Assembly (NCBI GenBank): GCA_019163175.1
Contig: JAFLKN010000003.1
Location: forward strand, 62,001-126,000
Source of the DNA: Prolixibacteraceae bacterium
GTDB lineage: Bacteria; Bacteroidota; Bacteroidia; Bacteroidales; Prolixibacteraceae
Length of the DNA: 64,000 bases
Direction of reading: 5' to 3'
Positions within the stretch are counted from its first letter, which is position 1. Each line of letters starts with the position of its first letter. The notes below the pieces were generated by a model, which saw nothing but the letters and a program-made list of their open reading frames with translations, searched no databases and was not told where the DNA came from. The translations under genes and the position numbers were made by a program. Of this stretch, positions 1-64,000 are shown one piece after another.

Positions 1-461
1 ATACCCAGGGTAAAATAGGCTGCATCCCAGTTGTACTGAGCATTTGGAATATCCAGCTGCGAAACATCCGGCTGGGCAAATTTGCCTTTCAGCTTGATGC
101 GGCCTTCGTAGACCACCACTTCGTATATGCCACGTTTACGCTTTTCCGGAGACAGGGACCCATCTGTTTTTAATGTTTCAGGCAAAAAATGGGCAATTCC
201 ATGCCGTTCAATCGCACCTTGGTTATTCTCATTTTGCTCCTGAACCGAGAATGGAACATTCAGCACCGGGCCGGCCACTACTTGCTTTCCGCCCCATTGG
301 GCGTACAATTCGCTTTTTACTTTTTCGCTGAGTGCGATTCTTTCGTTAATAATCTCCATAATTAAGAAGGACGGAATAAGCAATAGAATCGCCAAGCCCG
401 ATACGATGATCATTTTCACACTGTAACTGTTCATGAATTGTTGAATGTGTTTTGTTTCCAT
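1..461 (-). CDS. creD: CreD family inner membrane protein, 3' part outside window
   Basis: The first 153 codons are present, starting at the ATG complementary to 459-461 and running off the left edge. The N-terminus has a short polar stretch, then one hydrophobic segment (about residues 17-36) and a soluble region with GPVLNVPF near residue 65. This layout and the 'V.GP.L..P' motif fit CreD, an inner membrane protein tied to envelope stress and beta-lactam response in Gammaproteobacteria; its role in Bacteroidota is not established. The gene lies 51 bp downstream of the winged-helix regulator gene, and a palindrome shared with the regulator operon's promoter lies 20 bp before the start, so it is probably controlled by that regulator. 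Confidence 0.8.
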   Translation of the reverse strand, partial: METKHIQQFMNSYSVKMIIVSGLAILLLIPSFLIMEIINERIALSEKVKSELYAQWGGKQVVAGPVLNVPFSVQEQNENNQGAIERHGIAHFLPETLKTDGSLSPEKRKRGIYEVVVYEGRIKLKGKFAQPDVSQLDIPNAQYNWDAAYFTLG

Positions 462-480
462 TGTTTAAAATTTTAAAAGT

Positions 481-497
481 GCTTTGAATTACAAAGT
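481..497 (-). promoter_or_regulatory. Candidate operator before creD (CTTTG-N5-CAAAG palindrome)
   Basis: GCTTTG-AATTA-CAAAGT forms an inverted repeat with 5-bp arms and a 5-bp spacer, 20 bp upstream of the creD start. Together with the TTTAAAAGT beside it, it matches almost base for base the site at 1453-1469. On the minus strand it contains CACTTTG, close to the TAnnTTTG -7 element. An operator for the neighbouring winged-helix regulator is inferred. Confidence 0.55.
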
Positions 498-512
498 GTA
501 CAAATAAAAAAA

Positions 513-809
513 TTATTGATTGCCAATTAGTTCTTCCAATGCCGCCAGATGCTGACGGAACAAACTCTTTCCAAGATCTGTAGCACGGTAGGTAGTGCTG
601 GGTTTCCGCCCAATAAATTGCTTGGAAACCACAATAATCTCTTGCTGTTCCAAAGCTTTCAGGTGACTGGCCAGATTCCCGTCAGTCAACTCAAGTAAGT
701 CTTTCAGAGCATTGAAATCGAGCGTGTCGTTCACCATAAGTGCCGACATGATTCCAAGCCTGATGCGGCTTTCAAATACTTTCTGAAGATTTCCTATCGG
801 GTTCTTCAT
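513..809 (-). CDS. Winged-helix DNA-binding transcriptional regulator
   Basis: This 98-residue protein is a minimal winged-helix domain. Residues about 14-60 give the helix-turn-helix (LKDLLELTDGNLASHLKALE, with the recognition helix at TDGNLASHLKALEQQ). The wing follows, with VVSKQFIGRKPSTTYRATDLG. This arrangement is typical of small ArsR/MarR-like regulators often paired with a membrane protein and creD in Bacteroidota. It has no cysteine metal site and no extra sensor domain. Its start overlaps the stop of the upstream membrane-protein gene by 4 bp (ATGA), so the two are translationally coupled. It probably represses its own operon and creD through the shared palindromes at 1453-1469 and 481-497; the direction of control is inferred. 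Confidence 0.85.
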   Translation of the reverse strand: MKNPIGNLQKVFESRIRLGIMSALMVNDTLDFNALKDLLELTDGNLASHLKALEQQEIIVVSKQFIGRKPSTTYRATDLGKSLFRQHLAALEELIGNQ

Positions 810-1444
810 CGCTCGTATTTATAATACATCACTATTCCATAAATGATGTGCATTAAACCGAATCCTACAGCCCAAAACAGCAGACCATGATTAATGAAAA
901 TTCCGGCCAAAATTCCCAATACGATTTCGGTCAGACCCAAATAATGAATTTCGCCAAAAGTAAATTTACCGGCATTCACCAATGATAAGCCATAAAAAAT
1001 GAGTGTTACCGAAGCCACCAACTCAATATTGTTCCGGAATATCAGAATAGTTGCGAAAATCCCTCCTGAAACCAGAGGAATGAACAAATGCGACAGCAAG
1101 CGTTTGGTCGAACTCGTCCAAAAAGAAAGACCTCCTTTTTTTGCTTTCCTGAAAGAAAAGTAAAAAGCCCCAAAAGATGCAGTAACCAAAATAAGTAACG
1201 CATCAATGGCTAAACGAAATCGGATATCGTTGGTCGGTGAATCGCCCAAGCTACGCAAGTATTCGTCGTATTGCACATGTCCCGAATCCAGAATCAGAAA
1301 ATAAGCAACTGCTGCGCCAATCAAAGCACATACGCCTGCGAAGACGCCCGATAAACCGCTTAATGATAAAAACTTGGAAGATCGTTCCATGATCTCGCGG
1401 ATGGCCTGAAGATCTTCTTTGGGATTGGTCGAATTTGTTTTCAT
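806..1444 (-). CDS. Multi-pass membrane protein of unknown function, co-operonic with the winged-helix regulator
   Basis: The 212-residue protein has an N-terminal amphipathic stretch (about 12-25, LQAIREIMERSSKFLSLSG) and about six hydrophobic segments: 30-52, 80-100, 118-138, 140-160, 165-180 and 185-205. It has no recognisable catalytic motif. Position and 4-bp overlap with the downstream regulator suggest it helps sense the signal or protects the envelope; this is inference only. The promoter at 1464-1493 and a palindromic candidate operator lie immediately upstream, leaving a leader of only about 10 nt. I do not assign a named family. Confidence 0.75.
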   Translation of the reverse strand: MKTNSTNPKEDLQAIREIMERSSKFLSLSGLSGVFAGVCALIGAAVAYFLILDSGHVQYDEYLRSLGDSPTNDIRFRLAIDALLILVTASFGAFYFSFRKAKKGGLSFWTSSTKRLLSHLFIPLVSGGIFATILIFRNNIELVASVTLIFYGLSLVNAGKFTFGEIHYLGLTEIVLGILAGIFINHGLLFWAVGFGLMHIIYGIVMYYKYER

Positions 1445-1452
1445 TTAAAAGT

Positions 1453-1469
1453 ACTTTGAAATACAAAGT
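1453..1469 (-). promoter_or_regulatory. Candidate operator before the membrane protein/regulator operon
   Basis: ACTTTG-AAATA-CAAAGT is a perfect 6-bp-arm inverted repeat, 9 bp from the start codon at 1444. Its left minus-strand arm is part of the -7 element TAACTTTG, so a bound repressor would block RNA polymerase. It is the twin of the site at 481-497. Confidence 0.6.
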
Positions 1470-1493
1470 TAATAATTGAAATTTATAAAACAA
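1464..1493 (-). promoter_or_regulatory. Bacteroidota-type promoter of the regulator operon
   Basis: On the minus strand TTG (1491-1493), a 19-bp spacer and TAACTTTG (1464-1471) match the Bacteroidota primary sigma consensus TTG-N19-21-TAnnTTTG. The -7 element overlaps the palindrome at 1453-1469. Confidence 0.6.
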
Positions 1494-1501
1494 GTGTTGA
1501 C

Positions 1502-1554
1502 AAAAAAAAATTCCGGCTTCACTCCCCTTTTCAGGAAAACGAATACCGGAATTT
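1502..1554 (-). terminator. Rho-independent terminator of the thioredoxin reductase operon
   Basis: The arms AAATTCCGG (1508-1516) and CCGGAATTT (1546-1554) pair perfectly over 9 bp. On the minus strand the hairpin is followed by a run of T (A-run at 1502-1510). It sits 33 bp past the stop of the fusion gene ending at 1588. Confidence 0.75.
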
Positions 1555-1587
1555 CTGAATTTATATTAATCCCTTAAAACTTACAAT

Positions 1588-2856
1588 TTATCCGATTTCG
1601 CGGGTGATTGAGATGGCTGCAATAGTTCCATCGGCAATGGCTGTGGTAATCTGCCTGTACTTTTTGCTGGTCACATCGCCCACGGCAAACACGCCATCAA
1701 TGTTGGTGCGTTTATCCTCATCAGTTTTGATGTAGCCCCACTCATCGAGTTCAAACTGATTGTTGAATATTTCGAGGTTGGGTTTTAGTCCAATAAAAAC
1801 AAAAATACCGTCGGCAGTGATTGTTTTCATCTCTTTGGTTTTCATATCTTCCACTTCAACCACCATTTTATCTCCATCTTTTTTAATCGCACGTGGTTCG
1901 TGCGATAACATGAACGAAACTTTAGGATTCTCAAACGCTTTTTCCTGTGCTGTTTTGTTGGCCTGAAGTTGGTCGAACTGGTGCACGATGGTAATTTTGG
2001 AAGCAAACTTCGAAATGAAATCAGCTTCTTCGATGGCCGAATTTCCTCCGCCCACAACAATCACTTCCTTGTCGCCAAAATATTTGGCATCGCAGGTAGC
2101 GCAATACGAAATTCCTTTGCCGCGGTATTCCACTTCTCCGGGAATGCCCATTTTGTTAGGCGAAGTTCCGGTGGCAACAATAATTCGTTTGGCGCGAATG
2201 GTTTCCTGGTTGTCGATGGTAATTTCCTTTTTCAGAAGATCGATTTTGGTTACGTCAACTGCCACTTTATAGGTTGTTCCGCATTGTTTGGTTTGCTCCG
2301 ACATGTTGTGCCCAAGCAGATATCCGGGCTGCGGATCAATAAATCCGGGATAGTTCGACACCATGTGGGTGGTTGAAACGTATCCACCTGGAAGCGCAAT
2401 GTCGATTAAAACAGTATTTATTTTAGCCTGACACAGGTACAATCCTGCGGTCAATCCGCCCGGACCGGCACCCAAAATAGCCACGTCAACATCCGTTACA
2501 AAAGGTTGCTGCGTTGACATTATATCAGTTACTTTTTCTTTACCGAGAATGTGTTTCAGTTCGCGAACAATTTCGGAGCGCTTAACGCCACCTGCCAAAC
2601 GACCGGAAACTTCTTCACCATCCTGATAAAATAAAAGTGTCGGTGAGCTTTTTACAATTAACTTATCCGACAGTTCGCGGTTTCCCTGACGAAAAATCTT
2701 CACAAATTTAACTTCTTTCCCGAATAGCTTTTCAAGACTTTCCAGTTTCGGTGCAATAGCCTCACATGGAGCACATTCGGTTGAGAAAAAATCAACCAAA
2801 ACATTGCCTCCATTTAATACTTCGGTTTCAAAATCTGATGCATTAATTTCTTTCAT
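1588..2856 (-). CDS. Thioredoxin-thioredoxin reductase fusion protein
   Basis: Residues 1-105 form a thioredoxin domain with an active-site C28-A-P-C31 in place of the usual WCGPC and a cis-Pro loop (SSPT, about 69-72). Residues 122-422 form an NADPH-dependent thioredoxin reductase: FAD-binding GAGPGGL near 130, redox pair C252-A-T-C255-D, NADPH-binding GGGNSAIEEA near 268, and C-terminal GVFAVGDV. The thioredoxin is at the N-terminus, the reverse of the well-known mycobacterial reductase-thioredoxin fusion. The start overlaps the stop of the DUF1847 gene by 4 bp, making this the last gene of the radical SAM operon, before a clear terminator. It would supply electrons to dithiol partners; a target among the Cys-rich neighbours is inferred. 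Confidence 0.93.
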   Translation of the reverse strand: MKEINASDFETEVLNGGNVLVDFFSTECAPCEAIAPKLESLEKLFGKEVKFVKIFRQGNRELSDKLIVKSSPTLLFYQDGEEVSGRLAGGVKRSEIVRELKHILGKEKVTDIMSTQQPFVTDVDVAILGAGPGGLTAGLYLCQAKINTVLIDIALPGGYVSTTHMVSNYPGFIDPQPGYLLGHNMSEQTKQCGTTYKVAVDVTKIDLLKKEITIDNQETIRAKRIIVATGTSPNKMGIPGEVEYRGKGISYCATCDAKYFGDKEVIVVGGGNSAIEEADFISKFASKITIVHQFDQLQANKTAQEKAFENPKVSFMLSHEPRAIKKDGDKMVVEVEDMKTKEMKTITADGIFVFIGLKPNLEIFNNQFELDEWGYIKTDEDKRTNIDGVFAVGDVTSKKYRQITTAIADGTIAAISITREIG

Positions 2857-3410
2857 GGGTGTATGTTTTTTAATTCATTTAAAGGTGCGTGATCATAAAC
2901 GCGGTCTTTCACAACCAGCGTGGTGCAATCTGCTTTCACTTCGCGCTGAAACAAAATATCGTGTCCCAAACAAAGTCCGATCATCACAACCAAATCAACA
3001 TTTTCGTGATTCAATTGTCGCGCCTGCCCAATTGGGTTGCAGGAAACGTTGCATATTGAACTTTCAGGATTTACTTCATTCTGAGGAAGCCCGCCAACGG
3101 TGCACGACACAGGTCGAACATTCAATCCATTACGCCGGATAATTTCAGTAATTTGTTTCACTTGACTTTCCATTCCGTAGCAGTAAGCCAAACCAATTCG
3201 TTTGTACTCCATTTTCTTGGCAAAAGCGATGGTTTCCTGAAGTCTCGACAATGTTCCGGCACGACCAAAATCGACCAATTCCGCTGCAGCCTGAACAATC
3301 TCCGATTCTTCGGCATACTTCTGAATCACCTCATCGTAATCAAACGAAGTTGCTTTACAGGTTGCCGTTTCCCGGCATTGTTTATCGTAAGCGCAATTGG
3401 TGCAGTCCAT
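2853..3410 (-). CDS. DUF1847 family Cys-rich putative metal-binding protein
   Basis: The 185-residue protein opens with a Cys cluster (C3, C6, C12, C18), then a core with YKRIGLAYCYG (about 71-81) and a second cluster in the CNVSCNPIGQA region near residue 120. This pattern matches DUF1847, annotated as a probable metal-binding family of unknown activity. It lies 3 bp after the radical SAM stop and overlaps the thioredoxin-reductase fusion by 4 bp, so all three are almost certainly one transcript. Cys richness beside a thioredoxin system suggests thiol or metal chemistry in the pathway; no enzyme activity can be assigned from sequence. Confidence 0.8.
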   Translation of the reverse strand: MDCTNCAYDKQCRETATCKATSFDYDEVIQKYAEESEIVQAAAELVDFGRAGTLSRLQETIAFAKKMEYKRIGLAYCYGMESQVKQITEIIRRNGLNVRPVSCTVGGLPQNEVNPESSICNVSCNPIGQARQLNHENVDLVVMIGLCLGHDILFQREVKADCTTLVVKDRVYDHAPLNELKNIHP

Positions 3411-3413
3411 CGT

Positions 3414-4715
3414 TTATTCGTTGAAATAATGACCAATACCCAGTTCCAGCAATTCTGTAACAGGGCGGCAATCGTGGCTGTTCAGTGTTCCATTGTAGTT
3501 TTTTGCCATCGATGCACAGCCCCCGCCACAAATCAGGCTCAGGTTGCAACTTTGGCATTTTGGGATCGATAAAATATCGCGTTCCTGCCATTCTTCAACA
3601 GCTTCGGTATTTTTCCTGACTTCAGGATAAAAAGTACCGAGACTTTCGCCGTGCTTTCCGACAGTAGCCGTGCAGGCATATACGTTTCCGGTAAAATCGA
3701 AGGCCCATTCGGTTTTAGTTCCGGTGCAGGCATCAAAAAGAGGTGCGGGCATTTCGCCCTGTTCGAACAAAAATTTCGCCACAGAAAATGCAGGTTTATG
3801 GAATTCGCCGATGTGAGGAAACCGATTCAGCAGATTGTATAAATCCTGATACAATTCGAGTCTTGAATAAAGCTTTTGTTGATTAGCCTGACATTCGTGG
3901 AGTTCGTAATTCCGACCCAATTGGGTTTTGAATAATGGTGAAGCAGTCCAGCCTTTATCGATGGCAAACTGAGCCAGATCCGGCAAATTGTTAATATTTT
4001 GTTTGTCAACTACCATGCGCAAATTGACCGGAAAATTGTTCTCAATTAGAAGATCTACTCCGCGAACAATGCGATCAAAAGTCGGGTTTCCGCCTTTCAG
4101 GTAACGGCGTTGATTATGTGTTTCGCTGGTTCCGTCGAGCGTCACCTGAATTTCGCGAATAATACCTTTCTTTAAAATAGGAATGTATTCTTCCAAATTG
4201 TACCCGTTGGTAACCGTGGCAATTTCGAGATTCAATGCGGTCGCCCGTTCAATAATGTATTCGATGTTTTCCTTGTGGCGCGGGGCATTCATAAATGGTT
4301 CGCCACCAAAAAGGGTGATGTATTTGCGTCTCCCAAAAAACTCTTTCTGGATGTAATCAAAAAACGAGTCTGTAACTTCTTTCGACAAGGCGACTGGTAA
4401 AGCTTCGTAACCTGCCTGATAACAATACGAACAATCGAAATTGCACGAGTAGTTGGTCACAAAAAAGATTTGAACTTCATCCTTCTCACGGTCGTCGAGA
4501 AACTTCAGATACTTTTCGCGGAACAAACGTTTTTCCTGAGCCGGATCGACGATATAGCCATTCTCAATCAGTTCCTGATTTGTTTCGTCAACATTTTGTA
4601 GTTGCCCGAAGGTTTCCTGATCGAGAATATCGGCTTGGCTCGACAATGAATTCACAATGAACCAATTGTCAGAGTCTTTAATCTTTGAAGTAATGTTGTA
4701 TTTGGAGAGTTGCAT
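3414..4715 (-). CDS. Radical SAM/SPASM peptide-maturase-like enzyme
   Basis: The 433-residue enzyme has the radical SAM cluster motif C91-x3-C95-x2-C98 (CNFDCSYCYQ), the GGEP motif (LFGGEPFMN) near residue 137, and a C-terminal SPASM region with Cys at DACTG, YACTA, CQSCNLSLICGGGC and HDCRP. About 80 residues before the barrel (YNITSKIKDSDNWFIVNSLS onward) resemble the small winged leader-binding domain of many RiPP maturases. SPASM enzymes bind extra 4Fe-4S clusters and usually modify Cys, Ser or side-chain carbons of peptides or proteins, as in anaerobic sulfatase maturation and sactipeptides. A 31-codon Cys-Cys peptide gene lies 144 bp upstream on the same strand, the likely substrate; there is no sulfatase nearby. 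Confidence 0.88.
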   Translation of the reverse strand: MQLSKYNITSKIKDSDNWFIVNSLSSQADILDQETFGQLQNVDETNQELIENGYIVDPAQEKRLFREKYLKFLDDREKDEVQIFFVTNYSCNFDCSYCYQAGYEALPVALSKEVTDSFFDYIQKEFFGRRKYITLFGGEPFMNAPRHKENIEYIIERATALNLEIATVTNGYNLEEYIPILKKGIIREIQVTLDGTSETHNQRRYLKGGNPTFDRIVRGVDLLIENNFPVNLRMVVDKQNINNLPDLAQFAIDKGWTASPLFKTQLGRNYELHECQANQQKLYSRLELYQDLYNLLNRFPHIGEFHKPAFSVAKFLFEQGEMPAPLFDACTGTKTEWAFDFTGNVYACTATVGKHGESLGTFYPEVRKNTEAVEEWQERDILSIPKCQSCNLSLICGGGCASMAKNYNGTLNSHDCRPVTELLELGIGHYFNE

Positions 4716-4724
4716 GGAAAAACT

Positions 4725-4850
4725 GATTAGAGATTAACGATTAGAGATTAACGATTAGAGATTAACGATTAGAGATTAACGATTATTGATTTTCAGATAT
4801 CGAAATACTTCTTCAATCATCAATCGTTAATCGTTAATCAGTAATCAACT
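4725..4850. repeat. Four tandem 14-bp repeats plus inverted partner, between peptide gene and radical SAM gene
   Basis: GATTAGAGATTAAC occurs four times back to back at 4725-4738, 4739-4752, 4753-4766 and 4767-4780, followed by degenerate GATTATTGATT. Near 4815-4850 lie inverted relatives (CGTTAATCGTTAATCAGTAATC), so the transcript could fold into a long hairpin just before the radical SAM start at 4715. Such a structure could lower read-through from the peptide gene into the maturase gene, giving more peptide than enzyme; this role is inferred. Confidence 0.7.
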
Positions 4851-4859
4851 TAAAATGCC

Positions 4860-4955
4860 TTAATCGTGGCATCCGGCAATAATCTGTGATTGTTTGGCAC
4901 AGCATTGCGCCTGTTTAATCTGACCCTTGCGGGCTTTTTTTACTAAACTTTTCAT
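4860..4955 (-). CDS. 31-aa Cys-Cys peptide, candidate RiPP precursor
   Basis: Starting at the ATG complementary to 4953-4955 and ending at TAA (4860-4862), this encodes a 31-residue peptide: a basic, Lys/Arg-rich first half (SLVKKARKGQIKQ) and a Cys-bearing second half with adjacent C18-C19 and C29 (QAQCCAKQSQIIAGCHD). It has its own promoter (4991-5020) about 30 nt upstream and lies directly before a radical SAM/SPASM enzyme with a leader-binding-like N-terminus. A charged leader plus a Cys core is what RiPP precursors look like. The alternatives are a small metal-chelating peptide or a chance ORF; the promoter fit and gene order argue against chance. I know no named family with certainty. 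Confidence 0.62.
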   Translation of the reverse strand: MKSLVKKARKGQIKQAQCCAKQSQIIAGCHD

Positions 4956-4990
4956 TCTTGAGAATTTTGTTTTGATTAAACTATAGAGAA

Positions 4991-5020
4991 TAAAAGTACG
5001 TGTTTTGAACTAAAGTTCAA
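4991..5020 (-). promoter_or_regulatory. Promoter of the 31-aa peptide gene with overlapping palindrome
   Basis: On the minus strand TTG (5018-5020), 19 bp, then TACTTTTA (4991-4998) matches seven of eight fixed and variable positions of the TAnnTTTG -7 element with correct spacing. A perfect palindrome, TTGAACT-AA-AGTTCAA (5005-5020), covers the -33 element, a typical repressor position. Confidence 0.6.
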
Positions 5021-5110
5021 TATAAATACTCTCAGACTTTTCAAAAAATATTAACGACTGAATACTCAATATATATATTATCGAGCCAGACTTTAAACTT
5101 GAAACTCATT

Positions 5111-5752
5111 TTAGCAGCAACTAAATTCGTCTTTCTTTGCTGCAATTGTGAAACTTGACACTTCAATTTTACCTTTTGGATAAGGCTGACTTTCTTCCAG
5201 AATTCGGAAATCTTTAAAACCGGTTCGTTTAATAATTTCAACGTATTCGGCTTTGGTAATCGAACCTGCCCAACATTCGGCTACAGCTTCAGGGTCGTTG
5301 GCATATTCTTCAGGAACGGGTTCGCTCGAATAAATGTCGCTAATCACAAACCGACCACCGTTCTTCAGCAAACGGTATATTTCGGCCCATACTTTTGCTT
5401 TGTTTGAAACATGGTTCAGGGTACAGTTCGAAATAATCAGGTTTGCAGTTTCGTCTTCCAAAGGAATCTGCTCTAAATCGGCCTGAATAAATTTTACGTT
5501 TTCAACGCCCATTTTGGCTGCGGTCGCAGTTGCTTTGCGAATCATTTCTTCAGTAACATCAACTCCATATACAAAACCAGTTTCTCCAACTTCTTCGGCC
5601 AGGCGCAAAACATCAGTTCCTCGACCACTTCCCAAATCAATACAAACCTCTCCGGTTTTTGCTTCGCTCTTCTGAGCCGCTCCTCCACATGACAAACAGC
5701 AAGTGTCGTTGGCTAATGCAGAGTATCTTCCAGCTATTTCAATTGTATTCAT
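5111..5752 (-). CDS. ArsM-like SAM-dependent methyltransferase, Cys-rich
   Basis: The start at 5752 is chosen because the promoter at 5774-5804 ends just upstream, excluding the in-frame start at 5794. The 213-residue product has a class I methyltransferase fold: motif I CIDLGSGRGTDVLRLA, acidic loop GVDVTEEMI, and SNCTLNHVSNKAKVWAEI. Motif spacing and the late segment ISDIYSSEPVPEEY...ECWAGSITKAEYVEII resemble arsenite methyltransferases. Cys pairs are prominent: DTCCLSC near residue 18 and a terminal FSCC. ArsM enzymes methylate As(III) on Cys thiolates, but this protein is shorter than usual and no other ars genes are nearby. Its position upstream of the Cys-Cys peptide and radical SAM genes suggests it acts in that pathway, on the peptide or on a bound metalloid; substrate unknown. 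Confidence 0.78.
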   Translation of the reverse strand: MNTIEIAGRYSALANDTCCLSCGGAAQKSEAKTGEVCIDLGSGRGTDVLRLAEEVGETGFVYGVDVTEEMIRKATATAAKMGVENVKFIQADLEQIPLEDETANLIISNCTLNHVSNKAKVWAEIYRLLKNGGRFVISDIYSSEPVPEEYANDPEAVAECWAGSITKAEYVEIIKRTGFKDFRILEESQPYPKGKIEVSSFTIAAKKDEFSCC

Positions 5753-5773
5753 GTATTTCAGTTTTTCGTAAAG

Positions 5774-5804
5774 CAAAGATAAGGCTAAACTCAAAACAAA
5801 ACAA
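5774..5804 (-). promoter_or_regulatory. Promoter of the ArsM-like methyltransferase gene
   Basis: On the minus strand TTG (5802-5804), a 20-bp spacer and TATCTTTG (5774-5781) match the Bacteroidota consensus exactly. Transcription would start near 5767, about 15 nt before the ATG at 5752. Confidence 0.7.
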
Positions 5805-6299
5805 CATATCTAGATTATTTAATATGTTTCTTAATAATGAATTTATATTAAACTTTCAGGCTTAGATTTTACAAAAGTAAATGCCGTAAAAATCTGAATT
5901 AATGCAGATTAAAAATATTTAATTAGAATGAAATAAAATAGTGCTAAAAACAGGGTTACCTAATTTTCGAAAAAGGAATAAAGAAGTAGACCGCTCCAAA
6001 ACCCTGAAAATGCTATTTTCAGAAACTCTTGACATTGGTAATTAATGTCTCAATTTGGATTAACGATCCAAATTTTTCTACTAAAATCTATTACACAGGG
6101 ATTTTCTCTTTCAGGAATTCCTTTTCGCAAACAAAAAATCTATTCGGAATGAAATTTACTTTTCAAACTGAAATCAATAATAATAGATATAATCATCCGT
6201 TTATATTTTATAAAATTTAGACCGACTTATTGATCAATTTATTGTTGAGATCGGGTTTAGTTAAGCGAAATTTTAAAATGATAAAATGCAATTTTTGAC
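5805..6299. other. Non-coding intergenic gap between the methyltransferase locus and the eCIS operon
   Basis: This roughly 500-bp AT-rich stretch separates divergent units. It must hold the promoter of the eCIS operon starting at 6300, but I find no convincing TTG-N19-21-TAnnTTTG match on the plus strand; TATATTTT near 6202-6209 is the nearest -7-like word, without a -33. No terminator, RNA gene or credible small ORF was seen. Confidence 0.6.
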
Positions 6300-6893
6300 A
6301 TGATACATCCCGTCCTTAAGTTTTTGGCAGAACAATTAAATACCTACATCGAAGAGGTTAAAAAACCCGGAGATATACTTGAAGCGCCATACGTTATACT
6401 TCAGAACATTTCCAGACTGGATGAAGATGCTATTAAAAATACCAATAAAGTTTTGATTTCTCTGGTGAATATTTCAGAAGAATCGACCATGAAAAATAAT
6501 CCGGATTATGCTTTGACCAGAAACAATCTGGTCAATTACAACAATCCACCAATCAACCTGAACTTATTTATCATGATTACTTCATTCATGACAAATTATG
6601 AAAATGCGCTCATTTACCTTTCGCATGCCATCACATTCTTTCAGGGCAAATACTCTTTTACGCTAAAAGACAGTACCACTGAAGTGGAGGGTTTGCCTGA
6701 TGATTTTCATATCATCCTCGATCTGTACAACCTTGGTTTTGAACAATTAAACTATGTGTGGAGCACTTTTGGCGGCAAGCAACACCCATTTGTATGTTTT
6801 AAAGTCAGGCTGATTAAGATGGAACGTGAAAGTACACGAGAAATTCATGGAGTGATTAAAGAAGTTCAGATTGATGGTCGAAATAAAAAGTAA
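6300..6893 (+). CDS. eCIS tube/sheath terminator (Afp16/Pvc16-like, DUF4255)
   Basis: The 197-residue protein matches the DUF4255/Pvc16 N-terminal family: an N-terminal helix (PVLKFLAEQLNTYI), a segment with VLISLVNISEES (about 50-61), and a late NYVWSTFGGKQHPFVCFKVR motif. In Afp and PVC this protein caps the distal end of the inner tube and sheath and stops their growth once full length is reached. It is the first gene of the eCIS operon here, as in several Bacteroidota clusters, whereas it comes last in Afp itself. The next gene follows after 29 bp. Confidence 0.85.
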   Translation: MIHPVLKFLAEQLNTYIEEVKKPGDILEAPYVILQNISRLDEDAIKNTNKVLISLVNISEESTMKNNPDYALTRNNLVNYNNPPINLNLFIMITSFMTNYENALIYLSHAITFFQGKYSFTLKDSTTEVEGLPDDFHIILDLYNLGFEQLNYVWSTFGGKQHPFVCFKVRLIKMERESTREIHGVIKEVQIDGRNKK

Positions 6894-6922
6894 GGTATAA
6901 ATCATGTAAATCAAATTATCCA

Positions 6923-8131
6923 ATGAGTCAGAGTCTTCTATATAAAAGTCTTTTTGAGGTAAATATCCTGCACCATTTTTTCCTGAATAAAGGAGAACAG
7001 GAATGGGACAAGATGAGTCAGGAGGATAAAGATAAGATGGAGTCAAACTATGACATTCGGGAGATTTTTGATATAACGCCAACACCGGAAAGCATAAAGT
7101 CATTGAGTTCTCATAGCTGTATTTTCAAAAAAACATCTTCTGGTATTTTGGTGGGCATTAAGGCTAAACCTGATCAGTTAAATCCGGGGAAGTTCAACTC
7201 TTTTGTTCCACTGGCTGATAATCTGACTTTCCGGTTTCTGCTAAGGCTGAAAGATTTGAATTTCATGAATTACACCGCACTACCGCTTAAGGGAAACCAA
7301 GGCAAAATTTTTGTTTTCAGCAACAGCCTCAACAATACTTCAAATAGCTTTCCGGCATTAAGCGCCATTCCTCCGGTTTTCAAATCCGGGAATACTTATA
7401 TGCCTGGCGATATCCTTACTGATGATTCAAATAACCCAACGAAGTTATTTACCGCATTTGTAAAAACCGGCAACAACCCTACCCTATCTGCTGACTGGCA
7501 AACCGAAATTGGAAATATCACTACGCCCCTGAGTTATGTGAATGTGAATGACAGTTTTCCGGTTGCAAACGGATTCTTTACTTATACCATGAAGGTAAAA
7601 GATGCGAAACCAATTGCAACACTGAAGAATTCATCGGGCTTCACAATTCAGCCTAAAATGGAAGTTCTTCCCGGTGACTTTCAAACACTACAGGTCGATC
7701 TGCTGAAATATCCGCAAGGAATCTATTCCATTCATATTGACAGTGATAACCCGACTTATCATGACGATGTTACCTTCTATCTTCTTCAGGGAAGTGAAAT
7801 ACCATTTGCACTAATCGAAATTAAAGTAAAAAGTAATCAGCCAGCATATAATTTGTTTGATCAGGAAGATCTGCTTTCTCCCACCTTTGAAATTCGTTTC
7901 CGAAACCGGAAAACGCACTGGAAGTACATTGGTAAGCTTTTCGATTCTCCTTATGTACTCGAAAATCCACTGCCACTTACTCGTTACGGAAATATCGAGA
8001 TCATGAAACCTCCCGAACCGGAAGATACCAAAACGATTATGCTTCCGAATCCATCAGTTAGCTTAATAAAAGCTGAAGCTTTAATCCATACGGAAGAGAA
8101 AAAATACTATTCAGAAATTCATATTAATTAA
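6923..8131 (+). CDS. eCIS-linked protein of unknown function, 402 aa
   Basis: I do not recognise a named family. The N-terminal 70 residues are helical (MSQSLLYKSLFEVNILHHFF, then EEWDKMSQEDKDKMESNYDIREIFDITPTPES); the rest looks like several beta domains, with PLADNLTFRFLLRLKD near residue 92 and FEIRFRNRKTHWKYIG near 327. There is no signal peptide or membrane segment. Its position between the terminator and the sheath genes, 18 bp before the sheath start, argues for a structural or assembly role, for example a cap-associated protein. The middle region (about 140-200) has carbohydrate-binding-like sequence (YMPGDILTDDSNNPTKLFTA) but this is weak. Confidence 0.6.
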   Translation: MSQSLLYKSLFEVNILHHFFLNKGEQEWDKMSQEDKDKMESNYDIREIFDITPTPESIKSLSSHSCIFKKTSSGILVGIKAKPDQLNPGKFNSFVPLADNLTFRFLLRLKDLNFMNYTALPLKGNQGKIFVFSNSLNNTSNSFPALSAIPPVFKSGNTYMPGDILTDDSNNPTKLFTAFVKTGNNPTLSADWQTEIGNITTPLSYVNVNDSFPVANGFFTYTMKVKDAKPIATLKNSSGFTIQPKMEVLPGDFQTLQVDLLKYPQGIYSIHIDSDNPTYHDDVTFYLLQGSEIPFALIEIKVKSNQPAYNLFDQEDLLSPTFEIRFRNRKTHWKYIGKLFDSPYVLENPLPLTRYGNIEIMKPPEPEDTKTIMLPNPSVSLIKAEALIHTEEKKYYSEIHIN

Positions 8132-8149
8132 TTCTAAACAGGAAATCAC

Positions 8150-10093
8150 ATGGCAACTACTTACAAAACTCCCGGTGTTTTTGTCGAAGAAATTCCCAAA
8201 TTACCACCGTCTGTAGCCCAGGTTGAAACAGCATTACCTGCTTTTGTCGGCTACACAAATAAAGCAGACGAAATCGCTCCCGGCGATTTGATCAACAAGC
8301 CAAAACGAATTGGGTCTTTGGTTGAGTTCGAACAGTTTTATGGCACAGGGCCAACGCCTGAAGTAACAGAGGTAAATATTGACAGCAATAACAATTTTAC
8401 TTCTGCCACGGTAAAAAACACCTTCTTCATGTACGACTCGTTGCGCATGTTTTATGCCAATGGCGGCGGCGATTGTTACATTGTTTCAGTTGGCAAAAGC
8501 GAAAAAGCCACCACAATTTCAAAGGGCAATTTTACCACTGGTATTGAGGAATTGCGTAAAGAAGATGCCCCAACCATCATCTTATTTCCGGACGCAGCAA
8601 CACTAGGAAATGCTGAACTGGCAGAAGTTCAGCAGGCAGCCTTGCTTCAATGTGCCGATTTGGGTGATCGTGTCGGACTTTTTGACGTAAGACAAGACGA
8701 TTCTCTGGGAGCTAATTTCAGGAATAACATTGGCATAAACAACCTGAAATACGGAGCAGTTTATTCGCCCTGGTTAAAGGTAAACCTGCCAAAGGCAATC
8801 AAATACACCGATGTAAAAAGTGTGATAAAGCGTGCAGGTATATCCGTTCCGCTTTCAGGACTTACCGCTGATGCTGAAGTTCAGGGTTTAATCACTGAAT
8901 TGGAGCAAGCCAATGTTGATGTCGCCAATGTGACCGCTAAAACAAAGGTTTTAAGTCCGCCAAATGGTGTTTTATCTGATGGATTTAGTTCGTTGGTTGC
9001 AGCATTTAATGCGCCATTAGGTAATACAAATGCGAATCTTAAAAATATATTCGACTATCTTGCCTCCATAGGCAACCAAATTCAGTTGATGGCAAATGGA
9101 GTTGCTCCAAATGTTCTAACCCATCCTGATTTTCTAGCAGATGTAAAGGCAGGTATTACTTCAAATTTTGATCTGTTGTTTGCAAAAATCAAAGCGCTGA
9201 ATCTTGAAGCCATTGCAGATATTACTGTCGCACTTGCCGGAACTGACTTTACTGCATTAACGGTAGGCAGTTGGCCTCAGACGGTTGCTGCAGTAGCGCC
9301 AGCTGCTCCCGGATCAATCAATGAAGGCAACGATAACAGCAGAAGGATTGCCGCGGTAAATCTGTTACAGCCTATGTTTGATGAATTAAACACGGCCTAC
9401 CTGAATCTGATTGTAAATGCAGGTAATACTTATGTCAAGACACTTGATGCTTCGCTGGCATTGGTATTCCCGGTTTATAAAAATATACTGAACGGGGTAA
9501 GCAGCAGCATGACAGTTATGCCTCCAAGCGGCGCTGTAGCTGGTGTGTATGCACAGGTTGACCGTACCCGTGGTGTTTGGAAAGCTCCGGCCAATGTCAG
9601 TTTAAATAATGTACTGGCACCGGCAACTGTATTTACCGCCACTCAGCTTGATAACCTGAATGTGGATGCTGTTGCAGGAAAATCGGTCAATGCAATTCGC
9701 TATTTCACCGGAAAGGGCACACTTGTATTTGGATCACGGACACTTGCCGGCAATGATAATGAATGGCGGTATGTTCCGGTTCGTCGCTTCTTCAACATGG
9801 TGGAAGAAAGCTGTAAAAAATCTACCGAGCCATTCGTATTCGAACCCAATGACGCCAATACCTGGGTGAAAATTCAGGGAATGATCGAAAACTTCCTCAC
9901 CACTTTATGGAGACAAGGTGCATTGCAAGGTGTTAAACCCGAACATGCATTTTATGTTGCAGTTGGCCTGGGTAAAACAATGACTTCGCTTGATATTCTT
10001 GAAGGAAGACTGATTGTGGAAATAGGTATGGCTGTAGTTCGCCCTGCTGAATTCATCATCTTACGCTTCTCTCATAAACTGGCTGAAAGTTAG
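8150..10093 (+). CDS. eCIS contractile sheath protein (Afp2-4/Pvc2-like)
   Basis: The N-terminus (YKTPGVFVEEIPKLPPSV) and the C-terminal domain ending HAFYVAVGLGKTMT...LIVEIGMAVVRPAEFIILRFSH are the classic tail-sheath signature. Middle motifs include LRMFYANGGGDCYIVSVG near 98 and GVYAQVDRTRGVWKAPAN near 466. The sheath surrounds the tube and contracts to drive it forward. At 647 residues it is longer than most PVC-type sheaths; about residues 215-445 form an Ala-rich helical stretch inserted between conserved blocks, probably a surface domain. Only one sheath gene is present, unlike the three of Afp, so this protein must build the whole sheath. The tube gene follows 63 bp downstream. Confidence 0.95.
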   Translation: MATTYKTPGVFVEEIPKLPPSVAQVETALPAFVGYTNKADEIAPGDLINKPKRIGSLVEFEQFYGTGPTPEVTEVNIDSNNNFTSATVKNTFFMYDSLRMFYANGGGDCYIVSVGKSEKATTISKGNFTTGIEELRKEDAPTIILFPDAATLGNAELAEVQQAALLQCADLGDRVGLFDVRQDDSLGANFRNNIGINNLKYGAVYSPWLKVNLPKAIKYTDVKSVIKRAGISVPLSGLTADAEVQGLITELEQANVDVANVTAKTKVLSPPNGVLSDGFSSLVAAFNAPLGNTNANLKNIFDYLASIGNQIQLMANGVAPNVLTHPDFLADVKAGITSNFDLLFAKIKALNLEAIADITVALAGTDFTALTVGSWPQTVAAVAPAAPGSINEGNDNSRRIAAVNLLQPMFDELNTAYLNLIVNAGNTYVKTLDASLALVFPVYKNILNGVSSSMTVMPPSGAVAGVYAQVDRTRGVWKAPANVSLNNVLAPATVFTATQLDNLNVDAVAGKSVNAIRYFTGKGTLVFGSRTLAGNDNEWRYVPVRRFFNMVEESCKKSTEPFVFEPNDANTWVKIQGMIENFLTTLWRQGALQGVKPEHAFYVAVGLGKTMTSLDILEGRLIVEIGMAVVRPAEFIILRFSHKLAES

Positions 10094-10156
10094 CAGTCCC
10101 GAAATTACAGTAAATGTTTAATTCAAAAACAATTTTCATTCTTAAAATAAAACAAT

Positions 10157-10585
10157 ATGGCAAACTATCCTCTTCCCAAATTTCACTTCCTGGTGCAATG
10201 GGGCGGTGAACGTATCGGGTTTACCGAAGTTACCGGACTCGATATACAGGTAGAAGCAATTGAATACAGAGAGGGCAGCAGCCCCGAGTATTCAAAAATT
10301 AAGATGCCGGGTATGCTTAAATACAGCAATATCACTTTAAAGCGTGGCAGTATGAACAGTGATTCCGACTTCTACAAATGGATCAATACAACCAGCTTGA
10401 ATACAGTTGAACGACGCGACATCATTATCAGTCTGCTAAATGAAACACACGCCCCTGTAATGACATGGAAAGCAAAAAATGCTTTTGCCGTGAAAGTACA
10501 GGCCAGTGATTTGAAAAGCGACGGTAATGAAGTAGCTATCGAAACACTTGAACTGGCGCATGAAGGATTGAATATTTTAAATTAA
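10157..10585 (+). CDS. eCIS inner tube protein (Afp1-like, gp19 family)
   Basis: The 142-residue protein has the tail-tube fold signature: FHFLVQWGGERIGFTEVTGLDIQVEAIEY at the N-terminus and ITLKRG near residue 58, ending ALEVAIETLELAHEGL-like (VAIETLELAHEGLNI). Stacked hexamers of this Hcp/gp19 family form the inner tube. It is followed 58 bp later by a second, divergent tube paralogue, the usual Afp1/Afp5 arrangement in which one builds the main tube and the other starts it at the baseplate. It is the better candidate for the main tube by its canonical motifs. Confidence 0.9.
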   Translation: MANYPLPKFHFLVQWGGERIGFTEVTGLDIQVEAIEYREGSSPEYSKIKMPGMLKYSNITLKRGSMNSDSDFYKWINTTSLNTVERRDIIISLLNETHAPVMTWKAKNAFAVKVQASDLKSDGNEVAIETLELAHEGLNILN

Positions 10586-10643
10586 AAGTATTCTCCTGAA
10601 ATGAGAGTGCTGCAATGATTTGTTCATCGTTTAAGTAAATGAT

Positions 10644-11102
10644 ATGGCTACTCCTGTTGCAGGCGGTTATTACCCGCCGGTTGGATTTCACTTTAAAGTT
10701 GAGTTTGTAAACCTGGGCAATAATAACGATCAGCGTTTCCAAAGTGTTACCGGTTTGAATGTTGAATACGATACCGAATCGTTTAAAGAAGGCGGTGAAA
10801 ATCGTTTTGAGCACAAATTACCGGTACGCACCAAGTACCCTGATTTGTCCCTGAAAAGGGGAATGCTCACCAACTCAGCAGTTATCGACTGGTGTATTGA
10901 CGCTTTGCAAAACCGCAGTTTCCGTCCGGTGCAGGTAAATGTTACGCTTTTAAATGAAAGGCACGACCCCATTACAACTTGGCAATTCTTTAATGTATGG
11001 CCAAAAAAATGGAGTGTCAGCGATTTTAATGCACAGGAAAACTCGGTGGTTATTGAAACACTCGATTTATGCTATAATTATTTTACCATAAACAAAAGTT
11101 AA
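10644..11102 (+). CDS. Second tube protein, likely tube initiator (Afp5-like)
   Basis: The 152-residue gp19-family paralogue has VGFHFKVEFVNLGNNND at the start, VTGLNVEYDTESFKEGG near 35, LSLKRGMLTNSAVIDWC near 69, and VVIETLDLCYNYF at the end. An insertion near residue 20 and a different N-terminus set it apart from the upstream tube gene; in Afp/PVC such a variant forms the tube layer next to the baseplate hub. Its stop overlaps the start of the small Afp6-like gene by one base (TAATG). Confidence 0.85.
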   Translation: MATPVAGGYYPPVGFHFKVEFVNLGNNNDQRFQSVTGLNVEYDTESFKEGGENRFEHKLPVRTKYPDLSLKRGMLTNSAVIDWCIDALQNRSFRPVQVNVTLLNERHDPITTWQFFNVWPKKWSVSDFNAQENSVVIETLDLCYNYFTINKS

Positions 11103-11275
11103 TGCCACTCGAAATTAAAGAATTGCAGATCAGTGTTGTCGTAAATGAACAACAGGCCAAAGATGCAGCGAATGCGGCCCCGGGCAGCCAGGAATCGAAA
11201 GAGGATAAAAAAGCCCTGCTGCAGCAATGTGTTGACGATATCATGGACATTTTAAACAGCAAAAAAGAACGATAA
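11102..11275 (+). CDS. Small eCIS protein (Afp6/Pvc6-like, DUF5908)
   Basis: This 57-residue gene is easily missed. It begins MPLEIKELQISVVV, the signature of the DUF5908 family found in eCIS clusters between the second tube and the LysM protein, and ends with an Asp/Lys-rich helix (CVDDIMDILNSKKER). Its ATG overlaps the upstream stop and its TAA overlaps the next ATG, both as TAATG, so it is translationally coupled on both sides. The function of Afp6 is not settled; a role in baseplate assembly is inferred from its place. Confidence 0.85.
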   Translation: MPLEIKELQISVVVNEQQAKDAANAAPGSQESKEDKKALLQQCVDDIMDILNSKKER

Positions 11276-11970
11276 TGCCAACCGGTGAATTCGAAAAATT
11301 AAAAATCTATGCCTATACCGATCCGGGTTGCGGAGACGATCAACTGGCTGCATTGGATGAGAATCCGATCACAGCAATGATCAATCCGGAGAATTATACC
11401 CTGGAAACAAAAGTGGAATTTAACAACGGGCAGGCTGGTGGGACAAGCGGAAGCCAGCCCCGCTTCGAGAAGAAACCTCCAGGCGAATTGGCATTTGAAT
11501 TTTTGTACGACAACACCGGAATTATTGACGGCAACCCGAGAGAAGATATTTCGGAAGATCTGGCAAAGCTGAACGATTTCCTGATGGGCTACGATGGCGA
11601 TATTCATCAGACCCGGTTTTTCAAATTTGTTTGGGGGACAAGCTTAATGAAAGGCGTTTGCTCGTCGTTAAGCATCACATACAAGCTATTTAATCCCGAC
11701 GGAAAACCAATCCGCGCCATCTGCAAAGTTACCATTCGCGAAGTGGTGGAAGAAGAGGCCAGAGTTTTGGAAGAAAACAATCATTCGCCCGATCTCACCC
11801 ATTTCAGGATTGTAAAAAAAGGAGACACGCTGCCGGCCATGTGTTTCAAAATTTATGGCGACTCCAAATATTACATACAGGTTGCCAAAGTGAATAAGCT
11901 AAATAATTTCAGAAACCTCGCTGTGGGCAATGAAATATTTTTTCCACCATTTGATAAAACGAAGAACTAG
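11275..11970 (+). CDS. eCIS baseplate protein with LysM domain (Afp7/Pvc7-like)
   Basis: The 231-residue protein has an N-terminal CIS-tube-like domain (GEFEKLKIYAYTDPGC; PGELAFEFLYDNTGI near 73) and a C-terminal LysM domain, about 175-228 (HFRIVKKGDTLPAMCFKIYG and NEIFFPPF). In phage and Afp this protein links the tube, hub and wedges; the LysM fold serves binding within the baseplate (as in gp53) rather than cell-wall attachment. Its start overlaps the Afp6-like stop by one base, and its TAG touches the start of the hub gene, with no gap. Confidence 0.88.
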   Translation: MPTGEFEKLKIYAYTDPGCGDDQLAALDENPITAMINPENYTLETKVEFNNGQAGGTSGSQPRFEKKPPGELAFEFLYDNTGIIDGNPREDISEDLAKLNDFLMGYDGDIHQTRFFKFVWGTSLMKGVCSSLSITYKLFNPDGKPIRAICKVTIREVVEEEARVLEENNHSPDLTHFRIVKKGDTLPAMCFKIYGDSKYYIQVAKVNKLNNFRNLAVGNEIFFPPFDKTKN

Positions 11971-13719
11971 ATGCCAAACGAAAGAAACATACCATCCGAT
12001 AAACCGAAGAGTGTAGTTACTCATACGATTATCAGCGGCGGTACGGAAGTTTCCAAGCAGTATCAGCTTTTATCAATCATTGTAAATAAGGAGGTTAACC
12101 GTATTCCGATGGCCACGCTTGTTTATACCGATGGTGAACCCAGCAAACAATCGTTTGAATTGAGTGGTAAAGCTGATTTTGAACCGGGCAAGGAAATCGA
12201 AATAAAAGCTGGCTATAGCAGCGACGAAAAACTCCTGTTCAAAGGCATCGTCATCAAACACAGCATCCGGGTTCGGAATAAAAATTCGGTGCTGATTATC
12301 GAATGCAAAGACAAAGCTGTTAAAATGACCGCCGCGTGCAAAAACAAATACGCGCTTGACACCAAAGACAGCGACATTATTGAAGAGCTCATTGACACCT
12401 ATGGTTTGGAAAAAGATGTGGCAACCACGACCGTAACACACAAACAAATAGTACAATACAATTGCACGGACTGGGATTTTATGCTTTGTCGTGCCGATGT
12501 AAATGGTTTGTTGTGCATTCCCAACGATGGTAAACTTTCGGTCGCTCCTCCTGAATTTGGGGGAGATGCGGCTCTTACCATTCAATACGGAGCCACCGTG
12601 CATAATCTGGATGCAGAAATAGATGCCCGGCTGCAATACAAATCGGTAAAAGGATCAGTTTGGAATTACACCGATCAGGAATTGGTAAAAGACACAGAGG
12701 CCGAAGATCCCGGTGTACCCGATGCAGGCAATTTATCTGCTGATGCTTTGGCAGATGTGATTGGAGAAACAGAATATCGTTTATTCAACAGCGCCAAAAT
12801 TGAAGAACCGGAATTGCAGGCTTGGGTAAATGCAGCGATGATGAAAAACAGGTTGGCCAAAATCCGTGGAAAAGTTACCACTGACGGAACCGCAGACGTT
12901 TTGCCGGGTCAGCTCATTCAGCTAAACGGTGTGGGCGACCGGTTCGAAGGCAAATTATTTGTGACTGGAATCAGGCATCAGATTACCGAAGGGTTGTGGC
13001 AAACCACCTTTCAGTTCGGAATTAATCCCGAATGGTTTGTACAAACCTACAACGTGCAACAACCCTTGGGTGGCGCCATGTTGCCAGCCATACAAGGTCT
13101 GCATATTGGTATTGTTACGCAGTTGGAAAGCGATCCGGATGGCGAAGACCGGATACTGGTAAAAATACCGGTAATCAATAACGAGGAAGATGGCATTTGG
13201 TGCAGGGTTTCAACCTTGGATGCCGGTGAAAAAAGAGGTACTTTTTTCAGGCCTGAAATTTCGGATGAAGTGATTGTCGGTTTTATCAACAACGATCCCC
13301 GGCATGCAGTGGTTCTCGGAATGCTCAACAGCAGTGCAAAACCAGCACCTCTCAAAGCTGCCGATGACAATCACGAAAAAGGTTATGTAAGCCGCAGCGA
13401 AATGAAAATGATCTTTAATGATGACAAGAAAAGCTTCTCGCTGGAAACTCCCGCAGGAAACAAATTCATCATCACCGAAGATGAAAAGAAAATTCATCTT
13501 GAAGATCAGAATGGGAATAAAATAACCATGAACGAAGACGGAATAAAAATAGAAAGCATTAAAGACATTATCCTGAAAGCGGCTAAAGATATCAATGCTG
13601 AAGGGGTAAACATCAACATCAAAGGAAGCGCACAGACCAAAGTAGAAGGAAGTGCCGGTGCCGAAGTTTCGAGTGGCGGAACCACGAATGTAAAAGGTTC
13701 GATAGTAAATATTAATTAA
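11971..13719 (+). CDS. eCIS VgrG-like spike/hub protein (Afp8/Pvc8-like)
   Basis: The 582-residue protein has a gp27-like hub (residues about 1-365, with GCKDKAVKMT-like IECKDKAVKMTAACKNKYA near 110), a gp5-like OB fold (373-460: LHIGIVTQLESDPDGEDRI; RPEISDEVIVGFINNDPRHA) and a C-terminal beta-helix needle of short repeats (477-582: NKFIITEDEKKIHLED, NKITMNEDGIKIESI). Such trimers form the piercing spike. No lysozyme domain is present. It is followed 16 bp later by a PAAR protein that would sharpen the tip. Confidence 0.92.
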   Translation: MPNERNIPSDKPKSVVTHTIISGGTEVSKQYQLLSIIVNKEVNRIPMATLVYTDGEPSKQSFELSGKADFEPGKEIEIKAGYSSDEKLLFKGIVIKHSIRVRNKNSVLIIECKDKAVKMTAACKNKYALDTKDSDIIEELIDTYGLEKDVATTTVTHKQIVQYNCTDWDFMLCRADVNGLLCIPNDGKLSVAPPEFGGDAALTIQYGATVHNLDAEIDARLQYKSVKGSVWNYTDQELVKDTEAEDPGVPDAGNLSADALADVIGETEYRLFNSAKIEEPELQAWVNAAMMKNRLAKIRGKVTTDGTADVLPGQLIQLNGVGDRFEGKLFVTGIRHQITEGLWQTTFQFGINPEWFVQTYNVQQPLGGAMLPAIQGLHIGIVTQLESDPDGEDRILVKIPVINNEEDGIWCRVSTLDAGEKRGTFFRPEISDEVIVGFINNDPRHAVVLGMLNSSAKPAPLKAADDNHEKGYVSRSEMKMIFNDDKKSFSLETPAGNKFIITEDEKKIHLEDQNGNKITMNEDGIKIESIKDIILKAAKDINAEGVNINIKGSAQTKVEGSAGAEVSSGGTTNVKGSIVNIN

Positions 13720-13735
13720 CTAAAAACGAAGAGTT

Positions 13736-14026
13736 ATGCCAATGGCAGCAAGAGTTGGTGACATGCATGTTTGTCCGATGGTTACCGGAGTAGTGCCGCA
13801 TGTGGGCGGTCCGGTGTTGCCACCGGGAACACCAACAGTGATGATTGCCGGAATGCCTGCTGCAAAAGTTGGTGACATGTGCCTTTGTGTTGGACCTCCG
13901 GATTCGATTGCTAAAGGTTCAGGAACAGTTTTTATTGGCGGCGCCCCGGCAGCCAGAATGGGCGACAGCACAGCACACGGCGGAACAATTGTTATGGGTT
14001 GCCCCACCGTAAATATTGGAGGTTGA
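13736..14026 (+). CDS. PAAR-repeat spike-tip protein (Afp10-like)
   Basis: The 96-residue protein is a bare PAAR domain with three repeats built on PAAKVGDM/PAARMGDS-type motifs (RVGDMHVCPM; AAKVGDMCLC; PAARMGDSTAHGG). Such proteins cap the VgrG-like trimer with a sharp cone, often holding a metal through His/Cys residues as seen here (H11, C13 region and C-L-C near 45). No toxin extension is fused, so it is a structural tip and not a cargo carrier. Confidence 0.93.
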   Translation: MPMAARVGDMHVCPMVTGVVPHVGGPVLPPGTPTVMIAGMPAAKVGDMCLCVGPPDSIAKGSGTVFIGGAPAARMGDSTAHGGTIVMGCPTVNIGG

Positions 14027-14037
14027 TATAGAAAGTG

Positions 14038-14081
14038 TCATTAAATGGTCATTAAGTGGTCGTTAAGTGGTCGTTAAGTGG
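14038..14081. repeat. Four tandem 11-bp repeats between the PAAR and gp25 genes
   Basis: TCATTAAATGG, TCATTAAGTGG, TCGTTAAGTGG and TCGTTAAGTGG lie end to end at 14038-14048, 14049-14059, 14060-14070 and 14071-14081. They occupy the largest gap inside the eCIS structural operon (144 bp). No promoter was identified beside them. Confidence 0.8.
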
Positions 14082-14170
14082 GGAAAACAATAAATGACAA
14101 TGACAACATTTGACTGAAGAAAATTGCAAACTGGAAAATTAAACAGATAGTCAATTTAAGAATTACAACG

Positions 14171-14617
14171 ATGAGCAACGAATTTACAAGCAATGATTTT
14201 CTGGGTGTAGGTTGGAGTTTTCCGCCAACATTTAATGCACAGACCAAAGCGGTTGAAATGACCGAAAAGGAAATTGATATCGAGCGGAGTTTGCAAATAC
14301 TGCTTACAACAACCATTGGAGAAAGGGTGATGCAGCCTAAATACGGTTGCAACATGAATACCTTGCTGTTTGAACCGCTGAATACCACAGTGAAAACAAT
14401 CATGATTGACAAGATAAAAACAGCTATCCTGTTTTTTGAGCCCCGGATTGATGCGAAAAAGATTTCATTGAATATGCAGAACGAATTGGAAGGAGAAGTA
14501 CTGGTAGAAATCGAATACATCGTCAGGGCAACCAACAGCCGATTCAATTTTGTATTCCCTTATTACATCAACGAAGGAACAGAACTGAATTTTTTAACCA
14601 CCAATAAATCAGTCTAA
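14171..14617 (+). CDS. eCIS baseplate wedge protein (Afp9/Pvc9-like, gp25 family)
   Basis: The 148-residue protein carries the GPW/gp25 domain: an N-terminal stretch NDFLGVGWSFPPTF, then IERSLQILLTTTIGERVMQPKYGCNMNTLLFEPL (from about 37), in which ERVMQPKYG is the family hallmark. In phage T4 gp25 joins the sheath to the baseplate wedge. It lies just upstream of the two large wedge genes (4-bp gap to the next). The PAAR gene precedes it, the reverse of the Afp9-Afp10 order. Confidence 0.9.
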   Translation: MSNEFTSNDFLGVGWSFPPTFNAQTKAVEMTEKEIDIERSLQILLTTTIGERVMQPKYGCNMNTLLFEPLNTTVKTIMIDKIKTAILFFEPRIDAKKISLNMQNELEGEVLVEIEYIVRATNSRFNFVFPYYINEGTELNFLTTNKSV

Positions 14618-14621
14618 AATA

Positions 14622-17600
14622 ATGGCTAACTGCAGCAAACATAAAAACCCACTGATTAATAACGGAACCAGTCAAATCCAACGATTTTTACCTGGTCTGG
14701 ATAAGAATCGATATGCACTGGTTGACGAAAAAGAATTTGCCGACTGGATCGTGTTTGCCAATGAATTTGCTGCTTATATAAACTATTACAATAGCTCCAA
14801 TAAAATCTCCGGAAATTGGCAGGCCTTCTTTTCCAGTGATATTTCAGCACAATTCGGATTAATCGCCATCCAGGATATCGAACGCTATAGAATAGAGATT
14901 AAAGAAAGACTCGACTATATCAGAAACGATGATCATGAAGATTCTTTAGAAAGCATCAAAATTAAACTAAATGAGTTGTTCAGCGCCATTCTCACTTTAA
15001 GCAAGGCGCTTGATGATTCGATCCTTAAACTTCCTGAAAAAGCGAGTTTAAAATCTACACTTCAAAACCTTGTTAAAACAAAATTAGCCCCGGCACTTAA
15101 TAAGCTTATCGCCTATCATGAAGCGGCTGATAATGTGCCACTAAAATACCTGAATCATTCTACTTTAAGTTCATGGAAAATACTTAATAAACCACTAACT
15201 GATGCCAGTCAAATCATAAACAATTCAGGACTAAGTAAAATCTGGTTCGACGATTCGATTTATACTGACTGGAACGCCTATGTAACTGACATTGCTCCGG
15301 ATGAAAGTATTTTTAATAATCCGTTAACAGCTTTTACCGACGTTTTTCTGAGCATCGAACATGCGGCAAATCACAACCTGTTTACGGGCGTATTCGATAC
15401 TTACTTGTCGATTTACACCAAAATTATTCAGGAGGCTGAAGCTGAGTTATTAAAAACTCTGGAAAGCTACGATGAACACACACCGCATTACGCCTTGTTC
15501 CTCAGCTTTTTAATGTTGTTCAGATTTACTCAAACGCATATCAATACAATCACCCAAAGGCATCTCGATTTTTATTACAAAGAAGTATTGCGCCTGCAAC
15601 CGCGGGCTGCCGAAGCCAATAAGGTTCATGTTTTGGGCGAATTGGCCAAGCAGGTTGACAGTTATTTGCTGAAGCAGGGCACTTTGTTGAAAGCCGGAAA
15701 GGACAGTCTGAAAAAGGATGTGAACTACCAGCTTGATGCTGATTCGGTTTTCAATAAAGCAAAGGTTGCCCAATTGAAAACATTCTATATAGCTGCTGTT
15801 GACGATAGTATTAAAGAACCAGGAACTTCAACCGTAAAACAAAATAATACCGGTCGTGTATTTGCATCGCCTGCAACGAATACCGACGACGGAATTGAGG
15901 CCAAACTAACCAGCGCCAATAAAGAATGGCAGCCCTATGTTCACAAAGTATATAAAGAAGCGGAACTTGAAAGTATATCCATGCCAAAAGCACAGCTTGG
16001 TTTTGCACTGGCTTCGCATTATTTATACCTGACCGAAGGTGAGCGGAAAGTATTTGTAAAACTTGTTCTAAATAATAATTCGGCGCTCGAAGGCAAACAT
16101 ATCGAATGTTACCTCACGGCTGAAAAAGAATGGTACAAAGTTGAATCACCTACTATCTCTACTTTAGGTAAACAAATAATACAAGGAAATACAGATTGTG
16201 TCGAAATATCATTCATCCTTCCGGGATCGGCACCAGCTATTGTAAATTATAATGCAGCCAAACATGGTGGCACTTTCAATGTGGCTTTGCCAATATTAAA
16301 AATTTATCTGGTAAACGATGATGCCAGCATATACGAATATGATGCATTGAAAGATATTACCATCACCAAAACAGAAATCAGGGTTGAAGTGGGAATGGAC
16401 AGCACTTACAGCCAGAAAGGATTAAAAAATCTTCAGTTGTCAAACGATTTTGGCGTGTTGGATGCTTCAAAACCATTTATGCCATTTGGTTCTCAACCCA
16501 AAAAAGATGCTGGATTTGTAATTGGCAGTAAAGAGATCATATGTAAAAAAAATGTGTCTGTTCAAGTTAGTCTTGAATGGGCAGAGTTACCTGATTCGGC
16601 AAGTGTAATCAAATATGAAAAGAACAGTTCAGGTACCGAAACACCATCATGCCTTCCCCAAATGCTTTCAGGTGGAAGGTGGCTTTCACATGCAGAAAAT
16701 GGCACTATTGCCTCTTCCGCAGCATTGTTTAATGGAGTCAGCAAGCAGATACAATTATTCCCTTATGGGCAGGATATTCCTTACGACGTTTTAGTAAATT
16801 ATGCCGATGCCTATGAAAATCTGAATTCATCTACTGCCAATGGATTTATCAGGCTATCACTGAATAGCAGTTTTGGCCATAATGAGTATTTAAGGGATTT
16901 TGCCCAGTATATTATGGAAAAAAGTCCGGGTATAGCTGATACAATAACTGTTGAACCACTTGAACCTTATACACCAAAAATAAAATCCATCTATGCCAGC
17001 TATTATGCTTATTCTTTAAGCGATTTAATGGCTACATCTGCTGCGGGATTCGACAGTCGTGAAATCAGATTCTTCCACATTTATCCGTTTGGCGATGGCG
17101 AACAGCATAACTATTTAAACTCTTCAGGAAATGTTTACCTGTTGCCACAGTTCAAACATCAAATTAAGAGTGAAATTATTCCACATATCGGAGAATTTTA
17201 CATCGGTATCGAAAACTTAAATCCTGGTGAAGCGGTCAACATTTTGTTTCAGTTAATGGAAGGAACTACAAACCCCAAGATCGTAAAACCTAAGGATCAG
17301 CATATTTACTGGGCTTTTTTGAGCCAAAACAAGTGGATAGAATTTGATTCATCCGATTACAGCGACAATACTCTGCAACTGGTTCAGTCGGGTATTATTT
17401 CTTTTGCCATTCCTGCGGAAGCAACAACCGAAAATACCATTTTACCAAGCGGATATATCTGGCTTCGGGCAGCAGTTTCTGAAGCTGTTGAAGCTGTTTG
17501 CGACCTGATTTCGGTTGATGCACAGGCTGCAGTGGCCACTTTTGTAAACAACGAAAATGCCGATGACTTTTTAAATACCGCCTTACCTGCCGGAACCGTC

Positions 17601-18401
17601 GCCAAATTGAGAATTCCGGATGCTTCGGTTAAAAAAATTACACAGCCCTATTCTTCTTTTGGTGGACGGCCAAAGGAAAACGACGATCATTTTTACATCA
17701 GGGTAAGCGAACGGCTGCGCCATAAAGCCCGGGCCATTACCGTGTGGGACTACGAACACCTGGTTCTGGAAGCTTTTCCTGAAATTTACAAGGTAAAATG
17801 CCTGAATCACACGCAGATTGAAGACGGAATTTATCATGAAGTTAAGCCGGGGCATGTAAGCATCATTACTATCCCGTCGCAACAAAACCATAATGATGCG
17901 AATCCGCTAAAACCTTTTACACAACAAAGTACCTTAACCAATATCGAAAACTTTTTGCGTAAACGCATCTCCTGTTTCGTAAACCTGCATGCCTGTCAGC
18001 CACAGTTTGAAGAAGTTAGGCTTGAATTTAACCTTAAGCTGTTCGATCAGTATAAAGATTTTACTTTTTACGCTGAAAAGCTGAAGGAAGAAATAACACA
18101 ATTCCTCTCACCCTGGGCCTACGGAAATCCTTCAACGATCGATTTTGGTGGAAAAATATATAAATCGGTGCTTATCAATTTCATAGAGGAAAGGTATTAT
18201 GTAGATTTTATAACCGATGTGTTCATGTATGTGAAGGTTGACGACACTACCAATGCAAGTGGTGATATGGAAGAAATAAGTGCATCAACTGCCCGAAGCA
18301 TTTTGGTGTCTGCACCTGCATCGATGCACACCATCGATCCCGTAACGGTAACTGTAAATAATGCAATTGAGAATTGTGTTGACAAAAACAATGTAAAATA
18401 A
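14622..18401 (+). CDS. eCIS large baseplate wedge protein (Afp11/Pvc11-like, baseplate J-like)
   Basis: This 1259-residue protein has its diagnostic region near 990-1090: TQPYSSFGGRPKENDDHFYI, then RLRHKARAITVWDYEHLVLE and VKPGHVSIITIP, which match the baseplate J/gp6-like family. The first about 700 residues are helical and poorly conserved. In Afp11 and gp6 the protein forms the main ring of the wedge with Afp12. A 9-bp gap precedes the Afp12-like gene. It is longer than I expect for the family, the extra length being N-terminal. Confidence 0.85.
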   Translation: MANCSKHKNPLINNGTSQIQRFLPGLDKNRYALVDEKEFADWIVFANEFAAYINYYNSSNKISGNWQAFFSSDISAQFGLIAIQDIERYRIEIKERLDYIRNDDHEDSLESIKIKLNELFSAILTLSKALDDSILKLPEKASLKSTLQNLVKTKLAPALNKLIAYHEAADNVPLKYLNHSTLSSWKILNKPLTDASQIINNSGLSKIWFDDSIYTDWNAYVTDIAPDESIFNNPLTAFTDVFLSIEHAANHNLFTGVFDTYLSIYTKIIQEAEAELLKTLESYDEHTPHYALFLSFLMLFRFTQTHINTITQRHLDFYYKEVLRLQPRAAEANKVHVLGELAKQVDSYLLKQGTLLKAGKDSLKKDVNYQLDADSVFNKAKVAQLKTFYIAAVDDSIKEPGTSTVKQNNTGRVFASPATNTDDGIEAKLTSANKEWQPYVHKVYKEAELESISMPKAQLGFALASHYLYLTEGERKVFVKLVLNNNSALEGKHIECYLTAEKEWYKVESPTISTLGKQIIQGNTDCVEISFILPGSAPAIVNYNAAKHGGTFNVALPILKIYLVNDDASIYEYDALKDITITKTEIRVEVGMDSTYSQKGLKNLQLSNDFGVLDASKPFMPFGSQPKKDAGFVIGSKEIICKKNVSVQVSLEWAELPDSASVIKYEKNSSGTETPSCLPQMLSGGRWLSHAENGTIASSAALFNGVSKQIQLFPYGQDIPYDVLVNYADAYENLNSSTANGFIRLSLNSSFGHNEYLRDFAQYIMEKSPGIADTITVEPLEPYTPKIKSIYASYYAYSLSDLMATSAAGFDSREIRFFHIYPFGDGEQHNYLNSSGNVYLLPQFKHQIKSEIIPHIGEFYIGIENLNPGEAVNILFQLMEGTTNPKIVKPKDQHIYWAFLSQNKWIEFDSSDYSDNTLQLVQSGIISFAIPAEATTENTILPSGYIWLRAAVSEAVEAVCDLISVDAQAAVATFVNNENADDFLNTALPAGTVAKLRIPDASVKKITQPYSSFGGRPKENDDHFYIRVSERLRHKARAITVWDYEHLVLEAFPEIYKVKCLNHTQIEDGIYHEVKPGHVSIITIPSQQNHNDANPLKPFTQQSTLTNIENFLRKRISCFVNLHACQPQFEEVRLEFNLKLFDQYKDFTFYAEKLKEEITQFLSPWAYGNPSTIDFGGKIYKSVLINFIEERYYVDFITDVFMYVKVDDTTNASGDMEEISASTARSILVSAPASMHTIDPVTVTVNNAIENCVDKNNVK

Positions 18402-18410
18402 TGCCTGATC

Positions 18411-21400
18411 ATGGCCAAAAGTATAACCATACAAAAGACTCAAACTCTCACTGACAGCAGTAACTACGAACTGTTGCGGCAAAAGGGCCTGGAATATATC
18501 GAGAAACTTGGAAGCAAGTTGTGGACCGATTTCAACATTCACGATCCGGGTATAACCATGTTGGAGGCGCTGGCTTATGCACTCACTGATTTAGGTTTCC
18601 GCACCTCGCTCGACATCAAAGACCTGTTAGCCTTACCTGCTCCTGAAACCGCGGATGCAGACGGACAATTCCCGGCAGATAAACGTCAGGCTTTTTATAC
18701 AGCACGCAACATTCTAACCGTAAATCCATGGACCAGCGACGATTTTCGAAAATTGCTCATCAATATCGATGGAATTAAAAACGGTTGGCTGAATTGCAAA
18801 ATATGTGCCTGCGACGATATTTACCTTTATGCCAACTGCACCAAAAGCGTTTTGCAATATGCGCCGATAAATCCTTCCGACCATAAGGTAACCATACGTG
18901 GCCTTTACGATATTTTGCTCGAGTTTGAAGAAGAAGAAAAAAGCGGAAATCTCAACAGTGGTAAAATAAAATACAATTTCAGCTATAAAAATGGGCTTCA
19001 GTTAGCCAATGCTTCGATTGAAATGCGGCTTCCTTCATGGGCCAAATTGGAAACCAATAAAGCCGTTTACAAAAATTTCAGGAATGCAAAAAGCGAGATT
19101 ACGAATGTGGAGGTTATTCATATTTCGGGTTCAATGCCTGTAGTTGCCGATATTCCCACTTCTCCGGAACAAGTGCTCGACAGTGCTTTGCGTAAACCGG
19201 TTTTTGCAAATGTTAAAATCACTTTTAAACCGGATAAAGATCAAGTTGCCACCGAAAATTTAGATTTTCAGGATATCCCAATCAATGTATGGTTCAGAAA
19301 TACAGCTGAAAGAAGGGCCCTTGAGCTCAAAGATTTGAAAACCGCCATTATGGACAAAACGGTTTCAGGAATTTTTCCGAAATACCTTGAAAAGATTAAA
19401 AGAGCCGATGCTGTAATTGCCGAAACGATACAAGTATTGCACAACCACCGAAACCTGGCCGAAGATTATTGCACCATAAAAGCCATAGAAGTTGAAGACA
19501 TTGCCATTTGCGCCGACATGGAAGTTGAACCTTCAGCCGATATCGAAGCTGTTTTGTCGGAAGCTTATTACCTCATCGACCAATACATGAGTCCCGACAT
19601 TAAATTTTATTCACTGCAACAATTGCTTGACGCAAAAAAGCCTGTGGATGAGATTTTCGAAGGCCCGGCTTTGAGCAATGGTTTTATCGATAATGATGAA
19701 CTGGCACAGGCCTCTTTGCGAAAGATCCTTTATACTTCAGATATTATAAATCTGATCATGGAAATAAAGGGTGTCAAATCAGTCACCAATCTGGTACTTG
19801 CGCGATATGATGATTACGGACGTTTAACCGAAAGCCAATCGTGGAGTTTACCGGTAACCCCAAATCGCCAACCCCGATTATACATTGAAGGAAGTAAGGT
19901 TCTGGTTTATAAAAATGGATTGCCCTTTTTGGCCGATGCCAACGAACTGAGCGATACCCTTCAGGTGGTAAAAGGGAAACATACACAACCCAAATATTCT
20001 GTTCTTGAAAACGACTTGCCGGTTCCACATGGCAGTTACTATGAAATTGAATCGTACTACGCGGTACAGAATACTTTGCCGTTAACTTATGGTGTTGGTG
20101 CTGACGGGCTGCCCGATTCAGCTACCGAAATGCGTAAAGCACAGGCTAAACAGCTAAAAGCATATTTGCTGTTTTTCGAACAATTGCTGGTAAACTATCT
20201 TGCTCAGTTAGCCAATACACAGGAATTGTTTGCAATTGACAATACCGTAAAACAAACCTATTTTTCGCGTTTACTTGATTCAGGAGAAATTGATGGAATT
20301 ACCAGTTTGTACAACGGATTGGATGCTGCCACCTTGCAGGGATTGATCGAAAATGAGGATACATTTCTAGAACGACGCAATAAATTTCTGGATCATTTAC
20401 TGGCCCGGTTTGCCGAAACATTTAACGATTATGCCCTGATGCTTTATTCTTATACCGAGGATAAAGACATTGCCGACAGCCAGTTGATTGATAACAAAAT
20501 TTCGTTTTTACAAAACTTTCCGGAGCTGAGCCGCAACCGCGCAAAATCGTTCAATTATAAAAATCCGGACTTGGTTTGCAGCAGCAACAATTTAGCTGGG
20601 TTGGCAAACCGAATAAAACTGCTTTTGGGTTACAGCACTGCCACTTCGGGATTGGTAGAACTTTATGAGGAAAAAGATACCGACGGAAAATCCTATGAAC
20701 AACGCTGGCGACTAGTTGATGAAAAGAAAAAAATAATGCTGAGCAGCAGTACCAGATACTTTGACGAGGCACTTCCGAATGCTGAGCAAAAAGCCTGGAA
20801 AGAAATAGATCAGGTCAATCAATACATCACAGAGAAAGCATTTTATTCCATAAAAAAAACAAAAACCTGGGTTCTTAACCTGACTAACGATGCCGGTGAA
20901 GTAATAGCCACCCGAAAACAGGGTTTCAAAACCAAAGCAGAAGCCGAAGCTGCCAGAGATGAGATTATTGCATTTGCAAAAAAAACAATATCCGGCGAGC
21001 AGATTTTTGTTGTAGAGCATGTTCTGTTACGACCGCGAGCCATTGGCGATCCATTGCTTTCGGTTTGCCTGGATCCCTCATGCAGCGATTGTGATGAAAC
21101 CGATCCATATTCATTCCGGATTACACTGGTTTTAAATGGTGAAGACGGATTGGCCAATAAAGGTATTGAGTTTCGCCGCTTTGCTGAGCAAACAATTCGT
21201 ATGGAAACCCCCGCACATCTTGGATTAAAAATATGCTGGGTCAGCAAGGAATCTTTAAAAGAATTCGGCAATCTATATTGTAAATGGCTTGCAGAACTTG
21301 CCAAACCTGAGCCAGACGCTTTATTATTACGCAACCGGCTCAATGCTTTGATTCAAGTATTTACCAATCTTAATAATGTTTATCCACAAGCTACCTTGCA

Positions 21401-21506
21401 CGATTGCATTGATGGCAATGACAGTAACCGGGTACTTCTTGGGCACACTGCAATCATCAGCGATGAAGAACTGGATGAACAGATTAAAAAGAAAAATAGT
21501 CTTTAA
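18411..21506 (+). CDS. eCIS baseplate wedge protein (Afp12/Pvc12-like)
   Basis: The 1031-residue protein begins with the conserved block LYIEKLGSKLWTDFNIHDPG-type sequence (KLGSKLWTDFNIHDPGITML, about 34-53), a hallmark of Afp12-like wedge proteins, and has GEQIFVVEHVLLRPR near residue 863 and CSDCDETDPYSFRITLVL near 892, also typical. It pairs with the Afp11-like protein to form wedges round the hub, in the cytoplasm before particle release. The preceding gene ends 9 bp upstream; the next begins 38 bp downstream. Confidence 0.85.
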   Translation: MAKSITIQKTQTLTDSSNYELLRQKGLEYIEKLGSKLWTDFNIHDPGITMLEALAYALTDLGFRTSLDIKDLLALPAPETADADGQFPADKRQAFYTARNILTVNPWTSDDFRKLLINIDGIKNGWLNCKICACDDIYLYANCTKSVLQYAPINPSDHKVTIRGLYDILLEFEEEEKSGNLNSGKIKYNFSYKNGLQLANASIEMRLPSWAKLETNKAVYKNFRNAKSEITNVEVIHISGSMPVVADIPTSPEQVLDSALRKPVFANVKITFKPDKDQVATENLDFQDIPINVWFRNTAERRALELKDLKTAIMDKTVSGIFPKYLEKIKRADAVIAETIQVLHNHRNLAEDYCTIKAIEVEDIAICADMEVEPSADIEAVLSEAYYLIDQYMSPDIKFYSLQQLLDAKKPVDEIFEGPALSNGFIDNDELAQASLRKILYTSDIINLIMEIKGVKSVTNLVLARYDDYGRLTESQSWSLPVTPNRQPRLYIEGSKVLVYKNGLPFLADANELSDTLQVVKGKHTQPKYSVLENDLPVPHGSYYEIESYYAVQNTLPLTYGVGADGLPDSATEMRKAQAKQLKAYLLFFEQLLVNYLAQLANTQELFAIDNTVKQTYFSRLLDSGEIDGITSLYNGLDAATLQGLIENEDTFLERRNKFLDHLLARFAETFNDYALMLYSYTEDKDIADSQLIDNKISFLQNFPELSRNRAKSFNYKNPDLVCSSNNLAGLANRIKLLLGYSTATSGLVELYEEKDTDGKSYEQRWRLVDEKKKIMLSSSTRYFDEALPNAEQKAWKEIDQVNQYITEKAFYSIKKTKTWVLNLTNDAGEVIATRKQGFKTKAEAEAARDEIIAFAKKTISGEQIFVVEHVLLRPRAIGDPLLSVCLDPSCSDCDETDPYSFRITLVLNGEDGLANKGIEFRRFAEQTIRMETPAHLGLKICWVSKESLKEFGNLYCKWLAELAKPEPDALLLRNRLNALIQVFTNLNNVYPQATLHDCIDGNDSNRVLLGHTAIISDEELDEQIKKKNSL

Positions 21507-21544
21507 GTTTCACAATCCGCATTAACGAAAAAAAATATACAGTT

Positions 21545-24500
21545 ATGATACCTTCAGCAGCCAATTCAGATTATCCAAAATTTGTAGCCGATCAGGTGCT
21601 AACATCTGACAACCTCAATGATTTATTCGGCTACCTGGATGAACAGGGACGAATGACACGAACCAATTTATCGGGTATTGGTATTGTGTGCGGATTAAAA
21701 GTTAAAACTGCGGCCGATGGAAGTAGTATAACCATCTCCAAAGGTGTTGGAGTAACCAGTTCGGGCTACATGGTCACCGTGCCCGAAATAACCTATACCA
21801 AACGTACTTCGGCTATTTTTAATGCGGTAAAAAGCGAATACTACAACAGGTTTGTAAATATCGCTTCGAAAACCCAAAAATTCGATTTATGGGAGTTAAA
21901 GCAGGAAGCTGAAGCTGAAGGGAGCACCGCTTTGACCAAAACTTTTCTTTCGTCAGGAGAAAAAATTGTACTACTATTTGTTGAGCTTCTGGAAGAAAAC
22001 AACAAGAATTGCGATCCGAATTCCTGCGACGATAAAGGCATTAGAGTAACTGTGAACTTCAGACCCTTATTAATCGAAAAGGCGAATATAGAAGCATTGC
22101 TAACCGGAGCCGGTGCACCTGCAAGCCCGTGGTTGACTTTGCCCGACTTGACCATGAAGAGGTTTGATGTAACCGCCACTCCACTATTCGAATGCCTGAA
22201 CTTTTTTGATGCTTACCGGAAAATTCTAAATAGTAAATTCATTGATCAGGTTCAAAACTCACTAAGCCAATCGTACGATGTTTTACAACCCTTACTGGCT
22301 GAAGACTTTCCGAAAAACCCATTTTCTACATTAGCCAACGATTTCAAATTTCTGAATGATGGCAGCATTACTCCGGAACAGTTAATATTCATGCAATACT
22401 ATTACGATCTGTTTTCTGATCTCATTCTGGCTTACAACGAATTCAAGGAAAAAGGAATTGAATTTATTGGAATGTGCTGCCCCGACGACCTGTTCCCGAG
22501 ACACCTGTTGCTCGATCTGGCCATTCCGGATACAACGGTTGATGTCAGCAGTTACCGCCATTATTTTATTCCATCGCCCATATTAAGCAATCAGGAAAAA
22601 ACAGCTTCACAACTTAGGATACTATTCAAAAAAATGGTATTGCTGCTGAATAAATTTGATTTGCCATCACTTTCAACTAAGGGATTCGGTAAAAAGACAG
22701 ACAACACCATCCGGATTACTCCGTCGGTTTTGGCTAATGTTCCGTTCTCCAATAAGTCAATTCCATTTTATTACGACATTAGCAATCTATCCGACGAATT
22801 GTTAAGAAACTGGAGCCCATTAAAATATGCACAGGGGAAAAGCCATAGAAACCTGTCATACCATGCAAAAAGATACAACTCAACCGATGAAGAAATTTTT
22901 GAGCCTTTGTTGTATGATTTGGAATCCTATAATTTTTTGCGGATTGAAGGACATATTGGCAAATCCTACCTGAATGCGGTAAAAACCATCACCGATATCC
23001 GGAATAAAAACCGCTTGCCTTTTGAAGTTGTTGCACTCAACGCTGATGTTTCGGCAATTACTACATTTATTAAAGAGCTGGGCAAATTAATGGCCTCGGG
23101 TACAAACAATGCCCAACCCACTCTCGAATCGCTCATGGGAACCAGTTGCCATTTTAACGATCTGGAACTGCTTTATGATGCCATCATGTCTGAGCTCACC
23201 GGAAAACTGAGCAATGAAATGAAATTCTTTTATGATTTGAAACGGGATGGCAAACGTCCGCCTCTTAAGGAGCCTGCAAATAATATTCCTAAGGTGCCTT
23301 TGCTGAAGAATACCGATGCGGCCTTTCAATTCACCACCAATAGCATCGGCCATGAGTTTGAGCTATTCTATGAAAATGTAAAAGATGTTCCTTATATTCC
23401 GATACTTGTATTTTTCCAATCATTCGGCCAGGACGGAAGTAATGACGTCATGGATTTTGTTTTTAAAGCAGTGCTTTATTACATCGAAATGCTGTATGAA
23501 ACAGTAACTACAAGTCTCAGCAGTTTTACCTTCTTTGATTTTTACATTCGATATTATTCTTTAGTTTATGCCGTCAGGTATATAAAATTTCTAAACAAGG
23601 TCTTCAGTGAGCAATTTCCTTTGAGTGAAGAAGAAAACGATCATCTCGATGCAATTCTATCTATAACAGCCGACAACAGAATGGTTCAGTTATACATCGA
23701 ATTCCTTCGCAGGTTATTGCAAATCAAAGTTATGCAGCAGGCAGGTTTTTACACCATCAGCCATCCCGGAATTCAGCACAAAGCAGGTGTGCCTTTTGGT
23801 GGTACTTTTGTAGTGGTTTATCATGAAGCCGAAAAAGTAGAAGTCGCTGTTAAGCCTAACACTACTTTTAAGGAAAACCTGGCATTTAAAGCGAATAATG
23901 AAAAAATCGACTCCTCCAGAATTAATTCAGGAACACAGAAGTTAAATGCAGAAGCCTCAACCCAGGATCATTTAAGGTTGCTTACGGCAGATGTACATGA
24001 AAAAGTGGGATTCGTCAGAGACCGAGTCATTTCCGGACTAGAGAAAACGATTAATGTAGAAAATCTGGGAACTAAGAAAGTTGTTGAAGAAGCTGCTGCT
24101 GCCGCTGCATTTCAGCCAACAGAAGTAAAAGCTTCAGCGGCTGACTCCGTTGCTGCTGCCGCTGCTGTTAACACAACAACAACAAGCACCATTTCTAATG
24201 CCGAAAAATCGCAGGAAATTAATGAGCGTATTCTAAATTATCTGTCAGATGCAGCAACCTATATTAAAAACCGCAAAGCCGATATACTTGATGAAGCTAT
24301 TTCCGAATTTAACGATGGCATAGTGATCGCAGATTTTTATCTGCCATATCAATGTTGTTCCGATTGTCCGCCCATACAGATGATTGTAACCGGCGGACCC
24401 GAGAAACCAAATCAGCCACCGGTTGCACGACCAGGCGACACCATTTCGATACAATTGCCGGTGAATTTTGCTAAGTTGGATGGAAGTAAATCTTCTGATC

Positions 24501-25876
24501 CGGATGGTACCATAAATTCGTATTTGTGGGAATTGAAGTCGGGAACGAATGCTAAGATCGAAAAGCCGAACGAAAGTATAACCGAAGTTTCAAGCCTTAA
24601 TGAAGGAACATATGTTTTCAATTTAACTGTAACCGACAATGATGGAGCTTCATCATCAGCAACGGTTTCTGTTATTGTATTGCCACAAGTCAATGTTTCT
24701 CCGATTGCCGTCGCAACAGCAAACCCCGATAAGTTGACACTTTCAGCTAATGGTGCAGGAATTGCTGAAATCTCAGGTAGTAATTCGAACGATCCTGACG
24801 GTGAAATCAAAGCCTTCAAGTGGTCGCTTAAACCCAGCCCAACCGGAGGAGCAATCATAGCCGATCCAACAAGTGAAACAAGCCTCGTTACCTTTACCCA
24901 ACCCGGGGTTTATGTATTCCAGCTAATTGTTACAGATGACCGGGGTGCGACTGACACAACAACAGTGAATGTGACAGTCCAAAAACAAAATCTACCGCCT
25001 CTAGCAGTGGCCACCGCAAACCCTTCGACCTTAATTTTGGTGGGTGACGAACATGTATTCTCAACACTTGATGGCAGTGCATCAACTGATCCTGATGGCC
25101 AAATAACCAGCATGAACTGGGCACAATCCGGCGGACCAACAAGCGGTGTGACAATTGATACTCCGGATGAAGTAACCACTCAGGTTTCGTTTAACCAACC
25201 CGGGAATTACGAATTCAAATTATCTGTAACCGACAAACAAGGAGCAAGCAATTCAACAGCTGTGACAGTTACAGTTACTCAGGAAATAATTGTTGAAAAA
25301 ACATGTGCACCACTTGATAGCATCATTTCAGGCTTTAGTGAACTGGCCAATGCTGATACTGCTGAGAATTTTAAATTATTTACAGCTCGCTATGTTGACT
25401 ATAGAGAAATCAGGCTGTTCTATAATCTGATGATTTCTTCCAATGTTCCAAGCATGTCGGTTGAAGCCCAGATAGATTTCTTTATCAAGCAGAAAATTGA
25501 TTCGAAACTTCCTGTCTGGATAAACAATTTAAAACCTGTTCTCCAGGAATTTGAGAATTTGAGGCGTCTGTCACTGCTCATGCTCAACATACATTCTGAA
25601 CTTGCCTACTACATCGCCTGTATTCAAAAAGACGATGTAAGCAAAGCGAATGTAAAAATGGCTGATGCGTTAAAATCAGAGGCCAACTTATTGAGCGATA
25701 TAACTGATTTTGTGGCCAATTTCCCTGATGATTTGCGAAAAATACTAACAACTCTTCGTACAGTTACCACAGCTGAAAGGAACAGAGTAAAAACCAACAA
25801 TGAAGTAAATGTAAAGCCAGTTTATGTTGAAATTCTTGTATCAATCTTAAGTATTTTAAAAGCTATGAACGTTTAA
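21545..25876 (+). CDS. 1443-aa eCIS protein with three PKD domains, candidate fibre/surface component
   Basis: The N-terminus (FVADQVLTSDNLNDLFGYLD and LSGIGIVCGLKV) resembles N-terminal regions of eCIS/phage proteins that anchor fibres to baseplates. Residues about 200-850 are mostly helical with no named domain, followed by an Ala-rich linker (about 855-890). Three tandem PKD/Ig-like domains lie at about 958-1245, each with a SxDPDGxI motif (SSDPDGTI, SNDPDGEI, STDPDGQI) and a terminal DxxGA motif. The last 190 residues are helical again. There is no signal peptide. It occupies the Afp13 (tail fibre) position after the wedge genes; no phage-type trimeric fibre gene is present. A host- or surface-binding role is inferred. 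Confidence 0.65.
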   Translation: MIPSAANSDYPKFVADQVLTSDNLNDLFGYLDEQGRMTRTNLSGIGIVCGLKVKTAADGSSITISKGVGVTSSGYMVTVPEITYTKRTSAIFNAVKSEYYNRFVNIASKTQKFDLWELKQEAEAEGSTALTKTFLSSGEKIVLLFVELLEENNKNCDPNSCDDKGIRVTVNFRPLLIEKANIEALLTGAGAPASPWLTLPDLTMKRFDVTATPLFECLNFFDAYRKILNSKFIDQVQNSLSQSYDVLQPLLAEDFPKNPFSTLANDFKFLNDGSITPEQLIFMQYYYDLFSDLILAYNEFKEKGIEFIGMCCPDDLFPRHLLLDLAIPDTTVDVSSYRHYFIPSPILSNQEKTASQLRILFKKMVLLLNKFDLPSLSTKGFGKKTDNTIRITPSVLANVPFSNKSIPFYYDISNLSDELLRNWSPLKYAQGKSHRNLSYHAKRYNSTDEEIFEPLLYDLESYNFLRIEGHIGKSYLNAVKTITDIRNKNRLPFEVVALNADVSAITTFIKELGKLMASGTNNAQPTLESLMGTSCHFNDLELLYDAIMSELTGKLSNEMKFFYDLKRDGKRPPLKEPANNIPKVPLLKNTDAAFQFTTNSIGHEFELFYENVKDVPYIPILVFFQSFGQDGSNDVMDFVFKAVLYYIEMLYETVTTSLSSFTFFDFYIRYYSLVYAVRYIKFLNKVFSEQFPLSEEENDHLDAILSITADNRMVQLYIEFLRRLLQIKVMQQAGFYTISHPGIQHKAGVPFGGTFVVVYHEAEKVEVAVKPNTTFKENLAFKANNEKIDSSRINSGTQKLNAEASTQDHLRLLTADVHEKVGFVRDRVISGLEKTINVENLGTKKVVEEAAAAAAFQPTEVKASAADSVAAAAAVNTTTTSTISNAEKSQEINERILNYLSDAATYIKNRKADILDEAISEFNDGIVIADFYLPYQCCSDCPPIQMIVTGGPEKPNQPPVARPGDTISIQLPVNFAKLDGSKSSDPDGTINSYLWELKSGTNAKIEKPNESITEVSSLNEGTYVFNLTVTDNDGASSSATVSVIVLPQVNVSPIAVATANPDKLTLSANGAGIAEISGSNSNDPDGEIKAFKWSLKPSPTGGAIIADPTSETSLVTFTQPGVYVFQLIVTDDRGATDTTTVNVTVQKQNLPPLAVATANPSTLILVGDEHVFSTLDGSASTDPDGQITSMNWAQSGGPTSGVTIDTPDEVTTQVSFNQPGNYEFKLSVTDKQGASNSTAVTVTVTQEIIVEKTCAPLDSIISGFSELANADTAENFKLFTARYVDYREIRLFYNLMISSNVPSMSVEAQIDFFIKQKIDSKLPVWINNLKPVLQEFENLRRLSLLMLNIHSELAYYIACIQKDDVSKANVKMADALKSEANLLSDITDFVANFPDDLRKILTTLRTVTTAERNRVKTNNEVNVKPVYVEILVSILSILKAMNV

Positions 25877-25877
25877 T

Positions 25878-27470
25878 ATGACTAGTTCGCTTCATACCAT
25901 CCGTAAACAAGTCGTACAATTTCAATACAATGGAAATGCGGATGGCTTTGCGCTGCAAAAAGAATTGAGCGAATGGTGTAATTTTAATTTGATACCTGCC
26001 ATAGAACAGCAACTTGATTCTTTTGATCTCGGTGAAAACTATTTCACCATTGATAAACTTAAAATTGAGGCAACAGCCAATAAAAATGACTGGCAACAAA
26101 AAATCAGGGATGAACTTATTTTTAGCCTGAAGCAAAAATTAATCGACTATAAACCAAAGTTTAAAGAAGAATCCGGCAACAAACGCGAAAAAAGAGCCAG
26201 AAAACTGGACGAGCTTATAATTTATTATTTTGAAAATGGATACTTGCCATGGTGGGAAAAAGCGCTGGTAGAAGATGATTTTGAAGCTGTTTTGCTTAAT
26301 TGGATCTGTGATGAAATGTCGCCTGATCGAGCTAAAATTGTTAGTGAAAGATTAAAGCAAACAGATTCCAATAACCAGATTCTAAGAATTATCAATCTGG
26401 TCCCACAGAAATTCATTTTTACATTCCTGAAAAACATTTACAAACAAGAAACTGAATTAATCAGCCAAACTGAATCTTTTTTTAAAGATCTAAGCGCTAA
26501 TAATAATTTAACCGCGAATAAAAGTGACATTATTAAAAAGGTAAATAGTTTTCTGTTAATGATTTTGATTGATAGCGAAGGCATCATGAATATTGATTTA
26601 ATGTTACAGTTCCTTTATGATGAAGTGAAAAGCATGAAAGGCCTTGCCAAAATGCTAGAACCAGCCTCGGTAAAAATCGTTGGGGAAACTAATCCTGTAA
26701 AACTAGCCTGGAAAAAGCTTTTAACCGCTAAGAAAAAAGAAAAGAGATTGTCTGATCATAAAGATGTATTCCAGTATCAACAGATTACAAATTTAAAAGA
26801 TACAGAGCAGAGAAATGAAATGCCTGAAAATCCAATCCAAGATCAAATTCAGGAAGACTTTGAGATATTGACGATTTCTGAAAAAGAGAAAACACTTCAA
26901 TACAATAAATTAATTGACAGGCTTACCAATCCTGATTCTGCAAATAAAAACCAGGACAATTTGGTGACCGAACTTCAGGAAGGCATATACATTGACAATG
27001 CCGGAGCAGTAATTCTTGCAGCTTTTCTCCCTGCCCTGTTTAAGCAATTGGAGTTGGAAAATGACGGTGTGCTCCAAAATCCTGATTTGGCTGCAATGCT
27101 TATTCAATATTGCACTACAGGTAAAGCTATAGTTGCTGAGTACGAATTGGTGCTTCCCAAATTACTGTGTGGCATCGACATTGAATTTCCGGTAAATACT
27201 AATACCAAAATAACTACTGAACAAATGAAGGAAGCCGATGAAATGCTTCTGGCATTAATTGAGCATTGGTCGGTACTTAAAAACACCTCCATCGATGGTT
27301 TGAGAGAATCATTCCTTAAGCGAAGTGGAAAGTTGTCAATTGAAAATAACAATTGGCTGCTCCAGATCGAACAAAGACCTTATGATATGCTTTTGCAGCA
27401 ACTACCATGGGGTGTTTCAATGATCAAACTGCCATGGATGAATATGCTCCTTTTAACCGAATGGGTTTAA
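25878..27470 (+). CDS. eCIS tape measure-family protein (Afp14-like)
   Basis: The 530-residue protein shows the family's two conserved ends: an N-terminal block (HTIRKQVVQFQYNGNADGFA, then DKLKIEATANKNDW) and a C-terminal block QQLPWGVSMIKLPWMNMLL. These fit the 'contractile injection system tape measure' family. Between them lies a Lys/Glu-rich helical region. The family is named by analogy to phage tape measures, which set tube length; direct proof for this protein is lacking. It starts 1 bp after the preceding stop. Confidence 0.8.
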   Translation: MTSSLHTIRKQVVQFQYNGNADGFALQKELSEWCNFNLIPAIEQQLDSFDLGENYFTIDKLKIEATANKNDWQQKIRDELIFSLKQKLIDYKPKFKEESGNKREKRARKLDELIIYYFENGYLPWWEKALVEDDFEAVLLNWICDEMSPDRAKIVSERLKQTDSNNQILRIINLVPQKFIFTFLKNIYKQETELISQTESFFKDLSANNNLTANKSDIIKKVNSFLLMILIDSEGIMNIDLMLQFLYDEVKSMKGLAKMLEPASVKIVGETNPVKLAWKKLLTAKKKEKRLSDHKDVFQYQQITNLKDTEQRNEMPENPIQDQIQEDFEILTISEKEKTLQYNKLIDRLTNPDSANKNQDNLVTELQEGIYIDNAGAVILAAFLPALFKQLELENDGVLQNPDLAAMLIQYCTTGKAIVAEYELVLPKLLCGIDIEFPVNTNTKITTEQMKEADEMLLALIEHWSVLKNTSIDGLRESFLKRSGKLSIENNNWLLQIEQRPYDMLLQQLPWGVSMIKLPWMNMLLLTEWV

Positions 27471-27479
27471 AATGAAACG

Positions 27480-30400
27480 ATGTCTTCAACTGCTGAAAAG
27501 ACAAATCAACCCGCAACTGTTGTCCAACAAAAAGCACAACAGCAATCCTTTTTCAGAAAGGCGGAGGAAGAGTCATTTTTTGGCAGCAACGAACGTCCAT
27601 CCTTTTTTAGCAAACCCGTTCAGGCCAAATTAGCGGTAAGCAGTCCCGACGACCCACAGGAAAAAGAAGCCGATGCAGTTGCCGAAACAGTAATGCGAAT
27701 GCCCGATCCGGTAACATCCATTTCGGCCAGCAGTGAAGAAAAACTGGACAAGAAAGAGGAAGAAGAAATTCAAGCTAAAATTGAAGCACCGGCAATAAGC
27801 AAAATAAGCCGAAAAGAAGAGGAAGGCGAAGAGATTCAGGCGAAACACATTTCGACCATTTACCGAATGTCGGAAGAAAGTTTGGATTCCGGATTTAGCG
27901 ATTCGGATGGGGGCAGTGCCACAGAAACGATCAGCAGAAAAAAATCGGGTACATATCATTCAGATATTATTCAGCGTAGCGGAAGGAGTCCCCCGCGCGA
28001 ATCCATTCCATTCGAACAAACTTTATCATCTTCCAAAGGGTCTGGCAGTGCCTTGCCAGGCGATACCCGTGAGTTTATGGAAAGCCGGTTTAATGCCGAC
28101 TTCAGCGGTGTGCGCATACACACCGGTGCAACAGCACAGGCCATGAGCAGCAACATTCATGCCCAGGCTTTTGCACACGGGAACGATATTTATTTCAATG
28201 AAGGAAAATTCTCACCTCAAACAGAGAGTGGCGGGACTTTGCTCGCCCATGAGTTAACACATACCATCCAACAGGGTGCCAGTCCGGCAAAGACGTCGAC
28301 CAGCATTGCCCCGAAAACTATTGCTCGAAAAAATAGTATTCAGCGAAGCTCTGCCGGAGTTCCGGTTCAGCTAACCAATGCCGTTGAAAAAGCCAAAACC
28401 GTTGAAGGAAAAATAGATGCCAACAAACCACAAGCCGATGGCTTCCGCACGGGTTGGGAGCATCTGGTCGATATTTTCAAAACAACATTTGGCGAAGACA
28501 AGGTGATCAGCGGTGGAGGCGGAAGCTCTGTGGAAGGTGCTGTAGCCGAGCAGGACATTAAAAAGAAACGCGAACAGGATGGTGTAATGGTCGTTGATTC
28601 AACCACTGTAACTACCAGTAATGCAATAGCCAAAACAAAAACCGGATCACGGGATGCGATGCCAAGCTGGTGTGGCATATTTGCGTTCTGGGCTTTAAAC
28701 AAATCGGGCGTACCGATGCCTAAATGGAAATTGGGCGAACGGATGATTAAACCCGAAGCGGCCAGACTTCCGGGCAGTCCCCCTATGCCAGGCGATATCG
28801 CCTACCGGAATGCCTATTCTCATTTTGCTCTTGTTGAAAGTGCGTCCGGAAATACGGTCAAAACTGTAAATGGAAATACGGCTGGTGAAGACAATCTGGG
28901 CGGCCAGGTTCAAACTAAGGAAAATCCATTAAGCGACTGGACAGCCTTCTTCAATCCACTTCTGATTATGCAGGGCAGTTTGGGTAGTGGTGAAGGTGCT
29001 GTTGAAGAAAAGCCCAAAACGTTGAAAGAATTAAGGAAAGAATTGTTTAATGTCAGTCGAAAGGAAGACTCTGAACAGGAAAAAACTGAAGATACCAGCG
29101 AGACTGGCGTTCAGGCAAAACCAGAATTGAGTACATGGTCGATTGGCCCTGATGGAGCTTTAAATACCAATAATACAATTCAGCAGAAGACAGAACCCGA
29201 AGAATTACAGAAAAAAGAAGAGGAAACGCAGGAAGAAGAAAAAGTAGTTTCGCCCAAATTATTTTCAGTTCAGAAAAAGGAAAGCAATGGCAGCGAAGTC
29301 GAAAAAGAGGAGGTGCAAAGTGAATTCACTCCTTCAGCTTCTACAGCGAGAGTGCAAACGAAACAAGTTGAAAATACAAACACCAGTTATTCAACAACAA
29401 CTGGCAATACTCTTGCGCTATCAGCCGATGTCCACAGCCGTGGACCCCCGGTCCGGTTACACAACAATGGAAATATTATTCAGGGTGGCTGGTTCGACGA
29501 TGCACTGTCGTTTGTAGATTCTGCCATCGATTTCGTGGCCGAAGGTCTGGCAGCCGGAAAACGTTTGTTGCTTAATGAAGCGAGAGACTTCGTAATGGCC
29601 ATTCCGGGTTACAAAGCTTTACGTGTTGTTTTGGCTGAAGACCCGATAACGGGCGAAGAGATTGAACGCAACGGCCACAATTTTATTGAAGCGGCATTTG
29701 ATATTATGCCCGGCGGCAATCTGCTGTACGACAAGCTGAATGAGCTTGGCGCGCTGACTGAAGCCGAACAGTGGATTGACCGGAGAATTGTCGGGATAGA
29801 AAATTTGGTGAGCAATGTAGTGAGCCGGGTGGAAACATTCTGGAACGGCTTAACACTGGAAAGCCTCGCCTCGCCCACGCAGATTTTTGAAGACGCCGGA
29901 AATATTATTCATGGCACCATCAGCGACATTGTCAATTTTGCCAAAGATGCCGCAACAGAGTTACTCGAAATTGTAAAACGATGGCTGCTCACGCAGTTGG
30001 TCGATTTTATTAAAGAGCATACCACTGCCTATCCTCTGCTTACGGTTATTTTAGGCGAAGATCCAATAACCGGGGCAAGAGTTGAAAAAAATGGCTCAAC
30101 CATTTTGAGCGCCATACTCGAACTGGGCGGTGAAGTGGGCATTCAGCAGCGCACACAAATGCAGGAAACCGGCACCTTCCAGAAAGCTGCCGACTGGATT
30201 GACCGCGGAATAAGTGTGTTTGGCAATTTGCTGCAAACGATCACGAATAATTTCGGCCTGATCTGGAGTGTTGTTTCTATTGATGCTTTGATGCATCCGA
30301 TAGATAAGTTTAACGAGATATACAACACGTTTGCAGGGCCGGTAGCCGATGTATTGAAGTTTATGGCTGATACCGCAGTCATCATCCTGAAATTCATCAA

Positions 30401-33221
30401 AGAGGTACTGATGGTGCGGCTCAGCACATGGGCCAGGGGAACAAGAGGTTATTTCCTCGTAACGGTAATTATTGGAAAAGATCCGTTTACCGAAGCTATC
30501 GTTGAACGGAACACAGAAAACATTATTCACGGATTCATGAGCCTGATGGAAGGCGGCGAAGAGCAGTTCCAGCAGATGAAGGAATCCGGAAGCATTGCAC
30601 GGGCAACGCAACGCATCGATGCTGCAGTGGAGCGGTTAAACATGACTCCTGCCGCTATTGTGCAATTGTTCATTGACTTATGGAACAGTTTCAGCATTAA
30701 CGATCTGATTCATCCGATTGCAGCTTTCCAACGGATCATTGCCACTTTCGGGGAACCCATTGGCAGGTTGATTGCTTTTGTGGTGGAAATCGTGAAAATT
30801 GTGGTGGTGGTTATTCTGGAAATCATGAATTTCCCGTTCGACCTGATCAACAACATCATTGCCAAAGCCATGCAGGCCATCGATTTGATTAAGCGAGACC
30901 CCATTGGCTTCCTGAAAAATCTGCTTCGGGCGATTAAGGAAGGTTTCATGCAGTTCTTTGAAAATATTCTGACACATCTATTTAATGGACTAAAGGCTTG
31001 GTTCTTATCTGAAGTAAAAGATGCCGGCATTCCCATACCCACAGATTTCTCGGTGATGGGCCTGATTAAATGGCTGCTTGTTGTGCTGGATATTACCATG
31101 GAAAAGATCTGGAAGAAACTGGAAGAACGTATTGGTAAACCCAAAGTCGATAAGATCAAAAAGATGATCGAAACAGCAGAACATGTTGCATCGGCAGCCG
31201 GAGAAGCTTACCAGTTTATGAAAGACGTTCAGGAACGTGGTTTTATGGCGGTAATGATCGATAAAGTGAAAGAGCAACTCTCCAACGTTTGGGAAATGGT
31301 ACTCGATTCGGTAAAGAGTTTTGTGATGGACCAGATCATTACAAAAGTCACCACGAAGCTGTTGAGCATGCTCGACCCAACCGGCATCATGGCTGTAATT
31401 AACAGTGCGATTGCTTTGTACAAAGCCATTCAATCGTTCCTGAAGTACCTCAGAGAGATGCTTCAGATTGTCAATTCATTTGTGGAAGGAACCTTGCAAA
31501 TTGCTCAGGGTGCAACCAAAAAAGCAGCTGACTTCCTCGAAGGTGCATTAGCACGGGGTGTTCCTATTGTGATCGGCTTCCTCGCCAATCAGGTTGGACT
31601 GAATTTAAGCGAACGCCTGAGAGATGCACTGGAAATGGTCAGAGAAAAAGTAGATAAAGGCCTTACCTGGGTGATTGATAAATTGGTAACGCTGATTGAA
31701 AAGCTGGTAAGTATGGGGAAAGCAGCGGTTGCCTCGTTAGTCGAATGGTGGAAAGGAAAAAAGGAGTTTACAGCAGCCGATGGCAAACACCATGAAATAT
31801 TCTTCCAGGGACAAGGAGAAAGTGCTGTGCTGATCATTAAAAGCGATCCGAAGCCTTACACCAATTTCCTGAATAGCTATCTGGAACAATTAAAAAAGGA
31901 TGGACAGGAATCGGAAGTTGACCCTGTTTCTGGAAAAACAAAATCGGAGGTAATAACAGAAGCAAAAGTTGTTGCAGTCGATATTGAATCAGAAAAAAAG
32001 AAAAAAATTGCTGAATACGATGGAGCTGATGATAAAGCAAAAGAAACAACTAAAAAAACAGCTGTTGACACGTTATTGACTAAACTGGCCACACTTTCAA
32101 TTCCATTATTTGGAGTAGCAAAGGACAAACCAAGAGATGATGAGATTGTTATACCGGCTGGTTCCAATACCAATGAATTTGCAACAACTCAGGAAGTCAA
32201 TCTGATATGGAATACACCAAAGGTTAAAGGAAATGGTTCCGGACCGGATACAAGCGCCAAACATGCGATATATGACAAGATTGATTTCAGGCAAAAAGGT
32301 GGTGGCAGTTATTATATACGAGGGCACCTGATCAATGATAACCTTGGCGGGCCAGGAAAATGGAATAACATGACAGCACTGTCAAGGACTGCCAATCATG
32401 AACACGAAGAAAAAGTGGAAAGCAAAGTAAAAGCCTCATTTAATATAGGTGCAGTAATCCGTTATAAAGTAACTGCATCAGGTAATCAGAATGTAAAAAA
32501 GGTGACAGCTGACGATAAAGACAAGTTTCCTAAAATAGCTGATTTTGCAACAGCTTTGCCTTATCTCGAACAAATAACGGAAGCTGAGTCTAAAGTCCCG
32601 ACAAGCCTCGCCTGCGAAGCGTATACCATGAAGAAGAATGGGGATGTATGGGAAAAAGATAAAGAAATTGTTACCGATACGATAACCTTTAATGTGGGAG
32701 ATTACGCTGATTATGAATTGGGTGAATTAGGTGGCACAGTAACTTTAAACTTGGAAAAACTTAAAGAAGAAGCTATAAAGTCGAACCTCACATATACCCA
32801 GTTCAGAAATCAGGACAAAATACACGAGAACAGTATTGGCCTGTTGGATGCGGCAAAGGTGGGCGAACTTGAAAAGATATTCACAGAAAAGGAAAGAGAC
32901 AATGCCAGAAAGGAAGAATTGAACAGAATTTCTGATGAAATAACCACATGGATTGCCTTTACTGCCGGACGTGCATTCTACAACATCAAAACGGATGCTG
33001 CATACAGCGAGGTAGAAACTGCATTTAATTCCAAACAAACCGAATTGCGGAATGGTGCTATTTCTGCGGCAAAAACCAAAGCAGAAGGTGCACAACCCAA
33101 TGCTTTTTCAAATATGAATTGGATTGATTTTAAGATTGCTGAGAAAATAAACTTTAAAGCCAATACTGATGAAGCTTCTGAAATAGCCAAAATAGAGAAT
33201 ACATTCAGGAATAAGCAGTAA
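27480..33221 (+). CDS. 1913-aa DUF4157 eCIS cargo candidate with peptidase-like and nuclease-like domains
   Basis: Domain order: a disordered Glu/Lys-rich N-terminus (1-190) with FFSKPVQAKL and EKEADAVAETVMRM, the usual DUF4157 leader motifs; DUF4157 (about 195-266) with metallopeptidase motif H257-E-L-T-H261; a CHAP-like domain (about 385-475) with candidate triad C398 (SWCGIF), H448 (YSHFAL) and N464; a second disordered linker (500-665); three 140-residue repeats with DPxT signatures at 721, 861 and 1001; a long helical region to about 1430; and a C-terminal domain with R1614-G-H-L-I-N-D-N-L-G-G-P-G, like DNA/RNA non-specific endonucleases. DUF4157 is strongly tied to eCIS loci, so this is probably a loaded toxin. 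No immunity gene lies next to it. Confidence 0.75.
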   Translation: MSSTAEKTNQPATVVQQKAQQQSFFRKAEEESFFGSNERPSFFSKPVQAKLAVSSPDDPQEKEADAVAETVMRMPDPVTSISASSEEKLDKKEEEEIQAKIEAPAISKISRKEEEGEEIQAKHISTIYRMSEESLDSGFSDSDGGSATETISRKKSGTYHSDIIQRSGRSPPRESIPFEQTLSSSKGSGSALPGDTREFMESRFNADFSGVRIHTGATAQAMSSNIHAQAFAHGNDIYFNEGKFSPQTESGGTLLAHELTHTIQQGASPAKTSTSIAPKTIARKNSIQRSSAGVPVQLTNAVEKAKTVEGKIDANKPQADGFRTGWEHLVDIFKTTFGEDKVISGGGGSSVEGAVAEQDIKKKREQDGVMVVDSTTVTTSNAIAKTKTGSRDAMPSWCGIFAFWALNKSGVPMPKWKLGERMIKPEAARLPGSPPMPGDIAYRNAYSHFALVESASGNTVKTVNGNTAGEDNLGGQVQTKENPLSDWTAFFNPLLIMQGSLGSGEGAVEEKPKTLKELRKELFNVSRKEDSEQEKTEDTSETGVQAKPELSTWSIGPDGALNTNNTIQQKTEPEELQKKEEETQEEEKVVSPKLFSVQKKESNGSEVEKEEVQSEFTPSASTARVQTKQVENTNTSYSTTTGNTLALSADVHSRGPPVRLHNNGNIIQGGWFDDALSFVDSAIDFVAEGLAAGKRLLLNEARDFVMAIPGYKALRVVLAEDPITGEEIERNGHNFIEAAFDIMPGGNLLYDKLNELGALTEAEQWIDRRIVGIENLVSNVVSRVETFWNGLTLESLASPTQIFEDAGNIIHGTISDIVNFAKDAATELLEIVKRWLLTQLVDFIKEHTTAYPLLTVILGEDPITGARVEKNGSTILSAILELGGEVGIQQRTQMQETGTFQKAADWIDRGISVFGNLLQTITNNFGLIWSVVSIDALMHPIDKFNEIYNTFAGPVADVLKFMADTAVIILKFIKEVLMVRLSTWARGTRGYFLVTVIIGKDPFTEAIVERNTENIIHGFMSLMEGGEEQFQQMKESGSIARATQRIDAAVERLNMTPAAIVQLFIDLWNSFSINDLIHPIAAFQRIIATFGEPIGRLIAFVVEIVKIVVVVILEIMNFPFDLINNIIAKAMQAIDLIKRDPIGFLKNLLRAIKEGFMQFFENILTHLFNGLKAWFLSEVKDAGIPIPTDFSVMGLIKWLLVVLDITMEKIWKKLEERIGKPKVDKIKKMIETAEHVASAAGEAYQFMKDVQERGFMAVMIDKVKEQLSNVWEMVLDSVKSFVMDQIITKVTTKLLSMLDPTGIMAVINSAIALYKAIQSFLKYLREMLQIVNSFVEGTLQIAQGATKKAADFLEGALARGVPIVIGFLANQVGLNLSERLRDALEMVREKVDKGLTWVIDKLVTLIEKLVSMGKAAVASLVEWWKGKKEFTAADGKHHEIFFQGQGESAVLIIKSDPKPYTNFLNSYLEQLKKDGQESEVDPVSGKTKSEVITEAKVVAVDIESEKKKKIAEYDGADDKAKETTKKTAVDTLLTKLATLSIPLFGVAKDKPRDDEIVIPAGSNTNEFATTQEVNLIWNTPKVKGNGSGPDTSAKHAIYDKIDFRQKGGGSYYIRGHLINDNLGGPGKWNNMTALSRTANHEHEEKVESKVKASFNIGAVIRYKVTASGNQNVKKVTADDKDKFPKIADFATALPYLEQITEAESKVPTSLACEAYTMKKNGDVWEKDKEIVTDTITFNVGDYADYELGELGGTVTLNLEKLKEEAIKSNLTYTQFRNQDKIHENSIGLLDAAKVGELEKIFTEKERDNARKEELNRISDEITTWIAFTAGRAFYNIKTDAAYSEVETAFNSKQTELRNGAISAAKTKAEGAQPNAFSNMNWIDFKIAEKINFKANTDEASEIAKIENTFRNKQ

Positions 33222-33251
33222 TTTGACAGTAACAATTAAAACATAAACATC

Positions 33252-34478
33252 ATGAAAACAACCACTTATCGTCGTATTCGCCGCCACCCTGCAAGCAGGG
33301 AGACCGGTTCTTTGAAAAAAGATAACCAACGCGAACAGCAGTTTTTTGGCGAACCAGTTCATGAACCGTTTTTTAAACCTTTTGCCTCTTCTCATGCCGA
33401 AGGAAACGTGCAGCGAAAATGTGCCGAATGTGAACAAGAGGAAAAGCAGCTGCAGCAAAAACCGAACATGAAAGAAACAAAAAATCAGCAGCTACCTGAA
33501 AAAAAGGAAGAAGAAAAGATCATGAAGAAAGCTGATGAAAAGGAGAAAGATAAAATTCATAAAAAAGAAAGTGCAGCTCCCACTGCGACAGTAACTTCAA
33601 AATCGGCCAACTACATTGGTTCAATTGATGGAAAGGGGCAAGCGATGAGCGCCAGCAGTCAATCTTTTTATGGAAGTCGAATGGGTTACGATTTCAGCGA
33701 TGTGAAAGTTCACACCGGCAAAGAGGCCTCCGATTCGGCCAAAGAACTGAATGCCAAGGCGTACACCATTGGAAATCATATCGTTTTTGGCGAGGGGCAA
33801 TACAACCAGGAGTCAACCGAGGGCAAAAAGTTGATGGCACATGAACTTACCCATGTTTTACAGCAAAATTCCGATACCCAGTTGAGGAGAAAAAGCCTTC
33901 CAGAAGAACCGGAAAAAGAAAAATCGGGAATACCGACTTTTTCAGAGCGCAGTGTTGTTGAGCAAAATACCAGGCATTTTGCCGACTGCAATGGGGTAAG
34001 TGTGGAGGGGCATGCGGATGCTAATTACGGAAATTCATATTCTTCTCCCGGATCTTCAACGCCTGCAAGCGATTGCACCGATTGCGCCGCTGAAGACTGT
34101 GTGGTAAATACTGGAACTGTGGTCTCTGTTTTTACCGCCAATCCACAAATAACGCTGCCTGCTGCTCCTTCAGGATTAAATGAATGCGAACAAAATGCGG
34201 TTCAGCAATTTATAAATACAACCCTTCGGGCACACGAGCTCCAACATGTTGCAGCATTCAATACTTACCGGGGAACGGTGCGGACTCCATACACCTACCG
34301 GGGCTGTGCAAGTGGACTGGATGCCTACACCCAACAAATTCATGACAACATCGAATCGGCCCGAAAAACTGCATCCGATGCACGAAGTTCTGCTCTTGAT
34401 GCGAACGGGGCAAATATTTTTAATGTAACTTGCAATTGTCCGGATCCGGAACCGGAAAATGCGAACACAAACGACTAA
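33252..34478 (+). CDS. Second DUF4157 eCIS cargo candidate with two HExxH motifs
   Basis: The 408-residue protein has an N-terminal disordered region with FFGEPVHEPFFKPF and VQRKCAECEQEE, short motifs recurrent in eCIS-linked DUF4157 proteins. DUF4157 spans about 118-205 with H197-E-L-T-H201. A separate second HExxH, H328-E-L-Q-H332, lies in a Cys-rich C-terminal domain (C246, C274, C277, C283 and CNC near 394), which looks like a distinct zinc peptidase. The order of a carrier-type domain followed by a catalytic domain suggests a peptidase effector. It lies 30 bp after the giant cargo gene and 27 bp before the ATPase gene. Confidence 0.7.
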   Translation: MKTTTYRRIRRHPASRETGSLKKDNQREQQFFGEPVHEPFFKPFASSHAEGNVQRKCAECEQEEKQLQQKPNMKETKNQQLPEKKEEEKIMKKADEKEKDKIHKKESAAPTATVTSKSANYIGSIDGKGQAMSASSQSFYGSRMGYDFSDVKVHTGKEASDSAKELNAKAYTIGNHIVFGEGQYNQESTEGKKLMAHELTHVLQQNSDTQLRRKSLPEEPEKEKSGIPTFSERSVVEQNTRHFADCNGVSVEGHADANYGNSYSSPGSSTPASDCTDCAAEDCVVNTGTVVSVFTANPQITLPAAPSGLNECEQNAVQQFINTTLRAHELQHVAAFNTYRGTVRTPYTYRGCASGLDAYTQQIHDNIESARKTASDARSSALDANGANIFNVTCNCPDPEPENANTND

Positions 34479-34505
34479 GTAAACATCAAACAATTACGAT
34501 TCTTC

Positions 34506-35843
34506 ATGGACACCAGCACAGCTATCAGCACCTATCTGGATTACTTGAGACAGGTAATACAAGGACGTTTAACCGAACATTTCACCCCGGGAACAAACTT
34601 CAGCGTTGATTCCATTCAATTGCCTGCAAATAATTCGGACCAAACTCCATTGCCAACTTTCATCAGGAATAACAATCTAAATTCCAGTGAAATAATCATT
34701 CTTCTGGTGACTTTTGCACCGCATGTCGATCCGGTATTTTTCGATGAGTTGATACAAGAACACCTTCCTGACAAAGGCGATTTTCCTCAATTCGGTGGTG
34801 TTCGCGGAAGAAATCATCGCGGCTTTCTGCCAACCGCAGAAACAGCCTTGTTTATTCTTGCAGGCGATGATCTTGAAAAAAGATTTGCTTACCTGGATTT
34901 GTTCGAGAAAGATCATAAACTTGCTACCCTTACTGTTCTTTCTATTGAAGATGCGCAATCTGGTGAACCGCAATTCAGTGGCCGACTGATTATGGCATCA
35001 GAATACATCGAGTTATTTATCTCCGGAAGAATTTCGCATCCCAAGTTTAGCATGGATTTTCCAGCCGAGTATATTACCACCGAACTGACCAGCGACGATC
35101 TGGTGCTACCTCAGGCTACTAACCAGCAAATTGCAGAACTGGAGAATTGGGTCAAACATCAGGACACCATCATGAACAAATGGAACATGAAACGGTGGGT
35201 AAAACCCGGCTATCGGGCCTTGTTTCACGGACCTCCCGGAACTGGCAAAACCTTGACTGCTTTGATTGTAGGCAAAAAAACAAACCGCGATGTATTCCGG
35301 ATTGACCTTTCTATGGTGGTGTCGAAATTTATTGGCGAAACGGAAAAGAACCTCTCGCAGCTTTTCGACCGTGCCAAGAATAAAGACTGGATTTTGTTCT
35401 TCGACGAGGCTGATGCGCTGTTCGGAAAACGAACCAATGTACGCGATGCGCACGATAAATATGCCAATCAGGAAGTCGCTTATTTGCTCCAGCGCATTGA
35501 AAATCACAATGGCCTGATTATTCTGGCATCCAATTTCAAGATCAATATCGACGAAGCTTTTATTCGACGGTTCCAGTCGGTCATCTATTTCCCGTTACCT
35601 TCAGCCGCAGAGCGACTTTTGCTTTGGAAAAAAACGTTGCCATCAACAGCCGATCAAAAACGCCCTTCGGATGCTGACTTGTCGGCTATTGCCAAGAAAT
35701 ATGAAATAACTGGTGCCGGAATTGTCAATGTGGTACAATATTGCTGCCTGGAATCGCTGGCCAGTAACTCAAAAGAAATTACTGTAGAACAAATCAAAAC
35801 CGGAATCGAGCGGGAATATCAGAAAGAGGGAAAGGTATTTTAG
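34506..35843 (+). CDS. eCIS AAA+ ATPase (Afp15/Pvc15-like)
   Basis: The 445-residue protein has an N-terminal adaptor-like domain of about 200 residues and a C-terminal AAA+ module: Walker A GPPGTGKT (242-249), Walker B ILFFDEADALFG (from about 296), and arginine-finger region FIRRFQSVIYFP. Afp15/Pvc15 ATPases are linked to eCIS particle assembly and cargo loading in the cytoplasm. It is the last gene of the eCIS operon. No terminator was seen in the 77-bp gap before the next gene, which has its own promoter. Confidence 0.9.
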   Translation: MDTSTAISTYLDYLRQVIQGRLTEHFTPGTNFSVDSIQLPANNSDQTPLPTFIRNNNLNSSEIIILLVTFAPHVDPVFFDELIQEHLPDKGDFPQFGGVRGRNHRGFLPTAETALFILAGDDLEKRFAYLDLFEKDHKLATLTVLSIEDAQSGEPQFSGRLIMASEYIELFISGRISHPKFSMDFPAEYITTELTSDDLVLPQATNQQIAELENWVKHQDTIMNKWNMKRWVKPGYRALFHGPPGTGKTLTALIVGKKTNRDVFRIDLSMVVSKFIGETEKNLSQLFDRAKNKDWILFFDEADALFGKRTNVRDAHDKYANQEVAYLLQRIENHNGLIILASNFKINIDEAFIRRFQSVIYFPLPSAAERLLLWKKTLPSTADQKRPSDADLSAIAKKYEITGAGIVNVVQYCCLESLASNSKEITVEQIKTGIEREYQKEGKVF

Positions 35844-35861
35844 AATCAGGATTACAGGAAC

Positions 35862-35892
35862 TTGCATATCATCTTTTGTTTTGATAAAATTG
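35862..35892 (+). promoter_or_regulatory. Promoter of the ECF sigma factor gene of PUL A
   Basis: TTG (35862-35864), a 20-bp spacer and TAAAATTG (35885-35892, seven of eight positions of TAnnTTTG) place the start near 35899, about 22 nt before the ATG. It separates this locus from the eCIS operon. Confidence 0.5.
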
Positions 35893-35920
35893 TCGGGCCT
35901 AAAGAAACCTGACCTGCTGA

Positions 35921-36478
35921 ATGACGAAAGCTTCTGAATTACCATTCTACCTGAGCTCTGAAGAGCGATTCGGTGATTTTTTCAAAAAGAATTACCATAC
36001 TGCCTGTCTGGTTGCATTAAAGTATGTGAAGGATAGCAGCATTGCTGAAGATTTGGTTCAGGATGTTTTCGTAGCTTTTTGGGAGAAAAAAGAAACCGCC
36101 AATGTACATTCCAACCTCCGCAATTATTTCCTTACCGCGGTTAAAAATCATGCCATCAACCTGATTCAGCGCAACAAAAGCATCACCACATCCCTTTCCG
36201 AATTATTTATCGACCTTCCGGAAGAAGAGACTTCAAATTCTTTCAGTCAGGAAGAATTAGCCGTGAAGGTTTACAAAGCCATTCAGGAATTACCGCAAGC
36301 CTGCCAGACGGTTTTCAGACTGGCATACGAGCAAAATTACTCCTACCAGGAAATTGCAGATACCCTTCAGATTTCAAAAAATACAGTAAAAACTCAAATG
36401 GGTATTGCCTACAAACAACTGCGACAAAAACTGAACTCACTGGTTATTACATTCCTGAATATTTTACTAAAAAAATAA
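35921..36478 (+). CDS. ECF-type RNA polymerase sigma-70 factor of PUL A
   Basis: The 185-residue protein has sigma region 2 (DSSIAEDLVQDVFVAFWEKK, about 38-57) and region 4 with helix-turn-helix (YSYQEIADTLQISKNTVKTQ, about 136-155). It belongs to the Bacteroidota ECF family used with FecR anti-sigma factors to control SusC/SusD loci. A FecR gene starts 59 bp later and an STN-type SusC gene after that, so glycan binding at the outer membrane is expected to release this sigma to activate the locus. It adjoins the eCIS operon, but its gene order belongs to the PUL. Confidence 0.92.
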   Translation: MTKASELPFYLSSEERFGDFFKKNYHTACLVALKYVKDSSIAEDLVQDVFVAFWEKKETANVHSNLRNYFLTAVKNHAINLIQRNKSITTSLSELFIDLPEEETSNSFSQEELAVKVYKAIQELPQACQTVFRLAYEQNYSYQEIADTLQISKNTVKTQMGIAYKQLRQKLNSLVITFLNILLKK

Positions 36479-36537
36479 AACCAAATTTTCACATTTCATT
36501 TCACCCTTTTCAAGAAAACGGTGTCATACTTTTATCA

Positions 36538-37506
36538 ATGAAAAATAACGACCAACATAAATTCGAGCTGATTGCCTCCATTCTCCACAACGAAGAAATT
36601 GATAGGGAGCTGGAAACACCTGAAATTACAGGTGAGGATCAGGATTTTTCGGAAACAGGAAAAGTTTATTCAGTAAAAGATCAGGTTGCCCAATTGGGGA
36701 AATTAAGGTCGGAAGAAGAAGCATGGAAACAATTGCGACCAAGAATTTTGACAAAAAGTGCAATCGATTGGCAAAAATGGATGAGCTATGCGGCTGTTTT
36801 TATCGGGGCTGTTATTTTAAGTACCACCTTCCACTATTTCTATTCAGCCGACAAATTTTCTTCCAGATCGGAAGTTTTTGCTTCGGTCAGTTCGCCACGA
36901 GGACAAATTACCAGTTTGACCTTGTTTGACGGAACTACCGTTTGGCTCAATTCCGGTTCAACCTTAAAATATTCCAATCAGTTTGGGAAAGGTCAAAGGG
37001 AAGTTAGCCTTGAAGGTGAAGCTCTGTTTGAAGTGCAGAAAGATTTAGAACATTCATTTATTGTGAACATGGATGGCTCAAGGATTAAAGTTCACGGGAC
37101 AATCTTTAATGCCAAAAATTATCACGCCGAAAAAGAAGTGGTTTTATTGGAAGGGGAAATTGAATATTCGAATCAGGGGAAAAATGTATTTCTAAAACCA
37201 AACGAACGTATTACCGAGAATAAAAATACGGGAGAAACTGTAATTGATCAGGTTGATGGATCTATCTTTTCGTCGTGGATTGGCGGAAAAATTTATTTCG
37301 ATAACGAATCGCTGGAAGATTTATCGCTTAGGTTGGAAAGGTGGTACGATATGGAGTTCGTGTTCGAAAAGGAAAATATTAAATCATACAAATTTACAGG
37401 AGTTATCAACAAAGATAAATCGCTCGACTATTCATTAAGAATCATTCAGTTAACAAACAAAGTGAAATTCAGAAAAGAACAGGACAAAATTATAATAACA
37501 GAATAA
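36538..37506 (+). CDS. FecR-type anti-sigma factor of PUL A
   Basis: The 322-residue protein has a cytoplasmic N-terminus (about 1-80), one membrane segment (about 82-101, WMSYAAVFIGAVILSTTFHY), then the periplasmic FecR domain: SPRGQITSLTLFDGTTVWLN near 118, STLKYSNQF, EVSLEGEALFEV and a C-terminal Sus-type domain (YDMEFVFEKENI). The N-terminus would hold the ECF sigma inactive, and the periplasmic domain would contact the STN domain of the downstream SusC protein. Confidence 0.92.
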   Translation: MKNNDQHKFELIASILHNEEIDRELETPEITGEDQDFSETGKVYSVKDQVAQLGKLRSEEEAWKQLRPRILTKSAIDWQKWMSYAAVFIGAVILSTTFHYFYSADKFSSRSEVFASVSSPRGQITSLTLFDGTTVWLNSGSTLKYSNQFGKGQREVSLEGEALFEVQKDLEHSFIVNMDGSRIKVHGTIFNAKNYHAEKEVVLLEGEIEYSNQGKNVFLKPNERITENKNTGETVIDQVDGSIFSSWIGGKIYFDNESLEDLSLRLERWYDMEFVFEKENIKSYKFTGVINKDKSLDYSLRIIQLTNKVKFRKEQDKIIITE

Positions 37507-37515
37507 AAAGAAAAA

Positions 37516-37542
37516 CCGGGATTTGCTGGACACAAACCCCGG
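37516..37542 (+). other. Leader hairpin before susC of PUL A
   Basis: CCGGGATTTG and CAAACCCCGG pair with one mismatch round a 7-nt loop. There is no T-run after it, so it is not an ordinary terminator. It lies between the FecR stop and the SusC start, like the hairpin at 59623-59650 in PUL B. A role in processing or attenuation is inferred. Confidence 0.4.
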
Positions 37543-37618
37543 AATTGTTAGTTAATAAAAGTGCTTCAGTCTTAGCAGGATAGAAAGCACTCAGTGTTTA
37601 ACCCACTAATGCAAATTT

Positions 37619-40600
37619 ATGAAAAAAATGGTTCATCCGTCGGTTTGGAAGAAAACCGGTGTGTCTAAATTTTTATTTTTTATGCGATTAACTCTATTTT
37701 GTTTTTTGCTGGCGCTGTTTGGAGTTCAGGCCAGTTCGTATTCGCAAAACACCCGTTTTAACTTTAAGTACAAAAACACTTCAATCAAGCAGATTCTTGA
37801 GGACATTAAGAGCCAGAGCGAGTTTGAGTTTTTTTACAGCAACGATGATTTTGATACCAACGCAAAAGTTGATTTAAAAATCAGCAATGCCACGGTTGAA
37901 GAAGTACTGCAAAAAATCGTTGATCCTACTTCTTTGAAGTACAGTGTGATCGACAAGACTGTAGTCATCTCAAACGTGAAAGCGAAAGAGCTGAACGGAA
38001 GTCAGCAAGAAAAATCAGTAAAAGGAACTGTGAAAGATGCTTCCGGAGCGCCTATCCCAGGAGTTTCGGTGGTTGTAAAAGGTACTACCCGTGGCTCTCT
38101 TTCTGATCAGGATGGTAATTATTCAATTACTGATGTTACCAACAGCACAGTTCTGCAATTCTCATTTGTTGGTATGAATACCAAAGATGTTGCAGTTGGA
38201 AACCAATCAATTGTAAACATAACCCTGGAAGAAAATACCATTGGTATTGAAGAAGTTGTGGCAATTGGTTATGGAGCGCAGAAAAAGCGCGACATTTCTA
38301 CCGCTATATCTTCGGTTTCTTCGGATGATTTGAAAGACAAACCTGTTTCGAACTTTGCCCAGGCCATCTCCGGTAAAATGGCTGGTGTTCGTATCTCAAA
38401 TACAAATGCAGCTCCGGGAGGAGGTACTAATATTGTTATCCGTGGAGTAAGCTCTATCAATGCCAGCAATAGTCCGCTTGTTGTTATTGATGGATTCCCG
38501 ATGAAAGATGGTTTTAATAAAAATGACAATCCTCTTAACTCCATTAATCCAGCTGATATTGAGTCTATCGAAGTGTTGAAAGATGCTTCGTCGAGCGCAA
38601 TTTACGGAACACAAGCTGCCAACGGGGTAATCCTGATTACCACTAAAAAAGGTAAATCGGGCAAACCAACCATCAACGTGAATGTAAGCACTGGTATGCA
38701 GCAAATGATTAATAAAATTGATGTACTAAACCGCGAGGACTTTCTGAAATATATGGACGATGCCCGCGCAAACGCCTATATCATTGAAGATCCGAATTTC
38801 GGTACCAACAATACAAGTCTGCCGCTGTGGCAATGGACCGATTCTAACGCTACCCGTATTGCCAACTGGGCAAAATACTCGCAACATGCTTCTGCAATGG
38901 CTCAACCTGGAGCAAAACATGCCCGTTGGATCACCGTTTCTGATGCCACTAAGGCAATGCCTTACGATACCAACTGGCAGGATGTGATAACCCAAACCGG
39001 AAAAGTAAACGATGTGCAAATTTCGGCTACCGGCGGAACTGACAATGTTTCGTACATGGTTTCAGGTGGATATTTTGATCAGGAAGGGATTGTTCCAACT
39101 TCTGGTTATAATCGTTTTTCGTTCCGTGCCAATGTTGATTTAAAAATAAACGACAATGTGAAATTTGGCTTGTTACTAGCGCCATCCATCGAAAACCTTG
39201 ATGTTTTATCGAACACAGAAGGCGGTAGCAACAGCAATCCTTTTTTCAATGCGGTAGCTATGCCACCCATTTTAAATGCACGCGATGACAATGGAGTTCC
39301 GGTTTACTGGGGAACTGTTTTGGATAACTGGGCCGACTGGAATCTGAATACTTTTGTGAATCCACTTCACCAGTTTATGAAACAAGATAACCGCCGAACA
39401 GCCAAAAACCTTTCAACTCTTTATGGCGAAATCAATATTTTGAAAGACCTAAAATTCAGATCTGAGTTTCATACTGAATTCAGGTATTGGGAGCAAAATT
39501 TCTTTTTACCCAATGCAACTCCAACAGCATCACAAACATTCTCACGGTCGCAGGGTATCAACCAAACGAGCACCCGATTGTACTGGAACTCACAAAACTT
39601 CCTGACTTACCAGAAAAACTTTGGCAAACATGCTGTTACTGCAATGGCGGGCTATTCAACCGAAGAATCATCGTACAGAAGCAACTACATCAACAAGTAC
39701 GATTATCCAACCGATCTGATTACGACATTAAATCAGGCGACAACTATTCTTAACTCGCAAAATGATGCCCGAACCAACCGCTCGGGTGAAACCATGATTG
39801 GAAGTTTTGGGCGTGTTATGTATAACTATGGCGGAAAATACTATTTCACAGGTAGTGTTCGACGTGACGGTTCTTCTCGCTTCGGTCAGGATAACAAATG
39901 GGGTATTTTCCCATCCATGTCGGTTGCATGGCGCGCTTCTGATGAGTCGTTTTTCGAACCGATGAAAAAATACATAAGTGACCTTAAGATACGGGGAGGT
40001 TGGGGCGTAATCGGCAACGCCGGAATCGCCAATTATCTGGCATTAAGCACACTGAATTCGACTTCGTATGTTCTTGGGCAAGGCTCTACAGTTACTGCCG
40101 GATATGTTGATGGTAAAGTTGCCAACTCGAAACTCGGATGGGAAACAACTACCGATTACAGCGCAGGGGCAGATATGCAATTCCTCAACAGCCGTATCAC
40201 TTTCAGTTTAGATTATTTCTCCCGTGAAACAACTGACATGTTATTCAATATGCCATTGCCAACAATTACTGGCTTTGGTTCGTATATGGCCAACATTGGG
40301 GCCATGCGCAACCGTGGATTTGAATATTCCATCAACTCACGGAATTTGAACGGACCATTGAAGTGGACTACCGATTTTAACCTGTCATACTATCGCAACC
40401 GGGTGTTGAACATTGGAAAAGATAAACGTCCGCTTATAATTGACAACTGTTACACCACAGAAGGTAAACCATTGGCCGGATTATGGGGAATGGTTGATCT
40501 AGGCCCCTATAAAAACTGGGAAGATGTAAAAACATCGCCAATCTTTAATGCAAGTAATCCGCTTTGGAAAAACCGCTCAAACCCTGGAACACCAAAAGTT

Positions 40601-41167
40601 GCCGATGTAAATGGCGACGGCATTTTGGATGCAAGCGACAATACCATCATTGGATCGTCGATTCCAGATTTTGTTTGGGGTATGACTAACTCATTCGAAT
40701 ACAAAGGTTTCGATTTGTCAGTACAAGTAAATGGGGTGCAAGGTGGCGATATTAACATGCTGGAATATACTTCCGTTTTTGGACGTGGAACTGGTACATT
40801 TAATACCACTGCCGAATACTACAACAATTATTGGACTCCAACCCGTACCGATGCCAAATATTCGGCACCTTCACGTAAAAACTACGAAGGAACTGACCTC
40901 TCCGGAACGCTTGTTTATAAGGGAACTTACGTGAATATTCAGAATATTTCCTTTGGATATACGCTGCCAAAACATTTGGTAAAAAGAGCCAGTTTCTCCA
41001 ACATCAGGGTTTATTCTACTATTCAGAATGCCTTGTTTATTACCAAATTTCCCGGATTTAACCCAGAAACTAACTACCGTGGAGATCAAACCACTTCACA
41101 GGGTATCGACCGTGGCGCGTACCCATTGGCTCGTACAGTTTCTTTTGGCTTAAATATTTCATTGTAA
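37619..41167 (+). CDS. susC: STN-type SusC/TonB-dependent outer membrane transporter of PUL A
   Basis: The 1182-residue protein has a signal sequence (hydrophobic MRLTLFCFLLALFGVQA near 22-38), an STN signalling domain (about 46-115), a carboxypeptidase-regulatory-like domain (about 130-205), the plug (from about 212, EEVVAIGYGAQKKRD) and a TonB-dependent barrel to the end, closing with PLARTVSFGLNISL. It imports oligosaccharides across the outer membrane with its SusD partner. The STN domain marks a transducer that signals to the FecR/ECF pair upstream. SusD follows 21 bp later. Confidence 0.95.
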   Translation: MKKMVHPSVWKKTGVSKFLFFMRLTLFCFLLALFGVQASSYSQNTRFNFKYKNTSIKQILEDIKSQSEFEFFYSNDDFDTNAKVDLKISNATVEEVLQKIVDPTSLKYSVIDKTVVISNVKAKELNGSQQEKSVKGTVKDASGAPIPGVSVVVKGTTRGSLSDQDGNYSITDVTNSTVLQFSFVGMNTKDVAVGNQSIVNITLEENTIGIEEVVAIGYGAQKKRDISTAISSVSSDDLKDKPVSNFAQAISGKMAGVRISNTNAAPGGGTNIVIRGVSSINASNSPLVVIDGFPMKDGFNKNDNPLNSINPADIESIEVLKDASSSAIYGTQAANGVILITTKKGKSGKPTINVNVSTGMQQMINKIDVLNREDFLKYMDDARANAYIIEDPNFGTNNTSLPLWQWTDSNATRIANWAKYSQHASAMAQPGAKHARWITVSDATKAMPYDTNWQDVITQTGKVNDVQISATGGTDNVSYMVSGGYFDQEGIVPTSGYNRFSFRANVDLKINDNVKFGLLLAPSIENLDVLSNTEGGSNSNPFFNAVAMPPILNARDDNGVPVYWGTVLDNWADWNLNTFVNPLHQFMKQDNRRTAKNLSTLYGEINILKDLKFRSEFHTEFRYWEQNFFLPNATPTASQTFSRSQGINQTSTRLYWNSQNFLTYQKNFGKHAVTAMAGYSTEESSYRSNYINKYDYPTDLITTLNQATTILNSQNDARTNRSGETMIGSFGRVMYNYGGKYYFTGSVRRDGSSRFGQDNKWGIFPSMSVAWRASDESFFEPMKKYISDLKIRGGWGVIGNAGIANYLALSTLNSTSYVLGQGSTVTAGYVDGKVANSKLGWETTTDYSAGADMQFLNSRITFSLDYFSRETTDMLFNMPLPTITGFGSYMANIGAMRNRGFEYSINSRNLNGPLKWTTDFNLSYYRNRVLNIGKDKRPLIIDNCYTTEGKPLAGLWGMVDLGPYKNWEDVKTSPIFNASNPLWKNRSNPGTPKVADVNGDGILDASDNTIIGSSIPDFVWGMTNSFEYKGFDLSVQVNGVQGGDINMLEYTSVFGRGTGTFNTTAEYYNNYWTPTRTDAKYSAPSRKNYEGTDLSGTLVYKGTYVNIQNISFGYTLPKHLVKRASFSNIRVYSTIQNALFITKFPGFNPETNYRGDQTTSQGIDRGAYPLARTVSFGLNISL

Positions 41168-41188
41168 ACTGAATAACAATTGATAAAC

Positions 41189-42658
41189 ATGAAAAAAATA
41201 TTTTCACTGATAATACTGACAATGCTTGCATTTGCCTGTTCAGAAGATTTCCTGAACAAACAACCCGAAGATGCATTGTCAACCGGAGCATACTACAACA
41301 ATCCGGCTGAAATAAAAACCGGGCTTGTGGCCTGTTACAAGAACTTGCAGAACATCTATAACCAAGGCGACTTACCTTTGATCCTTGAACTAATGTCAGA
41401 TGATGGTAAAGACTTTGGTTGGAGCAGTGTATGGCATATTTTCACAAAAACCAATAGCAACTCTCAAGGAAATATCTGGAATAACTGCTACAAAATGATT
41501 GTAACTTGCAATAATGTGATTGCAATTATTGACAATTACAAACCGAAGGACGCAACCGAAGACGCCCTGGTAAAAGCTTATCGCGGTGAGGCTTCATTTC
41601 TGAGAGCTTTGGGTTATTTTAATCTGGCCCGTATTTATGGCGATTTGCCCAAAGTCGTTGCCCCGTTTGCCGATCCAAATACAGCTTTCGGTATTGGTCG
41701 TGCTTCGGTTACCGACATTTATAATACTGTAGTTATTCCTGATCTGGAATATGCTTTTGCCAATTGCTACAAGAAAGGTGATGCAGCCCTGAAAAACGAA
41801 GAAGCCCGCGCTACAAAAGGTGCAGCACTCACCATTCTGGGCAAAGTTTACCTAACAATGAATAACCCGGCCAAAGCAGCAGAGACATTAAAAAAACTGG
41901 TTGTTGACAAGGCTGCAGGAACTTATTCTCTGCTTCCTGACTACAAAAGTATTTTTGCAACCAATAACAAATTCAATGCTGAATCAATCTTTGAAGTGAA
42001 CTTCAATGTTTCAGCCGGACAACCAAGTTACTGGTTTAAATGGATGGGTGTTGACATCGGCAAACGTTTGTTGGCTCCATCGAGCAACCAGCTTCTGGTA
42101 GAGCACAACCTGATGCGCGACTTCGTAAATAGCAAGGAACTAACCCGCTACACTGCTTCCATCGACTCAGGAAAGTGTCCGGGCGACACTCCTCCCATTC
42201 AGGCATGGGCTTCAAAACTATGCCCAGCTTCGGCTACTGTAAAAAACTATGTAAATACAGGAACCGACAACAATTACATGGTTACCCGCTATGCCGATGC
42301 TCTTTTAATGTACTCGGAAGCATTAATGCTACAAGGACAAAAGACTGAAGCCTTAACCTATTTCAATCTGGTTCGTGCCCGCGTCAGACCAACTGTATTA
42401 ATTACAGAAGCAGAACTGAATATTGATCAGATTTTACACGAGCGCCGTATGGAACTGGCTTTTGAAGGTCATCGTTATTTCGATCTGGTAAGAACTGGCA
42501 AAGCAGTTTCTGTACTAACCAAATCGTTAATGACCAAAGTAGATTACGATGACAAAATCTACATTACGGGACCTATTGCAGAGTATCAGTTGATTCTGCC
42601 AATTCCGGTTGGTGAAATTGAAAAAGACCCGACATTAACTCAAAACAGTGGATACTAA
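41189..42658 (+). CDS. susD: SusD/RagB glycan-binding lipoprotein of PUL A
   Basis: The ATG at 41189 gives a clean lipoprotein signal (KKIFSLIILTMLAFACSEDF, Cys at about 17); the TTG further upstream at 41180 is rejected. The 489-residue protein has typical SusD features: FLNKQPEDALSTGAYYNNPAE at the N-terminus, AYRGEASFLRALGYFNLARIYGD-type TPR helix near 136 (ASFLRALGYFNLARIYG), and ILHERRMELAFEGHRYFDLVR near 415. It forms the lid of the SusC transporter on the cell surface. Confidence 0.95.
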   Translation: MKKIFSLIILTMLAFACSEDFLNKQPEDALSTGAYYNNPAEIKTGLVACYKNLQNIYNQGDLPLILELMSDDGKDFGWSSVWHIFTKTNSNSQGNIWNNCYKMIVTCNNVIAIIDNYKPKDATEDALVKAYRGEASFLRALGYFNLARIYGDLPKVVAPFADPNTAFGIGRASVTDIYNTVVIPDLEYAFANCYKKGDAALKNEEARATKGAALTILGKVYLTMNNPAKAAETLKKLVVDKAAGTYSLLPDYKSIFATNNKFNAESIFEVNFNVSAGQPSYWFKWMGVDIGKRLLAPSSNQLLVEHNLMRDFVNSKELTRYTASIDSGKCPGDTPPIQAWASKLCPASATVKNYVNTGTDNNYMVTRYADALLMYSEALMLQGQKTEALTYFNLVRARVRPTVLITEAELNIDQILHERRMELAFEGHRYFDLVRTGKAVSVLTKSLMTKVDYDDKIYITGPIAEYQLILPIPVGEIEKDPTLTQNSGY

Positions 42659-42678
42659 TCCAGTAAAATAAAGAAAAT

Positions 42679-43194
42679 ATGAAGAAGATAATATATTTCA
42701 TTACGCTGGGAATGTTTGTTTCCCTCTCCTTAGTTTCCTGCCTGAAAGAAGATAATATAAAAGCGCCAACGGTAAGCGAAGTTAAAATGTACATGACTGC
42801 AAAAAACGGTAAAGATTCACTGATTACCCAACCCACCAAAGGGAAAGCCTTCAAATTTGTGGTAATCACAAAAGCTGATATTTGTTCAGTTTGGCCTGGA
42901 GGTAGCCGTGAAGTTCTTAAAAAGAAGAAAAGTCTGGACGGTGGTGTTTCGTTTCCTGATTCTATTGATGCTTTTAACCATCCGGTTATCAAAGTAAGCG
43001 ATGCTTACATCGATTATGGGTTGGTTGGGGCCAAAGGGTTAAAAACCTCACAGACTACCGGTGGCTGGTATTGTACCTATACCTACAAAACAGCAGGTAC
43101 TTTTGATCTGTCGATTGTGGTCACCAATCACGGATACAATGGCCCTGAATTCCAACAGGTGGTAGTTCCTTCAGGAAAGATAGTAGTTAAATAA
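42679..43194 (+). CDS. Small surface lipoprotein of PUL A, SusE-position
   Basis: The 171-residue protein has a lipoprotein signal ending LSLVSCLKED (Cys at about 21) and a beta-sandwich-like body ending VVPSGKIVVK. GGWYCTYTYKTAGTFDLSIVVTN near 126 resembles a PKD/Ig-like fold. It sits directly after SusD, where SusE/SusF-like binding lipoproteins usually lie, and a terminator follows. A glycan-binding role is inferred; no family is recognised. Confidence 0.65.
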   Translation: MKKIIYFITLGMFVSLSLVSCLKEDNIKAPTVSEVKMYMTAKNGKDSLITQPTKGKAFKFVVITKADICSVWPGGSREVLKKKKSLDGGVSFPDSIDAFNHPVIKVSDAYIDYGLVGAKGLKTSQTTGGWYCTYTYKTAGTFDLSIVVTNHGYNGPEFQQVVVPSGKIVVK

Positions 43195-43214
43195 ACCTAT
43201 ACCAAATCAACCAT

Positions 43215-43250
43215 AAAACCAGTTCCTTTAACCGGGGACTGGTTTTTTAA
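43215..43250 (+). terminator. Rho-independent terminator after the PUL A transport genes
   Basis: AAAACCAGT (43215-43223) pairs perfectly with ACTGGTTTT (43238-43246), extended by TCC/GGG pairs, followed by a T-run to 43248. It lies 20 bp past the lipoprotein stop. Confidence 0.75.
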
Positions 43251-43266
43251 TGAAATAATATAAACA

Positions 43267-43274
43267 TAGCTTTG
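43267..43274 (+). promoter_or_regulatory. Promoter -7 element of the Asp-rich secreted protein gene
   Basis: TAGCTTTG matches TAnnTTTG exactly, 40 bp before the ATG at 43315 and just after a terminator. No clear TTG at the -33 position was found. Confidence 0.45.
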
Positions 43275-43314
43275 CCATGAATTCCATCCAATCCATAACC
43301 AAGTAAATAACCGT

Positions 43315-45084
43315 ATGAAAAACTCCATTTTAACCATTTTACTCATACTCTCAGCCACATTTCTGATGGCTCAGGCTCCGAAAACTTATTGGAATACCAA
43401 TATTCCTCTGAACTCATACCGATTGCCAATGGGATCCGCCGGAACACCCATTAAGTTTACAGACCTCGACAAAGATGGCGACCCAGACTTATTGGAAACG
43501 TTGACTATCAACAACGTTCCGGTGCGTTGGATTGACGATGACGACGACATGAAAACCACTGATATGGATGGCGATACCGACAGCGATTGCCTGATGATTG
43601 ACCGCGATAAAAATGGCAAATACGGAAGTTACAATGATTTGGTGATCGACTGGAACGACACCGATGGCAACCAGAAAGCCGATATGCAGGTGGTAGTTGA
43701 TTATGTGGCGATGGACAAAGGCGCCTGGGGCCCCGGTCATTATATGTGGGTACTCGATACTGAACTGGATAACATCTTCAATTACATCGACTGGGATACG
43801 TTCGAATTGCGTTGCTGGATCCACAACGGGATGTCGGATTTCTTCGAAGATTACCACGGTAAAAGCCTGTTCCTGAAAATGCATACCACTACCGAAAAAA
43901 TGAACGATGTGCGCCTGAATTGGGAAAATCCATTCCTTTTTTACGATACCGACAACGACGGCCTCACAGAAATGGCCATCCGTCTGTGCGATTCGCCCCC
44001 CATTGTAAACGATCGCACCCTTGCCAATATTCCTGAAAATAGCAAACTTACGGGTAAAATCGATTGGGCATCCATGTCGTTTGATTTGGATAACGACAAT
44101 GCGCCGCAAAATGAATTCGATCTTGACATGACTATACATTTTCGTGGTGGTGGTTTCGATTACATGGATCAAGTGCACAAATTTGCTAACATGCGCGGCC
44201 TTCAAGCCACCGACACCATGTTTATGGATCCCCGCTGGCGTCAATTATCGGAACTTATCTATCCTGATCACGAATCGGCATGGAACCTGATCCATAATCG
44301 TGGTCAGTGGAAATCAACTTATTTCACTTTCGACGAAGACGACGATTGTGCCCGTTGGGAACGTGTTGAATTGTACGAGCCACGCAGCATATTTAAAATT
44401 GGCGCGCGTAAAAACGGAATTGACAACAATCCACAAGCCGATGCCGCCGGTGACCGTGGTGAATGGGACATAGACAACTCAGGAAAAGGAAACATTTATG
44501 TAGGTAAATTCGATGGTCGAATCCACCTATACGGAGCCGAATGGGGCGCATGGCGGGTCGATCAGAATGCCTTTTCATTTCAGGCAATCGGAGGATTGTA
44601 CGATGGTTATGGTCCTGGTCGCACCCAGGTTGAGCCTAAAGTTTTCTCAACAGTGAAATACACCGACACCAACAGCAACGGCTTTATCGATGAACTGGCT
44701 TTCGATCTGGATGGCGACACCTTATTTGAACACAGCATTTCACTCCTAAAACTGGGAATTGACGACAAAGCCGAAGTTATCAAGACCGAAGGATTGGCCT
44801 ACAAGGATCTGGTTACCCTTAATACTTCCGTTTCAGAAAAAATGTGGAAAAACGCGTTGGAGGCATGTGCTGTTGCTGAAAAAGCTGGCATTAACCTGAG
44901 CTGGTACAGCCTTTTGCGCAGCCCGAAAAGCCTTCAGCAAAAATACAGCAATGGTTACTGGCTGCAATTCTACATTTACCGCGACCTGATGGAACTCGGT
45001 GTCCGCAAACAAAATCAGGAATTTCTGAACAGTTTGGATAAGGCATATTTTAGTGGGAACTGGAAGCTAGTCGGTAAATTGTAA
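43315..45084 (+). CDS. Secreted Asp-rich protein of unknown function in PUL A
   Basis: The 589-residue protein has a signal peptide (MKNSILTILLILSATFLMAQA). Residues about 50-140 are rich in DxDxDG-type motifs (DLDKDGDPDLLE, DMDGDTDSD, DRDKNG, DTDGNQKAD), with more at 205-212 (DTDNDGL), 385-400 and 455-475 (DTNSNGFIDELAFDLDGD). Such motifs usually bind calcium. The C-terminal 120 residues are helical. No glycosidase or lyase family is recognised. Its own promoter and terminator set it apart as a single gene in the PUL. It could be an enzyme or a binding protein acting on the same glycan. Confidence 0.6.
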   Translation: MKNSILTILLILSATFLMAQAPKTYWNTNIPLNSYRLPMGSAGTPIKFTDLDKDGDPDLLETLTINNVPVRWIDDDDDMKTTDMDGDTDSDCLMIDRDKNGKYGSYNDLVIDWNDTDGNQKADMQVVVDYVAMDKGAWGPGHYMWVLDTELDNIFNYIDWDTFELRCWIHNGMSDFFEDYHGKSLFLKMHTTTEKMNDVRLNWENPFLFYDTDNDGLTEMAIRLCDSPPIVNDRTLANIPENSKLTGKIDWASMSFDLDNDNAPQNEFDLDMTIHFRGGGFDYMDQVHKFANMRGLQATDTMFMDPRWRQLSELIYPDHESAWNLIHNRGQWKSTYFTFDEDDDCARWERVELYEPRSIFKIGARKNGIDNNPQADAAGDRGEWDIDNSGKGNIYVGKFDGRIHLYGAEWGAWRVDQNAFSFQAIGGLYDGYGPGRTQVEPKVFSTVKYTDTNSNGFIDELAFDLDGDTLFEHSISLLKLGIDDKAEVIKTEGLAYKDLVTLNTSVSEKMWKNALEACAVAEKAGINLSWYSLLRSPKSLQQKYSNGYWLQFYIYRDLMELGVRKQNQEFLNSLDKAYFSGNWKLVGKL

Positions 45085-45108
45085 GTTTGAGATTTTGTTT
45101 TTAGCACG

Positions 45109-45152
45109 AATGGGTGAAGCATTCTATTACATGTTTCACCCATTTTTATTTT
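45109..45152 (+). terminator. Rho-independent terminator after the Asp-rich protein gene
   Basis: AATGGGTGAA (45109-45118) pairs perfectly with TTCACCCATT (45135-45144), followed by a T-rich tract to 45152. Confidence 0.75.
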
Positions 45153-45168
45153 TCCTGAAAAAATCTCG

Positions 45169-45176
45169 TATTTTTG
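45169..45176 (+). promoter_or_regulatory. Promoter -7 element of the DUF5060 gene
   Basis: TATTTTTG fits TAnnTTTG and would place the start about 22 nt before the ATG at 45205. The -33 region is T-rich without a clear TTG. Confidence 0.4.
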
Positions 45177-45204
45177 GGTTTATCCTAACCCAACAAAACC
45201 TGAT

Positions 45205-47034
45205 ATGAAAAAGACCAATTTCACTACCCTCGTCTTATTGCTTCTCGGTTCCATGCTCTTTGCCCAATCTTCCAAAATTCAGGGCGAGATTAAAAAATGG
45301 CACACCATCAGTCTGCAATTCGACGGGCCACAATGCAGCGAAACCGATTTCAGCCCCAATCCTTTTCTTGATTACCGGGTTGAAGTTACGTTCACAAAGG
45401 GCCACAAATCATACAAGATACCCGGATTTTTTGCTGCCGACGGAAATGCTGCCGAAACATCGGCCACTTCAGGAAATAAATGGCAGGTCAACTTTGTTCC
45501 CGATGAAGCCGGAAGCTGGAACTACCGGGTCTCGTTCCGAAGTGGGAAAGACATTGCCATCAGCGATGAACCTGAAAATGGGAAAATCATCGCTCCGGAT
45601 GGAATTTCCGGATCATTTCAGGTGGCTGATGCTGATCCAAAAGCTTCAGGATTCCTTTCCAAAGGACGGATTATTCCAACTTTGGGAGAACGTTACCTGA
45701 AATTTGCCGGAACAGGTGAATATTTCCTGAAAAACGGGGCCGACAGTCCGGAGAATTTTCTGGCCTATATTGATTTTGACCAAACCTACCGATACGGAAA
45801 TAAAGCCATAATCCGCGAAGGAGAAGCCAACCCGAAGGAAAGTTGTCACAAATACGAATCGCACATCAAGGACTGGAAAAGCGGAGATCCGACCTGGCAA
45901 AGTGGTAAAGGCAAAGGGATTATTGGCGCTCTGAATTATCTGGCTTCGCAAGGCGTTAACTCGCAATACATGCTTACCATGAATATTCAGGGCGATGGCA
46001 AAGACGTTTGGCCTTATGCCGACCACAACGAACGCTATCGTTTTGATTGCTCGAAGTTGGCACAGTGGAACATTGTTTTCAACCACATGGACCGGCTTGG
46101 AATGATGATGCATTTCGTGCTTCAGGAAACCGAAAACGAATGTTTGCTCGACGGCGGACACACTGCTGTACAACGCAAAGTATATCTGCGCGAACTGGTC
46201 GCCCGCTTTGGTCACCATTTAGGAATTACCTGGAATATGGGCGAAGAAAACGGCCCAGCCGACTGGACTCCGGTTGCACAAACCGACCAAATGCGCAAAG
46301 ACATGGCCAACTACCTGAAAACCATCAATCCTTACCCAAATTTTGTTGTCGTTCATACGCATTCCGACGATTTACATCAGGATTTAGTACTCAATCCGTT
46401 GCTGGGGTTTCAATCGCTCGATGGTCCTTCGATGCAAATTCACAGTGCCGAACATGCCAATAACCGGATAGCTCATTTTATTGCCGAATCGTCCAAAACG
46501 AAAAAGCAGTGGGTGGTCATGTTCGATGAACTTGGCCCGGCACACAAAGGTGTAATGCCCGATCAGTTCGATGCACAGCACGACACGGTTCGCCATTACG
46601 CACTGTGGGGCAGCCTGATGGCCGGTGCAGCCGGTGCCGAGTGGTATTTTGGATACCGCTATCCGCACAACGATTTGATGTGCGAAGACTTCCGCAGCCG
46701 CGAGTTGTGGTGGAAACAAACCCGAATTGCCACTGATTTTTTCCTGAACAATCTTCCGCTTGCCGAAATGAAACCAGCTAACGAATTGGTTGACGCTAAA
46801 GATGCTTTTTGTCTTGCAAAAGCCGGTGAAACGTATGTAGTTTATCTTCCGCAGACAGGAAACCCAACAATCGAACTGCCATTGGGAAAATACTCTGTGA
46901 AATGGTTCAACCCGAGGACAGGAGGAAACTTACAGGATGGTAAGCTGACAACACTGACCGGCGGTAGAAAAGTCTCCGTTGGATTGCCTCCCGTCAAGGA
47001 TGGAAAAGATTGGGTAATCGTCATCAGAAAGTAA
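45205..47034 (+). CDS. Secreted DUF5060-domain glycoside hydrolase-like protein
   Basis: A signal peptide (KKTNFTTLVLLLLGSMLFAQ) leads into an Ig-like DUF5060 domain (about 25-120: RVEVTFTKGHKSYKIPGFFA; NFVPDEAGSWNYRVSF). A TIM-barrel-like domain follows (about 150-520: FVLQETENECLLDGGH; LGITWNMGEENGPADW, with a likely acid/base Glu in GEEN; and VMFDELGPAH with a likely nucleophile). The C-terminus (about 530-605, AFCLAKAGETYVVYLPQ) resembles the collagen-binding-like cap common in this group. It probably cleaves a plant- or alga-type glycan; specificity is not evident. Confidence 0.75.
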   Translation: MKKTNFTTLVLLLLGSMLFAQSSKIQGEIKKWHTISLQFDGPQCSETDFSPNPFLDYRVEVTFTKGHKSYKIPGFFAADGNAAETSATSGNKWQVNFVPDEAGSWNYRVSFRSGKDIAISDEPENGKIIAPDGISGSFQVADADPKASGFLSKGRIIPTLGERYLKFAGTGEYFLKNGADSPENFLAYIDFDQTYRYGNKAIIREGEANPKESCHKYESHIKDWKSGDPTWQSGKGKGIIGALNYLASQGVNSQYMLTMNIQGDGKDVWPYADHNERYRFDCSKLAQWNIVFNHMDRLGMMMHFVLQETENECLLDGGHTAVQRKVYLRELVARFGHHLGITWNMGEENGPADWTPVAQTDQMRKDMANYLKTINPYPNFVVVHTHSDDLHQDLVLNPLLGFQSLDGPSMQIHSAEHANNRIAHFIAESSKTKKQWVVMFDELGPAHKGVMPDQFDAQHDTVRHYALWGSLMAGAAGAEWYFGYRYPHNDLMCEDFRSRELWWKQTRIATDFFLNNLPLAEMKPANELVDAKDAFCLAKAGETYVVYLPQTGNPTIELPLGKYSVKWFNPRTGGNLQDGKLTTLTGGRKVSVGLPPVKDGKDWVIVIRK

Positions 47035-47112
47035 CTTTTCCATTTGGGAAGTAACAAATAGAACAAAAGTAGATTCAGGTTGTACCTAAATCAATTCAAC
47101 AAATCCGTACAC

Positions 47113-47316
47113 ATGAACTTAGCAACATTTATTCCCAACTTCCATTGGATTCCGGTCATTGTGATGACCATTGTTTCATTTGCGCTGGGCGCTGTCTGGC
47201 ATCAAAAATTCCTGTTTGGCAAAACCTTAACAGACGAAAACAAATCAAAACTCGACAAGAATATGAATATGATGTCTCTTTTGCTGCTCAGTGAATTATA
47301 TTTGTTGTCAAAATAA
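47113..47316 (+). pseudogene. Truncated DUF1761 membrane protein gene
   Basis: Starting at the ATG 47113, 67 codons give the N-terminus of a DUF1761-type protein (IPVIVMTIVSFALGAVWHQK, FLFGKTL). These proteins are normally about 130-140 residues with about four membrane segments; here a stop falls after one and a half, and the last residues (SELYLLSK) do not fit the family. It is probably a decayed remnant between two enzyme genes. Confidence 0.5.
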
Positions 47317-47331
47317 AATCATAAACCCAAA

Positions 47332-48147
47332 ATGAAACGTATTCTTTCTCTTCTACTTGTTATTTGGACTTTTTCATCAGTTCAGGCCGCCATCGTCGAT
47401 ACCATCCAAGTGTTCAGCTCCTCGATGCAGAAAAATATTAAAGCTGTAATAGTCACTCCCGACAATTATGCTTCGGTACAGAAATTACCGGTGGTGTATT
47501 TGTTGCATGGGTATAGTGGGAACCACCTCGACTGGATTAACAAAGCCAAAGGTTTTGAAAAAGCCGCCGACTTGCACAACCTGATTATTGTTTGTCCCGA
47601 TGGGGGATTCAGCAGCTGGTACTGGGATAGTCCGATTGATCCAAAATCGCAATACGAAACTTTTATTTCTTCGGAACTGGTAAAAGCAATCGACAGCAAA
47701 TACAAAACCATTCAGGATCGTAAAGGGCGCGGAATCACCGGCCTGAGCATGGGCGGACACGGAGCACTGTATCTTGGAATAAAGCATCAGGATGTGTTTG
47801 GCGCTGCGGGTAGCATGAGTGGAGGAGTAGATATTCGTCCGTTCCCAAATAACTGGGACATGGCTAAACGTCTAGGAACTTATGCCGAGCAACCCGAGCG
47901 CTGGGAAAAGAATACGGTAATCAACTTGCTTCATCTGCTGATGCCCAATTCGCTGGCCTTGATCATTGATTGCGGAACTGACGATTTCTTTTTCAAGGTA
48001 AATGAAAACCTGCACCAGCAATTGCTATACCTCAACATTCCGCACGATTACTATACGCGACCCGGAGGCCACAGCTGGCCATACTGGACTAACTCGGTGA
48101 AGTTTCAAATGCTGTTTATGAGCAATCATTTCAACGGCACTAAGTAA
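47332..48147 (+). CDS. Secreted esterase of the esterase D/acetylxylan esterase-like family
   Basis: The 271-residue alpha/beta hydrolase has a signal peptide (KRILSLLLVIWTFSSVQAA). The nucleophile elbow is GLSMGGHGAL (Ser at about 142), the oxyanion region lies at YLLHGYSGNHLDW, and the catalytic Asp and His are probably in DCGTDDFFF (about 217) and RPGGHSWPYW (His near 246). The family includes feruloyl and acetyl esterases that strip side groups from plant glycans. It precedes GH43 and a second esterase gene. Confidence 0.85.
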   Translation: MKRILSLLLVIWTFSSVQAAIVDTIQVFSSSMQKNIKAVIVTPDNYASVQKLPVVYLLHGYSGNHLDWINKAKGFEKAADLHNLIIVCPDGGFSSWYWDSPIDPKSQYETFISSELVKAIDSKYKTIQDRKGRGITGLSMGGHGALYLGIKHQDVFGAAGSMSGGVDIRPFPNNWDMAKRLGTYAEQPERWEKNTVINLLHLLMPNSLALIIDCGTDDFFFKVNENLHQQLLYLNIPHDYYTRPGGHSWPYWTNSVKFQMLFMSNHFNGTK

Positions 48148-48162
48148 TAGCGCCGATAACAA

Positions 48163-48210
48163 TTTCAAGTTCCAAATTTCAAGTTTCGCTTTAGAATTTG
48201 GAACTTGAAA
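48163..48210. repeat. 16-bp perfect inverted repeat between esterase and GH43 genes
   Basis: TTTCAAGTTCCAAATT (48163-48178) and AATTTGGAACTTGAAA (48195-48210) are exact reverse complements round a 16-bp loop. Related TTGAAACCTG words recur at 58405-58447. It may be a terminator or processing hairpin, though the T-run after it is short. Confidence 0.7.
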
Positions 48211-48309
48211 CCTGAAACTATTTTAAGTGACATTCCACACTTTAAGCTTGTCTTTTACTTTGAAGCTTTTAACTTTACCTGTCGAAATTTAAACCTAAAC
48301 CTACCCGCA

Positions 48310-49434
48310 ATGATCCGAAGAATCTACCTGCTTTTTATTGCCCTGTTTTGCACTTTATGCCTGAATGCACAAAAGACCAAACAATTCACACCCGGCGAAA
48401 TCTGGAACGACAACAACGGTAAACACATCAATGCGCATGGCGGCGGAATCTTGTTTCACAAGGGCATTTACTACTGGTATGGCGAGCATAAAATTGCAGG
48501 CAAAATAGGGAACTCAGCACAAGTTGGCGTTAGCTGCTATTCGTCGAAAGACTTGTACAACTGGAAAGACGAAAGCATCGCCCTGAAGGTGGATGAAGAT
48601 CCGAACAGCGACATTACCAAAGGCTGTACCCTCGAACGACCCAAAGTAATATACAATACCAAAACGAAAAAGTTTGTGATGTGGTTTCACCTCGAACTGA
48701 AAGGGAAAGGCTATTATGCAGCGCGCAGCGGCGTGGCTGTAAGTGACAAACCCGAAGGTCCGTTCACTTTCCTCAAAAGCTTTCGGCCCAATGCCGGTTT
48801 CTGGCCGGTCAACGTTCAGCCCTGTCACAAAAAACCGGTTTCTCCTGATGTAAAAGATTCGTATTGCGGAGGGAAAGGCTGTCTGTCAGCACCGGTTGAT
48901 TCGGTTAACCTGCTGGGTCGGGATTTCAAAGGTGGACAAATGGCCCGCGACATGAATTTGTTCGTTGACGATGATGAAACTGCCTACCACATCTATTCTT
49001 CTGAAGAAAACAGCACCCTGCATATTTCGAAACTTTCTGATGATTACCTCTCCTGTTCCGGAGAATATTACCGCGTTTTTGTTGGCCGATACATGGAAGG
49101 CGCAACCCTGTTTAAATGTTGTGGAAAATATTACATCATCGCTTCCGACTGTACAGGTTGGAATCCAAACGCTGCCCGGTCTGCCGTTGCCGATGAAATT
49201 TTCGGAGAATGGAAAGAACTCGGTAATCCGGCAGTGGGCAAAGATTCGGAGCTTACATTTCACTCCCAAAGTACGTATGTACTAAAAGTTCAGGGTAAAA
49301 ATGACAGCTATATTTTTATGGGCGATCGCTGGACTCCGGATAATCCGATTGATGGCCGCTACGTTTGGCTGCCCATTAAATTCGAAAACGGCGCACCGAA
49401 GATGTATTGGCAAGATAAATGGAGCCTGAATTGA
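48310..49434 (+). CDS. Secreted GH43-family glycosidase, galactanase-like
   Basis: The ATG at 48310 gives a proper signal peptide (IRRIYLLFIALFCTLCLNAQ); the in-frame start at 48205 would add a leaderless 35 residues. The 374-residue mature region is a five-bladed propeller with HINAHGGGILFHKGIYYWYG near 34, GVSCYSSKDLYNWKDE near 66, and RDMNLFVDDDETAYHIYSSE near 200. The AHGGGIL opening is typical of the GH43 subfamilies that include exo-beta-1,3-galactanases and arabinofuranosidases; which activity applies here is not fixed by sequence. Confidence 0.82.
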   Translation: MIRRIYLLFIALFCTLCLNAQKTKQFTPGEIWNDNNGKHINAHGGGILFHKGIYYWYGEHKIAGKIGNSAQVGVSCYSSKDLYNWKDESIALKVDEDPNSDITKGCTLERPKVIYNTKTKKFVMWFHLELKGKGYYAARSGVAVSDKPEGPFTFLKSFRPNAGFWPVNVQPCHKKPVSPDVKDSYCGGKGCLSAPVDSVNLLGRDFKGGQMARDMNLFVDDDETAYHIYSSEENSTLHISKLSDDYLSCSGEYYRVFVGRYMEGATLFKCCGKYYIIASDCTGWNPNAARSAVADEIFGEWKELGNPAVGKDSELTFHSQSTYVLKVQGKNDSYIFMGDRWTPDNPIDGRYVWLPIKFENGAPKMYWQDKWSLN

Positions 49435-49516
49435 GAATATTGAATATTGGAATCCCGAATTACTCTAAACATGCAACACGCAACCCATTACTCGTAACAA
49501 CCTAAATAAGATAACA

Positions 49517-50905
49517 ATGAAACGCATTTTAACTATTCTTTTCCTACTGATCGCCTTCAACTCTGCTTTGTTTGCCAAAATCATTCTTCCATCGGTATTT
49601 GCCGACAACATGGTCCTTCAGCAAAACTCAACTGTTGCCATCTGGGGCTGGTCCGATCCGGGTGAAACTGTTAAAATTGTAGCTGGCTGGAACAGCAAAG
49701 ACACCATCAAAGTGAAAGCTGACAATTCTTCAAAATGGATCACTTCAATAAAAACAATTGCTGCAGGAGGTCCTTATTCCATTCGCATTTTAGGAAGCAG
49801 CCGCGTGGAACTAAAAAATGTGATGTTGGGCGAAGTATGGATTTGCAGCGGCCAGTCGAACATGGAATGGAGTGTAAATGCTAAAATTATAAATGGGGAA
49901 GAAGAAGCTGCTAAAGCAAACCATCCGAACATCCGGATTTTTCATGTGCAGAAAATTGGAGCCCAATATCCGCAAGAAAACTGTAACGCCACCTGGACGG
50001 TTTGTTCTCCCGAGACCATGCGTTCAACCAGCGCAATTGGCTATTTCTTTGCCCGCGAATTACAGCAAAAACTGAATGTTCCGGTTGGAATCATCGTTTC
50101 AGCATGGGGCGGAACACCTGCTGAAGTCTGGATTGAAAAAAGTCGGATCGAAAAGAATGCAACGCTGAATGCCCACAAGTACAATGAAAAATACGATTGG
50201 TGGCCCGGGACTCCCGGAACCCTTTATAATTCGATGATTGCACCATTTGTTCCCTACGGAATTGCAGGGGCCATATGGTATCAGGGCGAATCGAACTGCA
50301 ACAACCATCAAATTTACAGCGAGCTGATGAAAACTCTGATTGAGAATTGGCGTGCCGATTTTAAGAAAGAATTCCCCTTCTATCTGGTGCAGATTGCGCC
50401 TTATACCTACGGTGATAAAGGCACTTCGGAATTTGTCCGCGAGCAGCAGGAATTGATCACCAGAACTGTTCCGAATACTGGAATGATAGTGATTTCCGAT
50501 TTGGTTGACAATGTCAAAGACATACACCCCCGCAATAAAATTGATGTGGGCAAGCGGCTGGCTAATTATGCATTGGCCGAAACCTACAAGCAAAATATAG
50601 GCGCCTACAAAAGCCCGGCCTATCAATCGATGCAGCTTGAAAAAGATAAACTTCGGGTGTCGTTTAGCAATGTGCTGACAGGCTTAAAATCGACTGGTAA
50701 AACACCTGCACAATTCCTGATTGCCGGTGACGACCAAAAATTTGTTCCCGCTACTGCTAAAATTGAAGGAAGTACTGTCATCCTTTCCTCTAAACTGGTA
50801 AAGACACCGGTTTCTGTCCGCTTCTGTTTCGACGACACATCGATGCCCGATGTGTTCAGCAACGAAGGTTTGCCACTTGCTCCATTCCGGACTGATAAGT
50901 GGTAG
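49517..50905 (+). CDS. Secreted sialate O-acetylesterase-like SGNH esterase
   Basis: The 462-residue protein has a signal peptide and the block I motif GEVWICSGQSNMEW (Ser near 117), block with SAWGGTPAEVWIE (about 197) and GAIWYQGESNC (about 255), and a C-terminal catalytic DxxH-like segment VKDIHPRNKIDVGKRLA (His near 337). This is the sialate 9-O-acetylesterase family, which in Bacteroidota PULs often de-acetylates plant polysaccharides and not sialic acid. It follows GH43 and precedes the GH2 gene. Confidence 0.85.
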   Translation: MKRILTILFLLIAFNSALFAKIILPSVFADNMVLQQNSTVAIWGWSDPGETVKIVAGWNSKDTIKVKADNSSKWITSIKTIAAGGPYSIRILGSSRVELKNVMLGEVWICSGQSNMEWSVNAKIINGEEEAAKANHPNIRIFHVQKIGAQYPQENCNATWTVCSPETMRSTSAIGYFFARELQQKLNVPVGIIVSAWGGTPAEVWIEKSRIEKNATLNAHKYNEKYDWWPGTPGTLYNSMIAPFVPYGIAGAIWYQGESNCNNHQIYSELMKTLIENWRADFKKEFPFYLVQIAPYTYGDKGTSEFVREQQELITRTVPNTGMIVISDLVDNVKDIHPRNKIDVGKRLANYALAETYKQNIGAYKSPAYQSMQLEKDKLRVSFSNVLTGLKSTGKTPAQFLIAGDDQKFVPATAKIEGSTVILSSKLVKTPVSVRFCFDDTSMPDVFSNEGLPLAPFRTDKW

Positions 50906-51226
50906 AAAAAAGTGCCTAAAGTGAGCTAGAGTTCTGAGTGCCTAAAGTTAAAAGATGAGTATTCGTTCCCTCGTCAAATAAATAATAGGAGCGCGACTGG
51001 CCTGGGCCGGTGAGCCGAAAAACAAGTGAAGACTGCGTTAAAAAATCTTTTCTGCTTGAGCCGAAGGCGAGTTTAAAAGATTTTAGCCGTCAAACGCCAG
51101 TTTTTCGTGCGAAGCGGGCTAAGCCTTGACTTTTTTTGAATTCTTTTTTGTGGCAAGACAAAAAAGAATTTGGGGATTTGGGGCAAAGCCCCAACGTTAC
51201 ATACTTTTTTCAGGTATTGAATCGGA
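50906..51226. repeat. Structured non-coding element before the GH2 gene
   Basis: This 321-bp gap has no gene. It holds a direct repeat AGTGCCTAAAGT (50911-50922 and 50937-50948); an imperfect hairpin with AAAATCTTTT/AAAAGATTTT arms at about 51034-51102; a perfect 13-bp stem AATTCTTTTTTGT/ACAAAAAAGAATT (51139-51170); and a hairpin TTGGGGC-AAA-GCCCCAA (51178-51194). Its composition is richer in G+C than nearby gaps. It resembles a dispersed intergenic repeat or mobile-element remnant, not a coding region. Confidence 0.5.
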
Positions 51227-51234
51227 TATCTTTG
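51227..51234 (+). promoter_or_regulatory. Promoter -7 element of the GH2 gene
   Basis: TATCTTTG matches TAnnTTTG exactly, giving a start about 15 nt before the ATG at 51256. The -33 region lacks a clear TTG at 19-21 bp. Confidence 0.5.
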
Positions 51235-51255
51235 AATTTAAATAAAACCTAACCA

Positions 51256-53724
51256 ATGAGAAAACTAACATTCAATAAAAAGAGCAAATGGACAACATTT
51301 CTGATGTTGCTGGCCATTTTCGTGTTCGCATCGTGCAACTCAAAAGTTGATTTTACAAACCGGAATCAGAATTTTGACTCCGGATGGAAATTCCAATTGG
51401 GAGACGCTACCGGTGCCGAAACGACCACTTTCGACGATTCCCAATGGATGCAACTCGATCTTCCACACGACTGGAGCATCGAAGATTTAGCAACTGTTGA
51501 AGGTAAAAAGCAAGTTGGTCCGTTTTCAGAAGATAGTCCGGGCAAAGGCTCCACCGGAAATGTGTTAGGAGGAATCGGTTGGTACCGCAAAACATTCACG
51601 CTCGACAAATCTTCGGAAACTAAAAAAGTGCAAATCCTGTTCGATGGGGTTTACATGAATTCAGAAGTCTGGATCAATGGTAAGTCGCTGGGAGTGCACC
51701 CTTATGGATACACCCCGTTTTATTACGACCTCACTCCCTACCTGAAACCAGTCGGGGAACCAAATCTGCTGGCAGTAAAAGTAAACAACCAAGGCAAAAA
51801 CAGTCGCTGGTACAGCGGATCAGGGATTTACCGTCATGTCGATCTGATTGTCACCGAAAAAATACATCTGCCAGTTTGGGGTATTTTTGTAACTACTCCT
51901 GAAGTAACTACTGAAAGAGCTTTGGTTAAATTTAAGATCAAAGTAAATAATGAAACCAGGCAAAAAGGCAAGCTTGTGATTTCCACACATATTGTATCTC
52001 CTGAAGGACAAACGATAACCAATGCAAAAACCACTATTAATCCTTTTGAAGATGAGAATCATGATACTGAGCAAATCTTCGAGATTTTAAAACCATCACT
52101 TTGGTCGGTTGATGCACCAGTTTTGTACAATGCTGTTACCGAAGTTTCCTTTAAGGGCAAAGTGGTTGACCAACAAACCACCACTTTCGGGATTCGTTCG
52201 CTCGAATTCAGCGCTGAAAAAGGCTTTTTACTGAATGGTGAAAGAATACTCCTTAAAGGCGGTTGCATGCACCACGACAATGGTCCATTGGGCTCTGCCA
52301 CCATTGATCGCGCCGAAGAACGCCGCGTGGAGCTGATGAAAAAGTTCGGATTCAATGCCATTCGTACCAGTCACAATCCACCATCAAGGCAGTTTTTGGA
52401 TGCCTGCGACCGGCTAGGTGTTTTGGTCATTGATGAATCGTTTGACCAATGGCAGCGCCCCAAAAACCCGGAAGATTACAACCTGTATTTCGACCAATGG
52501 CACCAACGCGATGTGGAAGCGATGGTTATGCGCGACCGCAATCATCCATCAGTAATTATTTGGAGTATTGGCAACGAAATACCTGAGCGTGCCGACTCTT
52601 CGGGTCTCGAAATCACTAAAAAGCTGAGCGCTATAATTAAAACTATCGATACAAGCCGACCCGTTACTGCTGCCATTTGCGAATTTTGGGATCACAAAGG
52701 CAAGCCCTGGGAAGACACCGATCCTGCTTTTGAACTCCTTGATATTGGCGGTTACAACTACCAATGGGAGCGTTACGAAAGTGATCACGAAAAATTTCCG
52801 CAACGCACAATGATTGGCACCGAATCGGTGGCTAAAGAAGCCCTCGAAAATTGGCAAATGGTTGAAAAATTTCCGTTTGTACTGGGCGATTTCGTTTGGA
52901 CTGCCATGGATTACCTGGGTGAATCGGGCATTGGTCATGCACTGCTGACTTCACCAACTGACAAGCCGCAATTCTCGCCGGGATGGCCCTGGTACAATGC
53001 TTATTGTGGGGACATCGATATTTGCGGGTTTAAGAAACCTCAGTCTTACTTCCGCGATGTTGTCTGGAAAATCAGCAATCTGGAAATGGCAGTTCATGCA
53101 CCTATTCCTTCAGGAATGAAAGAAATTGTAAGTTTCTGGGGTTGGGCAGACGAACAACAAAGCTGGAACTGGGCCGGCAGCGAAGGCAAAAAACTTCAGG
53201 TAAATGTGTATTCCAATTATCCTGAGATAAGGTTGGAACTGAACGGAAAAGTAATTGGCACCAAACCGGTTTCTGCAGATACCAAACTGACCGCAACTTT
53301 TGAAGTTCCTTACGAAGCTGGCGAATTGAAAGCCATTGCCCTTCAGGATGGAAAAGAAATGGGAACAAAAACGTTGAAAACAAGTGGCAAACCAGCCAAA
53401 ATTCGTTTAACAGCCGATCGTTCAGAAATAAATGCCAGCCGAAACGATTTATCGTATGTGACCATTGAATTGGTTGATGAAGCTGGCAATTTGGTACCCG
53501 ATGCCGTTTTTCCCATCCAATTTAAAGTGGAAGGTTCAGGCGAAATGGCTGCTGTTGAAAATGGCAATCCAACTGATATGAAAAGCTTCCGTCAGCCACA
53601 AGTCCAGAGCTTCAAGGGGAAATGCCTGGTAATTTTGCGCCCTACAGGAACTGTTGGAGAAATAAAACTGAAAGCTGAATCAGCAGGATTGGAATTTGCA
53701 GAAACAATCGTTCAAGTAAAATAA
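51256..53724 (+). CDS. GH2 family beta-galactosidase-like lipoprotein
   Basis: The 822-residue protein carries a lipoprotein signal (LLAIFVFASCNSK, Cys near 27). Domains: sugar-binding (about 37-215: WKFQLGD, DLPHDWSIEDLA), immunoglobulin-like (220-310), TIM barrel (315-600) with acid/base Glu in VIIWSIGNEIPE (near 438) and nucleophile Glu in MIGTESVA (near 519), and two C-terminal beta domains. This fits GH2 beta-galactosidases. The lipid anchor and secreted neighbours suggest work on oligosaccharides in the periplasm or at the cell surface. It is 7 bp from the following phosphodiesterase gene. Confidence 0.92.
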   Translation: MRKLTFNKKSKWTTFLMLLAIFVFASCNSKVDFTNRNQNFDSGWKFQLGDATGAETTTFDDSQWMQLDLPHDWSIEDLATVEGKKQVGPFSEDSPGKGSTGNVLGGIGWYRKTFTLDKSSETKKVQILFDGVYMNSEVWINGKSLGVHPYGYTPFYYDLTPYLKPVGEPNLLAVKVNNQGKNSRWYSGSGIYRHVDLIVTEKIHLPVWGIFVTTPEVTTERALVKFKIKVNNETRQKGKLVISTHIVSPEGQTITNAKTTINPFEDENHDTEQIFEILKPSLWSVDAPVLYNAVTEVSFKGKVVDQQTTTFGIRSLEFSAEKGFLLNGERILLKGGCMHHDNGPLGSATIDRAEERRVELMKKFGFNAIRTSHNPPSRQFLDACDRLGVLVIDESFDQWQRPKNPEDYNLYFDQWHQRDVEAMVMRDRNHPSVIIWSIGNEIPERADSSGLEITKKLSAIIKTIDTSRPVTAAICEFWDHKGKPWEDTDPAFELLDIGGYNYQWERYESDHEKFPQRTMIGTESVAKEALENWQMVEKFPFVLGDFVWTAMDYLGESGIGHALLTSPTDKPQFSPGWPWYNAYCGDIDICGFKKPQSYFRDVVWKISNLEMAVHAPIPSGMKEIVSFWGWADEQQSWNWAGSEGKKLQVNVYSNYPEIRLELNGKVIGTKPVSADTKLTATFEVPYEAGELKAIALQDGKEMGTKTLKTSGKPAKIRLTADRSEINASRNDLSYVTIELVDEAGNLVPDAVFPIQFKVEGSGEMAAVENGNPTDMKSFRQPQVQSFKGKCLVILRPTGTVGEIKLKAESAGLEFAETIVQVK

Positions 53725-53731
53725 ACCGATC

Positions 53732-54505
53732 ATGAAAAAATTGTTGTTTTTATTGTCGATTTTCTTTTGCAGTATTCTTTCGGCTCAAATCAGTTATACC
53801 AAATTAAACGCGCATTCGCACAACGATTACGAGCAAAAAGTTCCATTCGAATGGGCTTATAGCGCACATTTTGGATCGATTGAAGCTGACATTTGGGAAG
53901 TGAACGGCGAACTGTTTGTTGCTCACAACCGCGACCAGATAACTCCTGAAAAAACATTGGATGCACTATACATTCAGCCTGTTGTAGCCAAATTTCAGGA
54001 AAATAAAGGGAAAGCCTGGAAAGAGCGCGAGGGCACTTTTCAGCTTTTAATCGATTTGAAAACGCCTGTGGAACCAACCTTGAGCCTATTAGCCGAAAAG
54101 CTTAAAAAGTATCCGGAAGTATTCGACCAGACTACCAATCCAAATGCTGTAAGAATCGTGATTTCAGGAAACCAGCCCGAGCCCTCGCAATACAGCAATT
54201 ATCCGGCTATAATAAGTTTTGACGGACGACCTAACCAAAAATTTACTCCGGAACAATTGAAACGGGTGGCGATTATCAGCGACAACCTTGCGAATCAGAT
54301 TGCGTGGAGAGGGAAAAGAAATATTTCTCAGGACGATCTGAATAAAATAAATAAGCTAATTGGCGAGATGCACAGATTAAACAAGCCCATTAGATTCTGG
54401 AATTCGCCAGATACACCCGAAGCTTGGCAAGTTTTCAAAAATCTGAATATTGATTTTATCAATACCGACCATATTCAGCAACTCGCAGATTTTCTGAACA
54501 AATAA
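53732..54505 (+). CDS. Secreted GDPD/PI-PLC-like phosphodiesterase
   Basis: The 257-residue protein has a signal peptide (KKLLFLLSIFFCSILSAQ) and a PI-PLC-like barrel with LNAHSHNDYEQKVPFEWA near 25-42 (His pair), SIEADIWEVNGELFVAHNRD near 48 and QLLIDLKTP near 103, ending FINTDHIQQLADFL. The HNDY-type motif is typical of the AIM6/GDPD-like branch. Substrates of these secreted members are unknown. It lies 7 bp after GH2 and ends before a terminator, so the two probably share a transcript. Confidence 0.75.
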   Translation: MKKLLFLLSIFFCSILSAQISYTKLNAHSHNDYEQKVPFEWAYSAHFGSIEADIWEVNGELFVAHNRDQITPEKTLDALYIQPVVAKFQENKGKAWKEREGTFQLLIDLKTPVEPTLSLLAEKLKKYPEVFDQTTNPNAVRIVISGNQPEPSQYSNYPAIISFDGRPNQKFTPEQLKRVAIISDNLANQIAWRGKRNISQDDLNKINKLIGEMHRLNKPIRFWNSPDTPEAWQVFKNLNIDFINTDHIQQLADFLNK

Positions 54506-54523
54506 TAATCTCTGAGGATAAAG

Positions 54524-54567
54524 ACCGAGCTTGGTTTTCGAAAGATAGGCTCGGTTTTTTATTTTTT
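54524..54567 (+). terminator. Rho-independent terminator after the GH2-phosphodiesterase operon
   Basis: ACCGAGC (54524-54530) and GCTCGGT (54549-54555) pair perfectly and a T-run follows to about 54567. Confidence 0.75.
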
Positions 54568-54592
54568 TGAAGTTCTTATCAGGAAAACACAA

Positions 54593-54600
54593 TATCTTTG
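54593..54600 (+). promoter_or_regulatory. Promoter -7 element of the GH30 gene
   Basis: TATCTTTG matches TAnnTTTG exactly. A possible TTG at 54567-54569 lies 23 bp upstream, a little far. Confidence 0.45.
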
Positions 54601-54630
54601 ACCTCCGACTAAACAATCCGGAATTTTGGC

Positions 54631-56118
54631 ATGAAAACAAATTTTCAGAAAACAATTAAACCGATTCTCAATATCATGAAACGAACAACCAAAAATTTAC
54701 TGGCAATCCTTTTGTTGATTGCTGTTTGCTCAGGCTGCGACACCAATTCTTCGGCAGGTGAACCACCTTATACAAAACCCGTATTGGATTCCGATGTCAG
54801 TTTTTGGATGACCAGTCCGGTCCGTCAAATTCTGTTTAAAGAGCAAAATGTCAGCCTGAAGTTTGGCACCCAAAATGCTCAACATCCGGTTATTGATGTG
54901 AATGAGTCAACTACTTATCAGGAGATGGATGGCTTTGGCTATACCCTCACCGGAGGAAGCGCTATCTGGATCAACAAAATGGACAAACCCAGTCGGGCTT
55001 CCTTACTAAAAGAACTTTTTGCTACCGATGGCGCGAATATCGGAGTAAGTTATCTGCGCATCAGTATCGGCGCGTCAGATCTTAGCGACAAAGTTTTTAC
55101 TTACAATGATCTTGCTTCAGGAGAAACCGATACGGAGTTGAAAAAATTCAAAATCGATTACGAACGAACCGACCTCATTCCTGTACTGAAAGAAATTCTA
55201 GCCATTAATCCGGCAATCAAAATTCTTGGCTCGCCATGGTCGGCACCAAGTTGGATGAAAGACAACAACGACTCGCGTGGAGGCAGTTTAAAACCTGAAT
55301 ATTTTGGAGTTTATGCCAACTATTTTGTGAAATATATTCAGGAAATGGCCAAAGAGGGAATTACGATTGATGCAGTTACCATTCAGAACGAACCACTTCA
55401 TCCGGGAAATAACCCTAGCATGTACATGACTGCTGCCGATCAGGCTATATTCGTAAAAAAGAACCTGGGACCTGCATTTGCAGCTGCACAAATTAAAACA
55501 AAAATCATCGTTTACGATCACAATGCTGACCGCACCGACTACCCTATGAGTATTTTAAGTGATCCGGATGCTGCCAAATATGTTGATGGGTCGGCCTTTC
55601 ACTTATACGGCGGTTCAATTGACGCACTGACAGAAGTTCACAACAAGTTTCCGAGCAAAAACCTGTATTTTACCGAGCAGTGGGTAGGCGCTCCCGGAAA
55701 CCTTGCAGGCGATCTGCCCTGGCATACGCAAATGCTAACCATAGGTGCATCGCGCAACTGGTGCAAAACAGTACTGGAATGGAACCTGGCTGCAAATCCG
55801 AGCAACGACCCGCATACCGATCGCGGAGGATGTGATCAATGCTTAGGTGCTGTAACTATCAGCGGAAACACTGTAACCCGTAATCCTGCTTATTACATCA
55901 TTGCACATGCTGCAAAATTTGTCCGTCCTGGATCATTGCGTATCGAATCAAATACTTCGGGTGAGTTACCTAATGTGGCCTTTAAGACACCTGAAGGAAA
56001 GAAAGTTTTGATTGTTTTAAATACGACAGGCGCAACCAAACAATTCAATATCAAATCGAACGGAAAATATGTTGTGGCTTCACTTGACCAAGGTGCAGTC
56101 GGTACTTTTGTATGGTAA
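54631..56118 (+). CDS. GH30 family glycosidase lipoprotein
   Basis: A start at 54631 fits the promoter; the inner ATG at 54676 would give a more typical 20-residue lipoprotein signal (RTTKNLLAILLLIAVCSGCD). The 495-residue protein has a TIM barrel with YQEMDGFGYTLTGGSAIWIN near 92, acid/base Glu in VTIQNEPLHPGNNP (about 255), nucleophile Glu in NLYFTEQWVGAPG (about 349), and a C-terminal beta domain ending DQGAVGTFVW. GH30 members include beta-1,6-glucanases, beta-1,6-galactanases and glucosylceramidases; subfamily is not resolved here. It is monocistronic. Confidence 0.88.
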   Translation: MKTNFQKTIKPILNIMKRTTKNLLAILLLIAVCSGCDTNSSAGEPPYTKPVLDSDVSFWMTSPVRQILFKEQNVSLKFGTQNAQHPVIDVNESTTYQEMDGFGYTLTGGSAIWINKMDKPSRASLLKELFATDGANIGVSYLRISIGASDLSDKVFTYNDLASGETDTELKKFKIDYERTDLIPVLKEILAINPAIKILGSPWSAPSWMKDNNDSRGGSLKPEYFGVYANYFVKYIQEMAKEGITIDAVTIQNEPLHPGNNPSMYMTAADQAIFVKKNLGPAFAAAQIKTKIIVYDHNADRTDYPMSILSDPDAAKYVDGSAFHLYGGSIDALTEVHNKFPSKNLYFTEQWVGAPGNLAGDLPWHTQMLTIGASRNWCKTVLEWNLAANPSNDPHTDRGGCDQCLGAVTISGNTVTRNPAYYIIAHAAKFVRPGSLRIESNTSGELPNVAFKTPEGKKVLIVLNTTGATKQFNIKSNGKYVVASLDQGAVGTFVW

Positions 56119-56138
56119 GCATGGAAATGTGCTTAAAG

Positions 56139-56175
56139 AAAAAGGACGTAAACTTCAGTAGTTTACGTCCTTTTT
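56139..56175. terminator. Bidirectional terminator between convergent GH30 and PQQ dehydrogenase genes
   Basis: AAAAAGGACGTAAAC (56139-56153) and GTTTACGTCCTTTTT (56161-56175) pair perfectly over 15 bp round a 7-nt loop, with A- and T-runs on both sides so it works on each strand. Confidence 0.9.
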
Positions 56176-56186
56176 TGTTGTTCAGA

Positions 56187-57605
56187 TTAATTCACCGGAA
56201 CCAGTTTAACGATTATGCCAGGATTTTCAACTGCCATATAAATATAACCGTCGGGGCTAATTGTTACATTGCGCACACGGCCGGCATTTTCAAGCAATTT
56301 TTCCTGCTCAGTTACTTTTCCGTTTTCCAGGTGAACACGTTCGAGGTATTTAAAACTCAGCGACCCGCTCAGAATATCGCCATTCCAGCCTGGATAACGG
56401 TCGCCAACAATAAATTTCATGCTGCTCGGTCCAATCGAAGGAGTCCACTGAAAAACCGGCTGTTCCATACCATCCTTGGCTTTTAATTCTGACAAAATTG
56501 TTCCGTCGTAATTAATTCCGTAAGTAATTACCGGCCAACCATAATTGTTGCCTTTACCTACCAAATTAATTTCATCGCCTCCACGTGGTCCGTGTTCGTT
56601 GTTGTAAATCCGGCGGCTTACCGGATGAATATCAATTCCTTGGGGATTGCGGTGCCCGTATGAATAAATAGTTGGCATAGCTCCGGCAGTATTTACAAAC
56701 GGATTATCCTTCGGAATGCGTCCATCGTCAAAAATACGGTGGATTTTACCACAATGGTTGGTTAAAGTTTGAGCATTTGTCATTTCACCACGTTCGCCAA
56801 CCGAAAAGAATAAATAGCCCTGATCGTCAAATACCATCCGGCAACCAAAGTGAACACCTTTGGTCGAATTTGGCATAGCTTTAAATAATTCCTGCTGCTC
56901 AACCAACTTGTTATCTTTTAATTTAGCCCTGAAAATAGCAGTGTTCCCTCCCACTCCATCCGGAGCTTTTTGCGAATACGAAATATAAATCCAGCCATTC
57001 TCTTTGTATTTTGGATGCAGAACAACGTCCATCAATCCACCTTGACCCTGCGCGTAAACTTCTGGAACTCCTGAAATAATTGCTTTAAGTTTGCCATTAC
57101 TAAAACGGAACAATTGTCCACTTCGCTCAGTAACCAGCATATCGCCATCGGGCAAAAAGGTTATGCCCCATGGAACAGCGAGACCTTTGGCAATGGTATC
57201 AATACGGAATGCCTGATGTTTGGAACGAACTATTGCAGGAAATTTTGTAACAACAGGTGCAACTTTTTTGTCTTTCATCTCCAGGATGTAATCAGAAATA
57301 GCCTTCATTTCTGCACTTGTGAATGCTTTCTCGAATGTGGGCATTCCTAATTCGGGCAATCCGCTGCGTATCACACCAGTTAAATCGCCGCCAGCTTTAA
57401 AAGCTTCCCAGGTATTTCCGGCAAAACGCTCCATTTTTGTACCGTGACATCCGGCACAATATTTCAGGAAATTGTCTTTGGCTGAAGTTTGGCCAACATT
57501 GGTTTCCACCGGGTTTCCTGCAACTGAGGAGTCAACGTCAGGAGAGAGAAAAGCAATACCGGTCAGGAAAAGAATCGACAAACCGGAAATTAAAATCAGT
57601 TTCAT
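56187..57605 (-). CDS. Cytochrome c-PQQ-dependent aldose dehydrogenase fusion
   Basis: The 472-residue protein has a signal peptide (KLILISGLSILFLTGIAFLS), a mono-haem cytochrome c domain (about 42-115) with C50-A-G-C53-H54 and a likely axial Met in ELGMPTFEK, and a soluble sugar dehydrogenase domain (about 130-472) of the six-bladed PQQ propeller type: AVPWGITFLPDGDMLVTER, GCRMVFDDQGYLFFSVGER and YSYGHRNPQGIDIHP. The fused cytochrome would accept electrons from the sugar oxidation directly. It faces GH30 across a bidirectional terminator. Substrate is unknown; sugars freed by the nearby enzymes are a guess. Confidence 0.88.
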   Translation of the reverse strand: MKLILISGLSILFLTGIAFLSPDVDSSVAGNPVETNVGQTSAKDNFLKYCAGCHGTKMERFAGNTWEAFKAGGDLTGVIRSGLPELGMPTFEKAFTSAEMKAISDYILEMKDKKVAPVVTKFPAIVRSKHQAFRIDTIAKGLAVPWGITFLPDGDMLVTERSGQLFRFSNGKLKAIISGVPEVYAQGQGGLMDVVLHPKYKENGWIYISYSQKAPDGVGGNTAIFRAKLKDNKLVEQQELFKAMPNSTKGVHFGCRMVFDDQGYLFFSVGERGEMTNAQTLTNHCGKIHRIFDDGRIPKDNPFVNTAGAMPTIYSYGHRNPQGIDIHPVSRRIYNNEHGPRGGDEINLVGKGNNYGWPVITYGINYDGTILSELKAKDGMEQPVFQWTPSIGPSSMKFIVGDRYPGWNGDILSGSLSFKYLERVHLENGKVTEQEKLLENAGRVRNVTISPDGYIYMAVENPGIIVKLVPVN

Positions 57606-57754
57606 GTTGGATAGGTTTTAATGTTCAAGCTTCTGAAACAGTTAAGTAGGCAGAATTGTTGACATTTTATTTAGCGCCGCGTTTCCGGTATTTCTTAAAT
57701 TTCGGTAGCATTTAAATGGTAATAAAATCGAATTTTCAATTTTCTTTGTAAGCT

Positions 57755-58348
57755 ATGGAAAATACCGAATTCAATATTAGGCTGAAAGAAGGCAATTCGC
57801 TGGCGTACGAAGAATTGTTTAAACAAACCTATCCGCGATTACTCGGATATTGCAGCCTTTTTATCCACAATCAATCGCAAGCCAACGATTTGGTTCAGGA
57901 ATGTTTTGTAAGGCTTTGGGAAAAACGTTCGACGATTAGTGCATCTCAATCGGTTGAAAGTTTATTGTTCGTGATGCTTCGTAACCGTTGCCTCAACTAT
58001 CTCCGCGACCAAAAATTACATGTATTTGATAAAAACATCAATCTGGTTGGCGAAAACGAGCTCCAACACCTTTACCAATTAGATTTTGCCGGGAAAGAAG
58101 AGAAAACACTGGAAGAAAAACTAATTGAAGCCATCCGCGAATCGGTTGAAAAACTTCCGGAGAAACGTAAATTGGTATTCGTGAAAACCAAAGTTGAAGG
58201 TAAAAAGAATAAAGAAGTAGCAACAGAACTGAACATTTCGGTTAAAGCGGTAGAAAAACACCTGCACCAGGCCAAAGAACAAATCCGCAAAGAAATGTTA
58301 CTGAAATTCCCATTGTTATCGGTTTTAGTTACCCTTCTCCTGAAATAA
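57755..58348 (+). CDS. ECF-type RNA polymerase sigma-70 factor of PUL B
   Basis: The 197-residue protein has region 2 (NQSQANDLVQECFVRLWEKR, about 38-57) and region 4 (NKEVATELNISVKAVEKHLH, about 148-167). It pairs with the FecR gene starting 141 bp later and belongs to the same Bacteroidota ECF class as the PUL A sigma, though the two are distinct in sequence. It is divergent from the PQQ dehydrogenase gene with a 149-bp gap, in which only a weak -7-like TTTCTTTG is visible near 57738. Confidence 0.9.
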   Translation: MENTEFNIRLKEGNSLAYEELFKQTYPRLLGYCSLFIHNQSQANDLVQECFVRLWEKRSTISASQSVESLLFVMLRNRCLNYLRDQKLHVFDKNINLVGENELQHLYQLDFAGKEEKTLEEKLIEAIRESVEKLPEKRKLVFVKTKVEGKKNKEVATELNISVKAVEKHLHQAKEQIRKEMLLKFPLLSVLVTLLLK

Positions 58349-58489
58349 GATCACCCAAATTTTAACAATTCCCAAGTTGTCATCTAAATATTTGGCAATG
58401 CCAAAAAGCAAAACCTGAAATTTGAAACCTGGAGCCTGAAACTTTTTTATTATTTGGGGTAGGGTTTTTCTGAAATTTGTGTACTCATC

Positions 58490-59503
58490 ATGAAACTTTA
58501 TAAAATGAAATCAATCATCAAAAAATATTTGACAGGAAAAAGCTCGAATGAAGAGCAGAAAGACCTGCTGCAATGGATCAGGCGGGAAGAAAATCTGAAC
58601 GAGTTTCAATGCATTAAAAAGGAATGGACCACGGAGGTAAGAAAAGAAACCATTCCTTCAGAATTTGCCCAGGATTGGAAAGCTATCCAAAGTAAAATGA
58701 TGGCGCAGTTGCAGCAGGAAGTTCAACAGAAACAGCGTACTCTCAATTTCTTTAGGTATGCAGCCATTTTTATGGTGCTGATAGCCGTACCCGCCCTTCT
58801 TTACATCTTTTCGCAAAATCAGCCAGCGGCCCCACTTGTTTACACAACTGTTGCTGCCGATTACGGACAAATCTCGAAAGTGGTACTGCCTGACAGTTCA
58901 GTGGTTTGGGTCAATTCAGGCTCTACTATTAAATACAACAATCAGTTTTCAGCTTCGAACCGCGACATAGAACTGGTAGGAGAAGCTTTTTTCAAAGTGA
59001 CTAAAAATATGGATTTGCCAATGATTGTAAGTAGTTCGGATTTAAATATAATGGTGTTGGGAACCGAATTCAGCGTTTCGGCCTATCCTGAAGAACCCAA
59101 TATTCATGTGATACTCGAAAAAGGAAAGGTTGAACTGACTTCATCATGTAATGCCCGTTTCCGGCAGGAAATGAAGCCCGGAGAAATGGCATCCTTCAGT
59201 AAAACGAAAAAAGAACTGGCGCTTGCCACTGTAAACACCAGTTTATTCACCTCATGGAAAGATGGATTAATTAACATTTATAATCTTCCGCTCAGTGAAG
59301 TGGTTATTAAACTGGAAAAGAGATACAACCAGAAGTTTTTGGTTGATGACCGGATAAAAGATTTACCCTACACGTTTACCATTAAAAATGAAGATTTAAG
59401 CAGCCTGCTTAGTCTAATGGAAAAAATCACTCCGGTTGATGCCATTCAAAAAGAAAATGTAATTGAATTAAAGTTCAATAAAAATAAAATCAGGCTAAAA
59501 TGA
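58490..59503 (+). CDS. FecR-type anti-sigma factor of PUL B
   Basis: The 337-residue protein has a cytoplasmic N-terminus (about 1-85), one membrane segment (about 87-106, FRYAAIFMVLIAVPALLYIF), and a periplasmic FecR domain (ADYGQISKVVLPDSSVVWVN near 125; ELVGEAFFKV near 163; VLGTEFSVSAY near 188). A start at 58505 is also possible. Like its PUL A counterpart it would relay the signal from the STN domain of SusC to its sigma. Confidence 0.9.
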   Translation: MKLYKMKSIIKKYLTGKSSNEEQKDLLQWIRREENLNEFQCIKKEWTTEVRKETIPSEFAQDWKAIQSKMMAQLQQEVQQKQRTLNFFRYAAIFMVLIAVPALLYIFSQNQPAAPLVYTTVAADYGQISKVVLPDSSVVWVNSGSTIKYNNQFSASNRDIELVGEAFFKVTKNMDLPMIVSSSDLNIMVLGTEFSVSAYPEEPNIHVILEKGKVELTSSCNARFRQEMKPGEMASFSKTKKELALATVNTSLFTSWKDGLINIYNLPLSEVVIKLEKRYNQKFLVDDRIKDLPYTFTIKNEDLSSLLSLMEKITPVDAIQKENVIELKFNKNKIRLK

Positions 59504-59622
59504 GATCCAATTGAATGCCTGCAAGAATAAAAGCAACACGTTTAAGCAACACTTTAACACTAAAAATTATAGACAAAAACAAATAGTACCGATTTCAAAT
59601 AAATACGAAACATTAAAAAAAA

Positions 59623-59650
59623 ACCGAAAAGCGCGGCAACGCTTTTCGGT
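59623..59650 (+). other. Leader hairpin before susC of PUL B
   Basis: ACCGAAAAGCG (59623-59633) and CGCTTTTCGGT (59640-59650) form a perfect 11-bp stem with a 6-nt loop. A run of A precedes it, so it would terminate minus-strand transcripts; on the plus strand no T-run follows, so it is a leader structure before SusC. Confidence 0.6.
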
Positions 59651-59706
59651 CAAAGATACACCATCAAAAGTGATGGCGATGTTTAATAACAAAATCATTC
59701 AAAACT

Positions 59707-62700
59707 ATGAAAAAATCATGTATCAGAGGACTAATTCCTCCGGTCTGGAACAAAAAATGTTTTAGAATTATGCGACTAACTATTCTATTTCTATTTTTAG
59801 GCTTGATGCAGGTTTCTGCCAGCCTTTACAGTCAATCAACCAAACTTAATTTGGACTTTCGAAATGCCCGCGTAGTGGATGTTTTGGAAGCAATTGAGAA
59901 CCAAAGCGAGTTTCGCTTTGCCTACAGCGCCGAATACATTGATATGAACAGAAAAGTAAGTGTTGATGTAAAAGGAAAAAGTATCGAACAAACTTTATTA
60001 GTTATTTTTGATGGAACAGATGTTAAATATTCGGTGAATGACCGTCATATTATGCTTTTTCAGGCAGATATGTCGGAGAATACATCACAACAACAAAAAT
60101 CTGTTTCTGGTAAAGTAACTGACTCTTCAGGTATCGGTATTCCGGGTGTCTCCATTATGGTTAAAGGTACAACTAATGGAATCATTACTGACAGTGCCGG
60201 AATCTACTCCCTTTCGAACGTATCTTCAAATGCAACTTTGGTATATTCGTTTGTTGGTATGAAACCGCAGGAAATTGCTGTTGGAAGTAAAGCAATTATT
60301 AATGTTACACTTACTGAAGAGACATTTGGATTGGAAGAAGTGGTGGCTGTTGGATACGGTGTTCAGCGTAAATCTGACGTTGCCGGATCTGTTGGTGTCG
60401 CCACTGCTGATCAGATTTTAAAATCATCATCATTCAACGCACTTCAAGGTTTAAAAGGTAAAGTTGCCGGTGTAAACATCTTTACCAACTCTGGAAATCC
60501 TTCTGGAAATACTCGTGTAATAATCCGCGGAATCAATTCAATAAGTACCAACTCTAATCCATTGTATGTGGTTGATGGAGTTCAGATGTCAGATTTTCAG
60601 TTCATGAACCCGAACGACATCGAACGTATTGAAGTATTGAAAGATGCTTCGGCAGCTGCCATTTATGGCGCACGTGGAGCTAATGGTGTTATTCTTGTTA
60701 CTACAAAAAGAGGTTCTGGTGAAGGTGAAGGAGTCACTGTATCCTACAACGGCTGGATTAGTCTCGGAACGATGGCTAAAAAAGTTGATCTGATGAATTC
60801 GGAAGAATTTATGAAAATGGAAGAAATCGGGTTCTCCAACTTCTCAAAATATGCCCAAAGTGTAAAATATGTAGGTACTCCGGTTAACCGGACAGATCCA
60901 CGCCTTTTTGATGCGCAGGGAAAACCTTTGTACGATACCGATTGGCAGGATGAAGCTACAAGAGATGTAGTTTCTCAAAACCATCAATTCAGCATTCAGC
61001 AACAGTCGAAAAACTCATCTGTTGGCGCATTTATGAACTATACAGATCAACAAGGAATTATGCTAAATAGCTTCATGAAGCGTATAAATACAAAATTAAC
61101 CTACGATGCACATCCAAAACCCTGGCTATCGACCGGCATGAACCTGATGGTAAATCATATATGGGCCAACGATTTGGACGAAACCGGTGGTGGACAAACT
61201 GCCAGACGTACAATGTGGGAAATGCCGTCTATCTATCCAGTGAAATTTCCTGACGGAACATGGGCTAATTCGCAGTTTACCGGGAATAAACTAAATTTAG
61301 GAGTTGAGGCAATGACCAATCCTGTTCATGAGTTAACAACAAGGAAGATGAACCGTTTTAAAACAAAAATTTTCGGAAACGCGTCGTTAACATTCCATAT
61401 TGCCAAAGGTTTGGATCTTAAAACCCAAATCGGATTGGATGCCAACCAGAATAAAGACAAAAATTTCAGTCCGAATGATCTGATTAATATTTCGTCTCCA
61501 AATGGAAGGGCCAATATTTCAACATACGACAGCTACTACTGGCAAGAAGAAACTTTCTTAACCTACAGCAAAGCAATTAATAAACATAGGATTAATGCTT
61601 TGGCTGGTTTGTCTTGGTCACAATTAACTGCAGCAACATCAAATACTGGTGATGTAAGTGGTTTTGCCACAAACTTCTTCGGTTACAATAACCTTGGCGC
61701 TGGTACTACACCATCTGCACCGGGTTCTGACTGGAGCCGTTGGGCAATGAACTCTTACTTTTTACGCGGAAGTTATACTTACAACGATAAATATCTGGCA
61801 ACAGTTACCGCACGTGTTGATGGATCTTCACGTTTCGGTGCAAATAATCATTACGGATTTTTCCCTTCAGCTGCACTTGGATGGATTATTTCCAATGAAG
61901 ATTTCCTGAAAGATTCAGAATGGCTCAACAGCCTTAAACTGCATACCAGCTACGGACGTACAGGTAGTTCTGAAATTGGTGTTTACAGTACTTTAGCAAC
62001 GATTTCATCGGGTACAGTATTGCTAAATAACGGACGTGGTGCAAGTACCAATGTTGCCCGGTTAGCAAACCCCGACCTGCAATGGGAAAAAACAGACCAA
62101 TTCGATCTTGGATTTAATCTGAGTGTATTGAATAACAGGGTTTCTCTTGACCTTGATTACTATTATAAACTTACATCTGATTTATTATTAGCACGTCCGA
62201 TTCCATATACTACAGGATTTAGTTCGGTAACTGATAATATTGGAGAAGTTTCAAATCGAGGTCTCGATATTTTATTAACAACAGAAAACGTTAAATCAAA
62301 GGATTTTACATGGCAAACGACCATCAATGCTAATTATAATACCAACCGCATTGAAAAATTGGGTGCAAATAATGAAGACATCCTGACCAGCCCTGGCTTT
62401 GTTGGAGGTAACGTCATTCTTCGTGTAGGAGAATCGCTAAGTTCATTCTATGGATATAAAAGATTAGGCATCTGGGGAACAAGTGAGGCGGCCGAAGCTG
62501 CTAAAGTAGGAGCAGTTCCCGGACAGGCAAAACGTTCAACAGCACGAGAAATACTTGGTAAAGGATTACCTGATTGGACAGGTAGTTTGATCAATTCCTT
62601 CACTTACAAAAACTGGGATTTTTCTATTGATCTACAATTTGTTTATGGTGTTGACACCTGGCAGCTTTTTTTCCACTCGATGGAAGACCGAAGTGGCATT

Positions 62701-63078
62701 GCCAATGGATTCTCAACAATCCTATACAATGGATGGACTGAAACCAACCAAAATACAATGGTTCAGCAAATCAGACAGCAAAATTACAGTGGTCAGGATA
62801 GTCAGTCCGACTCACATTGGGTATGTGACGGATCTTACATCCGCGGTAATTTACTCCAGTTAGGTTATACTTTTGATAACAACACTCTTGGAAGAATTGG
62901 ATTTAAGAAATTAAGAGCATACGGAAGTGTTAACAATGCATTTCTGATTAATTCAAAAGATTTTCTTGGGTACGATCCTGAAGCAGTTTCAAACTCCGAC
63001 CAGTTTGGACAGAATATTTTCTTTTATCAATATCCAAAACCAAGGACATTTACTTTTGGAGTAAGCCTAAGCTTCTAA
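59707..63078 (+). CDS. susC: STN-type SusC/TonB-dependent outer membrane transporter of PUL B
   Basis: The 1123-residue protein has a signal sequence with a long N-region (hydrophobic IMRLTILFLFLGLMQVSASL near 21-40), an STN domain (about 48-115), a carboxypeptidase-regulatory-like domain (about 128-200), the plug (from about 213, EEVVAVGYGVQRKSD) and a barrel ending RTFTFGVSLSF. It imports glycan fragments with the SusD protein, which follows 23 bp later. An STN domain and the preceding sigma/FecR genes mark it as an inducible transducer, as in PUL A; the two SusC proteins are diverged paralogues and should bind different ligands. Confidence 0.95.
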   Translation: MKKSCIRGLIPPVWNKKCFRIMRLTILFLFLGLMQVSASLYSQSTKLNLDFRNARVVDVLEAIENQSEFRFAYSAEYIDMNRKVSVDVKGKSIEQTLLVIFDGTDVKYSVNDRHIMLFQADMSENTSQQQKSVSGKVTDSSGIGIPGVSIMVKGTTNGIITDSAGIYSLSNVSSNATLVYSFVGMKPQEIAVGSKAIINVTLTEETFGLEEVVAVGYGVQRKSDVAGSVGVATADQILKSSSFNALQGLKGKVAGVNIFTNSGNPSGNTRVIIRGINSISTNSNPLYVVDGVQMSDFQFMNPNDIERIEVLKDASAAAIYGARGANGVILVTTKRGSGEGEGVTVSYNGWISLGTMAKKVDLMNSEEFMKMEEIGFSNFSKYAQSVKYVGTPVNRTDPRLFDAQGKPLYDTDWQDEATRDVVSQNHQFSIQQQSKNSSVGAFMNYTDQQGIMLNSFMKRINTKLTYDAHPKPWLSTGMNLMVNHIWANDLDETGGGQTARRTMWEMPSIYPVKFPDGTWANSQFTGNKLNLGVEAMTNPVHELTTRKMNRFKTKIFGNASLTFHIAKGLDLKTQIGLDANQNKDKNFSPNDLINISSPNGRANISTYDSYYWQEETFLTYSKAINKHRINALAGLSWSQLTAATSNTGDVSGFATNFFGYNNLGAGTTPSAPGSDWSRWAMNSYFLRGSYTYNDKYLATVTARVDGSSRFGANNHYGFFPSAALGWIISNEDFLKDSEWLNSLKLHTSYGRTGSSEIGVYSTLATISSGTVLLNNGRGASTNVARLANPDLQWEKTDQFDLGFNLSVLNNRVSLDLDYYYKLTSDLLLARPIPYTTGFSSVTDNIGEVSNRGLDILLTTENVKSKDFTWQTTINANYNTNRIEKLGANNEDILTSPGFVGGNVILRVGESLSSFYGYKRLGIWGTSEAAEAAKVGAVPGQAKRSTAREILGKGLPDWTGSLINSFTYKNWDFSIDLQFVYGVDTWQLFFHSMEDRSGIANGFSTILYNGWTETNQNTMVQQIRQQNYSGQDSQSDSHWVCDGSYIRGNLLQLGYTFDNNTLGRIGFKKLRAYGSVNNAFLINSKDFLGYDPEAVSNSDQFGQNIFFYQYPKPRTFTFGVSLSF

Positions 63079-63101
63079 TTTAACCTTAAAAGCAAAAAAC
63101 A

Positions 63102-64000
63102 ATGAAAAAAATAATATACTACAATCTATTACTTCTCTCATTTACAGGATTAAACTCCTGCAATGATTTTCTAAAAGAAGAGCCCCGATCACAGATCAGT
63201 GTTAATCAGTTCTATATCACCCCGGCTGATGCAACCAGTGCGGTAAACAACCTGTACAGAACCGGATTCCCGTCATTTTATAATGCAGGATCAGCATACA
63301 TGGGTCCAACAATTATGTATGGAGGCTATATCTCTGGTCTGTTCGATAACCAATACAAAGGTCAGGAAAAATTTGTACAGGACAGTCAGAACCTTGCAAT
63401 CGACCCGGTGGTTAACAATGGCAACCTGCTCTCTGTATGGCAAAATTGTTATGTAGCAATCGGGCGGTCAAATAATGCCATCAAATACATTCCTACTACA
63501 CCCGGATTAACTCCTGCAGAAATCAATAGATTAACTGCTGAAGCCAAATTCTTCCGTGCATTAAACTACTTCCACCTGGTCAAATTATTCGGAGGAGTAC
63601 CACTTGTAAGTGAACCATATGAATCACTGGAAAATCTATACATTGAAAAAAGTCCGGAGGCAACAATTTATAATTTCATTGTTGACGACTTAAAGTTTTC
63701 AATCGAACAAGGTGGCCTTGCTGATATTCCTATGGCTAAAAACAATTTTCGTATTTCCAAAGGAAGTGCCTCTGCATTATTGGCTGATGTTTATCTGAAT
63801 ATGAGTGGTTTCCCGCTAAATGCCGGAAAATATGCCGAAGCAGTAACCGTGGCAAAATCACTGATAAACAATCCGGCTTACGCATTAATTCAGAATGGAG
63901 CTACCCCCGAACAAAGTGCTTACAATGTACTTCGCACCTCAGACAATCAAGACGAGTATCTCTATGTAGTTGAATATGATGCAACTATTTCAAATGGAGG
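63102..64000 (+). CDS. susD: SusD/RagB glycan-binding lipoprotein of PUL B, 3' part outside window
   Basis: From the ATG at 63102 the frame stays open to the right edge (299 codons). It has a lipoprotein signal (KKIIYYNLLLLSFTGLNSCN, Cys near 20) and SusD features: DFLKEEPRSQISVNQFY after the Cys and EAKFFRALNYFHLVKLFGG near 148. It is the surface lid of the SusC transporter encoded just upstream. Confidence 0.93.
   Translation, partial: MKKIIYYNLLLLSFTGLNSCNDFLKEEPRSQISVNQFYITPADATSAVNNLYRTGFPSFYNAGSAYMGPTIMYGGYISGLFDNQYKGQEKFVQDSQNLAIDPVVNNGNLLSVWQNCYVAIGRSNNAIKYIPTTPGLTPAEINRLTAEAKFFRALNYFHLVKLFGGVPLVSEPYESLENLYIEKSPEATIYNFIVDDLKFSIEQGGLADIPMAKNNFRISKGSASALLADVYLNMSGFPLNAGKYAEAVTVAKSLINNPAYALIQNGATPEQSAYNVLRTSDNQDEYLYVVEYDATISNG

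Follow-up and report, generated by a model that had tools for sequence, protein, structure and literature searches.

A conserved 31-codon gene as the candidate precursor of an uncatalogued SCIFF-like RiPP, encoded with a SPASM enzyme, an ArsM-like methyltransferase and a thioredoxin-thioredoxin reductase fusion

Among described RiPP systems, the closest to the locus considered here is that of the SPASM enzyme CteB and its SCIFF peptides. In the parts of PMC8326336 that deal with this enzyme, CteB is described as having an RRE, binding the leader of its substrate as a β-strand, and carrying an auxiliary cluster with an open site for a cysteine of the peptide; the same parts report SCIFF thioethers from Cys32 to Thr37 or Thr34 and take the wide spread of SCIFFs to argue against an antimicrobial role. 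A related SPASM enzyme, the ranthipeptide maturase PapB, is known for thioethers that join Cys to Asp or Glu (PMC9413430). The locus described here lies in a stretch of 64,000 nucleotides from contig JAFLKN010000003.1 of a Prolixibacteraceae bacterium (hereafter the window), and its features are as follows:

1588..2856, minus strand, thioredoxin-thioredoxin reductase (Trx-TrxR) fusion
2853..3410, minus strand, Cys-rich DUF1847 protein, accessory
3414..4715, minus strand, radical SAM/SPASM enzyme of 433 aa, putative maturase
4725..4785, 14-bp perfect tandem repeat GATTAGAGATTAAC in 4.4 copies, within the peptide-enzyme spacer
4860..4955, minus strand, ORF of 31 codons for the predicted precursor peptide, with conservation and purifying selection
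Peptide residues 1-7, leader motif MKSLVKK
Peptide residues 8-15, variable linker
Peptide residues 16-31, core of 16 residues, AQCCAKQSQIIAGCHD
4956..5110, minus strand, methyltransferase-peptide spacer with a promoter-like block, TAC[TC]TTTA
5111..5752, minus strand, ArsM-like SAM methyltransferase of 213 aa

Translation of 4955..4860 (minus strand) yields MKSLVKKARKGQIKQAQCCAKQSQIIAGCHD, with cysteines C18, C19 and C29, just as an earlier note on this DNA had read it from the letters alone; the neighbors named there, i.e. the methyltransferase 5' of the peptide and the SPASM enzyme, the DUF1847 protein and the Trx-TrxR fusion 3' of it, were likewise confirmed. The 64-kb window has a single match to a degenerate pattern for AQCCAK, and 100 shuffles have none, which sets the match above chance. 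The peptide ORF was recovered upstream of the enzyme gene in 29 of the first 30 enzyme loci from related genomes, and by pattern in 76 of the 80 named loci L051-L130, which represent the best 80 of 399 relatives and whose carriers are all titled as MAGs. Three of the four named loci without a pattern match belong to genomes in which the methyltransferase and the peptide sit together elsewhere, either about 10 kb upstream of the enzyme on the same contig (L069) or on contigs other than that of the enzyme (L074 and L089). The fourth, L066, is the same place as L020 (G008/G504, 1-620); here the enzyme is devoid of its first 95 residues and preceded by 555 bases of unrelated sequence, a shortening due to decay or misassembly, and a peptide profile search of the genome gave no match, making it the unexplained negative of this comparison of SPASM loci. 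Two distant enzymes (L136 and L137, 27-29% identity) show no such peptide at their loci in a pattern search.

From 130 partly overlapping loci we obtained 84 distinct peptides, all of which contain the pattern C-C-A-K-x-S-x4-G-C-H-D, preceded by A-Q in 82 and by A-L in two. Their leader follows the consensus MKSL[IV]KK (Leu4 in 79 of 84, Ser3 in 77 of 84), and the linker differs in length between peptides. A looser core pattern, which itself requires CC, K and CH (the profile searches being less restricted), yielded 72 distinct cores, every one of 16 residues, with A16, C18, C19, K21, G28, C29, H30 and D31 invariant; Ser23 is exchanged only for Thr (2/72), and A20 is replaced by S or T in five. 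The codons behind these fixed residues vary synonymously: all four Ala, all four Gly and the four TCN Ser codons occur, the AGY Ser codons being unused, and both codons are used for the invariant Cys, Lys, His and Asp. Over 14 same-genus loci (91 non-independent pairs) mean pN was 0.05 against a mean pS of 0.35, so that the drift which the earlier note had considered as a sign of a spurious ORF does not apply. Judged by this pattern of conservation, the ORF is a conserved gene encoding a peptide. PHROGs contained no match for it. The window core and the conserved core positions are free of Trp, Tyr and Phe, a composition that disfavors aromatic cyclophanes as the product; a Phe occurs at a variable position of the core of L071.

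Divergent spirochaete peptides, e.g. those of L173 and L177, have lost the MKSL leader, so that by their sequences leader recognition is not uniform across the family. Seven spirochaete peptides (L164, L166, L171, L179, L180, L181 and L182) show an extra CC within the linker, and that of L181, AQCCATAQCCAK, has the start of its core partly duplicated. A frame of 243 aa in L162 was considered as a methyltransferase-peptide fusion and rejected, as its upstream part does not read as a methyltransferase. The earlier note had also assigned the peptide gene its own promoter. Of 19 same-genus loci, 18 indeed have the block TAC[TC]TTTA 5' of the peptide gene, alongside other conserved stretches, which is suggestive of a promoter; this block, however, presumably only approximates the Bacteroidetes consensus.

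The adjacent enzyme contains the radical SAM cluster motif CX3CX2C (C91, C95 and C98) and the SPASM cysteines C330, C348, C387, C390, C396, C400 and C416. These ten cluster cysteines are invariant in 86 of 86 enzymes, and an extra cysteine, C275, is found in 85 of them. Position 333 of the SPASM region is Cys in 45 and Thr in 37 of the 86, which we counted against an assured open cluster site. The structure model (pLDDT 91.1) begins with elements in the order b-b-b-a-a-a. By sequence, Foldseek and VIA alike the best match of the enzyme is CteB, to which it aligns from residue 4 with an identity of about 20%; at lower Z, the SPASM/radical SAM enzymes anSME, SuiB and PqqE, which perform other chemistry, share this fold. 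Residues ~1-78 appear RRE-like from their modeled secondary structure and the CteB alignment taken together, in keeping with the leader-binding-like N-terminus that had been suspected earlier. The CX3CX2C motif, the seven-Cys SPASM pattern and the RRE-like N-terminus are together the marks of a peptide maturase.

The peptide and the enzyme also occur together on the scale of genomes, as seen with a peptide profile that was run, independently of the enzyme, on the six frames of whole genomes. In Bacteroidota it matched seven of 395 genomes, six of which are exactly those with an enzyme scoring at least 649 bits; the seventh match (G144) is weak, at 21.3 bits with all partner genes absent, and was rejected as a true peptide, and two genomes with a distant enzyme (G151 and G485, 233-239 bits) gave no peptide match. 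Spirochaetota, to which L102 belongs, were sampled with 247 genomes; 34 of these have the peptide, 34 the enzyme and 33 both (Fisher p ~1e-38, kinship ignored), and the two mismatches are accounted for by contigs that stop 379 bases past the peptide, within the enzyme (G687), or at residue 200 of the enzyme (G565). Homologous SPASM loci free of a conserved Cys-Cys ORF, which the earlier note had named as the observation that would speak against the locus, were looked for in the enzyme loci and in the Bacteroidota and Spirochaetota genomes, and the outcome leaves the locus standing. The peptide was further found in two of 55 genomes of the phylum sample around L120, a MAG titled Fibrobacteres, and in two of 51 around L124, the latter sample apparently consisting once more of Bacteroidota, as one of its matches coincides with G147. 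Carriers are thus found in Spirochaetota, in Bacteroidota, among them an Ignavibacteriales MAG, and in one MAG with the label Fibrobacteres.

To delimit the unit we used 25 wider spirochaete regions, 24 of which were counted after a contig of 3.8 kb (L226) was left out. The methyltransferase, the peptide, the enzyme and the Trx-TrxR fusion are all present in 24 of 24, in the order methyltransferase-peptide-enzyme-TrxR in 15, with TrxR placed first in eight and rearranged in one (L213). The reductase therefore belongs to the unit despite its shifting position, and the unit is one of four genes, namely those for the methyltransferase, the peptide, the SPASM enzyme and the Trx-TrxR fusion. A broader set of 114 loci, some on truncated contigs and at least three of them duplicates of another, gave the enzyme in 112, the methyltransferase in 106, TrxR in 110, DUF6132 in 24 and DUF302 in 19. 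One common layout in Bacteroidota is (DUF6132)-methyltransferase-(lipoprotein-like thioredoxin)-peptide-enzyme-(DUF1847)-TrxR-(DUF302). In the window the unit lies entirely on the minus strand and extends from about 1588 to 5752; the span of 4860-5752 given earlier thus covers the peptide and the methyltransferase but falls short of the functional unit. Likewise, the methyltransferase and the Trx-TrxR fusion, proposed earlier as partners, hold their place, whereas DUF1847 is a frequent accessory and not a core member, with 29 occurrences in the 114 loci and one copy only inside the 24 extended spirochaete loci.

Several further observations concern the surroundings of the unit. Genes of a contractile injection system (Pvc16-like, sheath, three tube proteins, hub/spike and PAAR) lie directly beside it in the window (6300-14026, plus strand), and genes of a similar kind adjoin it in several same-genus loci. 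An HTH_34 regulator and a putative membrane protein of 212 aa (window 513-1444, minus strand) form a pair that recurs downstream of Trx-TrxR in several same-genus loci, often with CreD. In L214 (4497-10020) and L215 (4131-10489) the methyltransferase and the peptide stand apart from the enzyme, and downstream of them are DUF1847, a multihaem cytochrome c, a cytochrome b-like protein (by sight) and Sulf_transp (YeeE-type) proteins, the Pfam labels being from a scan of L215. A PADLOC run on four window proteins gave superfamily-level matches only (viperin, mad2).

Arsenite methyltransferases (PDB 5evj and 4kw7) are homologues of the ArsM-like enzyme, which scores 197.4 bits against NF008823, the cut-off of which is 263. 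It displays an N-terminal CCLSCGGA motif and further cysteines in ISNC and ECWAG; six cysteines are invariant in 75 of 75 sequences, and two cysteines of the enzyme align with GCGS and ECLGGA of 4kw7. A second copy or relative of it is found elsewhere in the locus in L042 (17906-18514), L131 (3124-3750), L075 and L085. The fusion protein combines a thioredoxin domain with the motif CAPC (mostly CPPC in relatives) and a reductase domain with the active site SYCATC. Thioredoxin reductases that use NADPH combine a CxxC active site with the cofactor motif HRRxxxRA; the window fusion has the CATC of the former and, in the place of the latter, HQFDQLQAN. This motif starts with HQF in all 78 pattern-matched sequences (of 85) and in 21 of 22 matched spirochaete reductases, the exception being L213 with HRRDAFRA. 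DUF1847 is commoner in cassette-bearing Spirochaetota (8/35 against 6/212, p 1.2e-4, kinship ignored). Two types of DUF1847 protein occur, told apart by whether they carry a Cys motif at the N-terminus; all 22 aligned sequences share C77, C124, C147 and GLCxGHD, and the structure model (pLDDT 87.7) found weak Foldseek matches only, the best with an E-value of 5.7e-4.

We favor, with reasonable though not strong confidence, the proposal that the ORF encodes the precursor of an uncatalogued SCIFF-like RiPP with the adjacent SPASM enzyme as its dedicated maturase, and that the product is probably a housekeeping thioether peptide. The parts of this proposal differ in strength: that a precursor and a cognate maturase exist is very probable; that the core undergoes thioether chemistry, which is proposed by analogy from the distant resemblance to CteB, is an evenly balanced matter; and that the role is one in housekeeping rather than that of an antibiotic is likely. 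Mechanistically, the N-terminal RRE of the enzyme would hold the MKSL[IV]KK leader as a β-strand, and the basic variable linker would allow the 16-residue core to reach the barrel. With a cysteine thiolate of the core bound at a SPASM auxiliary cluster, the 5'-deoxyadenosyl radical would abstract hydrogen from an acceptor residue, so that one or two thioethers form. The likeliest acceptor for C18 or C19, which precede it by five and four residues, would be Ser23 (replaced by Thr in two cores); for C29 it would be the invariant Asp31, two residues further on. Ser is not known to serve as a ranthipeptide acceptor. The methyltransferase would next act, perhaps on the peptide itself, at a soft thiol or metalloid site, and Trx-TrxR would keep the remaining cysteines reduced or cycle the product.

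Neither the core nor the set of genes changes much from one phylum to another. Those neighbor clusters that were scanned by Pfam, some of them without any Pfam match, contained no ABC exporter, no peptidase (leader peptidases included) and no immunity gene; a TonB-dependent receptor family recurs in five loci. These observations disfavor an antibiotic RiPP and make it probable that the product remains inside the cell and serves in housekeeping, akin to the SCIFFs, whether as a thiol peptide, a redox peptide or a cofactor. The near-fixed 16-residue core in particular suggests a basic physiological role. If this is right, the peptides form a widespread family that annotation may readily overlook owing to their size, and with three proteins and one 31-mer its chemistry is directly testable in vitro. 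More tentatively, the cassette might make a new peptide-derived redox or metalloid cofactor, i.e. a SPASM-crosslinked dithiol peptide that is tailored by the ArsM-descended methyltransferase and recycled by Trx-TrxR. Were this true, the Trx-TrxR would perhaps be of an NADH type, and the cassette would provide certain Bacteroidota and Spirochaetota with a small-thiol system for housekeeping, its standing like that of mycofactocin or PQQ rather than of an antibiotic.

Alternatively, and as an unlikely reading, the mature peptide could be a carrier in sulfane-sulfur or thiol-redox metabolism that shuttles reactive sulfur or electrons between Trx-TrxR and sulfur-handling proteins. The reductase is a core gene of the unit, and in addition to DUF6132 and DUF302 the neighbors of the cassette in the 114 loci include YgaP-like proteins (10), SQR-like oxidoreductases (7, named by sight, the others by Pfam scans), OsmC-like proteins (3 and 4 with two queries), Sulf_transp/YeeE-type proteins (4) and multihaem cytochromes (3). 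However, a single YgaP-like gene is all that these neighbors contribute to the 24 spirochaete loci, and as they are nearly absent there they do not represent the core function. It is rather doubtful that the system is instead centered on a metalloid, with the ArsM-like enzyme binding or methylating As(III) (or Se, Te or Sb), the SPASM-tailored dithiol peptide carrying the metalloid and Trx-TrxR supplying the reductant. This would accord with the homology of the methyltransferase to arsenite methyltransferases and its cysteines aligned with 4kw7, with the L213 locus (G515, 1165-3944), which adjoins an ArsR-ArsM-Acr3-ArsC cluster with a canonical ArsM, and with the greater frequency of Acr3 in cassette-bearing Spirochaetota (23/35 against 78/212, p 0.0016). 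Yet this enrichment is modest, and its statistic ignores kinship and habitat; 12 of the 35 cassette genomes are without an Acr3 match at the threshold used, and the recurrent neighbors in Bacteroidota suggest sulfur and thiols rather than arsenic. An arsenic operon as the general context was rejected, being limited to L213, with Acr3 near the cassette in only two of the 114 loci. Neither the arsenic nor the sulfur theme is core to the cassette.

It is improbable that the peptide is an unmodified small Cys protein, such as a metallothionein-like chaperone, that merely happens to be placed between two enzyme genes: three Cys and one His at a fixed spacing would suit such a protein, but the near-perfect co-occurrence with the SPASM enzyme, the retention of the peptide beside it in differing gene orders, the leader/variable linker/core architecture and the RRE-like domain of the enzyme all speak for a modified precursor. 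A regulatory uORF, i.e. a cysteine attenuator and not a product-forming gene, is scarcely credible and was rejected despite the position of a short Cys-Cys ORF upstream of the enzyme gene, as 11 listed loci have just 2-13 bp between the peptide and the enzyme, too little for an attenuator, the invariant residues include K, S, G, H and D besides Cys with synonymous codons varying, and three genomes have the peptide gene somewhere other than immediately 5' of the enzyme gene.

Returning to the proposed SCIFF-like precursor and its maturase, the locus has the genetic layout of a RiPP, with a short precursor of leader and core encoded beside its own putative modifying enzyme, and its description as uncatalogued is supported. 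Open-licence PMC literature returned no paper for the combination of SPASM, arsenite methyltransferase, RiPP and radical SAM, and none for DUF1847, ArsM/TrxR/SPASM or Spirochaet/SPASM combinations; AQCCAK was absent among the 20 papers listed there of 1,005 with a matching core string, and the lone match to QCCAK among them concerns snake venom. The likeness to selenobiotic peptides that had been suggested earlier goes no further than the pairing of a SPASM enzyme with a peptide rich in cysteines. A read-through pattern applied to all collected loci revealed no stop codon in place of a Cys, and the peptide matches listed from read-through profile searches are likewise free of stops; the 25 listed of 77 NCBIfam matches include no model of a selenobiotic maturase. 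The selenobiotic analogy was rejected, as neither Sec codons nor a matching model turned up in these searches. The neighbors scanned by Pfam included no YcaO-like or azole-forming gene.

The nearest sequence families of the enzyme are the RiPP maturases CefB (NF038107) and TIGR04463, which all 32 members of an enzyme alignment match with E-values of 1e-30 or better; the window enzyme scores 149.3 bits (cut-off 600) and 128 (cut-off 525) respectively, and the peptide differs from CefA, which has a Cys at every fifth residue. The substrates of PapB contain repeated Cys/Asp pairs, whereas the window core has one Cys with an Asp two residues on, and the enzyme reaches 117.1 bits against the PapB model NF047865 (cut-off 340). 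The methyltransferase is an ArsM homologue with two aligned cysteines and other invariant ones besides; it differs from ArsM in scoring under the NF008823 cut-off and in its CCLSCGGA motif, where the ArsM of L213 has GLGCGNP. The pairing of the peptide with such a methyltransferase and a private disulfide reductase is a combination for which the searches of open-licence PMC papers returned no match. Finally, the SCIFFs of Clostridia bear six cysteines in forty-five residues, as against three in the window core (AQCCAKxSx4GCHD), and the enzyme scores 88.4 bits with TIGR03974, the cut-off of which is 425; to the CteB/SCIFF arrangement the window locus adds an ArsM-like methyltransferase and a Trx-TrxR fusion.
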